Assembly (NCBI GenBank): GCA_026989455.1
Contig: JALSJH010000074.1
Span: 1 to 51,932 of the forward strand
Reading direction: 5' to 3'
Source: Chromatiales bacterium
GTDB taxonomy: Bacteria > Pseudomonadota > Gammaproteobacteria > RBG-16-57-12
DNA: 51,932 nucleotides
Below the pieces are notes generated by a model. That model saw only the letters and a program-made list of their open reading frames with translations. It did no database searches and was not told the origin of the DNA. Every line of letters begins with the position of its first letter. The stretch's first letter is position 1. This document shows positions 1 to 51,932 of the stretch, piece after piece. A program made the position numbers and the translations under genes.

Positions 1-272
1 CGCTTGCGCTCGTAGCTGCCTACTTTTACATTCAATGTCTCATGTTTTGGCGGCACTTGCAGAAAAAAACCCTGCGCCTCTATTTTTGACAATATCTCTT
101 CGGCATTGTTGCTTGCCAGTTTGCTCTCCAGAGTAATTTCAATCTCCATCGCTAGGACAAATTCGCCCATTAATCGCTTGATGGTGTCTGGAATGGGGTC
201 GAAGTTATCTGCTTCGGCGAGATAAACGTAGTGATCTTCTCGGCGTTTTCCACGGTAGATGCTGCATTTCAT
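1..272 (-). CDS. ycgL: YcgL domain protein, cut by the left window edge
   Basis: Ninety codons read leftward from the ATG at 270-272 and run off the window without a stop, so the C-terminus is missing. The start (MKCSIYRGKRREDHYVYLAE) and the later segment with GFFLQVPP fit the small YcgL (DUF709) family of about 95-110 residues, whose molecular function is unknown. It begins 19 bp after the barrel-like gene at 292-993 and follows mfd on the same strand, so it is probably the last visible gene of the mfd operon. The family call is from recalled pattern only; the reading frame is clear. Confidence 0.72.
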   Translation of the reverse strand, partial: MKCSIYRGKRREDHYVYLAEADNFDPIPDTIKRLMGEFVLAMEIEITLESKLASNNAEEILSKIEAQGFFLQVPPKHETLNVKVGSYERK

Positions 273-291
273 GGTGATGATCCTATCTAAA

Positions 292-993
292 TTAAAATTG
301 ATGTGAGAAAAAAAGTGCTACGCCGCGTTGAGCGCCACTACGGGCGATTAACTCAATGCGGCCATTATGGGTGGTTTTATAGCCGATCGCAGCATAATTC
401 CCGCTGTTGCTGCGGCTCTTAAAGCTTAGATTGCTGCTATTGGTGCCGGTAATAGTGGTGAGCGTGCGTTGTTCAGTTCCGTCGATCCATGCGAAGAATT
501 TACCCAAGGAGAAGCGAAAGTCGGCAGTGTTCATAATAAGGCCTAACTCGGCATTTAGGTCGTGCCAGCTGAGGGTGGTGACGGTTGTATTTTGATCACC
601 CTTCAGGCGGTTATAGCTATAGGCCAGCGACCAGTGCAGGTTGAATCGGCTGGGTTGTTGTTGTGGTTTTCTCAGCTGAATGCCGACAAATTGCCCCGAA
701 GGCAAGGTGCCCGCAGCCCAGAGTTGATCATCATGGGAGGCGTTCAGGTAGCCAATGTGTAGCCCGCCCTGTAGCCACTGATAGGGTGACTCGTAGGCGG
801 TTAATTTTAGTCGCTGGGTGCGTATTGTGCTTTCGTTGGTGTTGGCCTGGCCTTGTAGCGGTTGTCTGTGGTTTTCGATGGAGAGGCTGATCTCAGCGCC
901 GGGCCTGAGATAACTGCTCTCATCAAATGCTGATGCTGTGGGGATAATGCCAAGGCCAGCAATCAGTATGCAGACTCTTTTGCCATATTTCAT
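292..993 (-). CDS. Small putative outer-membrane beta-barrel protein
   Basis: 233 residues. The N-terminus has a signal peptide: basic MKYGKR, a hydrophobic core and a likely cleavage after ASA near residue 22. The mature part has alternating polar and hydrophobic strands and no membrane helix, and it ends in VALFFSHQF. A C-terminal Phe with alternating hydrophobics is the usual outer-membrane barrel assembly signal. The start lies 2 bp after the mfd stop, with a GGAAGAG ribosome site inside the mfd 3' end, so the two are co-transcribed. I do not recognise a family. It could be a small porin-like or OmpW-sized barrel, but no substrate can be inferred. Confidence 0.6.
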   Translation of the reverse strand: MKYGKRVCILIAGLGIIPTASAFDESSYLRPGAEISLSIENHRQPLQGQANTNESTIRTQRLKLTAYESPYQWLQGGLHIGYLNASHDDQLWAAGTLPSGQFVGIQLRKPQQQPSRFNLHWSLAYSYNRLKGDQNTTVTTLSWHDLNAELGLIMNTADFRFSLGKFFAWIDGTEQRTLTTITGTNSSNLSFKSRSNSGNYAAIGYKTTHNGRIELIARSGAQRGVALFFSHQF

Positions 994-995
994 CG

Positions 996-3900
996 CTACT
1001 CTTCCAGTGTCGAGAGTAGTTTATCCACCGCAGCAATACGGTCAGTCACCTCAGCCAGTGGCTGGATGATTTTAAGCCGTTGCTGGGGGTCAAGCTGATA
1101 ACGTTGTGCTTGTGCCTGAATCAGTTGGATAATTTTGATGGGATCAATGTTGGGTTTTTCATCGAATGTGATGCGTCCACCACCGGCCCCCATTTCTATT
1201 TTGTGGATTCCCATGGGGGTGGCTTTCAGTTTTAGCTTGGTGATATTAAACAGATTTTTAAGTTGCTCTGGCAGTAATCCAAAGCGGTCGATCATCTCCA
1301 CTTGAAGCTCGCGCAGCGAGGCCAGACTGTTGGCACTGGCGATGCGCTTGTACATCATCAGGCGATTATGAACATCGGGTAGGTAATCATCCGGGATCAG
1401 CGTCGGTGCTCCAATATCGATTTCGGCACCGTGGTCGAGCGGTCGTTCCAGGTCGGGCTGGCGACCCTCTTTTAGATCCTTGACGGCTCTGTCTAACATA
1501 TCCATGTACATGTTGTAGCCAATTTCATGCATTTGACCACTCTGGTCTTCACCGAGCAGCTCTCCCGCGCCCCGAATCTCCAGATCGTGGGTAGCGAGGG
1601 TGAAGCCGGTGCCCAGCTCTTTGATGGACTCTAATGCTTCGATTCGCTTTCGGGCATCGGCAGTCATGCTGCGCCGGGGCGGGGTGATTAAGTAGGCGTA
1701 GGCACGGTGGTGTGAACGTCCAACCCGTCCCCGCAGCTGGTAAAGCTGTGCCAGACCAAAGTGGTCGGCGCGATCAATGATAATGGTATTGGCGGTGGGG
1801 ATGTCGATGCCGGTCTCAATAATAGTGGTGCAGACCAGTATGTTAAAACGCTGGTGATAGAAGTCTGACATGACCTGCTCTAACTCACGCTCACGCATCT
1901 GTCCGTGGGCCACTTCAATTTTTGCCTCTGGAATTAATTCGCCGAGTTCCCGCGCCGTTTTTTCAATGGTCTCCACTTTGTTGTGCAGTAGATAAACCTG
2001 TCCACCCCGTTTAATTTCGCGCAGACACGCCTCCTGGATGGTCGCCTTGTTCCACTGAGTGATAAAGGTTTTGACCGAGAGGCGTTTCGCCGGTGGGGTT
2101 GCGATGATGGAGAGGTCGCGCATGCCGGACATGGACATATTCAGGGTGCGTGGAATGGGCGTGGCGGTGAGGGTCAGTATATCTACCTCACTGCGCATCG
2201 CTTTGAATTGCTCTTTTTGACGCACCCCAAAGCGGTGCTCCTCATCGATGATTAATAACCCCAGACGCTTGAACTTGATGCTGCTTTGTAGCAGTTTGTG
2301 GGTGCCGATGACAATATCAACTGTGCCATTCTCCAAACCGGCCAGTGTGGCATCACTCTCTTTTTTAGAGCGAAAGCGTGAAAGGGTGGCAACGTTAACG
2401 GGCCAGTCGGCAAAACGGTCTTTGAAGTTTTCAAAGTGCTGCTGTGCCAGCAAAGTCGTGGGTACTAGCACCGCCACTTGCTTGCCCGCTTGAGTGGCCA
2501 AAAAGGCGGCACGCATCGCCACTTCGGTTTTACCAAAACCCACGTCACCACAAATTAGCCGATCCATTGGCTTGGTGGAGGACATATCATCGATAACATC
2601 CAGAATCGCTTGCTCCTGGTCGGGTGTCTCCTCGAAGGGGAACTGGGCGGCGAAGGCGTTGTAGAAGTCTTGATCGTAGCGGTATTGAAAGCCTTCGCGT
2701 GTTTCACGTTTGGCATAAATGGCGAGCAGCTCAGCCGCCACGTCACGAATTTTCTCTTTTGCTTTTCTCTTGGCCTTCTCCCACTGAACACTGCCGAGTT
2801 TATGGAGCGGGGCGTGTTCCGGGTCTGAGCCGCTGTAACGGCTAATGAGGTGCAGTGAGGAGACCGGCACGTAGAGTTTGTCGTTACGGGCGTATTCAAG
2901 GGCCAAAAACTCATTTTCCATGCCCCCCGCAGTGATTTTTTGTAGCCCCAAGTAGCGGCCTACGCCATGGTCGATATGCACCACAGGCGAGCCGACTTGC
3001 AGCTCTGCAAGGTTATGAATCGCTTTTTCGCCCTCATTGTTGCGGCGTTTACGGCGGCGGCGCTGCATAACCTGTTGGCCAAAGAGCTGTGGCTCGGTAA
3101 TGACCGCAATTTGTGGCTGATCCAGTAGCAAACCGTGTTCCAGCGGGGCAATGGCGATGCCGGTTTTGCTTGAACCCTCTATGAACTCCTGCCAGCTATT
3201 AAAGAGCTGAGGGCGGATATCGTAACCCTTCAGTAACTCCAATAACGCTTCACGGCGGCCTGCGGACTCTGCGGCAAATAGAACACGCCCTTTAAAATCA
3301 CCCAAAAAAGCTAACAACGCTTTCGCGGGTTGCTGGCCACGGATATCGAAAGCCAGCGGTGGTGGTTGCTGGGTGGCATAGTTGAATTTACCGGCGGCTT
3401 CATCCTGTTCAAAATGCTGAATATTGATCAGTGGTAGCTTGTTGAGCAGGTTGAAGAGTTCATCGGTTTTAAGAAAGAGCTGCTGTGGTGGCAAAATAGG
3501 CCGCTCTACATCATGGCGGCGCTGCTGATAGCGATTCACTACTTCGGTGCTGAATGTCTCACTGGCTTCGTGTACCGCGTGGTCGATGCAGACCAATGTG
3601 TTGTCGGGCAGGTAGTCGAACAGGGTGGATGTCTCATCGAAAAAGAGCGGTAAATAGTACTCAATACCTGCGGGGGCGATGCCATTTGTAATGTCGTTGT
3701 AGAGGTTTGATTTCAGGGTATCTCCCGCAAATTCGTCCCGGTAGCGCTCACGAAAGCGGTTGATTGCCTCTGGTGTGAACGGAAACTCTTTGGCCGGTAA
3801 CAGGCGGATGCTATTGACTTTGTCGATGGAGCGCTGAGTTTCGGGGTCGAAGGTGCGGATGGATTCAATTTCAATATCCATCAGATCGATACGGTACGGG

Positions 3901-4451
3901 AACTCGCTGCCCATGGGGAATATATCCAATACGCTACCCCGCACCGCAAACTCACCATGCTCAACAACCTGGGAAACGGCACGGTAACTGCTGGCATCCA
4001 GGCGGCGACGAAATGACTCAATCTCCAGCTTGTCGCCCACATCCAAGGCGAGGGTATTGCCCTGTAAGTAGTGTTTGTCGGGCAGACGGTGGAGCAGGGT
4101 CGAGACCGGAACAATTAATATTCCCTTATCTAGCAGGGGTAGGCGGCTCAGGGTGAGTAGGCGTTCGGAGATGATATCTTGATGGGGTGAGAACTGGTCG
4201 TAGGGCAGTGTCTCCCAATCTGGAAAGTGGATGACGGGCTGATCGTCATGACTGCCGGCATAAAAACGCAGAGCACTCTCTAAACGAACGGCACTGGGCG
4301 TATCTTCAGTAATGAGCAGTACAAGTTGCTTCTTTTCCCTTAGTGCTGCGCTAATGGCGAGAGCATCGGCACTGCCATACAAACGCCCCCAGTGGATCTT
4401 ATCGCGACTGGATTTGGGGAGTGGTGGTGTGAGTGCACTGCAATAGGGCAT
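996..4451 (-). CDS. mfd: Transcription-repair coupling factor Mfd
   Basis: 1151 residues, the usual Mfd length. Mfd is a cytoplasmic DNA translocase that removes RNA polymerase stalled at lesions and recruits UvrA. Visible in order: a UvrB-like N-terminal module (about 1-330), a CarD-like RNA polymerase interaction domain with GSPVVHIDHGVGRYLGL (about 480-560), a superfamily 2 helicase with Walker A GDVGFGKT (635-642) and DEEH (736-739), TATPIPRTL, QLRGRVGRS, and a C-terminal TRCF domain. All motor motifs are intact. It follows the Sel1 gene by 85 bp and precedes the barrel-like gene by 2 bp on the same strand. Confidence 0.98.
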   Translation of the reverse strand: MPYCSALTPPLPKSSRDKIHWGRLYGSADALAISAALREKKQLVLLITEDTPSAVRLESALRFYAGSHDDQPVIHFPDWETLPYDQFSPHQDIISERLLTLSRLPLLDKGILIVPVSTLLHRLPDKHYLQGNTLALDVGDKLEIESFRRRLDASSYRAVSQVVEHGEFAVRGSVLDIFPMGSEFPYRIDLMDIEIESIRTFDPETQRSIDKVNSIRLLPAKEFPFTPEAINRFRERYRDEFAGDTLKSNLYNDITNGIAPAGIEYYLPLFFDETSTLFDYLPDNTLVCIDHAVHEASETFSTEVVNRYQQRRHDVERPILPPQQLFLKTDELFNLLNKLPLINIQHFEQDEAAGKFNYATQQPPPLAFDIRGQQPAKALLAFLGDFKGRVLFAAESAGRREALLELLKGYDIRPQLFNSWQEFIEGSSKTGIAIAPLEHGLLLDQPQIAVITEPQLFGQQVMQRRRRKRRNNEGEKAIHNLAELQVGSPVVHIDHGVGRYLGLQKITAGGMENEFLALEYARNDKLYVPVSSLHLISRYSGSDPEHAPLHKLGSVQWEKAKRKAKEKIRDVAAELLAIYAKRETREGFQYRYDQDFYNAFAAQFPFEETPDQEQAILDVIDDMSSTKPMDRLICGDVGFGKTEVAMRAAFLATQAGKQVAVLVPTTLLAQQHFENFKDRFADWPVNVATLSRFRSKKESDATLAGLENGTVDIVIGTHKLLQSSIKFKRLGLLIIDEEHRFGVRQKEQFKAMRSEVDILTLTATPIPRTLNMSMSGMRDLSIIATPPAKRLSVKTFITQWNKATIQEACLREIKRGGQVYLLHNKVETIEKTARELGELIPEAKIEVAHGQMRERELEQVMSDFYHQRFNILVCTTIIETGIDIPTANTIIIDRADHFGLAQLYQLRGRVGRSHHRAYAYLITPPRRSMTADARKRIEALESIKELGTGFTLATHDLEIRGAGELLGEDQSGQMHEIGYNMYMDMLDRAVKDLKEGRQPDLERPLDHGAEIDIGAPTLIPDDYLPDVHNRLMMYKRIASANSLASLRELQVEMIDRFGLLPEQLKNLFNITKLKLKATPMGIHKIEMGAGGGRITFDEKPNIDPIKIIQLIQAQAQRYQLDPQQRLKIIQPLAEVTDRIAAVDKLLSTLEE

Positions 4452-4536
4452 GAAAGCGGCCGATTAATCAATATTTTGGGGCGGCTAGTTTAACCTAAAT
4501 TTGCCCATCAACCGAATTTTGTAGCCGCAGTGGGGG

Positions 4537-5292
4537 CTACTCTGTGCTGTTTTCGCCGCCGTTAATGCTATGGCGCATCGGTTGCGGATTGTGCTCGATA
4601 GGCTTTTCGACCTCTACTTCAATACCCAGGCTTTGTAGTATCTCTGCTGCCTCGTTCACCTTGAGTTGATGAGCACTTTTCAGCAGGTGAATGGCCATCT
4701 CCTGATCTTGGTCGACACCGAGGCCATTGAGATAGAATAAGCCGAGATTGTAGAGTGAGTTGCCATAGGCCTTTTCTGCGCCGATTTGATACCACTTAAA
4801 CGCTTCGGTATAGCTCTGCTCGACACCCAGTCCGTGCTCATACATCGCCCCCAGATTGTGTTGGGCGATAATGTGGTCTTGCGCTGCAGCCAAGCGATAC
4901 CACTCAATGGCTCGCTTGTAATCCTGCTCAACACCCAGGCCGCGGTGATATAACCAACCAATGGTTGATTGCGATTTTGCATGGCCTTGTTCGGCCAGTG
5001 GTTGCCATATCTCTAGGGCCGCAGCGTAGTCTTTAAACCAATAGAGCAGTTGGCCTTGCATAAACATGCGATGTATTGGGTCGGTGATTCTGCTGAGCTC
5101 TGTCTGCTCTTCTTCATCCTCTGCTTTTTCGTTGACCGCTGGGATGGCTAGCAGCTCTTGGCTGGGACTATCTAGCGATGGCTCTTCTGCGTTGACTGTT
5201 TCAGCATGAAGCGTACTGATGCAGAGTAGTAGTGGCAGCAAACAGAGTGCTGTTTTAGAAAAAAGCGTGAGATTGGATTGTGATGTCATCAT
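4537..5292 (-). CDS. Secreted Sel1-repeat protein
   Basis: 251 residues with a signal peptide (hydrophobic core near residues 14-28, ending STLHA), so it probably acts in the periplasm. An acidic linker is followed from about residue 75 by helical repeats of 36 residues: at least three Sel1-like units with the pattern A-x-x-x-L-G-x-x-Y-x-x-G-L-G-V-x-x-D/S-Y, plus a degenerate first unit (YAAALEIWQPLAEQGH). Sel1 repeats are protein-binding scaffolds with no enzyme activity. It lies upstream of mfd on the same strand. A 51-bp deletion copy of the palindromic element ends 36 bp before the start codon, so the promoter must overlap or lie beyond that insertion. The partner is unknown. Confidence 0.85.
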   Translation of the reverse strand: MMTSQSNLTLFSKTALCLLPLLLCISTLHAETVNAEEPSLDSPSQELLAIPAVNEKAEDEEEQTELSRITDPIHRMFMQGQLLYWFKDYAAALEIWQPLAEQGHAKSQSTIGWLYHRGLGVEQDYKRAIEWYRLAAAQDHIIAQHNLGAMYEHGLGVEQSYTEAFKWYQIGAEKAYGNSLYNLGLFYLNGLGVDQDQEMAIHLLKSAHQLKVNEAAEILQSLGIEVEVEKPIEHNPQPMRHSINGGENSTE

Positions 5293-5328
5293 TTTATTTT
5301 ATACCAGACCGCAGGGCGGTTGTTTGAG

Positions 5329-5379
5329 GAAGCTCTGATCAAGTCATGAATGTTTTATGCTGGCTTAATCAGAGACTCC
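5329..5379 (+). mobile_element. Palindromic mobile element, copy 1 (51-bp internal-deletion form)
   Basis: It begins with GAAGCTCTGATCAAGTCATG and ends with CTTAATCAGAGACTCC, the two ends of the 157-bp element, joined at a CT shared by both sides. The middle 106 bp are missing. It is flanked by perfect 5-bp direct repeats TTGAG at 5324-5328 and 5380-5384. It sits 36 bp upstream of the Sel1 gene start. A second weak match to an element end (GAAGAGTCTGATG) begins at 5384. Confidence 0.85.
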
Positions 5380-5465
5380 TTGAGAAGAGTCTGATGTAAC
5401 TACCCACCGTATCGGTAAGGTTTTATTTTTATTGAGACAGCGGGGCACTCTGAACGCTCACGCTG

Positions 5466-7133
5466 TCATATCCCAAATTTCTTATAGGTGATTCGGTGGG
5501 GCTGGTCGGCTTTATCCCCTAATCGGCGCTTCTTATCCTCTTCGTATTCGGCATAGTTGCCCTCAAACCACTCCACATGACTGTCGCCCTCAAAGGCCAG
5601 CATATGGGTGGCGATACGATCTAGGAACCAGCGATCATGTGAGATGACGACCACGCAGCCGCCAAACTCCAGCAGTGCCTCTTCCAGGGCACGCAAGGTT
5701 TCAATATCAAGGTCGTTGGTTGGCTCATCCAGCAGCAGCACATTGCCACCACTTTGCAATAGCTTGGCAAGATGCAGGCGGTTGCGCTCACCCCCTGATA
5801 GGTCGCTCACTCTCTTTTGCTGGTCGCTCCCTTTAAAGTTGAAACGACTGAGGTAGGCGCGTGAATTGATCTGCATATTGCCGATGTTGATCATCTCTTG
5901 CTCATTCGAGACCTCTTGCCAGACGGTTTTGCTTCCATCCAGCGCGTCACGGCTCTGGTCGACATAAGCGAGTTTCACGGTGTCGCCAATACGTAGTTCG
6001 CCTGAGTCTGGTTTTTCAATGCCCATTAACATCTTGAACAGGGTCGATTTACCCGCACCATTGGGGCCTATAACACCGACAATGCCACCCGGTGGCAGCG
6101 TAAAGTTGAGATTATCAAACAGCAGCCGATCGCCAAAACCTTTGTTCAGGTTGTTGGCTTCAATCACCAAATCACCCAGACGTGGGCCGGGTGGGATAAA
6201 CAGCTCATTGGTTTCGTTGCGGCTCTCCATATTTTGATTAGCCAACTCATCATAACGGGCGAGGCGCGCTTTACTCTTGGCGTGCCGCCCTTTCTGATTT
6301 GATCGAACCCACTCCAGCTCCGCTTTCATCGCCTTCATGCGTGCTTTTTCACCCTTATCCTCTTGTGCTAGGCGCTGGTTTTTCTGCTCTAGCCATGAGG
6401 AGTAGTTCCCCTCCCATGGAATGCCATGACCACGGTCAAGCTCCAAAATCCAGCCTGCCACATTGTCGAGGAAGTATCGATCATGGGTGACCGCAACCAC
6501 GGTGCCTTCAAATTCACACAGAAACTGCTCTAGCCAAGCGACTGACTCTGCATCCAGATGGTTGGTTGGTTCATCGAGCAGCAGCATGTCGGGGGCAGAG
6601 AGAATTAGTTTACAGAGGGCGACACGGCGACGTTCACCACCAGAAAGTTTGGTGACATCCGCATCCCAAGGTGGCAAGCGAAGGGCATCGGCGGCAATCT
6701 CCAGCTTGCGCTCCAGATTGTGGGCATCGGCGGCCTGAATAATATTCTCCAGCTTTGCCTGTTCGGCGGCGAGTGCATCGAAGTCGGCATCCGGCTCGGC
6801 GTAAGCGGCATAGACCGCATCCAGGCGGGTCATCGCTTGTTTAACTTCACCCAGTGCCTCTTCGATATTACCGCGCACATCTTTCTCCGGGTTTAACTCG
6901 GGCTCTTGTGAAAGGTAGCCAATGTTAATGCCAGGTTGAGGGCGTGCCTCACCTTCAAACTCTTTATCGATACCGGCCATAATGCGTAAAACCGTCGACT
7001 TTCCCGCGCCATTCAGACCCAAAACACCAATTTTGGCACCAGGGAAAAATGAGAGGGAGATATCTTTTATAATCGTGCGCTTAGGGGGAACCACTTTGCT
7101 CACCCGGTTCATGGTGTAGATATATTGGGCCAT
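5466..7133 (-). CDS. ettA: Energy-dependent translational throttle protein EttA
   Basis: 555 residues, the same length as the E. coli protein. It is an ABC-F ATPase without membrane segments that binds the ribosomal E site and gates entry into elongation according to the ATP/ADP ratio. Two ABC domains are visible: first Walker A GLNGAGKST, signature LSGGERRRVAL and Walker B LLLDEPTNHLD; then a charged linker rich in Arg and Lys; second Walker A GPNGAGKST, signature LSGGERNRLHL and LLLDEPTNDLD. The start MAQYIYTMNRVSK is typical of EttA rather than Uup or other ABC-F members. A divergent promoter region separates it from prmB. Confidence 0.96.
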   Translation of the reverse strand: MAQYIYTMNRVSKVVPPKRTIIKDISLSFFPGAKIGVLGLNGAGKSTVLRIMAGIDKEFEGEARPQPGINIGYLSQEPELNPEKDVRGNIEEALGEVKQAMTRLDAVYAAYAEPDADFDALAAEQAKLENIIQAADAHNLERKLEIAADALRLPPWDADVTKLSGGERRRVALCKLILSAPDMLLLDEPTNHLDAESVAWLEQFLCEFEGTVVAVTHDRYFLDNVAGWILELDRGHGIPWEGNYSSWLEQKNQRLAQEDKGEKARMKAMKAELEWVRSNQKGRHAKSKARLARYDELANQNMESRNETNELFIPPGPRLGDLVIEANNLNKGFGDRLLFDNLNFTLPPGGIVGVIGPNGAGKSTLFKMLMGIEKPDSGELRIGDTVKLAYVDQSRDALDGSKTVWQEVSNEQEMINIGNMQINSRAYLSRFNFKGSDQQKRVSDLSGGERNRLHLAKLLQSGGNVLLLDEPTNDLDIETLRALEEALLEFGGCVVVISHDRWFLDRIATHMLAFEGDSHVEWFEGNYAEYEEDKKRRLGDKADQPHRITYKKFGI

Positions 7134-7178
7134 GTTCTTCTTCTGTATGTGAGTTGCCGTCAGGAGCGTGTTGGCCTG

Positions 7179-7207
7179 AGTATAACAACTCGATAGCAGA
7201 GTGATAA
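7179..7207 (-). promoter_or_regulatory. Sigma70-type promoter for ettA
   Basis: Read on the minus strand: -35 TTATCA (7207-7202), a 17-bp spacer, -10 TATACT (7184-7179), followed 45 bp later by the ettA start. It lies close to the prmB promoter on the other strand. Confidence 0.5.
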
Positions 7208-7217
7208 TGAATATTCA

Positions 7218-7246
7218 CTGCATCTCACGAGGGTTATGCCTATAAT
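7218..7246 (+). promoter_or_regulatory. Sigma70-type promoter for prmB
   Basis: A perfect -10 TATAAT at 7241-7246, with a weak -35 CTGCAT at 7218-7223 and a 17-bp spacer. It is 33 bp before the prmB start. Confidence 0.45.
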
Positions 7247-7279
7247 GGGCGAATTTTTTTACAATGACTGGCTGTAGCG

Positions 7280-8206
7280 ATGAGAGACGAAGCTGTTCGC
7301 GATCTTCACACCGTGCGGGATTTTATCCGTTGGGGGGTGAGTCGCTTTACCGAAAATGAACTCTACTTCGGGCATGGAACCGATAATGCGCTGGATGAGT
7401 CATTGGCGCTGGTACTCCATGCACTGCATCTGCCCTTTGGGCTGCCGGATTCACTGCTGGAAGGGCGCTTGACGCAAGCAGAGAAGGTTTCGGTTGTTGA
7501 GCTGTTGGTTCAACGCATTGAGCAGCGGCTGCCAGCGGCCTATCTGACCAATAAAGCACTTTTTTGTGGCATCCCCTTCTATGTAGATGAGCGGGTATTG
7601 GTACCCCGTTCGCCGATTGCTGAACTGATCGAACAGCAATTCGCCCCTTGGGTGGAGCCTGATGAGGTGACCCAAATTCTCGATCTCTGCACCGGCAGTG
7701 GCTGCATTGCTATCGCCTCTGCCTATATGTTTCCTAATGCTCAGGTGGATGGCGTTGATATTTCAGAAGATGCGTTGGTCGTTGCGGGTATCAACACCGA
7801 ACGCCATAAATTGGCATCGCGCCTAAATTTGATACCATCCGATCTTTTCAATGGTGTGGCCGGTAAAAAATATCAGATTATCGTCAGCAATCCCCCCTAT
7901 GTCGATGCGGACGATATCGCCTCAATGCCGAAAGAGTTCCACCAAGAGCCAGCGATTGGGCTAGCCTCTGGCGCGGATGGTCTGGATATAACGCGGAAAA
8001 TCCTCTCGCAAGCGGCGGACTACCTCACTCCACAAGGCATACTGGTGGTTGAAGTGGGTAATAGCGAAGCCGCACTGCAGAAACAGCTCCCAAACCTCCC
8101 TTTTATGTGGCTCGATTTTGAGCGTGGTGGAGACGGTGTTTTTTTACTGACCCATGAGCAGTTGCTTGAGCATAAAGATGAGATTCAGAAGTGGGCGAGC
8201 AATTAG
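7280..8206 (+). CDS. prmB: Ribosomal protein L3 N5-glutamine methyltransferase PrmB
   Basis: 308 residues. It uses S-adenosylmethionine to methylate a glutamine side chain in ribosomal protein L3 during 50S assembly. The catalytic motif NPPY is at 204-207, and the SAM-binding motif ILDLCTGSGCIAIA is near 133-146. The long N-terminal helical part with FTENELYFGHGTDN and the PRSPIAELI segment match PrmB rather than the release-factor enzyme PrmC, which has the same core and is the main alternative. It is divergent from ettA, and hemN follows after 93 bp with its own promoter. Confidence 0.93.
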   Translation: MRDEAVRDLHTVRDFIRWGVSRFTENELYFGHGTDNALDESLALVLHALHLPFGLPDSLLEGRLTQAEKVSVVELLVQRIEQRLPAAYLTNKALFCGIPFYVDERVLVPRSPIAELIEQQFAPWVEPDEVTQILDLCTGSGCIAIASAYMFPNAQVDGVDISEDALVVAGINTERHKLASRLNLIPSDLFNGVAGKKYQIIVSNPPYVDADDIASMPKEFHQEPAIGLASGADGLDITRKILSQAADYLTPQGILVVEVGNSEAALQKQLPNLPFMWLDFERGGDGVFLLTHEQLLEHKDEIQKWASN

Positions 8207-8211
8207 TACAG

Positions 8212-8240
8212 TTGTTTACAACGAAAACGGTGCTTATACT
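8212..8240 (+). promoter_or_regulatory. Sigma70-type promoter for hemN
   Basis: -35 TTGTTT (8212-8217), 17-bp spacer, -10 TATACT (8235-8240), then a 59-bp leader to the hemN ATG. I looked for an FNR box (TTGAT-N4-ATCAA), as hemN is often oxygen-controlled, and found no convincing one. Confidence 0.5.
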
Positions 8241-8299
8241 ACGTAAAAAATACCCTGGATCAACCGGTTCAGGTGATAAAAAACAGAGGAACTTTATAG

Positions 8300-9703
8300 A
8301 TGGATCAACTAATCATCTTCGATCCGGAACTGATTAAACGCTACGATAAATCAGGCCCGCGTTATACGTCGTACCCCACCGCGGTACAGTTTGATGAGCG
8401 TTTCACCATTGAAACCTATCAGGCGTGGATTGAGAAAAGCAATGAGCTGAGTCGCAGCCTGCCTGAACCCAAGCCTATTTCACTCTATTTCCATATTCCA
8501 TTTTGTGACACGGTCTGTTTTTATTGCGGTTGCAATAAAGTGGTCACAAAAGATCGTAGCCGCTCCTCCCCCTATCTTGATCGCCTCTGCAAAGAGATTG
8601 AAATGCAGGCCGCACTGTTTGATGATAATCGGCCCGTTACCCAACTGCACTGGGGCGGCGGAACACCTACCTTTTTGAATAATGATGAGATGCGTCGTTT
8701 GATGGATTGTACCCGCAAACACTTTAATGTTGTGGGCGACGATCAAGGAGAATTCTCCATTGAAATTGACCCCCGTGAGGCCGATGCTGAAAAAGTGGCG
8801 GTACTGCGCGAGTTGGGCTTCAATCGAATGAGTCTAGGTATTCAGGATTTTGACGAAAAAGTACAAAAAGCCGTTAACCGCATTCAGAGCGAAGAGCAGA
8901 CACTGTTGGTGCTCAACTCCGCGAGGGCAGAGGGGTTTCGCTCGATAAGTGTTGATCTTATCTATGGGTTGCCGTTTCAAACGGTTGAAAGCTTCCGCCG
9001 CACCCTCGATCGCATTGTTGAAGTCAATCCCGACCGCATTTCCGTCTTTAACTACGCTCACCTGCCGGAACTCTTTAAGCCACAACGGCGCATAAATGAA
9101 GATGACTTGCCTTTGCCGGAAGAGAAGCTGAAAATCCTGCAATTGACCATTGAGCACCTTCAACAAGCTGGCTATGTCTACATTGGCATGGATCACTTTG
9201 CAAAGCCTGACGACGAACTCTGTTTGGCACAAAATGACGACACGCTCTACCGTAACTTTCAGGGCTACTCCACCCATGCCGATTGCGACCTTGTCGGCTT
9301 GGGAGTCACCTCGATCAGCATGGTGGGCTCAAGTTACAGCCAAAACGTAAAGGGGATGGATGAGTATTATGCGGTGATTGATGCCGGTAAACTGCCCGTC
9401 TTCCGAGGCGTTGATCTGAGTGCAGATGACCTACTGCGTCGTGAAGTCATTACACGCCTTATTTGCCACTTTCACCTCAACATGCCGCGCATTGAACGTG
9501 AGTTTAATATCAACTTCGCCGACTATTTTGCAGCCGAACTAGCCGACCTGAAACAGTTCACTGATGACGGACTGGTGAGCCTCGACTCAGAAGAGATCAC
9601 CATCAACCCCAAGGGGCGGCTGTTGATACGCAATGTCTGCATGCTGTTTGACCGTTATCTACGGGAAAAAAGAGGCGCGGGCAGCTTCTCAAAGGTTATT
9701 TAA
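8300..9703 (+). CDS. hemN: Oxygen-independent coproporphyrinogen III dehydrogenase HemN
   Basis: 467 residues. It is a radical SAM enzyme that decarboxylates coproporphyrinogen III to protoporphyrinogen IX in haem synthesis without oxygen. The start has the HemN-type segment YTSYPTAVQF, and the cluster motif CDTVCFYCGC gives C69, C73, C76 and the extra C78 that is typical of true HemN rather than HemW-like relatives. GGGTPTFL and the C-terminal winged-helix domain are present. Its own promoter and a strong terminator flank it, so it is probably a single-gene unit. Presence of HemN suggests growth at low or no oxygen. Confidence 0.96.
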   Translation: MDQLIIFDPELIKRYDKSGPRYTSYPTAVQFDERFTIETYQAWIEKSNELSRSLPEPKPISLYFHIPFCDTVCFYCGCNKVVTKDRSRSSPYLDRLCKEIEMQAALFDDNRPVTQLHWGGGTPTFLNNDEMRRLMDCTRKHFNVVGDDQGEFSIEIDPREADAEKVAVLRELGFNRMSLGIQDFDEKVQKAVNRIQSEEQTLLVLNSARAEGFRSISVDLIYGLPFQTVESFRRTLDRIVEVNPDRISVFNYAHLPELFKPQRRINEDDLPLPEEKLKILQLTIEHLQQAGYVYIGMDHFAKPDDELCLAQNDDTLYRNFQGYSTHADCDLVGLGVTSISMVGSSYSQNVKGMDEYYAVIDAGKLPVFRGVDLSADDLLRREVITRLICHFHLNMPRIEREFNINFADYFAAELADLKQFTDDGLVSLDSEEITINPKGRLLIRNVCMLFDRYLREKRGAGSFSKVI

Positions 9704-9718
9704 TCCGAATGTTTCATG

Positions 9719-9744
9719 AAAAAGGGGCGAATTGCCCCTTTTTT
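9719..9744 (+). terminator. Rho-independent terminator after hemN
   Basis: Stem GGGGC (9724-9728) / GCCCC (9734-9738) with a 5-nt loop, flanked by an A run before and a run of six T after, so it can work in both directions. It starts 16 bp after the hemN stop. Confidence 0.85.
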
Positions 9745-9761
9745 GTGACTACCATTTTTTA

Positions 9762-10165
9762 TTAAACAAGATTATTTACCTCGACCCAATGCAATAACTC
9801 TTTGAAACTTAGCCCCGACGCTTCACTTGATTTTATTGCAAATGTTTTTGGTGAGGCTTGTTTTCCTTCGCAAAGTACGCCGCAGCTTTTTAATATGTCG
9901 CACTCCCCCTTTAACCGTTTGTTTTCTTTGCACAATATTTTTATCTCGTCATAGAGGTGCGTTTCTTCAACCTGACTCGCCTTCTGTTTGTGCGGGCTAT
10001 GGTATTTGCTGATCCAAGTATGCAACGTACTCTTGTTGATACCCAACTCCTCCGCTGTCTTGACTATGGGGTCCACTTTATAGGTTGATCACTCTCTATT
10101 GCCAGCTTGAGCGCTGACCCTTTAAATTCTGACATATAGTGGTTCTGCTTCTTCTGATGACCCAT
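9762..10165 (-). pseudogene. Broken IS3-family transposase orfA
   Basis: The minus strand from the ATG at 10165 reads MGHQKKQNHYMSEFKGSAL and goes on to SDQPI. After a frame break it resumes with VKTAEELGINKSTLHTW and the helical KENKRLKGECDILK segment, a helix-turn-helix plus leucine-zipper layout typical of IS3-family OrfA. A second frame break occurs at an A5 run near 9894; the other frame then gives KAAAYFAKEN and a stop at 9833, the normal OrfA ending. No orfB follows, since the hemN terminator lies just beyond. With two frameshifts and no catalytic DDE half it cannot make transposase. Confidence 0.85.
10065..10081 (+). repeat. 11-bp IS-end scar inside the orfA remnant
   Basis: GGGGTCCACTT (10068-10078) is flanked by TAT on both sides (10065-10067 and 10079-10081). 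Removing 14 bp restores the OrfA reading frame across SDQPI-VKTAEEL. It looks like the leftover terminus of another insertion element with its 3-bp target duplication. The 14-mer TGGGGTCCACTTTA recurs as its reverse complement at 21430-21443. Confidence 0.55.
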
Positions 10166-10200
10166 CGGTACACTCTCCCCGGTTAACCCCCAATATTACT

Positions 10201-10308
10201 TTAGGTTGTGTATCCGGAGGAAATATTACGGATGAAATGGTTCAGAAATATCTAGAACATCATCGGAATCCTGCGAATAAGGGTGGTGGAAACATGACTC
10301 TTGAATAG
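10201..10308 (+). pseudogene. 3' end of an IS200/IS605-type tnpA
   Basis: Thirty-five codons in frame to a TAG at 10306-10308 encode a tail with GGNITDEMVQKYLEHHR, the usual C-terminal helix of the single-strand Y1 transposases of the IS200/IS605 family. The catalytic HUH and Tyr parts are missing, and the sequence upstream belongs to the IS3-type remnant, so this copy was truncated on its left. The hairpins expected at an IS200/IS605 right end follow at once, which supports the call. Confidence 0.65.
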
Positions 10309-10317
10309 TTAAATATA

Positions 10318-10360
10318 GGACTTTCAGTCCAGTCACAACCTATGCACTTTCAGTGCATAG
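10318..10360 (+). repeat. Two hairpins of an IS200/IS605-type right end
   Basis: Hairpin one: GGACT (10318-10322) / AGTCC (10326-10330) with a 3-nt loop. Hairpin two: CTATGCAC (10340-10347) / GTGCATAG (10353-10360) with loop TTTCA. They start 10 bp after the tnpA remnant stop. Subterminal hairpins of this kind are recognised by Y1 transposases. From here to 10521 I see no further gene; the last 20 bp hold the ribosome site GGAG of the next gene. Confidence 0.6.
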
Positions 10361-10521
10361 TGGCTGAGTTGAGCGGTTTTATTGTTGACAACGGGGGAGT
10401 CCACATAAGTTACCATCTGAGTTAAATCAATAACCAGCCATTTAGATATTTTTCTGTTTGATGTAACTTAGCGCTGATAATCGCGAATGACAGTGTGAGC
10501 GGGTGATGGAGCTTTACGGGT

Positions 10522-11163
10522 ATGGGTAATGATATAAATAATCTGATTGATCGGTTGGTGGAGGAGCATCAGGGTGTTGAGCCTGAACCTAATCCACTGG
10601 TCAAGATGCTGCCGCTGCTGGTGGGTGTGGTGGGTTATATGGCCAGTGTGGTGGTGTTAATTGGCCTGCGATCAGATTGGCAGGCGATGATCACGGCTTC
10701 GGCGACTTATCAAATTGAGCTGCTGCTCTCTTTGTTGGTGGGCGTGTCGGGAATGTTGGCTGCCGGTTGGCTGCGTATTCCATATACTAAAAACCAGCGT
10801 TGGATTGTCTCTGCAGCACTGCTTTGCGGGGCAGCTTTTGTTGGCTTTGAGCTTTTCCGTTTGCTCAGTGAAGGGGTCTCGCTTGCATCTGTTAGTGCTT
10901 TTGTTTCGTGTTATCTACACAGCCTCTATCTGGCCACTCTGCCAACGGTTGCCTTGGTGATGACCCAGCGTTCAGGCTCTACCACTCACCCTTATCTCTC
11001 TGCGCTTATGGGGGTGTTTGCGATCGCTGGTTTTGCCTGGATTGGCTTGCGCCTGACTTGTGAGGTCAACTTGGCTGGACACAATGCTATTGTTCAGTTA
11101 TCGCCGTTTATTTTATTGGGAATGGTGCTGGGAATAAGTGCCAAGAGACTCTATCGCTGGTAA
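10522..11163 (+). CDS. DUF1109/NrsF-like membrane protein, possible orphan anti-sigma factor
   Basis: 213 residues with about six hydrophobic segments after a short acidic N-terminus (DRLVEEHQ). The C-terminal part, LRLTCEVNLAGHNAIVQLSP followed by a last helix and RLYRW, resembles the DUF1109 pattern of Cys, acidic loop, His, 'lP' and terminal RW. Members such as Caulobacter NrsF are integral-membrane anti-sigma factors that hold an ECF sigma factor and are normally encoded next to it. No sigma gene is adjacent here: IS debris lies upstream and a convergent gene downstream. Family assignment is by eye, and the role is inferred. Confidence 0.62.
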   Translation: MGNDINNLIDRLVEEHQGVEPEPNPLVKMLPLLVGVVGYMASVVVLIGLRSDWQAMITASATYQIELLLSLLVGVSGMLAAGWLRIPYTKNQRWIVSAALLCGAAFVGFELFRLLSEGVSLASVSAFVSCYLHSLYLATLPTVALVMTQRSGSTTHPYLSALMGVFAIAGFAWIGLRLTCEVNLAGHNAIVQLSPFILLGMVLGISAKRLYRW

Positions 11164-11167
11164 CGCT

Positions 11168-11536
11168 TTAATGTCTGGGTTGGTTTTTTGTCGGAGTGAA
11201 TGCCGCTGCGAAATCGGCTGCTTTGAAACCGATAATGACTCCCCCTTGGTGTTCGACCACAGGTCGTTTGATCAGGGTCGGATTCTTCAGTAAGAGTGCC
11301 AAGGCATTTTCGGCAGATAAGTTGTTTTTAACATCATCGCTCAGGTTGCGCCATGTGGTGGAACGCTTGTTCACCATGATCTGCCAGCCAACGGCATCAG
11401 CCCAGCGTTGGATCATCTGCTCATCGAGGCCATCTTTTCGAATGTCGTGAAAGGTGTGCTCCACATCATTTTCTGTGAGCCAGTTGAGGGCTTTTTTGAC
11501 GGTATCACACTGTTTTATACCAAAGAGTGTCAACAT
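11168..11536 (-). CDS. Spx/ArsC-family (YffB-like) thioredoxin-fold protein
   Basis: 122 residues. The N-terminal segment GIKQCDTVKKALNWL carries a single Cys at the position of the ArsC active-site Cys, and KRPVVEHQGGVIIGF near residues 91-105 is the usual C-terminal signature of the ArsC/Spx/YffB group. Real arsenate reductases of this fold keep a similar Cys, but the 'KQCDTVKKA' form is typical of the YffB subgroup of unknown substrate, often found near lysine-pathway genes. Here dapA is the divergent neighbour. It converges on the DUF1109 gene with 4 bp between the stops. Confidence 0.85.
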   Translation of the reverse strand: MLTLFGIKQCDTVKKALNWLTENDVEHTFHDIRKDGLDEQMIQRWADAVGWQIMVNKRSTTWRNLSDDVKNNLSAENALALLLKNPTLIKRPVVEHQGGVIIGFKAADFAAAFTPTKNQPRH

Positions 11537-11585
11537 AGTTTAGGTTGCTTTCTGGCTGGAGTCAGTTGATTGTAAGCTAAATAAG

Positions 11586-11604
11586 ATTCGCTTTGTAGGC
11601 GAAT
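11586..11604 (+). other. Small inverted repeat between the YffB-like gene and dapA
   Basis: ATTCGC (11586-11591) and GCGAAT (11599-11604) separated by 7 nt, followed by TTTG. It lies in the 179-bp divergent region and might be an operator or a leader hairpin. No clear promoter boxes were identified around it. Confidence 0.25.
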
Positions 11605-11715
11605 TTTGTTGAATATTTCCGAGGTTGGCCAGTGTCTGTTTTTCAAGCGCGGCTTGAGTTATTTCACGCCCCCCAGTAAGATTGCACCCTTTTGAGCGTT
11701 TTTGCGGAGATCAAC

Positions 11716-12594
11716 ATGTTTCACGGTAGTATGGTGGCACTAGTAACCCCGATGCATGCGGATGGCAGCATCGATTTTGAGGGGTTGGCTCGATTGGTTG
11801 AGTTCCACATAGAGAACAAAACCGATGCCATTGTCTCGGTGGGCACAACGGGCGAGTCGGCAACGCTCAGTGAAGAGGAGCATACCCGCGTCGTTCGCCG
11901 CACCGTGGAGCTGGTGAAAGGGCGTGTTCCGGTGATCGCTGGGAGTGGCTCAAACTGTACCCGTGAAGCCACCGCCCTGACGCAGTCCGCTATGGAAGCG
12001 GGTGCGGATGCCTGTCTGCTAGTGACACCTTATTATATTAAACCCACGCAAGAGGGACTCTACCAGCACTATAAGTCGATCGCTGAGGCGGTGGCTATTC
12101 CGCAGATCCTTTATAATGTGCCGGGGAGAACCGCGGTGGATCTGTTGCCGGAAACGGTTGCCCGGCTTGCTGAAATTCCAAATATAGTCGGTATTAAAGA
12201 GGCGACCGGCGACTTGCAGCGCGCCAAAGATATTTTAGCGTTGTGTGGGTCTAAATTAGACCTATACAGTGGTGACGATTTTACCAGCCGTGAGTTTATC
12301 CTGTTGGGTGGCAAGGGGGCGATATCGGTAACCGCAAATGTTGCTCCTCGATTGATGCACGATATGTGTGCGGCGGCACTGGCGGGTGACTTGCCTACAG
12401 CGGAAGCGCTGGACGGCTCTTTGGTGGGGCTGCATGAAAACCTGTTTCTGGAGGCGAACCCAATCCCAGTGAAGTGGGCTGTGGCGCGTATTGGCTTGAT
12501 TGAGTCGGCTATTCGCCTGCCGTTGACAACGCTTTCTGAACAGCACCATAACCGCGTGGCAGATGCGATGTGTCAGGCCGGAGTTAGTTTATGA
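11716..12594 (+). CDS. dapA: 4-hydroxy-tetrahydrodipicolinate synthase DapA
   Basis: 292 residues from the ATG at 11716, the same length as E. coli DapA. A GGAG ribosome site precedes this ATG; the upstream in-frame TTG at 11692 would add eight unconserved residues. The enzyme condenses pyruvate with aspartate semialdehyde in lysine and peptidoglycan precursor synthesis. Schiff-base Lys is K161 (GIKEATGD), the catalytic Tyr lies in ILYNVPGRTAVDL, and the GTTGES motif is near residue 43. The stop overlaps the bamC start as ATGA, so the pair is translationally coupled, as in many gammaproteobacteria. Confidence 0.97.
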   Translation: MFHGSMVALVTPMHADGSIDFEGLARLVEFHIENKTDAIVSVGTTGESATLSEEEHTRVVRRTVELVKGRVPVIAGSGSNCTREATALTQSAMEAGADACLLVTPYYIKPTQEGLYQHYKSIAEAVAIPQILYNVPGRTAVDLLPETVARLAEIPNIVGIKEATGDLQRAKDILALCGSKLDLYSGDDFTSREFILLGGKGAISVTANVAPRLMHDMCAAALAGDLPTAEALDGSLVGLHENLFLEANPIPVKWAVARIGLIESAIRLPLTTLSEQHHNRVADAMCQAGVSL

Positions 12595-13616
12595 GTCATC
12601 GTTTTTTCTTGCTTGGTTTGGCGCTGTTACTCTCCGTGATGCTGAGCGGTTGCTCAAATTACTCGGCCAGCCATGAGTACTACAAGGCGCGTCCTGAGGC
12701 CAAGCTGGAGATTCCCCCGGGTTTAGACCGTCCGGTAGAGCGTTTGGATATGACCTTGCCCAAGGCGGCTGACGGCACGGCAACCTACTCAAGTTATAGT
12801 GGCGATTGCAAACAAGATCCATCGACGCTGAATATGGTCGCTCAGAAAGATCTCTCTGTGGTGCGTGAAGGGGACTTTATCTGGCTTCACGCCAATACCA
12901 ATCCAGAACAGTTATGGGGGGCAGCACGCTCTTTCTTGAAGAAGAAGGGCTTTGGCATCGCTCGTGATGATGACGACCTGGGTATATTGGAGAGTGACTG
13001 GTTTGAGTATCAGGAGGATGGTCACTCGTTGCGCGACAAATACCGTCTCCGTTTTGAATATGGAAAAACGGCGGGCAGTAGTGAAATTTATTTGAGCCTT
13101 CGTGGTGAGCGCTTGTCCGACGGTGAATGGCAGCCCCGTGAAACAGATGTAGAGCTTGAAATTGAGATGTTGAAGCGTTTGGCACGCTATCTGGGTGATA
13201 GTGAGGTTGAATTTTCGGAAGTGCCAACCGCCGAAACCGAGGTGGCTCTTCACGACCGGGGCAAAAAAGGCGGGCTAAGTCTGGTGATTAATCATGGCTT
13301 TGATGATGCGTGGCGGCGCACTCTTCGCGCGATTGAAGAGAGTGGTAATCATATAGAGGAGCGCTCAATTAACCAACGCTTCCTGATTGCACGCTTTGAG
13401 GATAAAAGTGAAGCCGCCAAAGCTCGCCGGAGTTCGTGGATGGGTAGTGTGCTGATACCCTCTGAAAAACATGCTGAGGGGCGCTTTCGTATCGAATTTT
13501 TCATTCGAGGTGAAAACAGCACTGAGGTTCAGATTCAGAATCTGCAAGGAAAAGCCACCTCAAGTGAGCGTGCTAAGCGGGTGATCTCGGAGTTGGAGCA
13601 GGCACTCAGTGAATAG
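12591..13616 (+). CDS. bamC: Outer-membrane assembly lipoprotein BamC
   Basis: 341 residues with a type II signal peptide and lipobox LSGC; the lipidated residue is C21. BamC is an accessory lipoprotein of the BAM complex that inserts beta-barrels in the outer membrane. The N-terminal stretch after the Cys is polar and unstructured, and it is followed by two globular helix-grip domains (about 95-200 and 220-335). It is coupled to dapA by an ATGA overlap, the classic order for nlpB/bamC. Assignment rests on context plus architecture; similarity in the globular parts is moderate. Confidence 0.88.
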   Translation: MSHRFFLLGLALLLSVMLSGCSNYSASHEYYKARPEAKLEIPPGLDRPVERLDMTLPKAADGTATYSSYSGDCKQDPSTLNMVAQKDLSVVREGDFIWLHANTNPEQLWGAARSFLKKKGFGIARDDDDLGILESDWFEYQEDGHSLRDKYRLRFEYGKTAGSSEIYLSLRGERLSDGEWQPRETDVELEIEMLKRLARYLGDSEVEFSEVPTAETEVALHDRGKKGGLSLVINHGFDDAWRRTLRAIEESGNHIEERSINQRFLIARFEDKSEAAKARRSSWMGSVLIPSEKHAEGRFRIEFFIRGENSTEVQIQNLQGKATSSERAKRVISELEQALSE

Positions 13617-13625
13617 TCACTCTTA

Positions 13626-14387
13626 ATGCGATTTGCATATCTGGGTAGCGGCAGTGGCGGCAATGGTTTTTTAGTTGAACAGGGTAACACCTGCCTACTG
13701 GTTGACTGTGGCTTCTCGGCAAAAGAGTGTGAGCGCCGCTTGGCTACTCTGGGGAAAACAGCCAGCCAATTAGCGGGTATTTTGGTGACACACGAGCATG
13801 GTGATCATATCAATGGTGTCGGGCGCTTGGCACGCAAGCACAACCTGCATGTGTGGCTAAGTGCAGGTACGCTGCGCGCTGAACGTACTGGCGAACTACC
13901 GACCTTCTGTTTGATGAATACCCACCAGGCACTCTCCATTGGTGACTTGGAGATAAATCCATTCCCCGTTCCCCATGATGCACACGAGCCGTGTCAATTT
14001 ACCTTCTCAAATGGCGCGGAAAAGTTGGGTCTGGCCACCGATTTTGGCTGCGAAACTCCTCATGTCATTGAACAGTTGAGTGGCTGTGATGCGCTGGTGC
14101 TGGAGTGTAATCATGATCTGGCGATGCTGCTGAATGGTGAGTATCCAGCCTATTTAAAGCGCCGGGTGAGTGGTGATCATGGTCACCTGAGTAACCAACA
14201 AGCGGCCAATTTGTTAGCGAAATTAGATAATTCAAGGCTTCAGCATATTGTTGCGGCGCACTTGAGTGAAAAACACAACACACCGCAACTGGCTCGCAAC
14301 GCCTTGAGTGACGTTTTGAACTGCCAGCCAGAGTGGATCTCTGTTGCGGAGCAGCAGCAAGGCCTGGCCTGGCGAGATGTCGCCTGA
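13626..14387 (+). CDS. MBL-fold metallohydrolase, YycJ/WalJ-like
   Basis: 253 residues. The metallo-beta-lactamase motif HEHGDH (VTHEHGDHINGVGRL, near residues 57-65) is intact, with further metal ligands expected in PHDAHEP, ATDFGC and the late AAHLSEKHN segment. The N-terminus FAYLGSGSGGNGFLVEQG is typical of the YycJ/WalJ group, whose Bacillus member is linked to DNA repair and cell-wall regulation. The substrate is not known, and nuclease activity is possible. It begins 9 bp after bamC and is likely in the same operon. Confidence 0.85.
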   Translation: MRFAYLGSGSGGNGFLVEQGNTCLLVDCGFSAKECERRLATLGKTASQLAGILVTHEHGDHINGVGRLARKHNLHVWLSAGTLRAERTGELPTFCLMNTHQALSIGDLEINPFPVPHDAHEPCQFTFSNGAEKLGLATDFGCETPHVIEQLSGCDALVLECNHDLAMLLNGEYPAYLKRRVSGDHGHLSNQQAANLLAKLDNSRLQHIVAAHLSEKHNTPQLARNALSDVLNCQPEWISVAEQQQGLAWRDVA

Positions 14388-14417
14388 CTCCATTTAAATG
14401 ACACGTGTTTAATTGAG

Positions 14418-14574
14418 GAAGCTCCGATCAAGTCATGAATATTTTATACTGGCTTAAATCGCCCTCATTTATCCCGAAAATTACACCCATAGAGCGACTA
14501 TTACTGCGCATTTCGGAACAAATGAGAACAATTTCCTCTCAGCTTAAATTCATTCAGACTTAATCAGAGACTCC
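14418..14574 (+). mobile_element. Palindromic mobile element, copy 2 (157 bp)
   Basis: A full-length copy from GAAGCTCCGATCAAGTCATG to CTTAATCAGAGACTCC, with perfect 5-bp direct repeats TTGAG at 14413-14417 and 14575-14579. The two halves are imperfect reverse complements meeting near 14493. It encodes no protein. It ends 12 bp before the purC ATG, and the right-hand TTGAG forms part of the purC ribosome-binding site. Confidence 0.9.
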
Positions 14575-14586
14575 TTGAGGAACACC

Positions 14587-15318
14587 ATGCAAAAAACCAC
14601 CGAACTCTACGCCGGAAAAGCCAAGTCAGTTTACAATACTGATCACCCAGACTACCTGATTATGTCGTTCCGCAACGATACGTCGGCCTTTGATGGCGAA
14701 AAAATTGAGCAGCTTGAACGAAAAGGTGAAGTTAACAATAAATTTAACCACTTTATTATGCAGAAGCTTGAAGCCGCAGGAATTCCGACACAAGTGGAGT
14801 CTCTGCTTTCAGATACCGAATCGGTGGTGAAGCGTTTAGAGATGATCCCGGTTGAGTGCGTAGTGCGTAATATTTCAGCGGGTAGTCTCTGTCGCCGCCT
14901 GGGTGTGGAAGAGGGGCTGGATTTGCAACCACCTACCTTCGAGCTATTTCTTAAAAACGATGCGTTACACGACCCTATGTTGAACGAGTCACTTGCGATA
15001 ACGTTTGGCTGGGCAACGCAACCACAGCTAACAAAAATGAGAGAGCTGACCCTCACGGTAAACAAGGTGTTGAGCCAGCTTTTTGATGACGCGGGTATGT
15101 TGCTGGTGGATTACAAGCTGGAGTTTGGTCTGTTTAAAGGGGAAATCATGCTGGGGGACGAGTTCTCCCCTGATGGTTGTCGTTTGTGGGACAAAGAGAG
15201 CCGCGAAAAGCTGGACAAAGATCGCTTTCGCCAAGGCTTAGGCGGCGTTGTTGAAGCCTACCTCGATGTTGCCAGCCGCCTAGGTATTGATATGGGGCCG
15301 GTTGAGCGCTCAAGCTGA
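14587..15318 (+). CDS. purC: Phosphoribosylaminoimidazole-succinocarboxamide synthase PurC
   Basis: 243 residues from the ATG at 14587. The Shine-Dalgarno sequence TTGAGGAA lies 6 bp upstream and is partly made of the duplicated target site of the mobile element. PurC joins CAIR and aspartate using ATP in purine synthesis. Family motifs are all present: [53 protein letters not shown] and [12 protein letters not shown]. The 157-bp element separates the gene from any native promoter, so transcription must start within the element or come through it. It converges on the HDOD gene. Confidence 0.97.
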
Positions 15319-15346
15319 GAGATCACTGAAGTCTGGGTTAACAGCA

Positions 15347-16207
15347 TCAGGCGCGGAAGAAGTGGAGAATGTCTCTGATTTCGCTGGCGGCTTGTTTAAG
15401 GGTATTGACGCTCTCTTCGGGTGTTAATTTCAAGGTTTTGAAAGCAGATATTTCACCCCAGTTTACCTTGCTACGTGGGCCGCAGACGGTGACGGTGCTG
15501 TGCAGGTTGGCTACGGTCACCACATCAATCAGTTCGGGTGTGTTAGCCGACTCTCGGCCAAGGTTTTCATGCTCTGCTGCTGTGAGAATAAAGGCTTCCG
15601 GGAATTTCCAGATCTCAAGAATACGTTTGCCGATAATCGTATGAGTCTCTTTGAGTGCTTCATCCAGCGCATCCTGATCGTTAATTATTTCGGGGAATTG
15701 CAGGGCATGCTCCAAAATAGGGAGTACTCCAATATCGTGAATAAGTCCTGCTAACATCGCCTCATCAGGTTTTAGAAAAGTGTGGTTGCGTGCCAGCACA
15801 TAGCTGAGTGCGGCCACTTGTGTGTTGTGCTTCCAGAGGCGCGAGGTGCGCTGGCGTAGCAGGGGGGATTTGGGGCGGTGAGATTGCTCAACCAACATCA
15901 CGGTGACTAAACTTCGCACCAAGGACTGCCCCATGCGGATGATGGCGGTATTCAGATCTTCGATAGGATCTTGACCACGAAAGATCGGGCTGTTGGCCAC
16001 TTGAATGATGCGCGCCGAAATGGCGGCATCCATGCCTAGCGCCTTGGCGATATCAGTAACGCTCGCTTGTGGGTTATTAAGCAGCTTATGCACTTTCAGC
16101 GCAACATCAGGAAGGACAGGGAGTACCAGCGAGTTCGTCTCTAAGTCTTTTAGCAGGCTATCAATAAATTCAACGGTGGTGCTCACAGTATTTCCTTTTT
16201 TGTCCAT
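15347..16207 (-). CDS. HDOD-domain signalling protein
   Basis: 286 residues. An HDOD domain fills most of it (about 25-225): LPVLPDVALKVHKLLNNP at the start, then the helical core with MLAGLIHDIGVLPILEH. The HD pair is kept, but the upstream and downstream metal ligands of true HD phosphodiesterases are not obvious. HDOD proteins usually act as signalling adaptors, often around c-di-GMP, type IV pili or chemotaxis. It begins 31 bp after ygfZ on the same strand and may be co-transcribed with it. No partner domain is attached. Confidence 0.88.
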   Translation of the reverse strand: MDKKGNTVSTTVEFIDSLLKDLETNSLVLPVLPDVALKVHKLLNNPQASVTDIAKALGMDAAISARIIQVANSPIFRGQDPIEDLNTAIIRMGQSLVRSLVTVMLVEQSHRPKSPLLRQRTSRLWKHNTQVAALSYVLARNHTFLKPDEAMLAGLIHDIGVLPILEHALQFPEIINDQDALDEALKETHTIIGKRILEIWKFPEAFILTAAEHENLGRESANTPELIDVVTVANLHSTVTVCGPRSKVNWGEISAFKTLKLTPEESVNTLKQAASEIRDILHFFRA

Positions 16208-16237
16208 TACGGCAGCGAACTTGATTGTTTTCTGTCA

Positions 16238-17287
16238 CTAGGCGGATTCATCGGACTCTTGGTAGGGAAGTTTACCTATTTTGATCGATACGCCATCGGA
16301 TGAGCCGAGCACCAGCCCACCTATTTCGGCATCAGCAATGCGTAATACCGCCAACAGATCGTACCCTTGGCCTGCGGAGAGTTGGCAATCAACGACCTTC
16401 CCCGCCACTTCGCCACTCTGGCTATTAAAAATTTCATCACCCGGCCGGGCCGGCGTGTCGCTGTCGGTGTGGGCCAGATACATCTGGCGTTTCAATTTCC
16501 CCAGATATTGTGAGCGAGCAACAATCTCTTGGCCGGGGTAGCAACCTTTGGTAAAACTGAGTGCGCCTATTTTGTGCATGTTTACCATTTGAGGCACAAA
16601 CGCTTCACTGACGGCTTGTCCAATATTGGGGAGGCCATTGAGAATGTCATGTAGTTGCCATTGGTAGCTGCCCACCGGTGCAGCTTGAACATTGAGCCGC
16701 TGCCAAGCCTTTTTAATCTCTTCAAATTCGCCGATTAACTCAAAGCGGCTAGGTGTGCCAGGCAGGCGAATGAGGGTTATTTTTTGCTGCTGAACGACAT
16801 CATTGGCTTGTGTGGGCAGTTGTGCAGAGACCGTGGCCAACTCTTGCTCAATAGTGGGGCCGCAGCAACCGATGCGTACAAAGCTGTCGCTGGCATCAAG
16901 GATGTCGACGTTGGACATCATCTTGTACATCTGTAATCTCTTCAATACCCCTTCAACCTGATCCATGGGCAGTTGAAGATAGTAGCTGTCACCGCGCATG
17001 AAAATGCGAAAATTGGCAATAACACGCCCCTTAGCACTACAAATGGCACTGAGTTGACTGGTGTTACTGTCGACCTCTCGGATGTCATTGCAAAATAGGT
17101 TTTGCATGAAGGTGGCGGCCTCTTCACCATGAATGACAATCAGCCCGAATTGGCTGAGATCCATGATGGTATTGCCGGCGGTGGATACCCGGGATTCACG
17201 CTCCGGATTGCCAAAGTGCTCAACGGCAATGTCGTTAAAGATCGCACCTGCATCGTGCTCAAGGTACTCTTTCCAGTTATCTTTCAT
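16238..17287 (-). CDS. ygfZ: Folate-binding iron-sulfur maintenance protein YgfZ
   Basis: 349 residues. The diagnostic YgfZ motif KGCYPGQEIVARSQYLGKLK lies in the middle, within a GcvT-like tetrahydrofolate-binding fold. YgfZ supports repair or assembly of certain [4Fe-4S] enzymes such as MiaB; its Cys in the KGC motif is required. It is divergent from the sdh operon, the common arrangement beside sdhE-ygfX in gammaproteobacteria. MiaB, a known YgfZ-dependent enzyme, is also in this window. The start is the first ATG after the intergenic region. Confidence 0.93.
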   Translation of the reverse strand: MKDNWKEYLEHDAGAIFNDIAVEHFGNPERESRVSTAGNTIMDLSQFGLIVIHGEEAATFMQNLFCNDIREVDSNTSQLSAICSAKGRVIANFRIFMRGDSYYLQLPMDQVEGVLKRLQMYKMMSNVDILDASDSFVRIGCCGPTIEQELATVSAQLPTQANDVVQQQKITLIRLPGTPSRFELIGEFEEIKKAWQRLNVQAAPVGSYQWQLHDILNGLPNIGQAVSEAFVPQMVNMHKIGALSFTKGCYPGQEIVARSQYLGKLKRQMYLAHTDSDTPARPGDEIFNSQSGEVAGKVVDCQLSAGQGYDLLAVLRIADAEIGGLVLGSSDGVSIKIGKLPYQESDESA

Positions 17288-17569
17288 ATATGTTGTGCCT
17301 GCTGAGATAATTTAATGTGGACAAAATTCAGTGGTGTGATATTACTATATTTACTTGTCTGGACGGGTGTGGCAAGGCAATTCTAATAACAAGTCATTAA
17401 CCCGGATATTTCATGAATTTGCGCGAAGCTTGCGCAGGATAATGGTTTTACAGGGAAATTACCGAAAAAGTGCCGTGTCAGTGATTACGGACGAGAGAGT
17501 GAATATTTCCTGTAGAATCATATAGACAAGTGAGATTGTGCATAATTTATGAATTATTCGGGTTAAATT
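17288..17569. promoter_or_regulatory. Divergent control region between ygfZ and sdhC
   Basis: 282 bp without a gene, presumably holding both promoters. An inverted repeat TGCGC-N7-GCGCA lies around 17420-17436, and an AT-rich stretch directly precedes sdhC. A TAGAAT -10-like box occurs at 17513-17518, but its -35 is poor. No confident ArcA, FNR or Fur site could be defined by eye. Confidence 0.4.
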
Positions 17570-17953
17570 ATGAATAAAAAAAATCAGCGACCAGTTTTTC
17601 TGAACTTAACTAAGATCAGCTTGCCCGTCACCGGTGTGGTCTCAATTTTTCATCGACTCTCTGGCCTTTTTCTGGCGCTCTCTATTCCGTTGTTGATCTA
17701 TCTGTTTGATCTGTCGTTACGCAGTGCCCAAGGTTTTTCCGAGGCACAACAGCTGTTGCAATTGCCACTGCTGAAACTGCTGCTCACAGTAGGGGCTTGG
17801 GCATTGGCGCACCACTTAGTGGCAGGTATCCGCTTTTTATTGATCGACCTTGATATCGGGGTGCTGAAAACAGCGGCCCGTAGAAGTGCATGGATAACCC
17901 ATGGGCTAACAACATTAATTCTATTGCTGGCAATTGTGGTGATCTGGTTATGA
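17570..17953 (+). CDS. sdhC: Succinate dehydrogenase cytochrome b556 subunit SdhC
   Basis: 127 residues with three membrane helices. The N-terminus RPVFLNLTKISLPVTGVVSI followed by FHRLSG is the SdhC signature; Ser and Arg of this region line the ubiquinone pocket, and the His in WALAHHLVAGIRFL is the expected haem b ligand. Together with SdhD it anchors the complex in the inner membrane. First gene of the operon; its stop overlaps the sdhD start as ATGA. Confidence 0.95.
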   Translation: MNKKNQRPVFLNLTKISLPVTGVVSIFHRLSGLFLALSIPLLIYLFDLSLRSAQGFSEAQQLLQLPLLKLLLTVGAWALAHHLVAGIRFLLIDLDIGVLKTAARRSAWITHGLTTLILLLAIVVIWL

Positions 17954-18291
17954 GATGGGGCTTAGGTGGTTTTAGACCGTGGCTTTTTCAGCGTGTAAGT
18001 GCGGTTTACATGTTGGGGTTTTTGCTGTTTTTTATGCTGGCGATTTTCGCTTGTCCGCCCTCGGATTATCAAGCGTGGCAAGCGTGGTTTGCTCATCCGG
18101 TCATGTGGATGGCGACGGCAATATTTTTTGTTAGCCTCTTTCTCCATGTCTGGATTGGCCTACGAGATGTCATTCTCGACTATCTCCACAGCGTACCGGT
18201 TCGCTTGGTTGTTTTAGTTGGCTTGGGTATTTTTTTGATCAGCCTGATCCTGTGGGTCTTTAAGGCTCTCTTTACAGTGGTTTTATTATGA
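17950..18291 (+). CDS. sdhD: Succinate dehydrogenase membrane anchor SdhD
   Basis: 113 residues from the ATG at 17950, which overlaps the sdhC stop. A longer reading from 17890 exists but would run deep into sdhC and lacks family similarity. Three membrane helices are visible. The segment FRPWLFQRVSAVYML near the start and HVWIGLRDVILDYL in the middle match SdhD; the His of HVWIGL is the likely haem ligand and DY the quinone-site pair. The stop overlaps the sdhA start. Confidence 0.94.
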   Translation: MRWGLGGFRPWLFQRVSAVYMLGFLLFFMLAIFACPPSDYQAWQAWFAHPVMWMATAIFFVSLFLHVWIGLRDVILDYLHSVPVRLVVLVGLGIFLISLILWVFKALFTVVLL

Positions 18292-20051
18292 GTGTGGCAA
18301 GAAGAAAATTCGATACGCTGGTCATTGGTTCAGGTGGTGGTGGTCTGCGTGCGGCACTGCAACTGGCAAAAGCAGACGCTAATGTGGCGGTGGTCTCCAA
18401 GGTGTTTCCAACCCGCTCACATACTGTTGCCGCGCAAGGTGGTATTAACGCAGCGCTGGCCAATGTGGTGCCGGATAACTGGCATTGGCATATGTATGAC
18501 ACCATCAAGGGGAGTGACTACCTGGGTGATCAGGATGCGATTGAGTATATGTGCCGAGCCGCCTCCCATTTAGTGGTCGAGCTAGAGCACGCTGGTGTTC
18601 CCTTTTCGCGACTGGATAATGGCAAGATTTATCAACGCCCCTTCGGTGGACAGAGCCAGAACTTTGGCGGAGATCAAGCGGCACGTACCTGTGCGGCGGC
18701 GGATCGAACCGGCCATGCTATGTTACATACCCTCTACCAGCAAAACATCCAAGCGAAAACACACTTTTTTGACGAGTACTTTGCGATTGATCTGATTCGT
18801 GACGAAAAGGGTGCGGTGTTGGGTGCGGTTGTTCTGGAGATCGAAACGGGTGAGCCACTGATTATCGAGGCGAAAACAACCCTGTTGGCCACGGGTGGCG
18901 CTGGGCAGATTTTCCGCACCAATACTAACGCACGCATTAATACTGGTGATGGCCTTGGCATGGCCTTGCGTGCCGGTATTCCTCTGCAAGATATGGAGTT
19001 TTTTCAGTTCCACCCTACCGGTATAGCGGGGAAGGGGATGTTGATTACCGAAGGTGCGCGAGGTGAGGGGGGGTATCTGCTGAATAAAGATGGCGAGCGC
19101 TTTATGGAGCGTTATGCACCACACGCCAAAGATTTGGCCTCGCGGGATGTGGTCAGTCGAGCCATCTATACGGAAGTGAAAGAGGGGCGCGGCTGCGGCC
19201 CTAAGGGTGATCATGTTTTATTGAAGCTGGATCATCTCGGGGAAGAGGTCGTGCAAAAGCGCCTCCCCGGCATTCGCCAAACAGTAAAAACATTCCTCCA
19301 CATCGATCCCGCCTATGAGGCGATTCCTATCTACCCTACCGCCCACTACACCATGGGTGGCATTCCGACCAATCGCCATGGACAGGTGGTGGTGCCGATG
19401 GCCAACACCTCAGAAGAGCAGGTGGCCGGGCTTTATGCGGCGGGTGAATGTGCCTGTGTTTCGGTGCATGGCGCAAACCGCTTGGGTGGCAATTCGCTGT
19501 TGGATATTGTGGTTTTTGGCCGAGCGGCGGGTAATCACATCATCAAATACCTTAAAGAGCACCGCCAGCACCGTCCACTGGATATGGCGAGTGTCGATCG
19601 CGCACTGGCGCGCCTTGCCCGTTGGGATTTGAAAGGTGAAGGTGAGTCGGTGCAGACGCTAAAAGCGGAGCTGCAAAAGACCATGGAGGAGTATTGCGGG
19701 GTCTTCAGGAATCAGGAGATCCTTGATCAAGGTATTGAGCGAGTCAAAGATATTCGCCAGCGACTACAAAATGTACGCCTACAGGATCATAGTCAGATCT
19801 TTAACACCGCGCGTATCGAAGCCCTTGAGTTAGAAAATCTGGTTGAAGTGGCATTGGCAACGGTGGTTTCGGCAGCCAACCGCAAAGAGAGTCGTGGCGC
19901 GCACTCTCGCACCGATCATCCAGAGCGTGATGATGTGCACTGGTTAAAGCATAGCCTCTGTTTCACCACTGATTTGCGACTGGAGTACAAGCCGGTGCGT
20001 ATGAAACCGCTGACGGTTGACTCTTTCCCACCTAAACCACGGGTCTATTGA
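18288..20051 (+). CDS. sdhA: Succinate dehydrogenase flavoprotein subunit SdhA
   Basis: 587 residues. It oxidises succinate to fumarate in the TCA cycle with covalently bound FAD. The FAD-binding GSGGGGLRAALQLA is at the N-terminus, and the flavinylated His is H45 in RSHTVAAQGG. Active-site segments HPTGIAGKG, PTAHYTMGGIP and HGANRLGGNSLLD are intact. Attachment of FAD needs SdhE, encoded three genes on. ATGA overlap with sdhD; sdhB follows after 26 bp. Confidence 0.98.
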   Translation: MSVARRKFDTLVIGSGGGGLRAALQLAKADANVAVVSKVFPTRSHTVAAQGGINAALANVVPDNWHWHMYDTIKGSDYLGDQDAIEYMCRAASHLVVELEHAGVPFSRLDNGKIYQRPFGGQSQNFGGDQAARTCAAADRTGHAMLHTLYQQNIQAKTHFFDEYFAIDLIRDEKGAVLGAVVLEIETGEPLIIEAKTTLLATGGAGQIFRTNTNARINTGDGLGMALRAGIPLQDMEFFQFHPTGIAGKGMLITEGARGEGGYLLNKDGERFMERYAPHAKDLASRDVVSRAIYTEVKEGRGCGPKGDHVLLKLDHLGEEVVQKRLPGIRQTVKTFLHIDPAYEAIPIYPTAHYTMGGIPTNRHGQVVVPMANTSEEQVAGLYAAGECACVSVHGANRLGGNSLLDIVVFGRAAGNHIIKYLKEHRQHRPLDMASVDRALARLARWDLKGEGESVQTLKAELQKTMEEYCGVFRNQEILDQGIERVKDIRQRLQNVRLQDHSQIFNTARIEALELENLVEVALATVVSAANRKESRGAHSRTDHPERDDVHWLKHSLCFTTDLRLEYKPVRMKPLTVDSFPPKPRVY

Positions 20052-20077
20052 TCTTCTGAGAATATGATGAGGTAATC

Positions 20078-20770
20078 ATGCGCTTTCTGATTCAACGATT
20101 TAACCCGGAAACAGACAAAAAGCCCTACATGCAGGAGTATGAAATCACCGTCACTCCAGACATGATGCTGCTTGATGCGTTCAAGGCAATCAAAGAGCAA
20201 GACGAGAGCTTGGCGATTCGTTACTCCTGTGGCGAAGGTGTCTGTGGTTCTGATGCGGTTAACATTAATGGTGTTAACGGCCTCTCCTGTATTACCCCAT
20301 TAGCCGAGCTGAAGGAGCCGGTAACGGTAAATCCGGTGCCCGGAATGCCTATTATTCGTGACTTGATTGTTGATATGAGCCAGTTTTATCACCAATACCG
20401 TGCCGTTAAACCCTACCTTATTCGCCACGACCCTGAGCCGGAGATGGAAGTGCTGCAATCCCCCGAAGAGCGCGACAAGCTGGATGGTTTATACGAGTGT
20501 ATCTTGTGTGGCTGCTGCTCCACCGCCTGCCCCTCTTTCTGGTGGAATCCCGACAAATTCAGAGGCCCGGCGGCGCTGTTGCAAGCGTGGCGCTTTCTTG
20601 CGGATAGCCGGGACCAAGCCACAGCGATGCGCCTAGATGAGCTGGAAGGTCCCTATCGACTGTTTCGTTGCCATACCATCATGAACTGTATGAATGTTTG
20701 CCCAAAACAGCTTAATCCGACCGAGGCGATTGGCAACATCAAGAAACTGATGTTGAAACACTCCATATGA
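20078..20770 (+). CDS. sdhB: Succinate dehydrogenase iron-sulfur subunit SdhB
   Basis: 230 residues. It carries electrons from FAD to ubiquinone through three clusters. The [2Fe-2S] ligands lie in SCGEGVCGSDA with a later C in NGLSC, the [4Fe-4S] ligands in CILCGCCSTACP and the [3Fe-4S] ligands in CHTIMNCMNVCPKQLNP. The second ligand of the first site follows the normal Cys pattern. Its stop overlaps the sdhE start as ATGA, coupling the two. Confidence 0.97.
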   Translation: MRFLIQRFNPETDKKPYMQEYEITVTPDMMLLDAFKAIKEQDESLAIRYSCGEGVCGSDAVNINGVNGLSCITPLAELKEPVTVNPVPGMPIIRDLIVDMSQFYHQYRAVKPYLIRHDPEPEMEVLQSPEERDKLDGLYECILCGCCSTACPSFWWNPDKFRGPAALLQAWRFLADSRDQATAMRLDELEGPYRLFRCHTIMNCMNVCPKQLNPTEAIGNIKKLMLKHSI

Positions 20771-21012
20771 GTGAAATATCCCGCCTTCAATGGCAGTGTC
20801 GACGTAGCATGCTTGAGCTAGAGTTACTGCTGCGTGGTTTTCTAGATAACCGCTATGAGCAGGAGAGTGAGGCGGTACAAGATGCTTTTTGTGCCTTGCT
20901 GGCACTTTCAGATCAGACACTTCAAGAGCTACTGTTTAACCAAATCATATCAGAACAGGCAGGGATTGCCGATGTCGTCGAGCGTATCAAAAACCAACCA
21001 CTTCTACCTTAA
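20767..21012 (+). CDS. sdhE: FAD assembly factor SdhE
   Basis: 81 residues, a small helical protein of the YgfY/SdhE family that promotes covalent FAD attachment to SdhA. The family motif RGxxE appears here as RSMLE (residues 13-17), so the conserved Gly is replaced by Ser; the rest (LELELLLRGFLDNRY and the following helices) fits. In enteric SdhE this Gly matters for activity, so the substitution is worth testing. Position between sdhB and ygfX supports the call. Its 3' end overlaps ygfX by 41 bp. Confidence 0.92.
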   Translation: MSEISRLQWQCRRSMLELELLLRGFLDNRYEQESEAVQDAFCALLALSDQTLQELLFNQIISEQAGIADVVERIKNQPLLP

Positions 21013-21412
21013 GGTACAGCCCTCACGCTACTTGGGTGCGCTGCTACTCCTATTCTACCTTGGGGCTCTGATTCTCCTCTGGATAGTGCCGATCTCCGTC
21101 TGGATTAAGCTAGGGCTCTCTATCCTGTTAATTTGGGATGGTCGGCGACACTGGCGACGTTATGTTTCGCGGGTTGAAGCGCAAGCAGTCCAGTGGTTGA
21201 TATGGCACGGTGAGGGGGAGTGGAGTTTATGGCAGATGGGCGGGGAGCATATTGCCCACTTGCAGCTGCTGCAAAGTGTTAACCACCCCCTGTTGATTGT
21301 GCTGAACTTCACTCGCAGACACTATCTGGTGCTACTACCCGATAGTGGAGACACCGATCAGCTGCGTAAATTGCGGGTGCTGCTTCGGCACTCTTTGAAT
21401 GATCTGGATTGA
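20972..21412 (+). CDS. ygfX: YgfX/CptA-like membrane protein
   Basis: 146 residues from the ATG at 20972, preceded by AGGGA; it overlaps the end of sdhE. Two membrane helices near residues 20-55 (LGALLLLFYLGALILLWIV, then IKLGLSILLIW) are followed by a soluble part of beta character. This is the layout of YgfX, formerly described as the toxin CptA of a pair with SdhE (CptB), though a role tied to succinate dehydrogenase is now often preferred. Last gene of the sdh operon. An in-frame upstream start at 20855 lies wholly inside sdhE and is unlikely. Confidence 0.82.
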   Translation: MSSSVSKTNHFYLKVQPSRYLGALLLLFYLGALILLWIVPISVWIKLGLSILLIWDGRRHWRRYVSRVEAQAVQWLIWHGEGEWSLWQMGGEHIAHLQLLQSVNHPLLIVLNFTRRHYLVLLPDSGDTDQLRKLRVLLRHSLNDLD

Positions 21413-21555
21413 GCTGTGTTTAATCCCCGTAAAGTGGACCCCAGATTCCGGGCAGTAGTTTAAGCTGTATCTCGTTTGTATGGTTAACCCCAAACAACTT
21501 GGCTCCACTGAGGTGGTTTTCCCTCGCGACGAGATTCCTATTCTCGGGCAGCCTC
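21413..21555. other. Palindrome-rich spacer between ygfX and mutM
   Basis: 143 bp between convergent genes. It contains TAAAGTGGACCCCA (21430-21443), the reverse complement of the scar in the IS3 remnant near 10067; CCAC-N4-GTGG near 21505; GGTTAACC; and CGAGA (21530-21534) / TCTCG (21542-21546) with a 7-nt loop. It may be the remnant of a repeat or mobile element. I do not recognise it. Confidence 0.35.
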
Positions 21556-22371
21556 CTAGCCCTGACATTGCGGGCAAAAAAAGCTTGATCGTTGCCCTTG
21601 GGTGATCTGCTTAATGGGTGTGTGGCAGTGGGTGCAAGGCTGGTTGCTACGTCCGTAGACTTGCAGTTGCTGTTGGAAATAGCCCGGTTTTCCATCACTT
21701 TGGGTGAAGTCATTTAGGGTGGTTCCACCCTGTTTTATTGCGCTGTTCAGTACTGTTTTTATGATGACGGCTAATTGATGGTAGTGGCTTTTACTGATGC
21801 TGGCAGCCTTTCGTCGTGGATCGATTCCACAGAGAAACAGTGACTCATTGGCATAAATGTTACCGACTCCCACCACGACTTTGTTGTCCATTAAAAACGG
21901 TTTGATGGCTATTTTTCGTTTCCGTGATCTTTGATATAAGTGGTTGCCATCGAATTCTTCTTCGAGAGGCTCTGGGCCAAGGCTTTTTATAAGGGGGTGT
22001 TGTGAGGCAGGCGCTTTGCTCCAGAGCACGGCACCAAAACGGCGTGGGTCATTTAGGCGCAGGCACTGATTATTATCCATTATCAGGTCAAAGTGATCAT
22101 GTTTTTTCAGTGGGGTTTGTGGTGGCAATATGCGCAGGGTGCCTGACATGCCAAGGTGAAGTATCAGGGTGCCGTGGGAGAAGTTTAGTAGCAGATATTT
22201 GGCTCTTCGTTCAATGCTATGCAGCCTCTTTCCGGGCAATAGTTGTATTAACTCTATGGGGATTGGCCAGCGCAGTGTGGGGTGGCGAATAATCACCTCT
22301 TTTACACGTTCTCCTTTCATGTGGGGAGTGATTCCGCGACGAACCGTCTCTACTTCTGGTAATTCAGGCAC
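21556..22371 (-). CDS. mutM: Formamidopyrimidine-DNA glycosylase MutM (Fpg)
   Basis: 271 residues. It excises 8-oxoguanine and formamidopyrimidines and nicks the strand. The catalytic N-terminus PELPEVETVRRG gives Pro2 and Glu3 after Met removal, the conserved Lys lies in LHLGMSGTLR, VGNIYANE is present, and a C-terminal zinc finger with CTHC and CPQC closes the protein. All key residues are intact. It starts 3 bp after the DUF4340 gene on the same strand, so it is read as the last gene of the Gld-type ABC operon. Confidence 0.97.
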   Translation of the reverse strand: MPELPEVETVRRGITPHMKGERVKEVIIRHPTLRWPIPIELIQLLPGKRLHSIERRAKYLLLNFSHGTLILHLGMSGTLRILPPQTPLKKHDHFDLIMDNNQCLRLNDPRRFGAVLWSKAPASQHPLIKSLGPEPLEEEFDGNHLYQRSRKRKIAIKPFLMDNKVVVGVGNIYANESLFLCGIDPRRKAASISKSHYHQLAVIIKTVLNSAIKQGGTTLNDFTQSDGKPGYFQQQLQVYGRSNQPCTHCHTPIKQITQGQRSSFFCPQCQG

Positions 22372-22374
22372 GCT

Positions 22375-23229
22375 CTATTCGCTTTCTGTTTTTATGCTGG
22401 GGAGGCGAGTCAATTGAGCCAGGCTACCTTCACTCAGGTGATATTGAATGCCCATCTCCGGGCGGGCAAGGATCAGCTCTGGGTCGCTGCTGACCAGTTC
22501 AAACTGGATGGGCTTCTGGTTTTCAAGGGCGACTTCTATAGTGGCTTCACTGTCGGTTGCTTGATAGGGGGCGACCAATAGTGCGCGGGCGCGCTGCCAG
22601 TTGCCGAGCAGTTGCTGGGTCTGATCTGCTGAGTAGTTCTCTGGTTGCGGTGTGAGCTGCCATCTGCCTTGGTTGTGCTGTAGGGTTAAATTATCCAGTG
22701 TGAGCGCGGTAATCCGTGCGCCATCGGGTAGCAGACGGGGTGATATATAGTCAGATGGTGAGCCGCTGAGTTGGTGAGAGAGGGTGTCGTAGATCATGTG
22801 AACATGAGTGCCAAACTGGAGGTAACGTAATTGATTTAACGGGTTACGATCACCAAAGCAGGCTGGCTTTTGATTGTATGTGATGCAGAGTGATGGTTTT
22901 TCTAGGCCAATCTGTTGAGGGTTTACCTCATTGAGTGGATATCGAATAAGGCTTTGACTCTCTAGTAGAGCCAAGAGTTCGGTCACTAGGTTTTTTTTGG
23001 CGGGTAGCGGTGGGCTTTGTAGCCACCACTGTTGCTCTTTTTTATGCAGTACGATGCTGGGGTAGCCTTGTCGAGTTACGGTTAGGGTGTTGATCGATTC
23101 ACGATCTAGCGAGCTTGCAACTGTGGTCGGTGCGCCGGGTGTGGGTGTCTCGGCTGGCCAGAAGGTGATGGTTAGCAGCAGCGCCAGTGTGAATAAAAGA
23201 GAAATATTGAGTAGGTTTTTGGCTTGCAT
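22375..23229 (-). CDS. DUF4340-family membrane-anchored protein
   Basis: 284 residues. One N-terminal membrane helix (NISLLFTLALLLTITFW, residues about 8-25) anchors a large periplasmic part. The segments DRESINTLTVTRQG, WWLQSPPLPAKKNLVTELL and RYPLNEVNPQQIGLEKP match the DUF4340 pattern (a repeated beta module also seen near GldG). The function is unknown; it always seems tied to GldFG-like ABC systems. Its start overlaps the GldG-like stop by one base, and mutM follows after 3 bp. Confidence 0.8.
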   Translation of the reverse strand: MQAKNLLNISLLFTLALLLTITFWPAETPTPGAPTTVASSLDRESINTLTVTRQGYPSIVLHKKEQQWWLQSPPLPAKKNLVTELLALLESQSLIRYPLNEVNPQQIGLEKPSLCITYNQKPACFGDRNPLNQLRYLQFGTHVHMIYDTLSHQLSGSPSDYISPRLLPDGARITALTLDNLTLQHNQGRWQLTPQPENYSADQTQQLLGNWQRARALLVAPYQATDSEATIEVALENQKPIQFELVSSDPELILARPEMGIQYHLSEGSLAQLTRLPSIKTESE

Positions 23230-24572
23230 TAGCGCTTCCTACGTCTTAGCCAGATCCAGATGCCAGCCACCAGTAATCCACCCGGAATGGTCAGTAAGAA
23301 ACTAAAACCAATAATGGCTTGATCAAGGGTGCTGAGTTCCAGATGGTTATCATGGCTGCTTTTGGTTGGGATGGCGACAAAACGGTCGTCGTGGCTGAGC
23401 CAGTTGATGATGTTGATGCCAAGGTCAAGGTTGCCGCCATTGCCTAAATAGCTGTTGGAGATAAAGTCGGCATCATGAATAACCACCACACGCTGTTCAC
23501 GCTCGGCTAGCTGTCGAGTCATGGTAAGGCCCAAGATGATGGGGCCTGGGTAATCTTTTCCGCTATTGAAATCGACAACCTCAACGATCTCATCCTGCTC
23601 GAGCCAACTGCGTGCCAGGGTGGTGAGCAGTGTGTCGGTTTTCCAGTGGCTCTCTTGTTCGATCAGCAGTCCCCCCGCTTGCGGGAAGAGAGTGAGCGCC
23701 TCCATCTGCGCGGTGATGGGGTGTTGTGAATATTCGCTGACAATGGCAAAGCGGGGGTCGCTAATGCCGAGCAGTTGTCCTGTTGGGTCGACCACTGTTC
23801 CTGGCTGTATCTCAATGTTTAGTTGCTCAGCTAGGGGTTGCAGGTTGGTTGGCTGCTCGGGTTCCAGTAGCCATAGCAGGTTACCGCCCTGTTCAATATA
23901 GCGTTGTATCATTGTTATTTCGCCGGGTAATAGCGGGGTTTGTGGGTCAGCAATGACTAGGGCTGAGGTGTTGGACGGGATTTCAGGGTGAGTGCTGAGG
24001 TTGATTCTTTGTAGCTGGAAACCCTTTTTCTGTAGCTGTGATCCCCATTCGCCGACGTGGAAGTTGGCTTCACCCAGGGGGTCTCGTTCGCCATGGCCGG
24101 ATAGAAAGACGATCCAGCGCTCATCGGCACGTGCCAGGCGCTGAAGGGCGTTGGTGATGTTCTCTTCAGAGATGAGCTTGATATTTTCACGCTGTTTATC
24201 GTAGTGAATGACCAGCTCACCCATTACCGTAATGCCTTGTTCACGGACTTTTTGTGGCTCGGTATCGGGGTTGATGAAGCGTAGGGTGATATCGGCTTTA
24301 TTGCGTTGGTAACGGGAGATTAGGTCGCTGATGGCTTCGCGCTCCAGATCGCCTTCTCGGACAAAGGCTTCTATCTCCACTGGTTTATCGAGGGTGGCTA
24401 TTAACTGAATAGAGGCTTCAGAGAGGGTGTTGCGGTTGTTGCTTGTCCAATCTGATTCCAATGCGTAGCGATTGCTGAGCCAGCCCAACAGGATAATAAT
24501 GGAGAGAAACAGTACTATAAATATCAGGTTCTGTAGGCGTAGCTGGTTTTTTGTGGGGTGTGAATTAGCCAT
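23229..24572 (-). CDS. GldG-like auxiliary protein of an ABC system
   Basis: 447 residues with one membrane helix at each end (IFIVLFLSIIILLGWLSN near 14-31; IIGFSFLLTIPGGLLVAGIW near 420-440) and a large periplasmic domain between. The interior has the ABC-auxiliary (GldG/DUF7088-type) features: LIATLDKPVEIEAFVREG, SGHGERD, NLLWLLEPEQ and VVVIHDADFISNSYLG. In Bacteroidetes GldG works with GldA and GldF in gliding; in proteobacteria the role is unknown. It lies between the permease (12 bp) and DUF4340 (1-bp overlap). Confidence 0.82.
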   Translation of the reverse strand: MANSHPTKNQLRLQNLIFIVLFLSIIILLGWLSNRYALESDWTSNNRNTLSEASIQLIATLDKPVEIEAFVREGDLEREAISDLISRYQRNKADITLRFINPDTEPQKVREQGITVMGELVIHYDKQRENIKLISEENITNALQRLARADERWIVFLSGHGERDPLGEANFHVGEWGSQLQKKGFQLQRINLSTHPEIPSNTSALVIADPQTPLLPGEITMIQRYIEQGGNLLWLLEPEQPTNLQPLAEQLNIEIQPGTVVDPTGQLLGISDPRFAIVSEYSQHPITAQMEALTLFPQAGGLLIEQESHWKTDTLLTTLARSWLEQDEIVEVVDFNSGKDYPGPIILGLTMTRQLAEREQRVVVIHDADFISNSYLGNGGNLDLGINIINWLSHDDRFVAIPTKSSHDNHLELSTLDQAIIGFSFLLTIPGGLLVAGIWIWLRRRKR

Positions 24573-24584
24573 ATCGATTCAGCT

Positions 24585-25334
24585 TTAAGGTTGCAGACGG
24601 TCGGCATCCAGACGACGAATCGCCAATACCAGAAAAGAGAAAATGAAGAGTAAGAAATAGGCGATATCAGCACTGTTAACGACCCCCCTTAAAAGTGGTT
24701 GCAAGTGGTGCAGCATCGAGAGATAGGCCAACACCCCGTTGGGGTCACTGTTGCTTGCCCAGTTGATAATCCACAGCAGTAACAGCGCGCCAAAGGTGAT
24801 AACCGCCGCAACCGTGGGGTGGCGGGTGAGGCTGGAGATGTAGAGGCCGATGGCGGAGAAGCTTGCCAGCATGAGGGCAAGGCCGAGCAGCCCTGCGGCC
24901 AACATGCCGATATCCAGTTCGCCACCCAGCAGCAGGGAGAGTGGCATCAGTGCGATTAACACCACCATGATCAACATAAAGCTGAGAATGCCCAGATATT
25001 TTCCAATTACAATCTCACTCATGGAGATCGGTGCAGAGAAGAGCAGTGGCAGTGTCTGGTTACGGCGCTCTTCACTGATGAGGCGCATGGTGAGCAGGGG
25101 GACGACCAGCAGCAATACAATGGCCGCATTGCCTAGGAGTGGGGCGACAATGATTTCGGTGGTTCCTGGTGCGTTTTCGAGCAGCGCGATTTGTGCCTGC
25201 CACTGGAGAAAGGTATCGAGCTGAGAGAGAAACATAAAGCCTAAAATCAGTTGAACAACGGCTAATATTGCCCACGCGAGGGGTGATAAAAATAGGCTGC
25301 GCAGTTCACGCCCAGCCAAGGTGAATATCATCAT
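24585..25334 (-). CDS. ABC transporter permease, GldF/ABC-2 type
   Basis: 249 residues with six membrane helices. The N-terminus FTLAGRELRSLFLSPLAWAI and the segment LTMRLISEERRNQTLPLLFS followed by SAPISMSEIVIGKYLG are typical of ABC-2 permeases of the GldF/NosY-like group. It would form the membrane channel for the ATPase encoded directly upstream, whose stop it overlaps by 4 bp (ATGA). The substrate is unknown. Confidence 0.85.
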   Translation of the reverse strand: MMIFTLAGRELRSLFLSPLAWAILAVVQLILGFMFLSQLDTFLQWQAQIALLENAPGTTEIIVAPLLGNAAIVLLLVVPLLTMRLISEERRNQTLPLLFSAPISMSEIVIGKYLGILSFMLIMVVLIALMPLSLLLGGELDIGMLAAGLLGLALMLASFSAIGLYISSLTRHPTVAAVITFGALLLLWIINWASNSDPNGVLAYLSMLHHLQPLLRGVVNSADIAYFLLFIFSFLVLAIRRLDADRLQP

Positions 25335-26290
25335 GGTTGGGTGGCCTCAGCATGATGGGGTTCGCGGCAGGTGAGATCGACAAAGACCTCTTCTAAGCTC
25401 ATGCGTTCAGGGGTTAGCTCATAGACTCCCCACCCTTCGCTTACCGAGGTGTTGACCAAACTTTCTGTTGGATCTTGCTCGGCTAAAAAATGAATTCGTC
25501 GCGTATTTTCATCTACCGATTCAACCTCCTGAACCCCCGTTAGTGAGAGTAATTCAGTGGTTGATGGCGGGCGCTTGAAGCGTAGCAATAGAGCGGTGGT
25601 TTGCATCCGTTGGCTCAAGTTTTCTATGCTGTCATTGAAGACAAGCTCGCCCTGATTGATGATCTGTACACGGTCACAGGTGGCTTGCACCTCAGGTAGA
25701 ATATGGGTGGAAAGAATGACACTGTGCGTTTGACCCAAGTCACGAATAAGTTGTCTGATTTCACGGATCTGGATGGGGTCGAGGCCAACGGTAGGTTCAT
25801 CAAGCAGTACTAACGCGGGGCTGTGGATAATCGCTTGGGCAATGCCGACCCGCTGCTGGTAACCCTTGGATAGGTTAGCAATCAGCCGTCTTCCCATCTG
25901 CTCAAGGCCACAGCGTTGCTTGCAGTTATCCACGGCGGCACTGATGTGCGGCTTGGCAATGCGATTGAGTCGTGCCGCGTAGTTGAGGTATTCATCAACG
26001 GTAAGCTCTTTATAGAGCGGCGGATTTTCAGGTAAAAACCCTAGGGCTGCTTTGGCCTGCTTGGGTTCATTTAATATATCGTAGCCATCAATGGTTACAC
26101 TGCCCGAAGTGGGCGCTAGATTGCCGGTGATCATCTTCATGGTGGTGGACTTGCCGGCACCGTTGGGGCCAAGGAAGCCGAGGACTTCGCCACGCTTGAG
26201 AGAGAAGCTAATTTCATCAACCGCTTTAATCGGCCCATAGTGACGAGAAAGCGCGTTGACTTGTAATAACGGTGCTGTGGGTTGATCCAT
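25331..26290 (-). CDS. ABC transporter ATPase, GldA-like
   Basis: 319 residues. One ABC domain: Walker A GPNGAGKST (about 40-48), a Q-loop region with LPENPPLYKELTVDEYL, signature LSKGYQQRVGIAQ, Walker B VLLDEPTVGLD and the H-loop ILSTHILPE. The C-terminal extension of about 90 residues is the usual one for GldA/NatA-like export ATPases. First gene of the five-gene operon ending with mutM; divergent from hyuA across 92 bp. It supplies energy for the GldF-like permease. Confidence 0.88.
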   Translation of the reverse strand: MDQPTAPLLQVNALSRHYGPIKAVDEISFSLKRGEVLGFLGPNGAGKSTTMKMITGNLAPTSGSVTIDGYDILNEPKQAKAALGFLPENPPLYKELTVDEYLNYAARLNRIAKPHISAAVDNCKQRCGLEQMGRRLIANLSKGYQQRVGIAQAIIHSPALVLLDEPTVGLDPIQIREIRQLIRDLGQTHSVILSTHILPEVQATCDRVQIINQGELVFNDSIENLSQRMQTTALLLRFKRPPSTTELLSLTGVQEVESVDENTRRIHFLAEQDPTESLVNTSVSEGWGVYELTPERMSLEEVFVDLTCREPHHAEATQP

Positions 26291-26382
26291 TTTTTAAGTT
26301 TACTGATCAGGTTGAGATTGGTTTTCTATGATAGATTGGAACATCAAAAGTTCATAGTCTTAACTGAGTGAAGAGAGAGAAA

Positions 26383-28341
26383 ATGTGGCTAGGCATTGAC
26401 ACTGGGGGCACGTTTACCGATTTCCTGTTATTCGATGGCGAACAGCTGCGGGTGCATAAGGTGCTTTCAACGCCCGCTGCACCCGAGGTGGCGATCATAC
26501 AAGGTATCGAAGATCTCGGGCTGAGTGACCGAGAGAGTTTGGAGAGGCTCGTGATCGTACACGGCTCCACAGTAGCCACCAATGCGGTGCTGGAGGGGAA
26601 GGGTGTTCGGACTGTTTACATCACCAATTATGGCCTAGCTGACCTACTGACGATTGGCCGACAAAATCGTGCTGAGCTCTACAACTTTTCACCGCAACCC
26701 CGCTCTGCTCCGGTGCCGAGGGATCTCTGTCTGGAGGTTGGCGGGCGTTTGGCTGCGGATGGTCGTGTGGTCGAAGGGCTGACGGATGCAGAGCTGGAAC
26801 GCTTGCGCCAACAGCTGCGGGTACTTAACCCTGAAGCGGTGGCGATTAACCTGCTCTTCTCATTTGTTGATGATCAATTTGAGCAGCGAATCGAGGCGAT
26901 TATTCCTGATGGGATTTTTGTCTCCCGTTCATCCCGCATCCTGCCCGAATATCGTGAGTATGAGCGCGGCTTGGCCACCTGGTTAAATGCCTGGGTTGGG
27001 CCGTTGATGCAGCGCTACCTCACCCGTCTCAGGGGATCACTGGATGTGGCGACTCTCTCGGTGATGCAGAGTTCTGGTGGGACGATTGATATCGATCAGG
27101 CTGCGAGTAGAGCGGTGCATCTGCTGCTGTCAGGCCCCGCTGGGGGGCTGGCGGCGGCTAAGTTTATTGGTGAACAGACAGGTTGTGCGCGTATGCTGAC
27201 CTTCGATATGGGCGGAACCTCAACCGATGTTGCATTGGTTGATGGTGATATTGCACTCACCAATGAGGGGCGAATTGGCCCCTATCCGGTCGCGGTACCC
27301 ATGGTTGATATGCATACCATTGGTGCGGGGGGCGGCTCCATCGCCTCTATTGATGAGGGGGGTATGTTGCAAGTGGGGCCAGCATCGGCAGGGGCAGAGC
27401 CTGGCCCTGTCTGTTATGGCAATGGCGGGCGTGAGATAACGGTCAGTGATGCCAACCTGATTTTGGGTCGCTTATTACCCGATGCTTTTTTGGGGGGTGG
27501 TATGCGGTTAGATGTGGCTGCGGCTGAGCGTGAAATGGATCTTTTGGCAGCACGGATGGAGACGAGCCGAGTGGTAGCGGCGCAGGGTGTTATTGATGTT
27601 GCCAATGAGCATATGGCACGAGCGCTGCGGGTGATGTCGGTGCAGCGGGGCGTTGATCCTCGTTCGTTAACGCTGACATCATTTGGCGGAGCCGGTGGGT
27701 TGCATGTTTGCGCACTTGCAGACTCTTTAGGTATGGATCGAGCCATGGTGCCCCTTCACGCAGGAGTGCTCTCTGCACTGGGTATGCTGGTGGCTCCAAA
27801 ACAGCGCTGGCTTTCCCGTACTTTGAATCAGCTGTTATCAGAAATAACGCCCTCTGTGGTTGAGCAGCTTTACAGTGAAATGGCAGAAGATGGTCGTGCA
27901 GAGTTAATAGTTGAAGGTGTTTTGGACGAGCAAATTATGGTGAGCTATAGTGTGGATGTACGCTACCATGGACAAAATGCCTACTTAAACATCCCATGGG
28001 GTTCCCGTGAGCAGCTGGCAGTGCAATTTCATCAACGGCACCAGCAGCGCCTTGGGCATGTGCTGGATCTTCCGATTGAAGTGGTTAATCTGCGGGTAAA
28101 AGTAGATTGTGAGGTTGATCGACCACAATTCCCGCAGCCGGATTTATCACCACTCCCTACGCCCGTGGTGAACAGTGCTGGGGTGGCGCTGTGGCAACGC
28201 GAACAGTTGTCTGTCGATCAGGTTATTCAGGGGCCAGCTTTAATCAGTGACCCGGTTTCAACTACGTATCTGGCCGCTGGCTGGTGTTGCCATAAAGATT
28301 GTTTGGGTCATCTGTGGCTCCAGGCGGGGCTTGAAAATTGA
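26383..28341 (+). CDS. Hydantoinase/oxoprolinase family protein (HyuA-like)
   Basis: 652 residues from the ATG at 26383, preceded by GAGAGAG; a GTG at 26368 would add five residues. The N-terminal actin-like ATPase motif GIDTGGTFTDF is perfect, followed by VHGSTVATNAVLEG, then SGPAGGLAAAKFIG and LTFDMGGTSTDVALVDG in the HyuA core, and a C-terminal beta domain. Members cleave 5-oxoproline or N-methylhydantoin with ATP, or belong to acetone carboxylase, usually with a HyuB partner. No HyuB is adjacent, so the substrate cannot be stated. Confidence 0.85.
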   Translation: MWLGIDTGGTFTDFLLFDGEQLRVHKVLSTPAAPEVAIIQGIEDLGLSDRESLERLVIVHGSTVATNAVLEGKGVRTVYITNYGLADLLTIGRQNRAELYNFSPQPRSAPVPRDLCLEVGGRLAADGRVVEGLTDAELERLRQQLRVLNPEAVAINLLFSFVDDQFEQRIEAIIPDGIFVSRSSRILPEYREYERGLATWLNAWVGPLMQRYLTRLRGSLDVATLSVMQSSGGTIDIDQAASRAVHLLLSGPAGGLAAAKFIGEQTGCARMLTFDMGGTSTDVALVDGDIALTNEGRIGPYPVAVPMVDMHTIGAGGGSIASIDEGGMLQVGPASAGAEPGPVCYGNGGREITVSDANLILGRLLPDAFLGGGMRLDVAAAEREMDLLAARMETSRVVAAQGVIDVANEHMARALRVMSVQRGVDPRSLTLTSFGGAGGLHVCALADSLGMDRAMVPLHAGVLSALGMLVAPKQRWLSRTLNQLLSEITPSVVEQLYSEMAEDGRAELIVEGVLDEQIMVSYSVDVRYHGQNAYLNIPWGSREQLAVQFHQRHQQRLGHVLDLPIEVVNLRVKVDCEVDRPQFPQPDLSPLPTPVVNSAGVALWQREQLSVDQVIQGPALISDPVSTTYLAAGWCCHKDCLGHLWLQAGLEN

Positions 28342-28363
28342 TAGGCAATAAGGTGTTAACTAA

Positions 28364-28708
28364 ATGAGCAATAAACCTAAAATCAAGAAAGATGAACTCT
28401 ATCAACTATTGCGGATTGGCCATGTTGCCGAGTTTAACCAACGTATGGCGGCCGGCGAAAGCTGCGACCTCACTGGGTGTGATTTTCGTGGCTTAGACCT
28501 GCGCGAAATGAATGCACAGGGTCTCGACCTGAGTAATGGCTACTTTCGACAGACAGACTTACGTGGTGTCGATCTTCACGATACGCGCCTGGAGGGAGCT
28601 AGCATCCATGGCGCGATGATCTCGGGTGCTTATTTTCCTAAGGCGCTGAGCAGTGATGAAATCGCGCTTTCACTCGTCCACGGGACTCGAATGCGTTATG
28701 GCGACTAA
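28364..28708 (+). CDS. Small pentapeptide-repeat protein
   Basis: 114 residues without signal peptide or membrane helix. After a basic, helical N-terminus (KKDELYQLLRIGHVAEFNQR) come about eight pentapeptide units of the A(D/N)Lxx type, including CDFRGLDLREMNAQGLDL, then TDLRGVDLHDTRLEGASIHG. Such repeats form a right-handed quadrilateral beta-helix used as a protein or DNA-mimic surface. The number of units is too small for a gyrase-protection type dimer to be assumed. It starts 22 bp after hyuA and may be co-transcribed. Function unknown. Confidence 0.82.
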   Translation: MSNKPKIKKDELYQLLRIGHVAEFNQRMAAGESCDLTGCDFRGLDLREMNAQGLDLSNGYFRQTDLRGVDLHDTRLEGASIHGAMISGAYFPKALSSDEIALSLVHGTRMRYGD

Positions 28709-28714
28709 CGGCTA

Positions 28715-28742
28715 TTGACAATGTAGGCTGATTCTGTAAGAT
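28715..28742 (+). promoter_or_regulatory. Sigma70-type promoter for rpmE
   Basis: Consensus -35 TTGACA (28715-28720), 16-bp spacer, -10 TAAGAT (28737-28742), then a 78-bp leader before the rpmE ATG. The -35 is perfect and the -10 matches at four of six positions. Confidence 0.6.
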
Positions 28743-28820
28743 ACGCGGTTCTTGTTATGTGGTGCTTGGCGTAGTGCTCAGGTGGCGGCGTAACCCAAAG
28801 AATATTATGAGGGCATCAAA

Positions 28821-29021
28821 ATGAAGGCTGATATTCATCCAGCATACGAAGAGATCACAGTAAGCTGCAGCTGTGGCAATAGTTTCAAGACACGTTCTAC
28901 GATGTCGAAAGATTTGTCGCTAGAGGTTTGCTCTGCTTGTCATCCGTTCTACACGGGTAAGCAGCGACTGGTCGATACGGCGGGTCGTGTTGATAAGTTC
29001 CGTCAAAAATACGGAATGTAA
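28821..29021 (+). CDS. rpmE: 50S ribosomal protein L31, zinc-binding form
   Basis: 66 residues. The zinc ligands C16 and C18 (CSCGNSF) and C37 and C40 ([11 protein letters not shown]) are all kept, so this is the zinc-dependent C+ paralogue rather than the zinc-free YkgM type. L31 sits in the bridge between the ribosomal subunits. A consensus promoter and a strong terminator flank the gene, so it is probably transcribed alone. A YkgM-type duplicate, if any, is outside the window. Confidence 0.96.
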
Positions 29022-29047
29022 TCAGCCTTCATTTCGGCTGTTATACG

Positions 29048-29079
29048 AAAAGGCGCCCATGTGGCGCCTTTTTTCTTTT
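29048..29079 (+). terminator. Rho-independent terminator after rpmE
   Basis: Perfect stem GGCGCC (29052-29057) / GGCGCC (29063-29068), 5-nt loop, A run before and a TTTTTTCTTTT tail after. It is 27 bp past the rpmE stop. Confidence 0.92.
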
Positions 29080-29178
29080 AGGCTACACAAATTACCAGTT
29101 TGAGATCCATTATGAAATATTCAATTGTGACGCTAACAGGCGTACTTATCGAACCTTATAGTGAAAGGAACAACCGCC

Positions 29179-30429
29179 ATGACTAAAGAGCTGAAACAGG
29201 CTGCGCTTGATTATCACGCTTTACCGGCACCCGGAAAAATCGGTATTGCGATTACCAAACCCTGTGAAAGTCAGCTTGATCTCTCACTGGCGTATACCCC
29301 CGGTGTTGCAGAGCCTGTAAGAGCCATTGCTGCGGATAAAGAGAGCGCTTACAAATATACGATCAAAGGGAATTTGGTTGCGGTAGTGACCGATGGCACA
29401 GCAGTTTTAGGATTGGGCAATGTGGGCGCGCTGGCTGGAAAGCCGGTGATGGAGGGTAAGGCAGTTTTATTTAAGCGTTTTGCAAATATCGACGTGTTTG
29501 ATATTGAGGTTGATAGTGAGACCCCTGAGCAGTTTATCGAGACGGTTGAGCGTATTGCGAGCACTTTTGGTGGCATCAATCTGGAAGATATTGCGGCACC
29601 GCACTGTTTTGAGATTGAAAAACGCCTGGTTGAAAAACTGGATATTCCGGTTTTTCATGATGATCAGCACGGCACGGCCATTATTATCGCCGCTGGTTTG
29701 ATGAATGCGTTGGAGCTGCAAGGCAAGGCGATTGAGACGGCTAAAATTGTCTGTCTCGGTGCGGGTGCGGCCGGTATCGCTTCCATGAGGCTATTAATTT
29801 CACTGGGCGCGCAACGGGAAAACCTGCGCTTGATTGACCGACAGGGTGTGATTCGTAGCGCACGTAGTGGTTTAAATGAATATAAGCAGGCATTCGCCAT
29901 CGAAACGGATGATGTGACGCTTGAGGATGCCATGAATAATGCAGATGTTTTTATTGGTGTCTCTGGGCCGAATCTGGTGAGTAAAGAGATGTTGGCCAGC
30001 ATGGCAGATAACCCCACTGTTTTTGCACTCTCAAACCCAGATCCCGAAATCAGCCCTGAGCTCGCGCACTCGGTGCGTAGTGATTTGATTATGGCGACCG
30101 GTCGCAGTGACTACCCGAATCAGGTGAATAATGTCCTGGGGTTCCCGTTTATTTTTCGGGGTGCTTTGGATGTTCGAGCCAGAATGATCAATGAAGAGAT
30201 GAAGGTAGCTGCGGTGAAGGCACTCTGTGCGTTAGCTCACGAGCCTGTGCCAGACGAGGTGTTGAAAGCTTATCAGGTCGAAGCTATGAGTTTTGGTGCG
30301 GATTACATTATTCCTAAACCAATGGACGCTCGTTTGATGGATTATGTGGCCAGTGCAGTTGCGCAGGCGGCGGTGGAGAGCGGTGTTGCAGCTCTCCCTT
30401 ATCCTGACCACTATCCCCCCGCTTTGTGA
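29179..30429 (+). CDS. Malic enzyme (oxaloacetate-decarboxylating), short form
   Basis: 416 residues from the ATG at 29179, with AAAGGAA nine bases upstream; a GTG at 29161 is less likely. It converts malate to pyruvate and CO2 with NAD(P)H formation. Motifs SLAYTPGVAEPV, TDGTAVLGLGNVG, FHDDQHGTAIIIAAGL and GAGAAGIASMRLL (nucleotide-binding) fit the malic domain of MaeB, but the C-terminal phosphotransacetylase-like domain of long MaeB is absent. Cofactor preference cannot be read with certainty. It could feed pyruvate from the TCA cycle. It converges on mrcA with only 4 bp between the stops. Confidence 0.92.
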   Translation: MTKELKQAALDYHALPAPGKIGIAITKPCESQLDLSLAYTPGVAEPVRAIAADKESAYKYTIKGNLVAVVTDGTAVLGLGNVGALAGKPVMEGKAVLFKRFANIDVFDIEVDSETPEQFIETVERIASTFGGINLEDIAAPHCFEIEKRLVEKLDIPVFHDDQHGTAIIIAAGLMNALELQGKAIETAKIVCLGAGAAGIASMRLLISLGAQRENLRLIDRQGVIRSARSGLNEYKQAFAIETDDVTLEDAMNNADVFIGVSGPNLVSKEMLASMADNPTVFALSNPDPEISPELAHSVRSDLIMATGRSDYPNQVNNVLGFPFIFRGALDVRARMINEEMKVAAVKALCALAHEPVPDEVLKAYQVEAMSFGADYIIPKPMDARLMDYVASAVAQAAVESGVAALPYPDHYPPAL

Positions 30430-30433
30430 TGTA

Positions 30434-32848
30434 CTAAAACAGTTCATCAGCTCCTTCGTTAAGAGGGGCCGAGTCGGCACTGTTATCACCTTCCGTGGTC
30501 GCGTTCATGGTGGCTGTGGGAGGAGAGGCGACCTCCTTGGGGGCGAATTCTGCGCGAAATGTTTCAAATATCGCTTTACTATCACTGCTGTGGGCGAGTT
30601 TGCCACTGACCGGATCAATCCGTACCGTCAACATGCCGGGCGGTTGTGGTAGATCCATGTTGGGAATGCCGCGCAGCGCCTCTTCCATATAGTCGATCCA
30701 CATGGGCAGTGCGGTACGCCCACCTGTCTCTCCGTGGCCGAGTGCTCGAGGTTGATCAAAGCCGACCCAGGCGGTGGCGACTTGTGATGGGCTATAACCC
30801 GAAAACCAGGCATCGAATTGATCATTGGTAGTGCCTGTTTTTCCATGCAGGTCATCTCGCCCTAGGCGTAGTGCTTGTCGCCCGGTTCCTCGTTTGACAA
30901 CATCTTTTAGAATAGAGCTGATTTGATAAATGGTTTGGGGTGATATTGCTTGAGATGAAAACGGCGTATCAACAGTTTTACGTTCATCGGGCAGGCAGTC
31001 GGTGCAGGCGAGTCGGGGTGATGCCTGATAGAGCAGTTCGTCACGGCCATTCATAACTTGCGAAATAAAATAGGGTTCCACCTTAAAACCCCCATTAGCA
31101 AATACCGCGTAACCGGTCGCTATTTCGAGGGGTGAGAAGGAGGCGCTGCCCAAGGCCAGTGATAGATCGCTAGGCAGATGGTCAGTATTGATGCCAAACC
31201 GCTTGCTGTAGTTGATGGCGTAGCGGATACCAATATCTTGAAGAACCCGTATCGATACGAGGTTTCGTGAGTGAATGAGCGCTTCTCGCATTCGGGTCGG
31301 GCCAAAGAATTTGCCGCTATAGTTTTCAGGTCGCCAGGTGGTTTCGAGGGCATCATCTTCAAATACTACGGGAGCATCATTAATTAGAGTGGCGGGTGTG
31401 TAGCCTTTATCTAATGCGGCTGTATAGAAGAAAGGTTTGAAGTTTGAGCCTGGCTGGCGCGCTCCTTGGAAGGCGCGATTAAACTTGCTGCGATAATAAT
31501 CATAGCCACCAACCAGTGCTTGGATGGCACCGCTGTTAGGGTTTAGCGCAACAAAAGCACCCTCTATTTCGGGTGTTTGTGCTAACGACCACTCGCCATT
31601 ATTTATCTGTTGAATTTCTACCACATCACCCGTGCTGAGTATATCGGTCGCCCTCTTCGGAATAGCGCCGCGATGCCCGCTCTGTTTATCAAGAGATCTT
31701 GCCCATTTTAAATTTTCCCAGGCAATATGGATCTCACCATCGAGCGGGTGTTGAAGTGTGGCACTGGTGTCGCTCACGTTGATAACGAGTGCGATGGTGA
31801 GTGGCTCATATGTTTTGTAACTTGAAAGTCTCTCTTTCAGCGCCTCTGGCTCAAGTTCGTCATCGATCCCTATATGATCAAGCGGGCCTCGATACCCTTT
31901 GCGGCGTTCATAGTTGAGCAGTGCATTCTGTAGTGCGTGATTAGCGGCAATTTGGCGGGTGCTGTTGAGGGTTGTGTAAACTTTCATTCCTTGGGTGTAT
32001 ATCTCCCTGCCGTACTGTTTATAGAGCTTAGAGCGCACCATTTCGGCAACGTAGGGTGCTGATACTTTGATCTGACTATGATGTAAGATAGCGTCATCAA
32101 TAGTGTCGGTGGCTTGTTGGTGTTCCTCTTGGGTGATGAAGCCGAGCTGATGCATGCGGCGTAACACATAATTTCGCCGCAATGTGGCTCGCGCTAAATT
32201 GGATATGGGATTGTAAGCAGAGGGCGCTTTGGGTAGTCCTGCCAGCATTGCCATCTGTGGCAGAGTGAGTTCATCAATTGGTTTTCCATAGTAGATATGT
32301 GATGCCGCACCGAACCCATAAGCACGATGGCCAAGAAATATCTTATTGATATAGAGCTCCAAAATCTCCTCTTTGCTGAGGGATTTCTCGATTTTCAAGG
32401 AGAGTAAGATCTCATTGAGCTTTCTTATGTAGGTTTTTTCCCGTGTCAGAAAATAGTTGCGAATAACCTGCATGGTAATGGTGCTACCACCCTGACTTTT
32501 TTCCCCGGTGAGCGCCAAAGAGTAGAGGGCGCGCATAATACCTTGGTAATCAACGCCAGGATGTTTAAAGAAACGGTCGTCTTCTGCCGCCAATATGGCA
32601 TTGATCATATTTTCCGGGGTATTTTCAAACTGGAGCGGTACGCGTTTTTTCTCACCATACTCCGCAATCAGCTTGCGGTCGTATGTGTAAATGCGCATGG
32701 GTACTTGAAGTTGCACCTCTTTAACGGAGTCGATGCTGGGAAGTTTTGGCATGACAACGAAGTAAATATAAGCGCTGACACCCAGAGCAATAACCAGTGT
32801 TAGCAAAAAAAATAGCTTGAGAAGCGGAATGATGAATTTTTTAACCAT
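30434..32848 (-). CDS. mrcA: Penicillin-binding protein 1A
   Basis: 804 residues. A short cytoplasmic tail and one membrane helix (residues about 8-30) are followed by a GT51 glycosyltransferase domain with EDDRFFKHPGVDYQGIMRA, where the first E is catalytic, and GGSTITMQVIRNYFLTREKT. The transpeptidase domain has SNFK (PGSNFKPFFYTAALD) with the nucleophilic Ser, HSRN and KTGTTN. An OB-like insert between the domains is expected for PBP1A. It is divergent from pilM, the standard gammaproteobacterial order. A 157-bp palindromic element ends 35 bp before its start, so its promoter lies in or beyond that element. Confidence 0.96.
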   Translation of the reverse strand: MVKKFIIPLLKLFFLLTLVIALGVSAYIYFVVMPKLPSIDSVKEVQLQVPMRIYTYDRKLIAEYGEKKRVPLQFENTPENMINAILAAEDDRFFKHPGVDYQGIMRALYSLALTGEKSQGGSTITMQVIRNYFLTREKTYIRKLNEILLSLKIEKSLSKEEILELYINKIFLGHRAYGFGAASHIYYGKPIDELTLPQMAMLAGLPKAPSAYNPISNLARATLRRNYVLRRMHQLGFITQEEHQQATDTIDDAILHHSQIKVSAPYVAEMVRSKLYKQYGREIYTQGMKVYTTLNSTRQIAANHALQNALLNYERRKGYRGPLDHIGIDDELEPEALKERLSSYKTYEPLTIALVINVSDTSATLQHPLDGEIHIAWENLKWARSLDKQSGHRGAIPKRATDILSTGDVVEIQQINNGEWSLAQTPEIEGAFVALNPNSGAIQALVGGYDYYRSKFNRAFQGARQPGSNFKPFFYTAALDKGYTPATLINDAPVVFEDDALETTWRPENYSGKFFGPTRMREALIHSRNLVSIRVLQDIGIRYAINYSKRFGINTDHLPSDLSLALGSASFSPLEIATGYAVFANGGFKVEPYFISQVMNGRDELLYQASPRLACTDCLPDERKTVDTPFSSQAISPQTIYQISSILKDVVKRGTGRQALRLGRDDLHGKTGTTNDQFDAWFSGYSPSQVATAWVGFDQPRALGHGETGGRTALPMWIDYMEEALRGIPNMDLPQPPGMLTVRIDPVSGKLAHSSDSKAIFETFRAEFAPKEVASPPTATMNATTEGDNSADSAPLNEGADELF

Positions 32849-32883
32849 TATGTGTCGTGACTCGAGGGTGGGTGCTACTCAGG

Positions 32884-33040
32884 GAAGCTCTGATCAAGTT
32901 ATGAATGTTTTATGCTGGCTGAAATTGCCCTCATTTATCCCGAAAATTGCACCAATAGAACAACTATTACTGCGCATTTCGGAACAAATGAGAGCGATTT
33001 CCTCTCAGCCTAAATTCATCCAGACTTAATCAGAGATTCC
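32884..33040 (+). mobile_element. Palindromic mobile element, copy 3 (157 bp)
   Basis: Full-length copy from GAAGCTCTGATCAAGTTATG to CTTAATCAGAGATTCC, flanked by TCAGG at 32879-32883 and 33041-33045. By eye it differs from copy 4 at about five positions. The arms meet at AATAG (32954-32958) / CTATT (32964-32968) with a 5-nt centre. It lies in the mrcA/pilM divergent region, 35 bp from the mrcA start and 163 bp from pilM. Confidence 0.92.
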
Positions 33041-34279
<1,239 letters not shown>

Positions 34280-34280
<1 letters not shown>

Positions 34281-34852
34281 TGGCAAGTATAAATCTTCTG
34301 CCGTGGCGAGAGAGTCAACGAAAAGAGAAACAGAAAGATTTTATCCAGTTGGCAGTCTTGGCCGCCATTCTAATGGCCGTCATTGTAGGTGCCGTACTGG
34401 TTCAGGTTAAAAGCTCAGTGGGCGCTCAGGAGTCGAGAAACAGCTATCTTGAGCGTGAAATAACTGTTTTCCAGGATATGATTGCGCAAATTAGAGTGCT
34501 GGAGGATGAGAAAGAGGGGCTGGTTCAGCGTATGGATGTGATTCAAAAGCTGCAGCGAAGCCGCCCCGGAATCGTCCATATGTTTGATGAGCTGGTTTTT
34601 GCCATTCCCGAGGGTGTCTATTTTACATCGGTGACCCGCAGCGGTAATGTTGTCACGATTGATGGACGAGCTCAGTCCAATGCTCGTGTGTCGAACTTTA
34701 TGAGAAACCTTGACGCTTCAATTTGGTTTGATGACCCACGCTTGATTGTGATTGATTCGTCAGGCAAAAAAGAACCCGGTCGAGGGCACCGTTTTTCACT
34801 GACAGTAAATCAGGTGGATGTTGTTGGGCATGAAGAGGAGGAGGAGAAATGA
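34280..34852 (+). CDS. pilN: Type IV pilus assembly protein PilN
   Basis: 190 residues. The conserved N-terminal INLLPWRE (residues 4-11), which binds PilM, is followed by one membrane helix (about 25-45), a coiled-coil stretch and a ferredoxin-like periplasmic domain. PilN pairs with PilO in the inner membrane. The start overlaps the pilM stop by one base and the stop overlaps pilO as ATGA. A Lys/Glu-rich end (EEEEEK) is seen. Confidence 0.96.
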
Positions 34853-35496
34853 GTCTTTCAACTGACATGCAAAACCTCAACCTAGATTTTAATAATGTCG
34901 GCTCTTGGCCTGTCTGGGTTCGAAGTGTCGCGATTGGCATTATTTGTGTCGTTGTTTTTGTTATAGGGTATATGGTTATCATCAAACCAGAACTTGATCG
35001 CCTAGCAGCAGCTGAAGCTAAAGAGATTAGCTTGAAGAGTGAGTTTGAAATAAATCAGTCTAAAGCGGCCAACTTGGATGAATATCAGGAGCAGATGAAG
35101 GAGATTGAAAGATCTTTTGGGGCGCTTTTGCGTCAATTGCCCAGTAAAACTGAAGTAGCTGATCTACTCTCTGAGGTTTCGTCGGTGGGTGCTGCGAATG
35201 GATTGGATTTTAAACTGTTTCAACCTGAAAAAGAGAAGCCCTTGGAGTTCTATGCTGAATTACCAATTCAGCTTGAGGTGGCGGGTGAGTATCATCAGTT
35301 TGGCCGGTTTGTAAGTGATGTGGCTCAATTACCGCGTATTGTGACGTTGCACGATTTTAAAATCAGTAGCGGAAATGAAGGCGTTTTTTTGATGACCGCG
35401 CAAGCAAAAACATACCGCTACCTAGACGATGAAGAGATTGAACAAGTCGCCAAAGAGAAGAAAAAAGCGGGTAAACGTACCGCAAGGAGACGATAG
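34849..35496 (+). CDS. pilO: Type IV pilus assembly protein PilO
   Basis: 215 residues. A membrane helix (SVAIGIICVVVFVIGYMVII, about 25-45) is followed by a coiled coil and a periplasmic ferredoxin-like domain (LRQLPSKTEVADLL to the end). PilO forms a heterodimer with PilN and joins the lipoprotein PilP. The tail is strongly basic (KEKKKAGKRTARRR), which is unusual but harmless for the fold. ATGA-coupled to pilN; pilP follows after 9 bp. Confidence 0.95.
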   Translation: MSLSTDMQNLNLDFNNVGSWPVWVRSVAIGIICVVVFVIGYMVIIKPELDRLAAAEAKEISLKSEFEINQSKAANLDEYQEQMKEIERSFGALLRQLPSKTEVADLLSEVSSVGAANGLDFKLFQPEKEKPLEFYAELPIQLEVAGEYHQFGRFVSDVAQLPRIVTLHDFKISSGNEGVFLMTAQAKTYRYLDDEEIEQVAKEKKKAGKRTARRR

Positions 35497-35505
35497 GGGC
35501 TATTT

Positions 35506-36060
35506 ATGTTGTATCGTAATGTGGAATTTAAGTTTAATAGTATTTTGAAGCTGGCTTCACTCGTCGTTGCCGTGCTGGGAATGACAGCATGTAGTGGCGG
35601 CTCAACGGAAGATTTGAGAGCCTATGTGGAGTCAGTAAAGGCGCGCCCTGCCGGGAGTGTAGAGCCGTTGCGTGACCCTGTTGAATATGAAACCTATGAG
35701 TATCAGTCAGACTCTCGGCGTGATCCATTCAAGCCGTCATTTACCCAAAATAAAATGGCACCTACCACAAAAGGGAGCGGTATTGGTGGTCCTAATTTGG
35801 ATCGTGAACGCAATCAGTTGGAGTCATTTCCGATTGATACACTGCGCTATATCGGTAACTTACAACGGGGGGCGGTATCCTGGGGGTTGATCAAGACACC
35901 CGATGGGGAGATTGTTCGGGTTAGATTAGGTGATTATATGGGGCAGGATTATGGTCGTGTCACATTAGTGGATTCTGAGAAAATTGAGTTGTTGGAGCTT
36001 ATTCCTGATGGAATGGGTGGCTGGGAACAGCGGGCTGTCTCTTTGGTTCTTAACGGATGA
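35506..36060 (+). CDS. pilP: Type IV pilus lipoprotein PilP
   Basis: 184 residues with a type II signal peptide; the lipobox GMTAC puts the lipidated Cys at residue 29. The segment SRRDPFKPSF and the beta-sandwich LDTLRYIGNLQRGAVSWGL-like part (with I for L at the start) match PilP, which links the PilN/PilO dimer to the secretin PilQ. Its stop region overlaps an ATG at 36057 that is one possible pilQ start. Confidence 0.95.
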   Translation: MLYRNVEFKFNSILKLASLVVAVLGMTACSGGSTEDLRAYVESVKARPAGSVEPLRDPVEYETYEYQSDSRRDPFKPSFTQNKMAPTTKGSGIGGPNLDRERNQLESFPIDTLRYIGNLQRGAVSWGLIKTPDGEIVRVRLGDYMGQDYGRVTLVDSEKIELLELIPDGMGGWEQRAVSLVLNG

Positions 36061-36086
36061 TTGAGGGTCGTAATAATGGGGAAATC

Positions 36087-38597
36087 ATGCGTAATTGTTC
36101 ATGCAAACTGGGGTGCTATAGTATGAGACAAATAATTTTATTCATACTGCTAATTTCTTTCTCTGGGCTTTCTGCATCACTGCATGCGGCAGAGGCAAAG
36201 AGTTCGTTGGTCTACATAGGGTATAAAGCAGAGAAGGGGGCTCCGGTGGAGCTTCAGTTGAGCTTTCAGGGGGATATTCCCGAGCCCAGTTATTTCACCA
36301 CAACATCCCCAGCACGCATCACTTTCGATTTTGAAGGCGTTGATAACCAACTGCCTTGGACGCTGCCATTAAAAATTAAGGGTGGTGTGAATGCCCATAG
36401 CGTGACCGCAGTAGAGGCCAGTGGCCGAACTCGGGTTGTCATCAATCTGGATGAGCTGGTTGGATATGAGAGCCGGATTGAGAATGGAAGCTTGTTTATA
36501 AAGCTTAACTCAGAGGAGGCCGTAGCCTCCTCCTCACCCTTACAGGATGAAGCAGAGAGTGTAATCGATACGGTCGTTGATGTGGCTGCGAGTAATAGTG
36601 CGATTGCAAAGCGTTCGCTGCTTCAAATCAAGCAACAAACCATTGCTGACCGAAAATTGCAGCTTCGATTGATTTTTGATGGTGATACACCAAAGGTGAG
36701 TGAGTTTTCTATTGATAACCCACCCAGATTGGTTTTTGACCTAGAAGGTGTGAGTAGTGAGCTAGCGAACAACAATATTGAGCTGGGTGTGGGTGTCATC
36801 AAAAGTATCGAAACGGTTGAGGTGGGTGATCGGACGCGGGTTGTTATCAATATGGTTGACTCGGTAAATTATGAGGTTAAGCCAGTGGGTAGCGAGCTGT
36901 TTATCACATTTGATAACCCTAATTCGAGTAATAAATATACCTCTTCAACGGGTGGCTATGAAATAAATGCCATTGATTTCCGTCGTGGCGAAGAGGGTCA
37001 AGGCCGCGTAATCGTGAAGTTGTCCGATCAAAATATTGTCACTGATACCCGGTTAGTGGGTAAAAAAGTTATTGTTGATTTTATGGGTACAGCTATTCCA
37101 GCGAAGTTGGCCCAACGCTATGATGTTTTAGATTTTGCTACCCCGGTGGAATCTATTGATGCTAACGTCGGTGACGGTTATGCGCGTCTGATTATCACCA
37201 TGAATGAAGAGTTTGATCACATGGCATTTCAGGCGGAAAACGAGTTTGTTCTCGAGGTGAAGTCACCCGAAAGCAGTCAACAGATTAGCGGTGTGGATGG
37301 TGAATATATTGGCGATAAACTTTCACTGAATTTTCAGGATATTGAAGTGCGCGCAGTATTGCAGCTGATTGCTGACTTTACAGGCTTGAACATGGTTGCA
37401 AGTGACACCGTGAGCGGAAATTTGACACTTCGCCTTAAGAACGTGCCGTGGGATCAAGCGCTGGGAATTATATTGCGTATAAAAGGGTTGGCGATGCGAC
37501 AGGAGGGTAATGTCATTTTGATTGCCCCCGGTGAAGAGGTGGCCGCACGCGAGAAAATGGAGCTGGAGTCACAGCAGCAACTGAAAGATCTTGAGATGGT
37601 GAGAACTGAGTTGCTACAGGTTAACTACGCCAAAGCAACTGAGTTTGCTGAGCTGCTATCTGGAGGTGAAGGCTTGCTTTCATCCCGTGGTAAAATAAGT
37701 GTTGATGAGCGTACCAATACGCTATTGATAAGCGATATCGCAGAAAAGCGTCAAAATATTCGTGAATTAATCAAAACCTTGGATGTTCCTATTCGCCAGG
37801 TAATGATCGATTCTCGTATTGTGATTGCAACCAGCAACTTCTCGCGAGACTTGGGTGCTCGTTTCGGTGTTACCAATGTTGATCAGGCAGGGGATAACCT
37901 GTTTATGACCTCGGGTACATCGCGTGGTGTTGCATCAACCATGGTGGGTTCTGCTCTGGATACCTCTACCAGTGGTATCGAAGTTCCTACTGGCCCATCC
38001 ACATATACTGATCGTTTGAATGTGAATATGCCGGTTACCGCCGTAAATGCCGGGCGATTTGCCTTATCTATTTTGAGCGGTGGCTCTTTGCTCGATCTCG
38101 AGATTTCAGCGCTACAGGCAGAGGGTCGCGGTGAGGTCATTTCAAGCCCGCGTGTTGTGACCTCTAATGGTAAAGAGGCATTGATAGAGCAGGGTACTGA
38201 AATTCCTTACCGCGAAGCCTCATCCAGCGGCGCGGCGACTGTCTCATTTAAAAAGGCGGTTCTTAGTTTGACAGTTACCCCTCAAATCACCCCCGATGAC
38301 CGTGTGTTAATGGATTTACGGGTTAGCAAAGACTCGGTGGGTGAGGTATTTAATGATGTGCCAAGTGTTGATACAAAAGAGGTGAGCAGCCAAGTTTTGG
38401 TCAATAACGGCGATACGGTTGTTTTGGGTGGGGTGTATGAACAGACCAAAATGGAAGGTGTCAGCAAGGTTCCACTGCTGGGTGATATCCCCATTATAGG
38501 TGCGCTGTTCCGCAACACCTCTAAGCAAGATGATAAAGTTGAGCTGCTGATCTTTGTAACACCAAAGATTTTGAAAGAGGGTGGACGCCTTCAGTAG
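36087..38597 (+). CDS. pilQ: Type IV pilus secretin PilQ
   Basis: 836 residues from the ATG at 36087, chosen because GGGGAAA precedes it; starts at 36057 (overlapping pilP) and 36123 (directly at the signal peptide MRQIILFILL) are possible. It forms the outer-membrane pore of the type IV pilus. After the signal peptide come three AMIN-like peptidoglycan-binding repeats, then an N0/STN domain (LSLNFQDIEVRAVLQLIADF), an N1 domain and the secretin core ending with VPLLGDIPIIGALFRN. Last gene of pilMNOPQ; aroK follows. Confidence 0.96.
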   Translation: MRNCSCKLGCYSMRQIILFILLISFSGLSASLHAAEAKSSLVYIGYKAEKGAPVELQLSFQGDIPEPSYFTTTSPARITFDFEGVDNQLPWTLPLKIKGGVNAHSVTAVEASGRTRVVINLDELVGYESRIENGSLFIKLNSEEAVASSSPLQDEAESVIDTVVDVAASNSAIAKRSLLQIKQQTIADRKLQLRLIFDGDTPKVSEFSIDNPPRLVFDLEGVSSELANNNIELGVGVIKSIETVEVGDRTRVVINMVDSVNYEVKPVGSELFITFDNPNSSNKYTSSTGGYEINAIDFRRGEEGQGRVIVKLSDQNIVTDTRLVGKKVIVDFMGTAIPAKLAQRYDVLDFATPVESIDANVGDGYARLIITMNEEFDHMAFQAENEFVLEVKSPESSQQISGVDGEYIGDKLSLNFQDIEVRAVLQLIADFTGLNMVASDTVSGNLTLRLKNVPWDQALGIILRIKGLAMRQEGNVILIAPGEEVAAREKMELESQQQLKDLEMVRTELLQVNYAKATEFAELLSGGEGLLSSRGKISVDERTNTLLISDIAEKRQNIRELIKTLDVPIRQVMIDSRIVIATSNFSRDLGARFGVTNVDQAGDNLFMTSGTSRGVASTMVGSALDTSTSGIEVPTGPSTYTDRLNVNMPVTAVNAGRFALSILSGGSLLDLEISALQAEGRGEVISSPRVVTSNGKEALIEQGTEIPYREASSSGAATVSFKKAVLSLTVTPQITPDDRVLMDLRVSKDSVGEVFNDVPSVDTKEVSSQVLVNNGDTVVLGGVYEQTKMEGVSKVPLLGDIPIIGALFRNTSKQDDKVELLIFVTPKILKEGGRLQ

Positions 38598-38653
38598 CCG
38601 TTGAGTTAGCTCGTTTGTGTTTTGTTTAGCTATCCTTGGATAGGGGTTGGGTT

Positions 38654-39181
38654 TTGTCGAAACTGCTTCATGGTCGCTTGAATGTTGTGTTGGTAGGCCC
38701 AATGGGGGCGGGTAAATCAACGATTGGCCGTCAGCTGGCTAAAAGCCTGAAAATGCGTTTCGTTGATAGTGACCATGAAATTGAGCATCGGACCGGGGTG
38801 GATATCCCACTGATTTTCGAGCTTGAAGGCGAAGAGGGTTTTCGCAAACGAGAATCGTTAATGATTGAGGAACTCACTTCAAAAGCTGACCTGGTTCTGG
38901 CGACGGGCGGAGGCGCCGTTCTAGATCCGCGTAGTAGAGAGTTGATGCGCCTTAATGGTGTTGTGGTCTATTTGAGCGCTAGTATTGATCATCTGCTTAA
39001 ACGCACTGGGAAAGATAGCAAGCGACCACTGTTAAAAACGGAAGATCCTAGGGGGCGTATGCGAGAACTTCTGACGCTTAGGGAGCCGCTGTATCGAGAA
39101 GTGGCCGACTTTACAGTCGATACGGGTGGTCGAAGTGTAAAAACGGTGATAAACGAGATCGTCGAGCAGATTGTTGATTAG
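38654..39181 (+). CDS. aroK: Shikimate kinase AroK
   Basis: 175 residues from a TTG at 38654, preceded by AGGGG; a TTG at 38636 is the alternative, and no ATG fits. It phosphorylates shikimate in aromatic amino acid synthesis. Walker A GPMGAGKSTIG, the substrate-binding DSDHEIEHRTG, GEEGFRKRE, and ATGGGAVLDP are all intact. Length agrees with E. coli AroK (173). It sits in the classic pilQ-aroK-aroB-damX order. The weak start codon suggests low expression. Confidence 0.95.
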   Translation: MSKLLHGRLNVVLVGPMGAGKSTIGRQLAKSLKMRFVDSDHEIEHRTGVDIPLIFELEGEEGFRKRESLMIEELTSKADLVLATGGGAVLDPRSRELMRLNGVVVYLSASIDHLLKRTGKDSKRPLLKTEDPRGRMRELLTLREPLYREVADFTVDTGGRSVKTVINEIVEQIVD

Positions 39182-39277
39182 TGGGGCTAACCTAGCAAAT
39201 TAAATTTTATCTGTAGATAGGCGTTAATACGGGTACCTTCATACTTGTTCAATTATTATGACCCTCCTATGCCAGTG

Positions 39278-39296
39278 GTGGTGTTGATCACACCAC
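39278..39296 (+). other. Perfect hairpin between aroK and aroB
   Basis: GTGGTGT (39278-39284) / ACACCAC (39290-39296) with loop TGATC. It is followed by a pyrimidine-rich stretch (CTTCTGTCCTTCCTCTTTG) without a proper T run, so it may be a weak terminator or a regulatory structure in the 183-bp gap before aroB. Confidence 0.4.
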
Positions 39297-39364
39297 TTCT
39301 GTCCTTCCTCTTTGCCTCTACTGGGTACAGGAGATAACCGTTACGATAGCCGAGCTGAACTCTT

Positions 39365-40456
39365 ATGATGAAAACACTAACAGTTGATTTGGGTGATCGA
39401 AGTTATCCAATCTATATTGGTCAGAACCTTCTCTCCAATGCTACGTTATTGCAGTCGCATATTGTCGGTAGTGAAGTCCTAGTTGTTAGTAATGAGACGG
39501 TCGCACCACTCTATTTAGAGCGGGTATTACAGTCACTGGATGGAAAAAACATCAAAAAAGTTATATTGCCTGATGGTGAGTGCTATAAAAACCTTGAGGT
39601 GTTGAACCGGATTTTTGATGCACTACTTGAATCTCGCTTTGGCCGTAAAGTGACTCTGGTTGCCCTGGGTGGTGGTGTTGTGGGTGATATGACAGGGTTT
39701 GCTGCGGCGTGTTATCAACGGGGTGTGGCATTTATTCAAATTCCAACCACACTGCTTTCCCAGGTTGACTCTTCGGTTGGTGGGAAAACCGGTGTTAATC
39801 ACCCGATGGGTAAAAATATGATTGGGGCTTTTCACCAGCCTCAATGTGTAATCGCCGATACGGATACCCTGAATACCCTCGATGAGCGCCAGCTTAGTTC
39901 CGGGCTTGCTGAAGTGATTAAATACGGTTTGATTAATGATAAGCCGCTCTTTTCGTGGCTTGAGAAAAATATCGAAAAATTGTTAGCTTGTGACCATCAA
40001 GCGCTGGCCTACGCCATTGAGCGCTCTTGCCAAGATAAGGCTAAAATAGTCGCCGCAGATGAACGCGAGGGTGGTGTGAGAGCGCTGCTTAATTTGGGTC
40101 ATACATTTGGCCACGCGATAGAGACAGGCATGGGGTATGGTGCCTGGCTGCACGGTGAAGCCGTGGCGGTGGGGATGTTGATGGCAGCGGATCTCTCGAT
40201 GCGAATGGGCTGGGTAACTGCTGACGATGTACACCAGATCGACAATTTATTGGATCGTGCCGGTCTGCCAACCCGAGCGCCGCTTGAGATGACTAAGCAG
40301 CACTTTCTCAGTTTAATGTCAGTGGATAAAAAAGTGGAAGATGGCCATTTGCGACTGGTTTTGATGCGAGGCTTGGGTGACTCAACTATAAGCTCTGATT
40401 TCTCATATGAGTTGCTTGAAGAGACGCTTGATGCACACCACGCTATCTCAGCGTGA
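39365..40456 (+). CDS. aroB: 3-dehydroquinate synthase AroB
   Basis: 363 residues, usual length. It converts DAHP to 3-dehydroquinate with NAD+ and a divalent metal. Motifs: DGEXYKNLE-type (DGECYKNLE), [53 protein letters not shown]-type ([13 protein letters not shown]) and the metal-binding His in [12 protein letters not shown] and [10 protein letters not shown]. Two adjacent ATGs (39365, 39368) could each be the start. It belongs with aroK. Confidence 0.97.
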
Positions 40457-40500
40457 GTGTGATTGCTGTTTTTTATTCTGTGCAGCTCAGTATAAAGCAC

Positions 40501-40521
40501 TCATAACTTGATCAGAGTCTC
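40501..40521 (-). repeat. Terminal fragment of the palindromic element beside copy 4
   Basis: TCATAACTTGATCAGAG matches the reverse complement of the first bases of copy 3 exactly, and the fragment ends in TCTC directly before the CTTAA target repeat of copy 4. It looks like the remnant of an older copy into whose edge copy 4 inserted. Confidence 0.65.
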
Positions 40522-40526
40522 CTTAA

Positions 40527-40683
40527 GGAATCTCTGATTAAGTCTGGATGAATTTAGGCTGAGAGGAAATTGCTCTCATTTGTTCTGAAATGCGCAGTAA
40601 TAGTTGTTCTATTGGTGCAATTTTCGGGATAAATGAGGGCGATTTCAGCCAGCATAAAATATTCATGACTTGATCAGAGCTTC
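40527..40683 (-). mobile_element. Palindromic mobile element, copy 4 (157 bp, inverted)
   Basis: A full-length copy in the opposite orientation, from GGAATCTCTGATTAAG to TGACTTGATCAGAGCTTC, flanked by CTTAA at 40522-40526 and 40684-40688. It ends 31 bp before the WGR gene start and lies 70 bp after aroB. It is nearly identical to copy 3 (about five differences by eye), so transposition may be recent. Confidence 0.92.
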
Positions 40684-40714
40684 CTTAATGACTCCTACTT
40701 AATGGCGTAATGTT

Positions 40715-40975
40715 ATGCGTATCTATATGCAAAGTCAGCCTGGAAGCCAAAAAACTGCCCGTTATTACCAATTGGTTCTGCAAGAGGATCTGATTGAAGG
40801 GTGGAGCTTGCTGGTTGAAAATGGTGCGCAAGGTAGTGCCGGGCGTATGCGTCGCGAGCATTTTTCAAATTGGGATGATGCGCTTGAGCGCTTGATGCAA
40901 ATGAGAGATTTACAGATTAAACGAGGCTATAGCGTCATGTATGTGCAAGGGCAGGCCCCGCTCAAGAGCCAATAG
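40715..40975 (+). CDS. Stand-alone WGR-domain protein
   Basis: 86 residues, almost all one WGR-like domain: KTARYYQLVLQEDLIEGWSL, a degenerate core (VENGAQGSAGR where others have WGR), then NWDDALERLMQMRDLQIKRGY. WGR domains bind nucleic acid in eukaryotic PARPs and in some bacterial regulators; small single-domain versions have unknown roles. It lies between aroB and the SPOR gene, with 3 bp to the latter, so it is probably co-transcribed. A copy of the palindromic element ends 31 bp upstream of it. Confidence 0.75.
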   Translation: MRIYMQSQPGSQKTARYYQLVLQEDLIEGWSLLVENGAQGSAGRMRREHFSNWDDALERLMQMRDLQIKRGYSVMYVQGQAPLKSQ

Positions 40976-40978
40976 TGG

Positions 40979-42322
40979 ATGAATAACGAGAAAAAAACAC
41001 CGAAACAAAGCCGTGCAATTGATGCAATGGCTTTATCAATAAAGGGTGCTGGCTGTGTCGATGTTACAGAATATCAAGCAATAGCAGTCGCATGGGCATT
41101 CTCCTCATCAGTGATCTGCTTGCGTGGCGATAAGGCGAGTGTTGCATCTGCCCTCAAGTGTATTAAACCCAGCCTGGCTCAGTCACATAAGTTCGCACAA
41201 GTTGACCCGCTCGCTCACCTTGATGAAGCTTCACTTACGGCGTTATTGGCTACCGAATGGGCTTTGGCTAGGGGAAGTCTCGATGATGGTATAGCGGCCG
41301 TTGTTGAGTGCATAGAAAAAAGAGAAGGCAGCTCTGTTCGTTATCTATTATTGGTTGAAAGTGCAGAGGCTTTGTCTGATGAGGTGTGGCAGCTGCTGTC
41401 TACACTCTGCAAGCTGGGCAATGGTCGAATTGGTTTGTTGCTCAGTGACGAAGCGCCACGCTTAAATGAACAGTGTGATAGGTTTTTCACCTCAGCCGCC
41501 CTCCCCGTTCTCTGTCATACCCTCAACCGTGGATCTGATGGTCAACCTGCCGTAAATCCAGATAAAAATAAACCGCTTGATCCCAGCCATCCTCCGCAGA
41601 AAAAAACAGTACCACTGCTTCGAAATGCCTATTTGATAATCGTTGTAATATTATTGTTGGCTCTGCTTTTTTTTCAGCAAGCAATAAACAACTGGATAGC
41701 CAGCCCTGAGCCCACTACGGCAGAAGTGGAGTTTGAATCTGATCCGCCACTGATAATAAAGCCAAGTGAGGAGAGTGGTGTGGTGCGTCATGATGTTGAA
41801 AGTGAGCGGCTGCCAAAAGAGCTTGTAGAGGTGAGTCAAGCGCTCTCTAGCGGGGTGGTTTCGAATATAGATACCGCGAGCAGTGTAGAAAAAAAGCCCA
41901 ACCCTGAGCCGCACGCTGAAGAGAGTCTAAACAAGTTAGTGCCTGTGGCAGTAGAACCCGCAGTGGTCGCTGAAACACCAACCCCGGCGGGCCTGGCTGT
42001 GGCTAATGAGAGCCCTAAGCTAAACACAGAAAGCTGGATACTGTCGCAACCCTCACAGGCGTATACCCTTCATGTGATGAGTGTGCGCAATGAACAAAGC
42101 CTGCGTGATTTTATTGTAGAGAAAGACCTTGCAGATAAAGCCGCCTATTATCAAGCGATGCGAAAAAGTGGCCGCTGGTTTGTTTTACTGGTTGGGCATT
42201 ATGCGGATATTGAAACAGCAGAAAAAATTGTCCCCACTATCGAAAAAAAGCTTAATGTTAAAGGCATTATTATTCGAAAATTTGAATACTCTCAGGCAGA
42301 TATTAAATCGAGTAAAAAATAA
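40979..42322 (+). CDS. damX: SPOR-domain cell-division protein, DamX-like
   Basis: 447 residues. A cytoplasmic N-terminal part of about 215 residues resembles a degenerate AAA-like domain (LAHLDEASLTALLATEWALA) without a recognisable Walker A. It is followed by one membrane helix (AYLIIVVILLLALLFFQQAI, about 219-238), a low-complexity acidic/Pro linker, and a C-terminal SPOR domain (YTLHVMSVRNEQSLRDFI to IIIRKF) that binds denuded septal glycan. This layout and its place after aroKB match DamX. The symbol is given on context. Confidence 0.82.
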   Translation: MNNEKKTPKQSRAIDAMALSIKGAGCVDVTEYQAIAVAWAFSSSVICLRGDKASVASALKCIKPSLAQSHKFAQVDPLAHLDEASLTALLATEWALARGSLDDGIAAVVECIEKREGSSVRYLLLVESAEALSDEVWQLLSTLCKLGNGRIGLLLSDEAPRLNEQCDRFFTSAALPVLCHTLNRGSDGQPAVNPDKNKPLDPSHPPQKKTVPLLRNAYLIIVVILLLALLFFQQAINNWIASPEPTTAEVEFESDPPLIIKPSEESGVVRHDVESERLPKELVEVSQALSSGVVSNIDTASSVEKKPNPEPHAEESLNKLVPVAVEPAVVAETPTPAGLAVANESPKLNTESWILSQPSQAYTLHVMSVRNEQSLRDFIVEKDLADKAAYYQAMRKSGRWFVLLVGHYADIETAEKIVPTIEKKLNVKGIIIRKFEYSQADIKSSKK

Positions 42323-42489
42323 CGCGACTCAGCCTGCTGTAAAAGAGAATTAACTCAGCACTTCTTTCCGCTCAAAATAATCTGCAAGCCGATACCGAGC
42401 GAGTGTGCGCGGAGAGTAAAACTCGCAACAGGCGGTAAGGGGTGTGTTATAGTTCCCGGTTTTATTCAGCTTTAATTTTGTGGTGTTTC

Positions 42490-43839
42490 ATGGCGCGTAA
42501 ACTGTTTATAAAGACCTTTGGTTGTCAGATGAATGAGTACGATTCGAGCAAGATCGCGGATCTACTGGATAAATCCCATGGTGTGGTCTTGGTGGAGACA
42601 CCGGAAGAGGCGGATATTTTGCTGTTGAATACCTGCTCGGTGCGCGAAAAGGCGCAAGAGAAGGTGTTTTCTCTACTGGGTCGATGGCGTAAACAGAAGG
42701 ATAAGCACCCGGGCACTATTATCTGTGTGGGCGGGTGTGTGGCGAGCCAGGAGGGAGAGGCCATCCGCAAACGAGCCCCTTGTGTGGATGTTATTTTTGG
42801 TCCGCAAACGCTGCACCGCCTACCTGCGATGCTTACCGAGGTGATTGAGCGGCGAGCCAAAGTGGTGGATGTCTCTTTTCCTGAAATTGAGAAGTTTGAC
42901 CATTTGCCAGCGCCTCGGGCGGATGGCCCTACTGCGTTTGTCTCAATCATGGAGGGTTGCTCCAAGTACTGTACTTTTTGTGTGGTTCCGTTTACCCGGG
43001 GCGAAGAGGTGAGCCGACCATTTGATGATGTCATCTCAGAAGTTGCTCAGTTAGCAGAGCAGGGGGTGCGCGAAGTGAACTTGCTGGGTCAGAATGTTAA
43101 TGCTTATCGCGGTCCCATGCATGACGGTGATGTGGCTGATTTAGCACTGTTGATTCGCTATGTGGCGGCTATCGATGGCATTGATCGTATTCGTTATACC
43201 ACCTCACACCCCATGGAGATGAGCGATAGTCTGATTGAAGTGTATAAAGAGGTGCCTGCTTTGGTGAGTCACCTGCACCTGCCGGTGCAGTCGGGGTCAG
43301 ACCGTATTTTAGCGCTGATGAAGCGCAACCACACGGTGTTGGAGTATAAGTCGATCATTCGAAAAATTCGTGCAATCCGCCCTGAATTAAGTATGTCATC
43401 CGATTTTATTATTGGTTTCCCCGGTGAGACAGATGCTGATTTTGAAGCGACCATGAACCTGATTGCAGAGATTAACTACGACCTCTCATATAGCTTCATA
43501 TACAGCCCTCGCCCGGGTACTCCCGCATCAAGCTTGCCTGATGATGTTCCGCTTGAAGTTAAAAAACAGCGCCTGAAAATTCTGCAAGATCGTATTAACC
43601 AGCAGACCGCTGAATTCAGTCGAGCCATGGTAGGTACAGTTCAGCGTATTCTGGTGGAGGGCCCTTCACGAAAAAATCCAGCAGAGATGGCGGGGCGCAC
43701 CGAAAATAATCGTGTGGTGAATTTTTGTGGGGCAAAGGAGCGGGTAGGGCAGTTTGTAAATGTTAATATCACCGCAGCCTTTCCAAATTCACTGCGTGGA
43801 GAGTTGGTCGCAGAGGACTCAACAGTTGCTGCGCTATAG
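42490..43839 (+). CDS. miaB: tRNA-2-methylthio-N6-isopentenyladenosine synthase MiaB
   Basis: 449 residues from the ATG at 42490; an upstream in-frame start at 42442 adds unconserved residues. A radical SAM methylthiotransferase that adds a methylthio group to i6A37 of tRNAs. The N-terminal auxiliary cluster Cys are in [19 protein letters not shown] and VGGCVAS, the radical SAM triad in [13 protein letters not shown], and a TRAM domain forms the C-terminus. The GCQMNE start favours MiaB over RimO. First of miaB-phoH-ybeY-corC-lnt. Confidence 0.97.
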
Positions 43840-43865
43840 CTTGCCACACACTGAGGGATACACCA

Positions 43866-44834
43866 TTGAGTGAATATTATGAGTTAACGCTGGTACCAGA
43901 GGATAACCAGCGTCTTGCTGCGCTATGTGGCCAAGTGGGTGATAATCTACGCCTGATCGAACGTCGTATGGGTGTCACTATCAGTAATCACGGTTGGAGT
44001 TTTCGTATTGCCGGTGAGGGCGAGGCACTTGAAAGCAGCGCACGGCTGCTGGAGCGCCTCTATGCGGAAACAGAACACGGCGATGAGATAACACCGGCGC
44101 GAGTCCACCTGCTATTGCAGGAGATCAAAGCTGATGATATTCCGAGCAGTATTGAAGGTGCGCCGGATCCTGTTGTACAGGCGAAGCGTAAACAGGTAAA
44201 AGGGCGTGGGCCGAACCAACGTCGTTATCTGCAAAATGTTCTGACACATGATGTGAGCTTTGGTATTGGTCCTGCGGGTACCGGCAAAACCTATCTGGCC
44301 GTCGCCTGTGCTGTAGCTGCACTGGAGCGCGATGAAGTCGCACGTATCGTATTAACACGTCCCGCAGTCGAGGCGGGTGAGCGCCTGGGTTTTTTGCCCG
44401 GTGACCTAGAGCAGAAAATAGACCCGTATCTGCGCCCGCTGTACGATGCGCTTTATGAGATGCTGGGTAATGAAACGGTGGCTAAGTTAATGGAGCGTAA
44501 TGTAATTGAAGTCGCACCACTGGCCTACATGCGTGGCCGCACCCTGAATGACTGTTTTATTATTCTGGATGAGGCGCAAAATACCACGGTTGAGCAGATG
44601 AAAATGTTTCTGACGCGCATTGGCTTCGCCTCCAAAGCGGTGATTACCGGTGATGTGACACAGGTTGATCTACCGAATAAGGTCAAGTCTGGCCTACGTC
44701 ACGCAACTGAAGTTTTGGGCGAAGTGGATGGTATCAGCTTTACCTTTTTCAAATCCAAAGATGTGGTTCGTCACCCACTGGTACAACGCATTGTTGAGGC
44801 TTATGAGGCGAAGCACGAACCTGATCATGACTAA
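43866..44834 (+). CDS. ybeZ: PhoH-family ATPase YbeZ
   Basis: 322 residues from a TTG at 43866 with GAGGG upstream; no in-frame ATG fits. PhoH/YbeZ is an RNA-linked ATPase that works with the RNase YbeY. Walker A GPAGTGKT begins at about residue 135, Walker B is [11 protein letters not shown], and an N-terminal KH-like domain precedes them. It starts 26 bp after miaB and overlaps ybeY by 8 bp, which supports the shared role in rRNA maturation. Confidence 0.95.
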
Positions 44835-45318
44835 AACAGTGCTGGATATTGAGTGCCAGCGAGCACTCGATGAAAACAACCCATTGAATACCACGCTGCC
44901 CAGTGATGCCCAGCTTAAGCGCTGGGTATTAATGGCGCTAGGTGATAAATCGGGTGTGACAGAGCTGGTGATACGTATTGTTGAGGTGGCAGAGAGTGCG
45001 GCGCTGAATGATACCTATCGCAATAAAAAAACAGCCACCAATGTGCTCTCATTCCCCTTTGAAGCACCTGAAGGCATCACGCCACTGCCACTGCTGGGTG
45101 ATCTGGTAATCTGCGCTACAGTAGTCGCCCGTGAGGCTAAAGAGCAGCATAAAGCGTTACATGCCCACTGGGCGCATATGGTTATTCACGGTGTATTGCA
45201 CCTGCTGGGTTACGACCATATTGAAGATGTTGATGCGGCAGTGATGGAAAAACTTGAAATTGAGCTATTAGCCAGTCTAGGCTATAGCGATCCTTACATA
45301 GAAAATGGAACACAATGA
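44827..45318 (+). CDS. ybeY: Endoribonuclease YbeY
   Basis: 163 residues from the ATG at 44827, overlapping the end of phoH by 8 bp. A longer reading that starts at 44665 lies inside phoH and is not real. The zinc ligands H121, H125 and H131 lie in [11 protein letters not shown], and the TNVLSFPF segment is present. YbeY is needed for 16S rRNA 3' maturation and ribosome quality control. Its stop overlaps the corC start. Confidence 0.96.
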
Positions 45319-46229
45319 ACGACGGCCCCCTTACGAACGACCCTGCCAATGATGGGCAGCGGTCCTGGATAGAGCGACTGGGTGATGCGCTACTGCGAGA
45401 ACCCCAAGATAGACACCAACTGATTAATATCCTCCGTGATGCACAAAATCGCGACCTGCTGGATGCCGATGCCCTCGAGATGATTGAAGGGGTATTAGCC
45501 GTTTCGCAGATGCGGGTTCGTGATGTCATGCTCCCTCGCAACCAGATGATCACTGTGGATCGTGACGCTTCGCCTGAAGAGTTTCTACCGGTGATGATCG
45601 AATCTGCACACTCCCGTTTTCCAGTGATCGGTGATAATAAAGATGAAGTTGCGGGTATTTTACTGGCAAAAGATATGTTGAAATATTTCGTCTGCAAAGA
45701 GGAGAGTTTTGATATTCGTGAGCTGCTGCGTCCTGTTGTATTTATCCCGGAAAGCAAGCGGTTGAACGTGTTACTGCGCGAATTTCGCGCCAGTCGCAAC
45801 CATATGGCCGTCGTGGTCGATGAATACGGTGGTGTTTCGGGTTTGATTACCATCGAGGATGTGCTCGAGCAGATTGTCGGTGAAATCGAAGATGAACACG
45901 ATGTGGATGAAGATCTGCTAATTGTAAAAAACAATGATGCAAGTTACACCATCAAGGCGATTACTGAAATAGAGGAGTTTAACCACTATTTCGGGGCTGA
46001 TTTGAACGGTGACGAGTTTGACACCATTGGTGGTTATGTGGTGAATCAGCACGGCAATATGCCAAAGCGCGACGATGTCATTGTTGTGGGTAACTTCAGT
46101 TTTACCGTTGTCCGCTCTGACAAACGGCGCATACATCTGCTGCGTATGACTCTATTGAATGGCGAAACGTCACCCACATCAAAATCGGTAAAAGATAACA
46201 CCACAGAGCATGCTGGTGGTATTAGCTAA
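45315..46229 (+). CDS. corC: CBS-domain magnesium/cobalt efflux-associated protein CorC
   Basis: 304 residues. Two CBS domains ([19 protein letters not shown] near 70; [20 protein letters not shown] near 160-180) bind adenine nucleotides, and a C-terminal CorC_HlyC transporter-associated domain follows. No membrane part is present, so it is the cytoplasmic YbeX/CorC form. ATGA overlap with ybeY; lnt starts 20 bp before its stop. The role in Mg/Co export is by family. Confidence 0.94.
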
Positions 46230-47730
46230 TCTCCTGAACCGTGGGCCAATGATCTGGATTGCTCCCCTAATTGCGGGTGCCATGACACCGTTAGCCTTCG
46301 CCCCTTTTGGATTCTCACTACTTATCTTTCCGGCTTTGATGGTGCTGTTTCACCACTGGCTGACACTACCCCCCAAACAAGCGTTACGCAGCGGCTATCT
46401 GTTTGGTCTTGGCCTATTTGGTGTGGGTTGCTCATGGGTTTTTGTCAGCATGTACAACTATGGTGGCTTGGGAATGGCGGGCAGTCTTTTAGCCACCGCC
46501 ATCTTTGTAGCTATTCTGGCGCTCTATCCGGCAGGCGCTAGCTGGTTGGCGGTTAAGTTGCGTGATTATTGTCACAGGCCGTGGCAGCAACTACTGCTGC
46601 TCGCATCGCTATGGGCAGGGTGTGAGATGTTTCGCGGCTGGTTTCTGACCGGTTTTTCCTGGCTTAACAGCGGCACCAGCCAGCTTGAAATGCCTCTGTC
46701 CGGATTCGCCCCACTGCTGGGTGTCTATGGTGTAAGTTGGTTGGTTGCGCTTAGCGCGGGTTTGCTGTTGTTTTGGGTTTACCAGCGACAACAAGGCTGG
46801 CGCTTTGGGGTCGTTTTTATACTGCTGTGGCTGAGTGCGGGTCTATTGCAGAGTATTGAATGGACTGAAGCGCAGGGGGAGCCGATTCAGGTGAGTGCCA
46901 TGCAAGGTAATGTGGGCCTGGATGTTAAGTGGCTACCTGAGCAGCGCAGTGAAAATTTCAATATCTATGCCGGCTTGACCGAGGCGCACTGGCAAAGTGA
47001 CCTGGTGCTGTGGCCAGAGACCGCGATGACCGCATTTCTTCATCAGGTGGATGGGCAGATTGATCCCTTTATTGCCACAGCGCAGGATACCGAAACCACA
47101 CTGATTACCGGTATTCCGGTCTACGATCAAGCGAGTGACAAATATTACAATGCGCTGGTGGCTTTTAATGAGGGGCAGAGTGCGCTTTACTACAAACGTC
47201 ATCTAGTGCCTTTTGGTGAATATATCCCCTTTGAGTCGGTATTGGGGCGGTTGCTTGAGTTTATGAGTATTCCAATGTCGAGCTTCACTGCAGGAAGCGA
47301 TCACCAAGATACCTTGCGAGGTGCGGGTTTAGATATTGGGGCTTCGATCTGCTATGAAATCGCTTTTGCAGAAGAGATGATTCAATCACTGCCCAAGGCT
47401 AATCTACTGGTTAATGTTAGTAACGACACCTGGTTTGATGGCTCGCTGGCACCCTACCAACACCTGCAAATGGCACGGATGCGTGCACTAGAGAGCGAGC
47501 GTTGGATCGTGCGGGCCACAAATACCGGGATTTCAGCGATTATTGATGATAATGGCGACATCCGCGAAGTTAGCCCACAAAACGAAGTTTATGTGGTGAG
47601 CGGTGAAATACAGCCCCGCAGTGGTGCAACACCCTATGTGATGTGGGGTAACTGGCCAATATGGGTGTTGATTGTCAGCACATTATTGTGGTTTGGTGGA
47701 CGCTATTATCGAGGACCTAGGGTCGTATAG
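46210..47730 (+). CDS. lnt: Apolipoprotein N-acyltransferase Lnt
   Basis: 506 residues. It adds the third acyl chain to lipoproteins in the inner membrane. Six or more membrane helices at the N-terminus are followed by a nitrilase-like periplasmic domain with the catalytic triad E270 (LWPETAM), K329 (YYKRHLVPFGEYIPF) and C381 (ASICYEIAF), all intact, then a final helix. The start at 46210 overlaps corC by 20 bp; a later ATG at 46249 is possible. Last gene of the miaB-lnt set. Confidence 0.96.
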   Translation: MLVVLANLLNRGPMIWIAPLIAGAMTPLAFAPFGFSLLIFPALMVLFHHWLTLPPKQALRSGYLFGLGLFGVGCSWVFVSMYNYGGLGMAGSLLATAIFVAILALYPAGASWLAVKLRDYCHRPWQQLLLLASLWAGCEMFRGWFLTGFSWLNSGTSQLEMPLSGFAPLLGVYGVSWLVALSAGLLLFWVYQRQQGWRFGVVFILLWLSAGLLQSIEWTEAQGEPIQVSAMQGNVGLDVKWLPEQRSENFNIYAGLTEAHWQSDLVLWPETAMTAFLHQVDGQIDPFIATAQDTETTLITGIPVYDQASDKYYNALVAFNEGQSALYYKRHLVPFGEYIPFESVLGRLLEFMSIPMSSFTAGSDHQDTLRGAGLDIGASICYEIAFAEEMIQSLPKANLLVNVSNDTWFDGSLAPYQHLQMARMRALESERWIVRATNTGISAIIDDNGDIREVSPQNEVYVVSGEIQPRSGATPYVMWGNWPIWVLIVSTLLWFGGRYYRGPRVV

Positions 47731-47794
47731 AGCGCCGTTACATTTCGATACAAAGAGCGCACATAACCGCAACAGTCAAAATAAATTTAATCGC

Positions 47795-47800
47795 TATAAT
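47795..47800 (+). promoter_or_regulatory. Possible -10 box for the mla operon
   Basis: Perfect TATAAT in the AT-rich 170-bp gap between lnt and mlaF. The corresponding -35 is poor, so this is only a candidate start region about 100 bp before mlaF. Confidence 0.35.
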
Positions 47801-47900
47801 TCAAAGCAGTTCGTCGTAAGGTCGAATTGCGTGGGAGTTTGGTGTAGCCTTCTTGTTTGCTATTAACTTGACCGATTGGTAACTGGAAAACGGAAGCTGA

Positions 47901-48728
47901 ATGAGTAAACAAAATTCAACCACACCGCTGATCGAGATTCGAGGCCTGACCTTCTCTCGTGGAGAGCGGGTGATTTTTGACGATATTGATATGGATATTG
48001 CCCGAGGTGAAGTGACCACTATCATGGGGCCGAGCGGCACCGGAAAAACCACACTTCTGCGCTTGATTGGTGGTCAGTTGCGTCCAGATTCAGGCTCTAT
48101 CCGCGTTGATGGCGAAGAGGTAACGACATTGTCACGCCGTGCGCTCTACCAGTTGCGCAAACGCATGGGTATGTTGTTTCAAAGTGGTGCGCTGCTGACG
48201 GATATGACCGTATACGAAAATGTTGCCTTTCCGTTGCGTGAACACACCAAGCTCTCCCCCTCCATGATCCGCAACTTGGTTTTGATGAAGCTGGAAGCGG
48301 TAGGGCTTCGTGGCGCAAGAGAGCTGATGCCCAGTGAGCTGTCGGGGGGGATGGCAAGGCGTGTTGCTATGGCCAGAGCGATTGCCCTCGACCCGATGAT
48401 GATTATGTATGATGAGCCTTTTACCGGGCAGGATCCTATTTCAATGGGCGTGCTGGTGTCGTTGATTCGCAAACTTAACAGCGCGTTGGGGCTATCGAGT
48501 ATTGTGGTGAGTCACGATGTGGCTGAGGCAACAGAAATTGCCGATCACGTCTATCTGATTTCAAACGGCAAGGTGGTTGAGCACGGCACGCCCGAACAGC
48601 TGAACAACTCAACCTCTCCGTGGGTGAAACAGTTCCTAAAGGGTGAGCCCGATGGCCCGGTGCCATTTCACTTCGAGGCGGGTGATTATCTGGATGATCT
48701 GCTAGAGGGGCCTGCGGATGCTAAGTAA
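47901..48728 (+). CDS. mlaF: Phospholipid ABC transporter ATPase MlaF
   Basis: 275 residues. Cytoplasmic ATPase of the MlaFEDB complex, which moves phospholipids between the inner and outer membranes. Walker [12 protein letters not shown], signature [14 protein letters not shown], Walker [12 protein letters not shown] and the H-loop VVSHDVAEA are intact; the unusual Q in FTGQDP is typical of MlaF. It heads the operon; mlaE overlaps its end by 11 bp. Confidence 0.97.
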
Positions 48729-49497
48729 AGTACAACAGCTAGGGCGTTCGACAATTTCAGTGCTGGAGCGCTTGGGGCGAGGGTTTCTTTTCTTTATTCA
48801 GCTGATAGCCGCATTGCCAAATGTGGTCACTCGCGCTCCCCTGCTGGTTCAACAGCTCTATTCGATTGGCGTACTATCCTTTCTGATAATATTTGTCTCT
48901 GGGCTGTTTGTTGGTATGGTATTGGGGCTTCAGGGCTACTATACCTTGATTGACTTTGGTGCTGAAGAGTCGCTTGGGGTGATGGTGTCGCTCTCTTTGG
49001 TAAGAGAGCTGGGTCCGGTGGTGACCGCACTTCTATTTGCGGGGCGGGCGGGTTCAGCCTTAACCGCTGAAATAGGTTTGATGAAGGCGACCGAACAACT
49101 CTCTGGCATGGAGATGATGGCGGTTGATCCCATTAAACGTATTGTGGCACCCCGCTTTTGGGCCGGTGTGATTTCGATGCCACTGCTGGCGGCTATTTTT
49201 AGCGCCATAGGCGTGGTGGGTGGTTACATCGTTGGCGTTGGTTTACTGGGCATTGATGCGGGGGCTTTTTGGTCCCAGATGCAATCGAAGGTTGATCTGA
49301 CAGAAGATATTCTAAACGGTGTTATCAAAAGCATTGTTTTCGGCGTGGTGGTGAGCTGGATTGCGGTTTATGAAGGGTACGATGCTATTCCTACTTCGGA
49401 GGGGGTGAGTCGTGCAACAACACGCACTGTGGTGCATTCGGCGCTGGCGGTTCTAGCGCTCGACTTTATGCTGACCGCACTGATGTTTGGAGAGTAA
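48718..49497 (+). CDS. mlaE: Phospholipid ABC transporter permease MlaE
   Basis: 259 residues with about five membrane helices. The segments [20 protein letters not shown] and [20 protein letters not shown] are the conserved coupling region of MlaE/YrbE permeases. Partner of MlaF and MlaD in the inner membrane. The start overlaps mlaF by 11 bp, and mlaD follows after 5 bp. Confidence 0.97.
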
Positions 49498-49502
49498 TTG
49501 AG

Positions 49503-49961
49503 ATGCATAAAAAATCAGTAGAGATCTGGGTTGGGCTATTCATGGTGGTGGCGATAGCCGCGCTCTTTTTTCTCTCCATGCAAGTCAGCAGCTTGAACAA
49601 GTTTTCGGTGGATAGTGGTTATACCATTGAGGCCAGCTTTGAGAATGTTGGTGGCTTGAAAGTTCGCTCACCGGTTTCAGTTTCTGGAGTCAAGGTGGGG
49701 CGTGTCGAAGCGATTAGCTATGATATGGAGAATTTCGAGGCGCGAGTGACCCTGCTGATTGATAACAAATATGATGCTTTTCCTGAAGACACCTCGGCCA
49801 GCATCTTCACCTCGGGCCTTCTGGGTGAGCAGTATATCAGCCTAGAGCCGGGTGGTAGCGATGAGGTCTTGAAAAGTGGTGACCAGATTAAGTTGGTTCA
49901 GTCGGCGGTGATACTGGAGCAGCTGATTGGACAGTTCCTATTTAGCAAGGCGGATGAATGA
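49503..49961 (+). CDS. mlaD: Phospholipid-binding MCE protein MlaD
   Basis: 152 residues. One N-terminal membrane helix (VGLFMVVAIAALFFLSM, about 11-27) anchors an MCE domain (ASFENVGGLKVRSPVSVSGV to SLEPGGSDEVL). MlaD forms a hexameric ring that passes phospholipids between MlaE and the periplasmic carrier MlaC. It is shorter than E. coli MlaD (183) because the C-terminal tail is reduced. The stop overlaps the next gene as ATGA, and that gene is not mlaC. Confidence 0.95.
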   Translation: MHKKSVEIWVGLFMVVAIAALFFLSMQVSSLNKFSVDSGYTIEASFENVGGLKVRSPVSVSGVKVGRVEAISYDMENFEARVTLLIDNKYDAFPEDTSASIFTSGLLGEQYISLEPGGSDEVLKSGDQIKLVQSAVILEQLIGQFLFSKADE

Positions 49962-51316
49962 AACGGATATTTATTTTATTGGGTGCTCTCTGCTGGCTGG
50001 TTTCCAGCATGGCAGTTGCCGAGCCGCTTGGCTTTGATCAGGTGCTTGAGCGAGCACTTGATGTGGATAATAGAATCAAAGAGCGCGAACACTATGTGAC
50101 GGCGGCGCGTGCACGCAAGGATGAGGCGAGTGGTAGTGATGATCTTCTGATCAGTCTGAATACCTTTGTTGGGCTTACCCCAAGAATAGAGGGCGGGTTT
50201 TATGGTGAAAATGGTGAAGGCTGCACCGGAAGCTGTGTACCAAGAGATGATAATCGCGACCTTGATAATGTCACCCCTTGGTTTAATTTGCAGCTGAGCC
50301 TGATTAAACCACTCTATACCTTTGGTAAAATCGAAAACTACGAAAAGGCGGCCACCGGCAATATTGCCTTAAAGCAGGGCGATGTTGCTGTTCAGCGTGG
50401 TAAAACAACACTGGATGTGAGTAAAGCGTATTACGGCTATCTTGCAGCCCGTGACACCCGCAAACTGATGCTGGATGTTAGCAAACGGCTGCAAAGTGCC
50501 ACCGAGTTGGTTGAAGGTTGGCTAGAAGAGGGGAGTGGTGAAGCGAAACAGTCTGACCTCTACGCCCTTAAGGCGGGCCACGCGCTAGCCAAGGGCTATT
50601 TTGCCAAAGCCAATGCCTTGGAAAAGGTCGCAATGACGGGTTTAAAAACACTCACTCAGTGGCCTGTGGGTGAATCGTTGGAGTTGATTGAGCGGCGTAT
50701 TCGGCCACTGCCCAAACCTGTACTACTGCTTCCTGAGCTGCAACAGCAAGCGCTTGAGCAACGCCCTGAAATGAAGCAGGTTGAGGCGGGTTTGTTGGCG
50801 AGAAAAGCACTGATTGAAGCAAAGAAGTCGGAAGGGAAGCCTAATATTTATGCCGGGATTATTGCCGGTGCGGCTTTCTCGCCTGGGCGGGATCAGCTGG
50901 ATAACCCACATATTTATGATCCATTTAACTATGAGGCGGCAACGCCGGTGCTGGGTTTGCAGTGGTCGTTCTCCTACGGTGCTCAACCGGCGAGAGTGGC
51001 ACAGGCACAAGCCGAACTGGATGCGACACTCTCGATTGCCGCGTTTGCACGTCAAGGTATTCCATTTCAAGTGGCAGAGAGCTACTACCAAGTTCAAGGC
51101 TATTCGGAAATGGTTGCCTCACTGGAGACGGCAGCCCGAGAATCACGGCGCTGGATGATTGCCAGTTATGCTGACTTTGAAGCGGGCCTGGAAACGGCCA
51201 ATAAGGTAGTAACCGCACTGCAAGCTTATGTGCTGGCGTACAGTCAATATTTGCAGGCGGTGTACGAATACAATATGCAGGTTAAAACGTTATCAGTTGT
51301 GAGCGGAGAGAGTTAA
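49958..51316 (+). CDS. TolC-family outer-membrane protein inside the mla operon
   Basis: 452 residues with a signal peptide (cleavage near AVA-EP, about residue 22). Two long helical-barrel repeats typical of TolC/OEP proteins are visible: LGFDQVLERALDVDNRIKER at the start, YTFGKIENYEKAATGNIALK, YYGYLAARDT, then the second half from ELQQQALEQRPEMKQVEAGL with VAESYYQVQGYSEM near the end. A Cys pair (CTGSC) lies in the first half. It is ATGA-coupled to mlaD, and mlaC starts directly after its stop. Normal mla operons have mlaC next and use MlaA, so this protein may be an alternative outer-membrane partner. The role is inferred. Confidence 0.85.
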   Translation: MKRIFILLGALCWLVSSMAVAEPLGFDQVLERALDVDNRIKEREHYVTAARARKDEASGSDDLLISLNTFVGLTPRIEGGFYGENGEGCTGSCVPRDDNRDLDNVTPWFNLQLSLIKPLYTFGKIENYEKAATGNIALKQGDVAVQRGKTTLDVSKAYYGYLAARDTRKLMLDVSKRLQSATELVEGWLEEGSGEAKQSDLYALKAGHALAKGYFAKANALEKVAMTGLKTLTQWPVGESLELIERRIRPLPKPVLLLPELQQQALEQRPEMKQVEAGLLARKALIEAKKSEGKPNIYAGIIAGAAFSPGRDQLDNPHIYDPFNYEAATPVLGLQWSFSYGAQPARVAQAQAELDATLSIAAFARQGIPFQVAESYYQVQGYSEMVASLETAARESRRWMIASYADFEAGLETANKVVTALQAYVLAYSQYLQAVYEYNMQVKTLSVVSGES

Positions 51317-51919
51317 ATGTTGCGAAACGGAATGATTGGCGTGCTATTGATGGTTTTATCATTTCCAACCCTGGCTGCCGCAAATGTTGCGCCTGATGAG
51401 TTGGTGAAGCAGACCACAGAAATTATTATGCAAAAAATAAAAGCTGAGAGGGAGTCGATTCAAAGCGACCCGGATCGCCTCTATAGCTTGGTCGATGAGG
51501 TGGTACTTCCTCACTTCGATTTTGAGAAAATGTCGAAGTGGGTGTTGGGTAAATATTGGCGCAAGGCAGACCAAGCTCAGCGGCAGCAATTTGTATATGA
51601 GTTTCGTCAGTTACTGGTGCGCACCTACGCTAAGGCGCTATTGGAAAATGTAGACCAATCTGTAGAGTATCTGCCACTGCGCGCCAAAGCGGGTGCCGTT
51701 GATGTGACGGTGAGTACCGAGATCCCTCAGGATGGCGGATTCCCGATTCCGATCAACTACAAAATGCACCTGAATGATAATGGCTGGAAGGTGTACGATG
51801 TTAATATAGATGGTATTAGCCTGGTGACCAATTACCGCACCAGCTTCTCCAGTGAGATTCGTAAAAGCGGCATTGATGGCCTACTCGCTAAGCTCTCATC
51901 ACGCAGTAGCTCACCTTAA
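51317..51919 (+). CDS. mlaC: Periplasmic phospholipid carrier MlaC
   Basis: 200 residues with a signal peptide (hydrophobic MIGVLLMVLSFPTLAAA). Family segments: the VDEVVLPHFDFEKMSKWVLG run, YWRKADQAQRQQFVYEFRQL, RTYAKALLE and WKVYDVNIDGISLVTNYRTS. MlaC shuttles lipid between MlaA at the outer membrane and MlaD. It starts at the base after the TolC-family stop. A gene for MlaB would be expected next, but the window ends 13 bp later. Confidence 0.95.
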   Translation: MLRNGMIGVLLMVLSFPTLAAANVAPDELVKQTTEIIMQKIKAERESIQSDPDRLYSLVDEVVLPHFDFEKMSKWVLGKYWRKADQAQRQQFVYEFRQLLVRTYAKALLENVDQSVEYLPLRAKAGAVDVTVSTEIPQDGGFPIPINYKMHLNDNGWKVYDVNIDGISLVTNYRTSFSSEIRKSGIDGLLAKLSSRSSSP

Positions 51920-51932
51920 TGGTTGCGCAGGC

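Follow-up and report, generated by a model that had tools for sequence, protein, structure and literature searches.

What kind of element is the long palindrome that occupies positions 32883 to 33040 of a 51,932-nt contig of a Chromatiales bacterium (JALSJH010000074.1, the whole of which is referred to here as the window), and what keeps its two arms complementary? Bacterial MITEs are usually regarded as decayed IS elements and are defined by their ends. In this paper we describe an IS5-type MITE with a strand-specific hairpin body that is conserved across a wide range of bacteria; it is this combination that is new, and for the hairpin we propose a role in the spread of the element itself. 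That the length hardly varies and the fold stays strand-specific in dozens of genera suggests that selection can act on a non-coding transposon as a folded strand of RNA or DNA. Since relatives have the same length and fold despite changed letters, it would be the folded single strand, most likely an RNA copy, that matters for spread. These results give an identity to a common repeat that places long hairpins in many intergenic regions and raise a testable question, namely whether a transposon's own hairpin RNA is needed for its movement. Any regulatory effect of the element on neighbouring genes would be conjecture.

Methods

The genome that contains the window is a fragmented MAG of 2.37 Mb in 116 contigs. 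Compensatory changes were scored in a structure-blind MAFFT alignment of 36 representatives, with base pairs called by RNAalifold. Because related sequences can exceed plain shuffles, a tree-aware test similar to R-scape was added, in which the substitutions of 120 sequences were placed anew on the tree at unchanged site rates. For the counts of G-U and A-C, pairs were defined without allowing G-U and single-side changes from Watson-Crick pairs were tallied. The full-length covariance model was built from 13 sequences and the core covariance model covers the central 69 nt; E-values are rough (short calibration), and most listed scores lie far from the threshold.

The element and its fold

Aligned end to end with its own reverse complement, the 158-nt element is an imperfect palindrome over its whole length, with a self-identity of 74% (Table 1). 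An earlier note on this DNA had read it as one full-length palindrome whose symmetry goes beyond terminal inverted repeats, and both points held in the alignment, the left arm being the reverse complement of the right arm throughout. The right boundary given there, 33040, was correct and the left one moves out by a single base, from 32884 to 32883. The arms do converge on AATAG-AACAA-CTATT, which lies at the apex, and the arm motif quoted is present with a spacer of three bases, not two, on both arms (CTCATTT-N3-CCGAAA). The 18-bp terminal inverted repeats are GGAAnCTCTGATnAAGTC. In the comparison with shuffled sequence that had been proposed as a check, the plus strand had a folding energy of -58.5 kcal/mol (z -8.2) and the minus strand one of -78.3 kcal/mol (z -11.9), and none of 200 shuffles folded as well in either case. 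The palindrome is real and far beyond chance. No promoters within the 158 nt were evident on inspection by eye.

The further suggestion that the element was made from two copies of one arm fared less well. Arm-specific features persist across genera, one end being GATCAAGTCATG and the other GATTAAGTCTGG, and the C-A mismatch that these ends form on the strand first read is a G-U pair on the opposite strand. As compensatory evolution alone can maintain arm complementarity, such an origin is not established.

Table 1. Coordinates in the window of the palindromic element, its parts and its further copies.
Feature	Position	Strand	Basis
Full-length element, 158 nt	32883..33040	- (better-folding strand, starts GGAATCTCTGATTAAGTCTGG)	sequence, alignment, folding
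Target-site duplication TCAG, left copy	32879..32882		sequence
Target-site duplication TCAG, right copy	33041..33044		sequence
Left terminal inverted repeat, 18 bp	32883..32900	+	end-pattern search
Right terminal inverted repeat, 18 bp	33023..33040	-	end-pattern search
Central core region	32928..32995	-	aligned with cores of other element types
Apical stem AATAG-loop-CTATT, most conserved part of the family	32954..32968		family alignments
Full-length copy, TTGA duplication, directly upstream of purC	14417..14574	-	sequence
Full-length copy, inverted orientation, TTAA duplication, between aroB and a damX-like gene	40527..40684	+	sequence
End fragment of another copy, adjoins the 40527 copy	40483..40522	-	sequence
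Internal-deletion derivative, 52 nt, both ends, exact TTGA duplication	5328..5379	-	sequence

Copies in the window and its genome

At least 59 distinct full-length copies are present in the window's genome, with a mean identity of 93.6% to their own consensus, and an exact 4-bp target duplication was found at 33 of these 59. Ends that match GGAANCTCTGATNAAGTC with at most 2 mismatches number 241 in the genome, against 1 for a reversed control pattern. The copies are intergenic (an overlap of more than 80 nt with a predicted ORF was seen for 0 of 59) and their orientation relative to flanking genes is unbiased, 16 pointing the same way and 20 the opposite way. About ten bases past the right-hand duplication of the copy upstream of purC comes the likely purC ATG (window 14413-14590), and the hairpin of this copy is probably in the purC leader.

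Tandem copies or fragments with one common 4-bp duplication were seen in the window at 40483-40688 and at G000:C62:11036-11357, G000:C38:7513-7836 and G000:C11:3039-3236, an arrangement that looks as if elements insert beside themselves or move as dimers. Coreless derivatives of 40-85 nt that have both ends occur at L155 (1392-1686) and also at L122, L136, L142, L144 and L156; the L155 stretch holds three of 41 nt close together, two of them with exact duplications.

Ends and target sites of the IS5 group

The element is short (158 nt), multicopy and without a transposase gene, and it has 18-bp terminal inverted repeats and 4-bp target duplications of the form YTNR. On sequence grounds it is thus a MITE, a non-autonomous transposon of the IS5 group, presumably moved in trans. 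Across 147 elements from many genera the target duplication is exact at 4 bp in 67 and at 5 bp in none, and its consensus is Y-T-A-R, with TTAA, CTAA, TTAG and CTAG dominating, as is the IS5-group type.

Matches to NF033581 (IS5-family transposase) adjoin the same ends in three genomes, G258, G350 and G001. G350 carries an element of 1037 bp in which the IS5 transposase is frameshifted, with ends of this kind and TTAA duplications; in G001, which is from the window's genus, GGAAGCCCTGATTAAGTC has beside it what remains of an NF033581 IS5 transposase, its C-terminal part. IS5-like transposase genes or remnants adjoin such ends in G258, G017 and G196, and there the end variants (TATTC, AAGTC, AATTC) of the IS and the MITEs of the same genome match. 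Searches of the window's own assembly, a fragmented MAG, with DDE_Tnp_1 and DUF772 found no IS5 transposase; the former returned one remnant, a 107-aa open frame not flanked by these ends, and the latter returned nothing. MAGs often lose multicopy IS.

Comparison of the 32883 and 40527 loci with MAG MC-02 (L036, about 77% nucleotide identity) gave no clean empty site. In MC-02 the orthologous mrcA-pilM spacer, at the counterpart of the 32883 site, contains a decayed relic (L036 9711-9868) with much of the right arm missing, and at the counterpart of the 40527 site there is a short end remnant. With a relic or remnant at both sites, MC-02 was rejected as an empty-site proof.

Distribution across bacteria

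An exact search for the end pattern gave matches in 26 of 369 gammaproteobacterial genomes, many of them paired 158-160 nt apart around bodies strongly unlike that of the window, and these divergent bodies adopt the same full-length hairpin. The full-length covariance model matched in 88 of the 369 genomes of the class, belonging to 68 of the 272 genera (about a quarter of those sampled), and in a phylum-wide sample the same model matched in one further family, placed in another class; these large scans scored few candidates per genome, so copy counts from them are lower bounds. In a set restricted to lengths of 150-165 nt, 140 of 147 elements are 158-161 nt long although their body sequence diverges, and the covariance-model matches of both scans are equally narrow. 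The endosymbiont of Escarpia spicata carries the element (L079 10596-10754). BLAST of plasmids with the window element and the elements of two relatives gave no matches, and Rfam gave none over the window element, in eight related loci or over the core in other elements. We found no description of the element in the open-licence papers searched, which does not prove that there is none; it is common across gammaproteobacteria and apparently undescribed.

At L163 (1501-1738) a predicted tRNA gene lies six bases from the end of an element. Two-ended elements of two further sizes, 109 and 151 nt, occur in other genera; their ends are similar and of IS5 type but their interiors differ (L169, L192, L186, L187, L179), and the 151-nt type resembles a string of small hairpins.

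A core in elements with unrelated ends

The core model matched more widely: of the 369 genomes 120 had matches, representing 91 of the 272 genera, or roughly a third of the sampled gammaproteobacterial genera, and a single genome (G213) had 137 matches. Core contexts were inspected in 18 genomes, mostly chosen for zero or few full-length matches, and in these, with boundaries taken from a simple inverted-repeat search, the elements are 157-305 nt long and usually have the core at about 42-46 nt from their left end (L403-L433, L434, L435). The terminal repeats of such elements differ (TGTCCTGTCC.., GGGAACACTGATTAGTG.., GCAAGCACCAGTAAATAC.., TACTCTTTCAAGG.., GGTCTGTTGACG..), and many have CTAG or TTAA duplications. 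Many elements of about 260 nt appear to consist of two inverted core-like hairpins closed by terminal repeats, and these have no strand preference (better strand in 11 of 17). The core of the window's lineage is simplified, being without the GGCG/CAACGC internal loop present in most others. One of the elements of about 260 nt is carried by plasmid pAcX50f of Azotobacter chroococcum and a similar one by a plasmid of Pseudomonas aeruginosa PA83; in BLAST of core-bearing composites against plasmids the matches, from Azotobacter and Pseudomonas, span 57-67 nt only.

The sharing of the core among elements with unrelated ends is a strong lead and not a finished classification. We consider it possible, though somewhat doubtful, that these elements form a mobile-element superfamily defined by RNA, in which a conserved hairpin core of internal loops and an apical stem is retained, many unrelated terminal repeats are combined with target sites of YTNR/CTAG type, ends are swapped between transposases and a common host factor recognises the RNA. 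At one locus (L407 1115-1230, 1385-1453 and 2850-2918) Rfam TwoAYGGAY (CL00106) matches fall near, not over, a core-bearing element, the match at 1385-1453 being just below the curated cut-off.

Selection on one folded strand

RNAalifold called 55 consensus pairs, 42 of which show compensatory double changes. Among the 36 representatives, 93.6% of cells are pairing, compared with 75.1% in shuffles and at most 47% with the partner slid, and 351 cells are changed on both sides, compared with 108 in shuffles. The tree-aware test left six significant covarying column pairs, all six in the hairpin and distributed from the terminal repeats to near the apex, and a smaller run of 35 sequences with low power gave three, again all in the hairpin. 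The covariation that the earlier note had set as a check is therefore present.

The two strands are not equal in this respect. Of 99 non-redundant family members, 97 fold better as the strand that starts GGAAnCTCTGATTAAGTCTGG, the mean advantage of that strand being 19.5 kcal/mol, and so do all 59 copies of the window's genome. On this strand changes from Watson-Crick to G-U outnumber those to A-C by 204 to 94, whereas the unpaired control gives 161 and 205 (Fisher p ~3e-10). The excess persists when the terminal repeats are left out (147:65), and each length lineage shows it separately (39:11 at <=158 nt and 112:52 at >=159 nt). A double-stranded palindrome, a cruciform or an arm duplication alone would be strand-neutral, so the asymmetry argues for a folded single strand, and it points to selection acting on that strand. 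The strand in question is probably RNA, and a folded DNA single strand may be the alternative. The single long hairpin first described is retained in this account, with the stronger structural constraint on the strand opposite to the one read.

Where selection acts, and rival explanations

Among the copies of the window's genome, destructive single-side stem changes make up 32 of 63 private variants and 6 of 52 shared variants (p 8e-6), in a comparison where recurrent transitions may inflate the shared class. The ratio of G-U to A-C among private stem variants is 17:14, and private variants are not depleted at paired positions (0.58 per site vs 0.35 at unpaired positions, n.s.). It appears that resident copies decay freely while the lineages that are still transposing keep the hairpin, which would place selection during spread. 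The contrast between shared and private variants, together with the unbiased gene orientation, speaks more for a function in the mobility of the element itself than for one at individual sites.

We therefore propose that an IS5-group transposase, supplied in trans, would recognise both 18-bp ends and insert the element at YTNR sites, creating the 4-bp duplication. The whole-body hairpin would matter as one folded strand, starting at the GATTAAGTCTGG end and most likely RNA, and selection would act on jumping lineages and not on each resident copy. The hairpin would then be a cis-acting requirement of the mobility cycle, for example in protecting, processing or presenting the element. We regard the explanation as a whole, an IS5-group MITE with a strand-specific hairpin that is selected in jumping lineages and serves mobility, as probable; that the hairpin is a cis-acting requirement we put forward tentatively, at slightly under an even chance. 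The lack of strand preference in the two-core relatives and the lack of IS5 transposases in the window's own assembly both count against the explanation. Since some of the coreless two-ended derivatives have exact duplications, the full hairpin may not be strictly needed for movement.

The hairpin could instead serve tolerance by the host, if read-through transcripts form the hairpin and RNase III then cuts it, or if it shields the message, so that insertions do little harm and broken copies are soon lost. Correia elements act in this way (PMC2649163), selection on a single strand is compatible with RNA, and the copies are intergenic, some in 5' regions such as that of purC. With unbiased orientation, however, read-through should select both strands and only one is G-U-biased, and damaged stems are frequent among the private variants of resident copies, with no depletion at paired sites; we think this reading unlikely. 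Replication template switching that copies arm onto arm would maintain complementarity neutrally, and indeed the arms are complementary in every lineage and hairpin-mediated deletion could yield the short derivatives of this genome. Arm copying, though, would produce Watson-Crick pairs on both strands alike, and it predicts neither the G-U excess on one strand nor the conserved arm-specific differences and nearly fixed length, so that this account is already disfavoured and seems to us very improbable.

Nearly as improbable is that the element is a recently amplified internal-deletion product, two fused IS ends whose similarity between genera reflects horizontal spread. The IS5-type ends, the duplications and the class-wide distribution would all fit, but the IS ends match the element over the outer 18-25 bp only, the core stays conserved where the ends are unrelated, and divergence with compensatory change speaks for long evolution of the body. 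Finally, a small peptide of about 42-47 residues might be encoded on the other strand: at least 40 open codons follow a conserved ATG in 87 of 132 members, and in the 159-nt clade variability is slightly higher at third positions (182 vs 149 and 145, p 0.07). Codon periodicity is absent in the window genome's own copies (43, 43, 49; p 0.77), however, the phase changes from the 158-nt lineage to the 159-160-nt one, and mid-frame stops occur in several lineages. With a frame that is not conserved, a longest frame of about 46 codons and no coding signal, peptide coding was rejected as the main explanation and is extremely improbable.

Comparison with known systems

Compared by description, the known element most like it in kind is MITEPsy1 of Pseudomonas syringae pv. 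phaseolicola, a 100-nt MITE with IS5-type 18-nt ends that start GGAA and contain TCTGA..AAG, a 4-nt duplication (CTAG or YTAA) and observed movement (PMC3189936). IS5-type ends and a 4-nt duplication are common to both; MITEPsy1 differs in its length and in its ends (GGAAGGTCTGAAAAAGCC), and no conserved hairpin body or RNA-level selection has been described for it.

The earlier note had likened the element to Correia repeats, and the likeness extends to working principle only. Correia repeat enclosed elements, or NEMIS, of Neisseria are mobile, commonly 153-157 bp and present in many copies, with an RNA hairpin and RNase III (PMC2649163), and in working principle they are the closest to our element, with a similar size. 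They have a TA target, where a 4-bp YTNR duplication is found here, and different ends, an IHF site, promoters and a stem formed from inverted repeats around a core, whereas in our element the stem extends from end to end and has a strand bias.

QMITE1 and QMITE2 of Coxiella burnetii occur in tens of copies, fold as palindromes and give rise to sRNAs from some copies; duplications are 2-3 nt for QMITE1, reported without orthologues in other genomes, and 7-11 nt for QMITE2 (PMC5896051). They are likewise gammaproteobacterial palindromic MITEs and differ from the element in duplication length and sequence. REPs are 20-40 bp (PMC3733652) and are tied to REP-associated tyrosine transposases (PMC2817692). 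The present element, at 158 nt with IS5-type ends and 4-bp duplications, is not a palindrome of 20-40 nt without IS-type ends of the REP/REPIN kind. REPs and REPINs are high-copy intergenic palindromes, some of them inverted pairs, and some of the composite relatives found here likewise hold two inverted cores.
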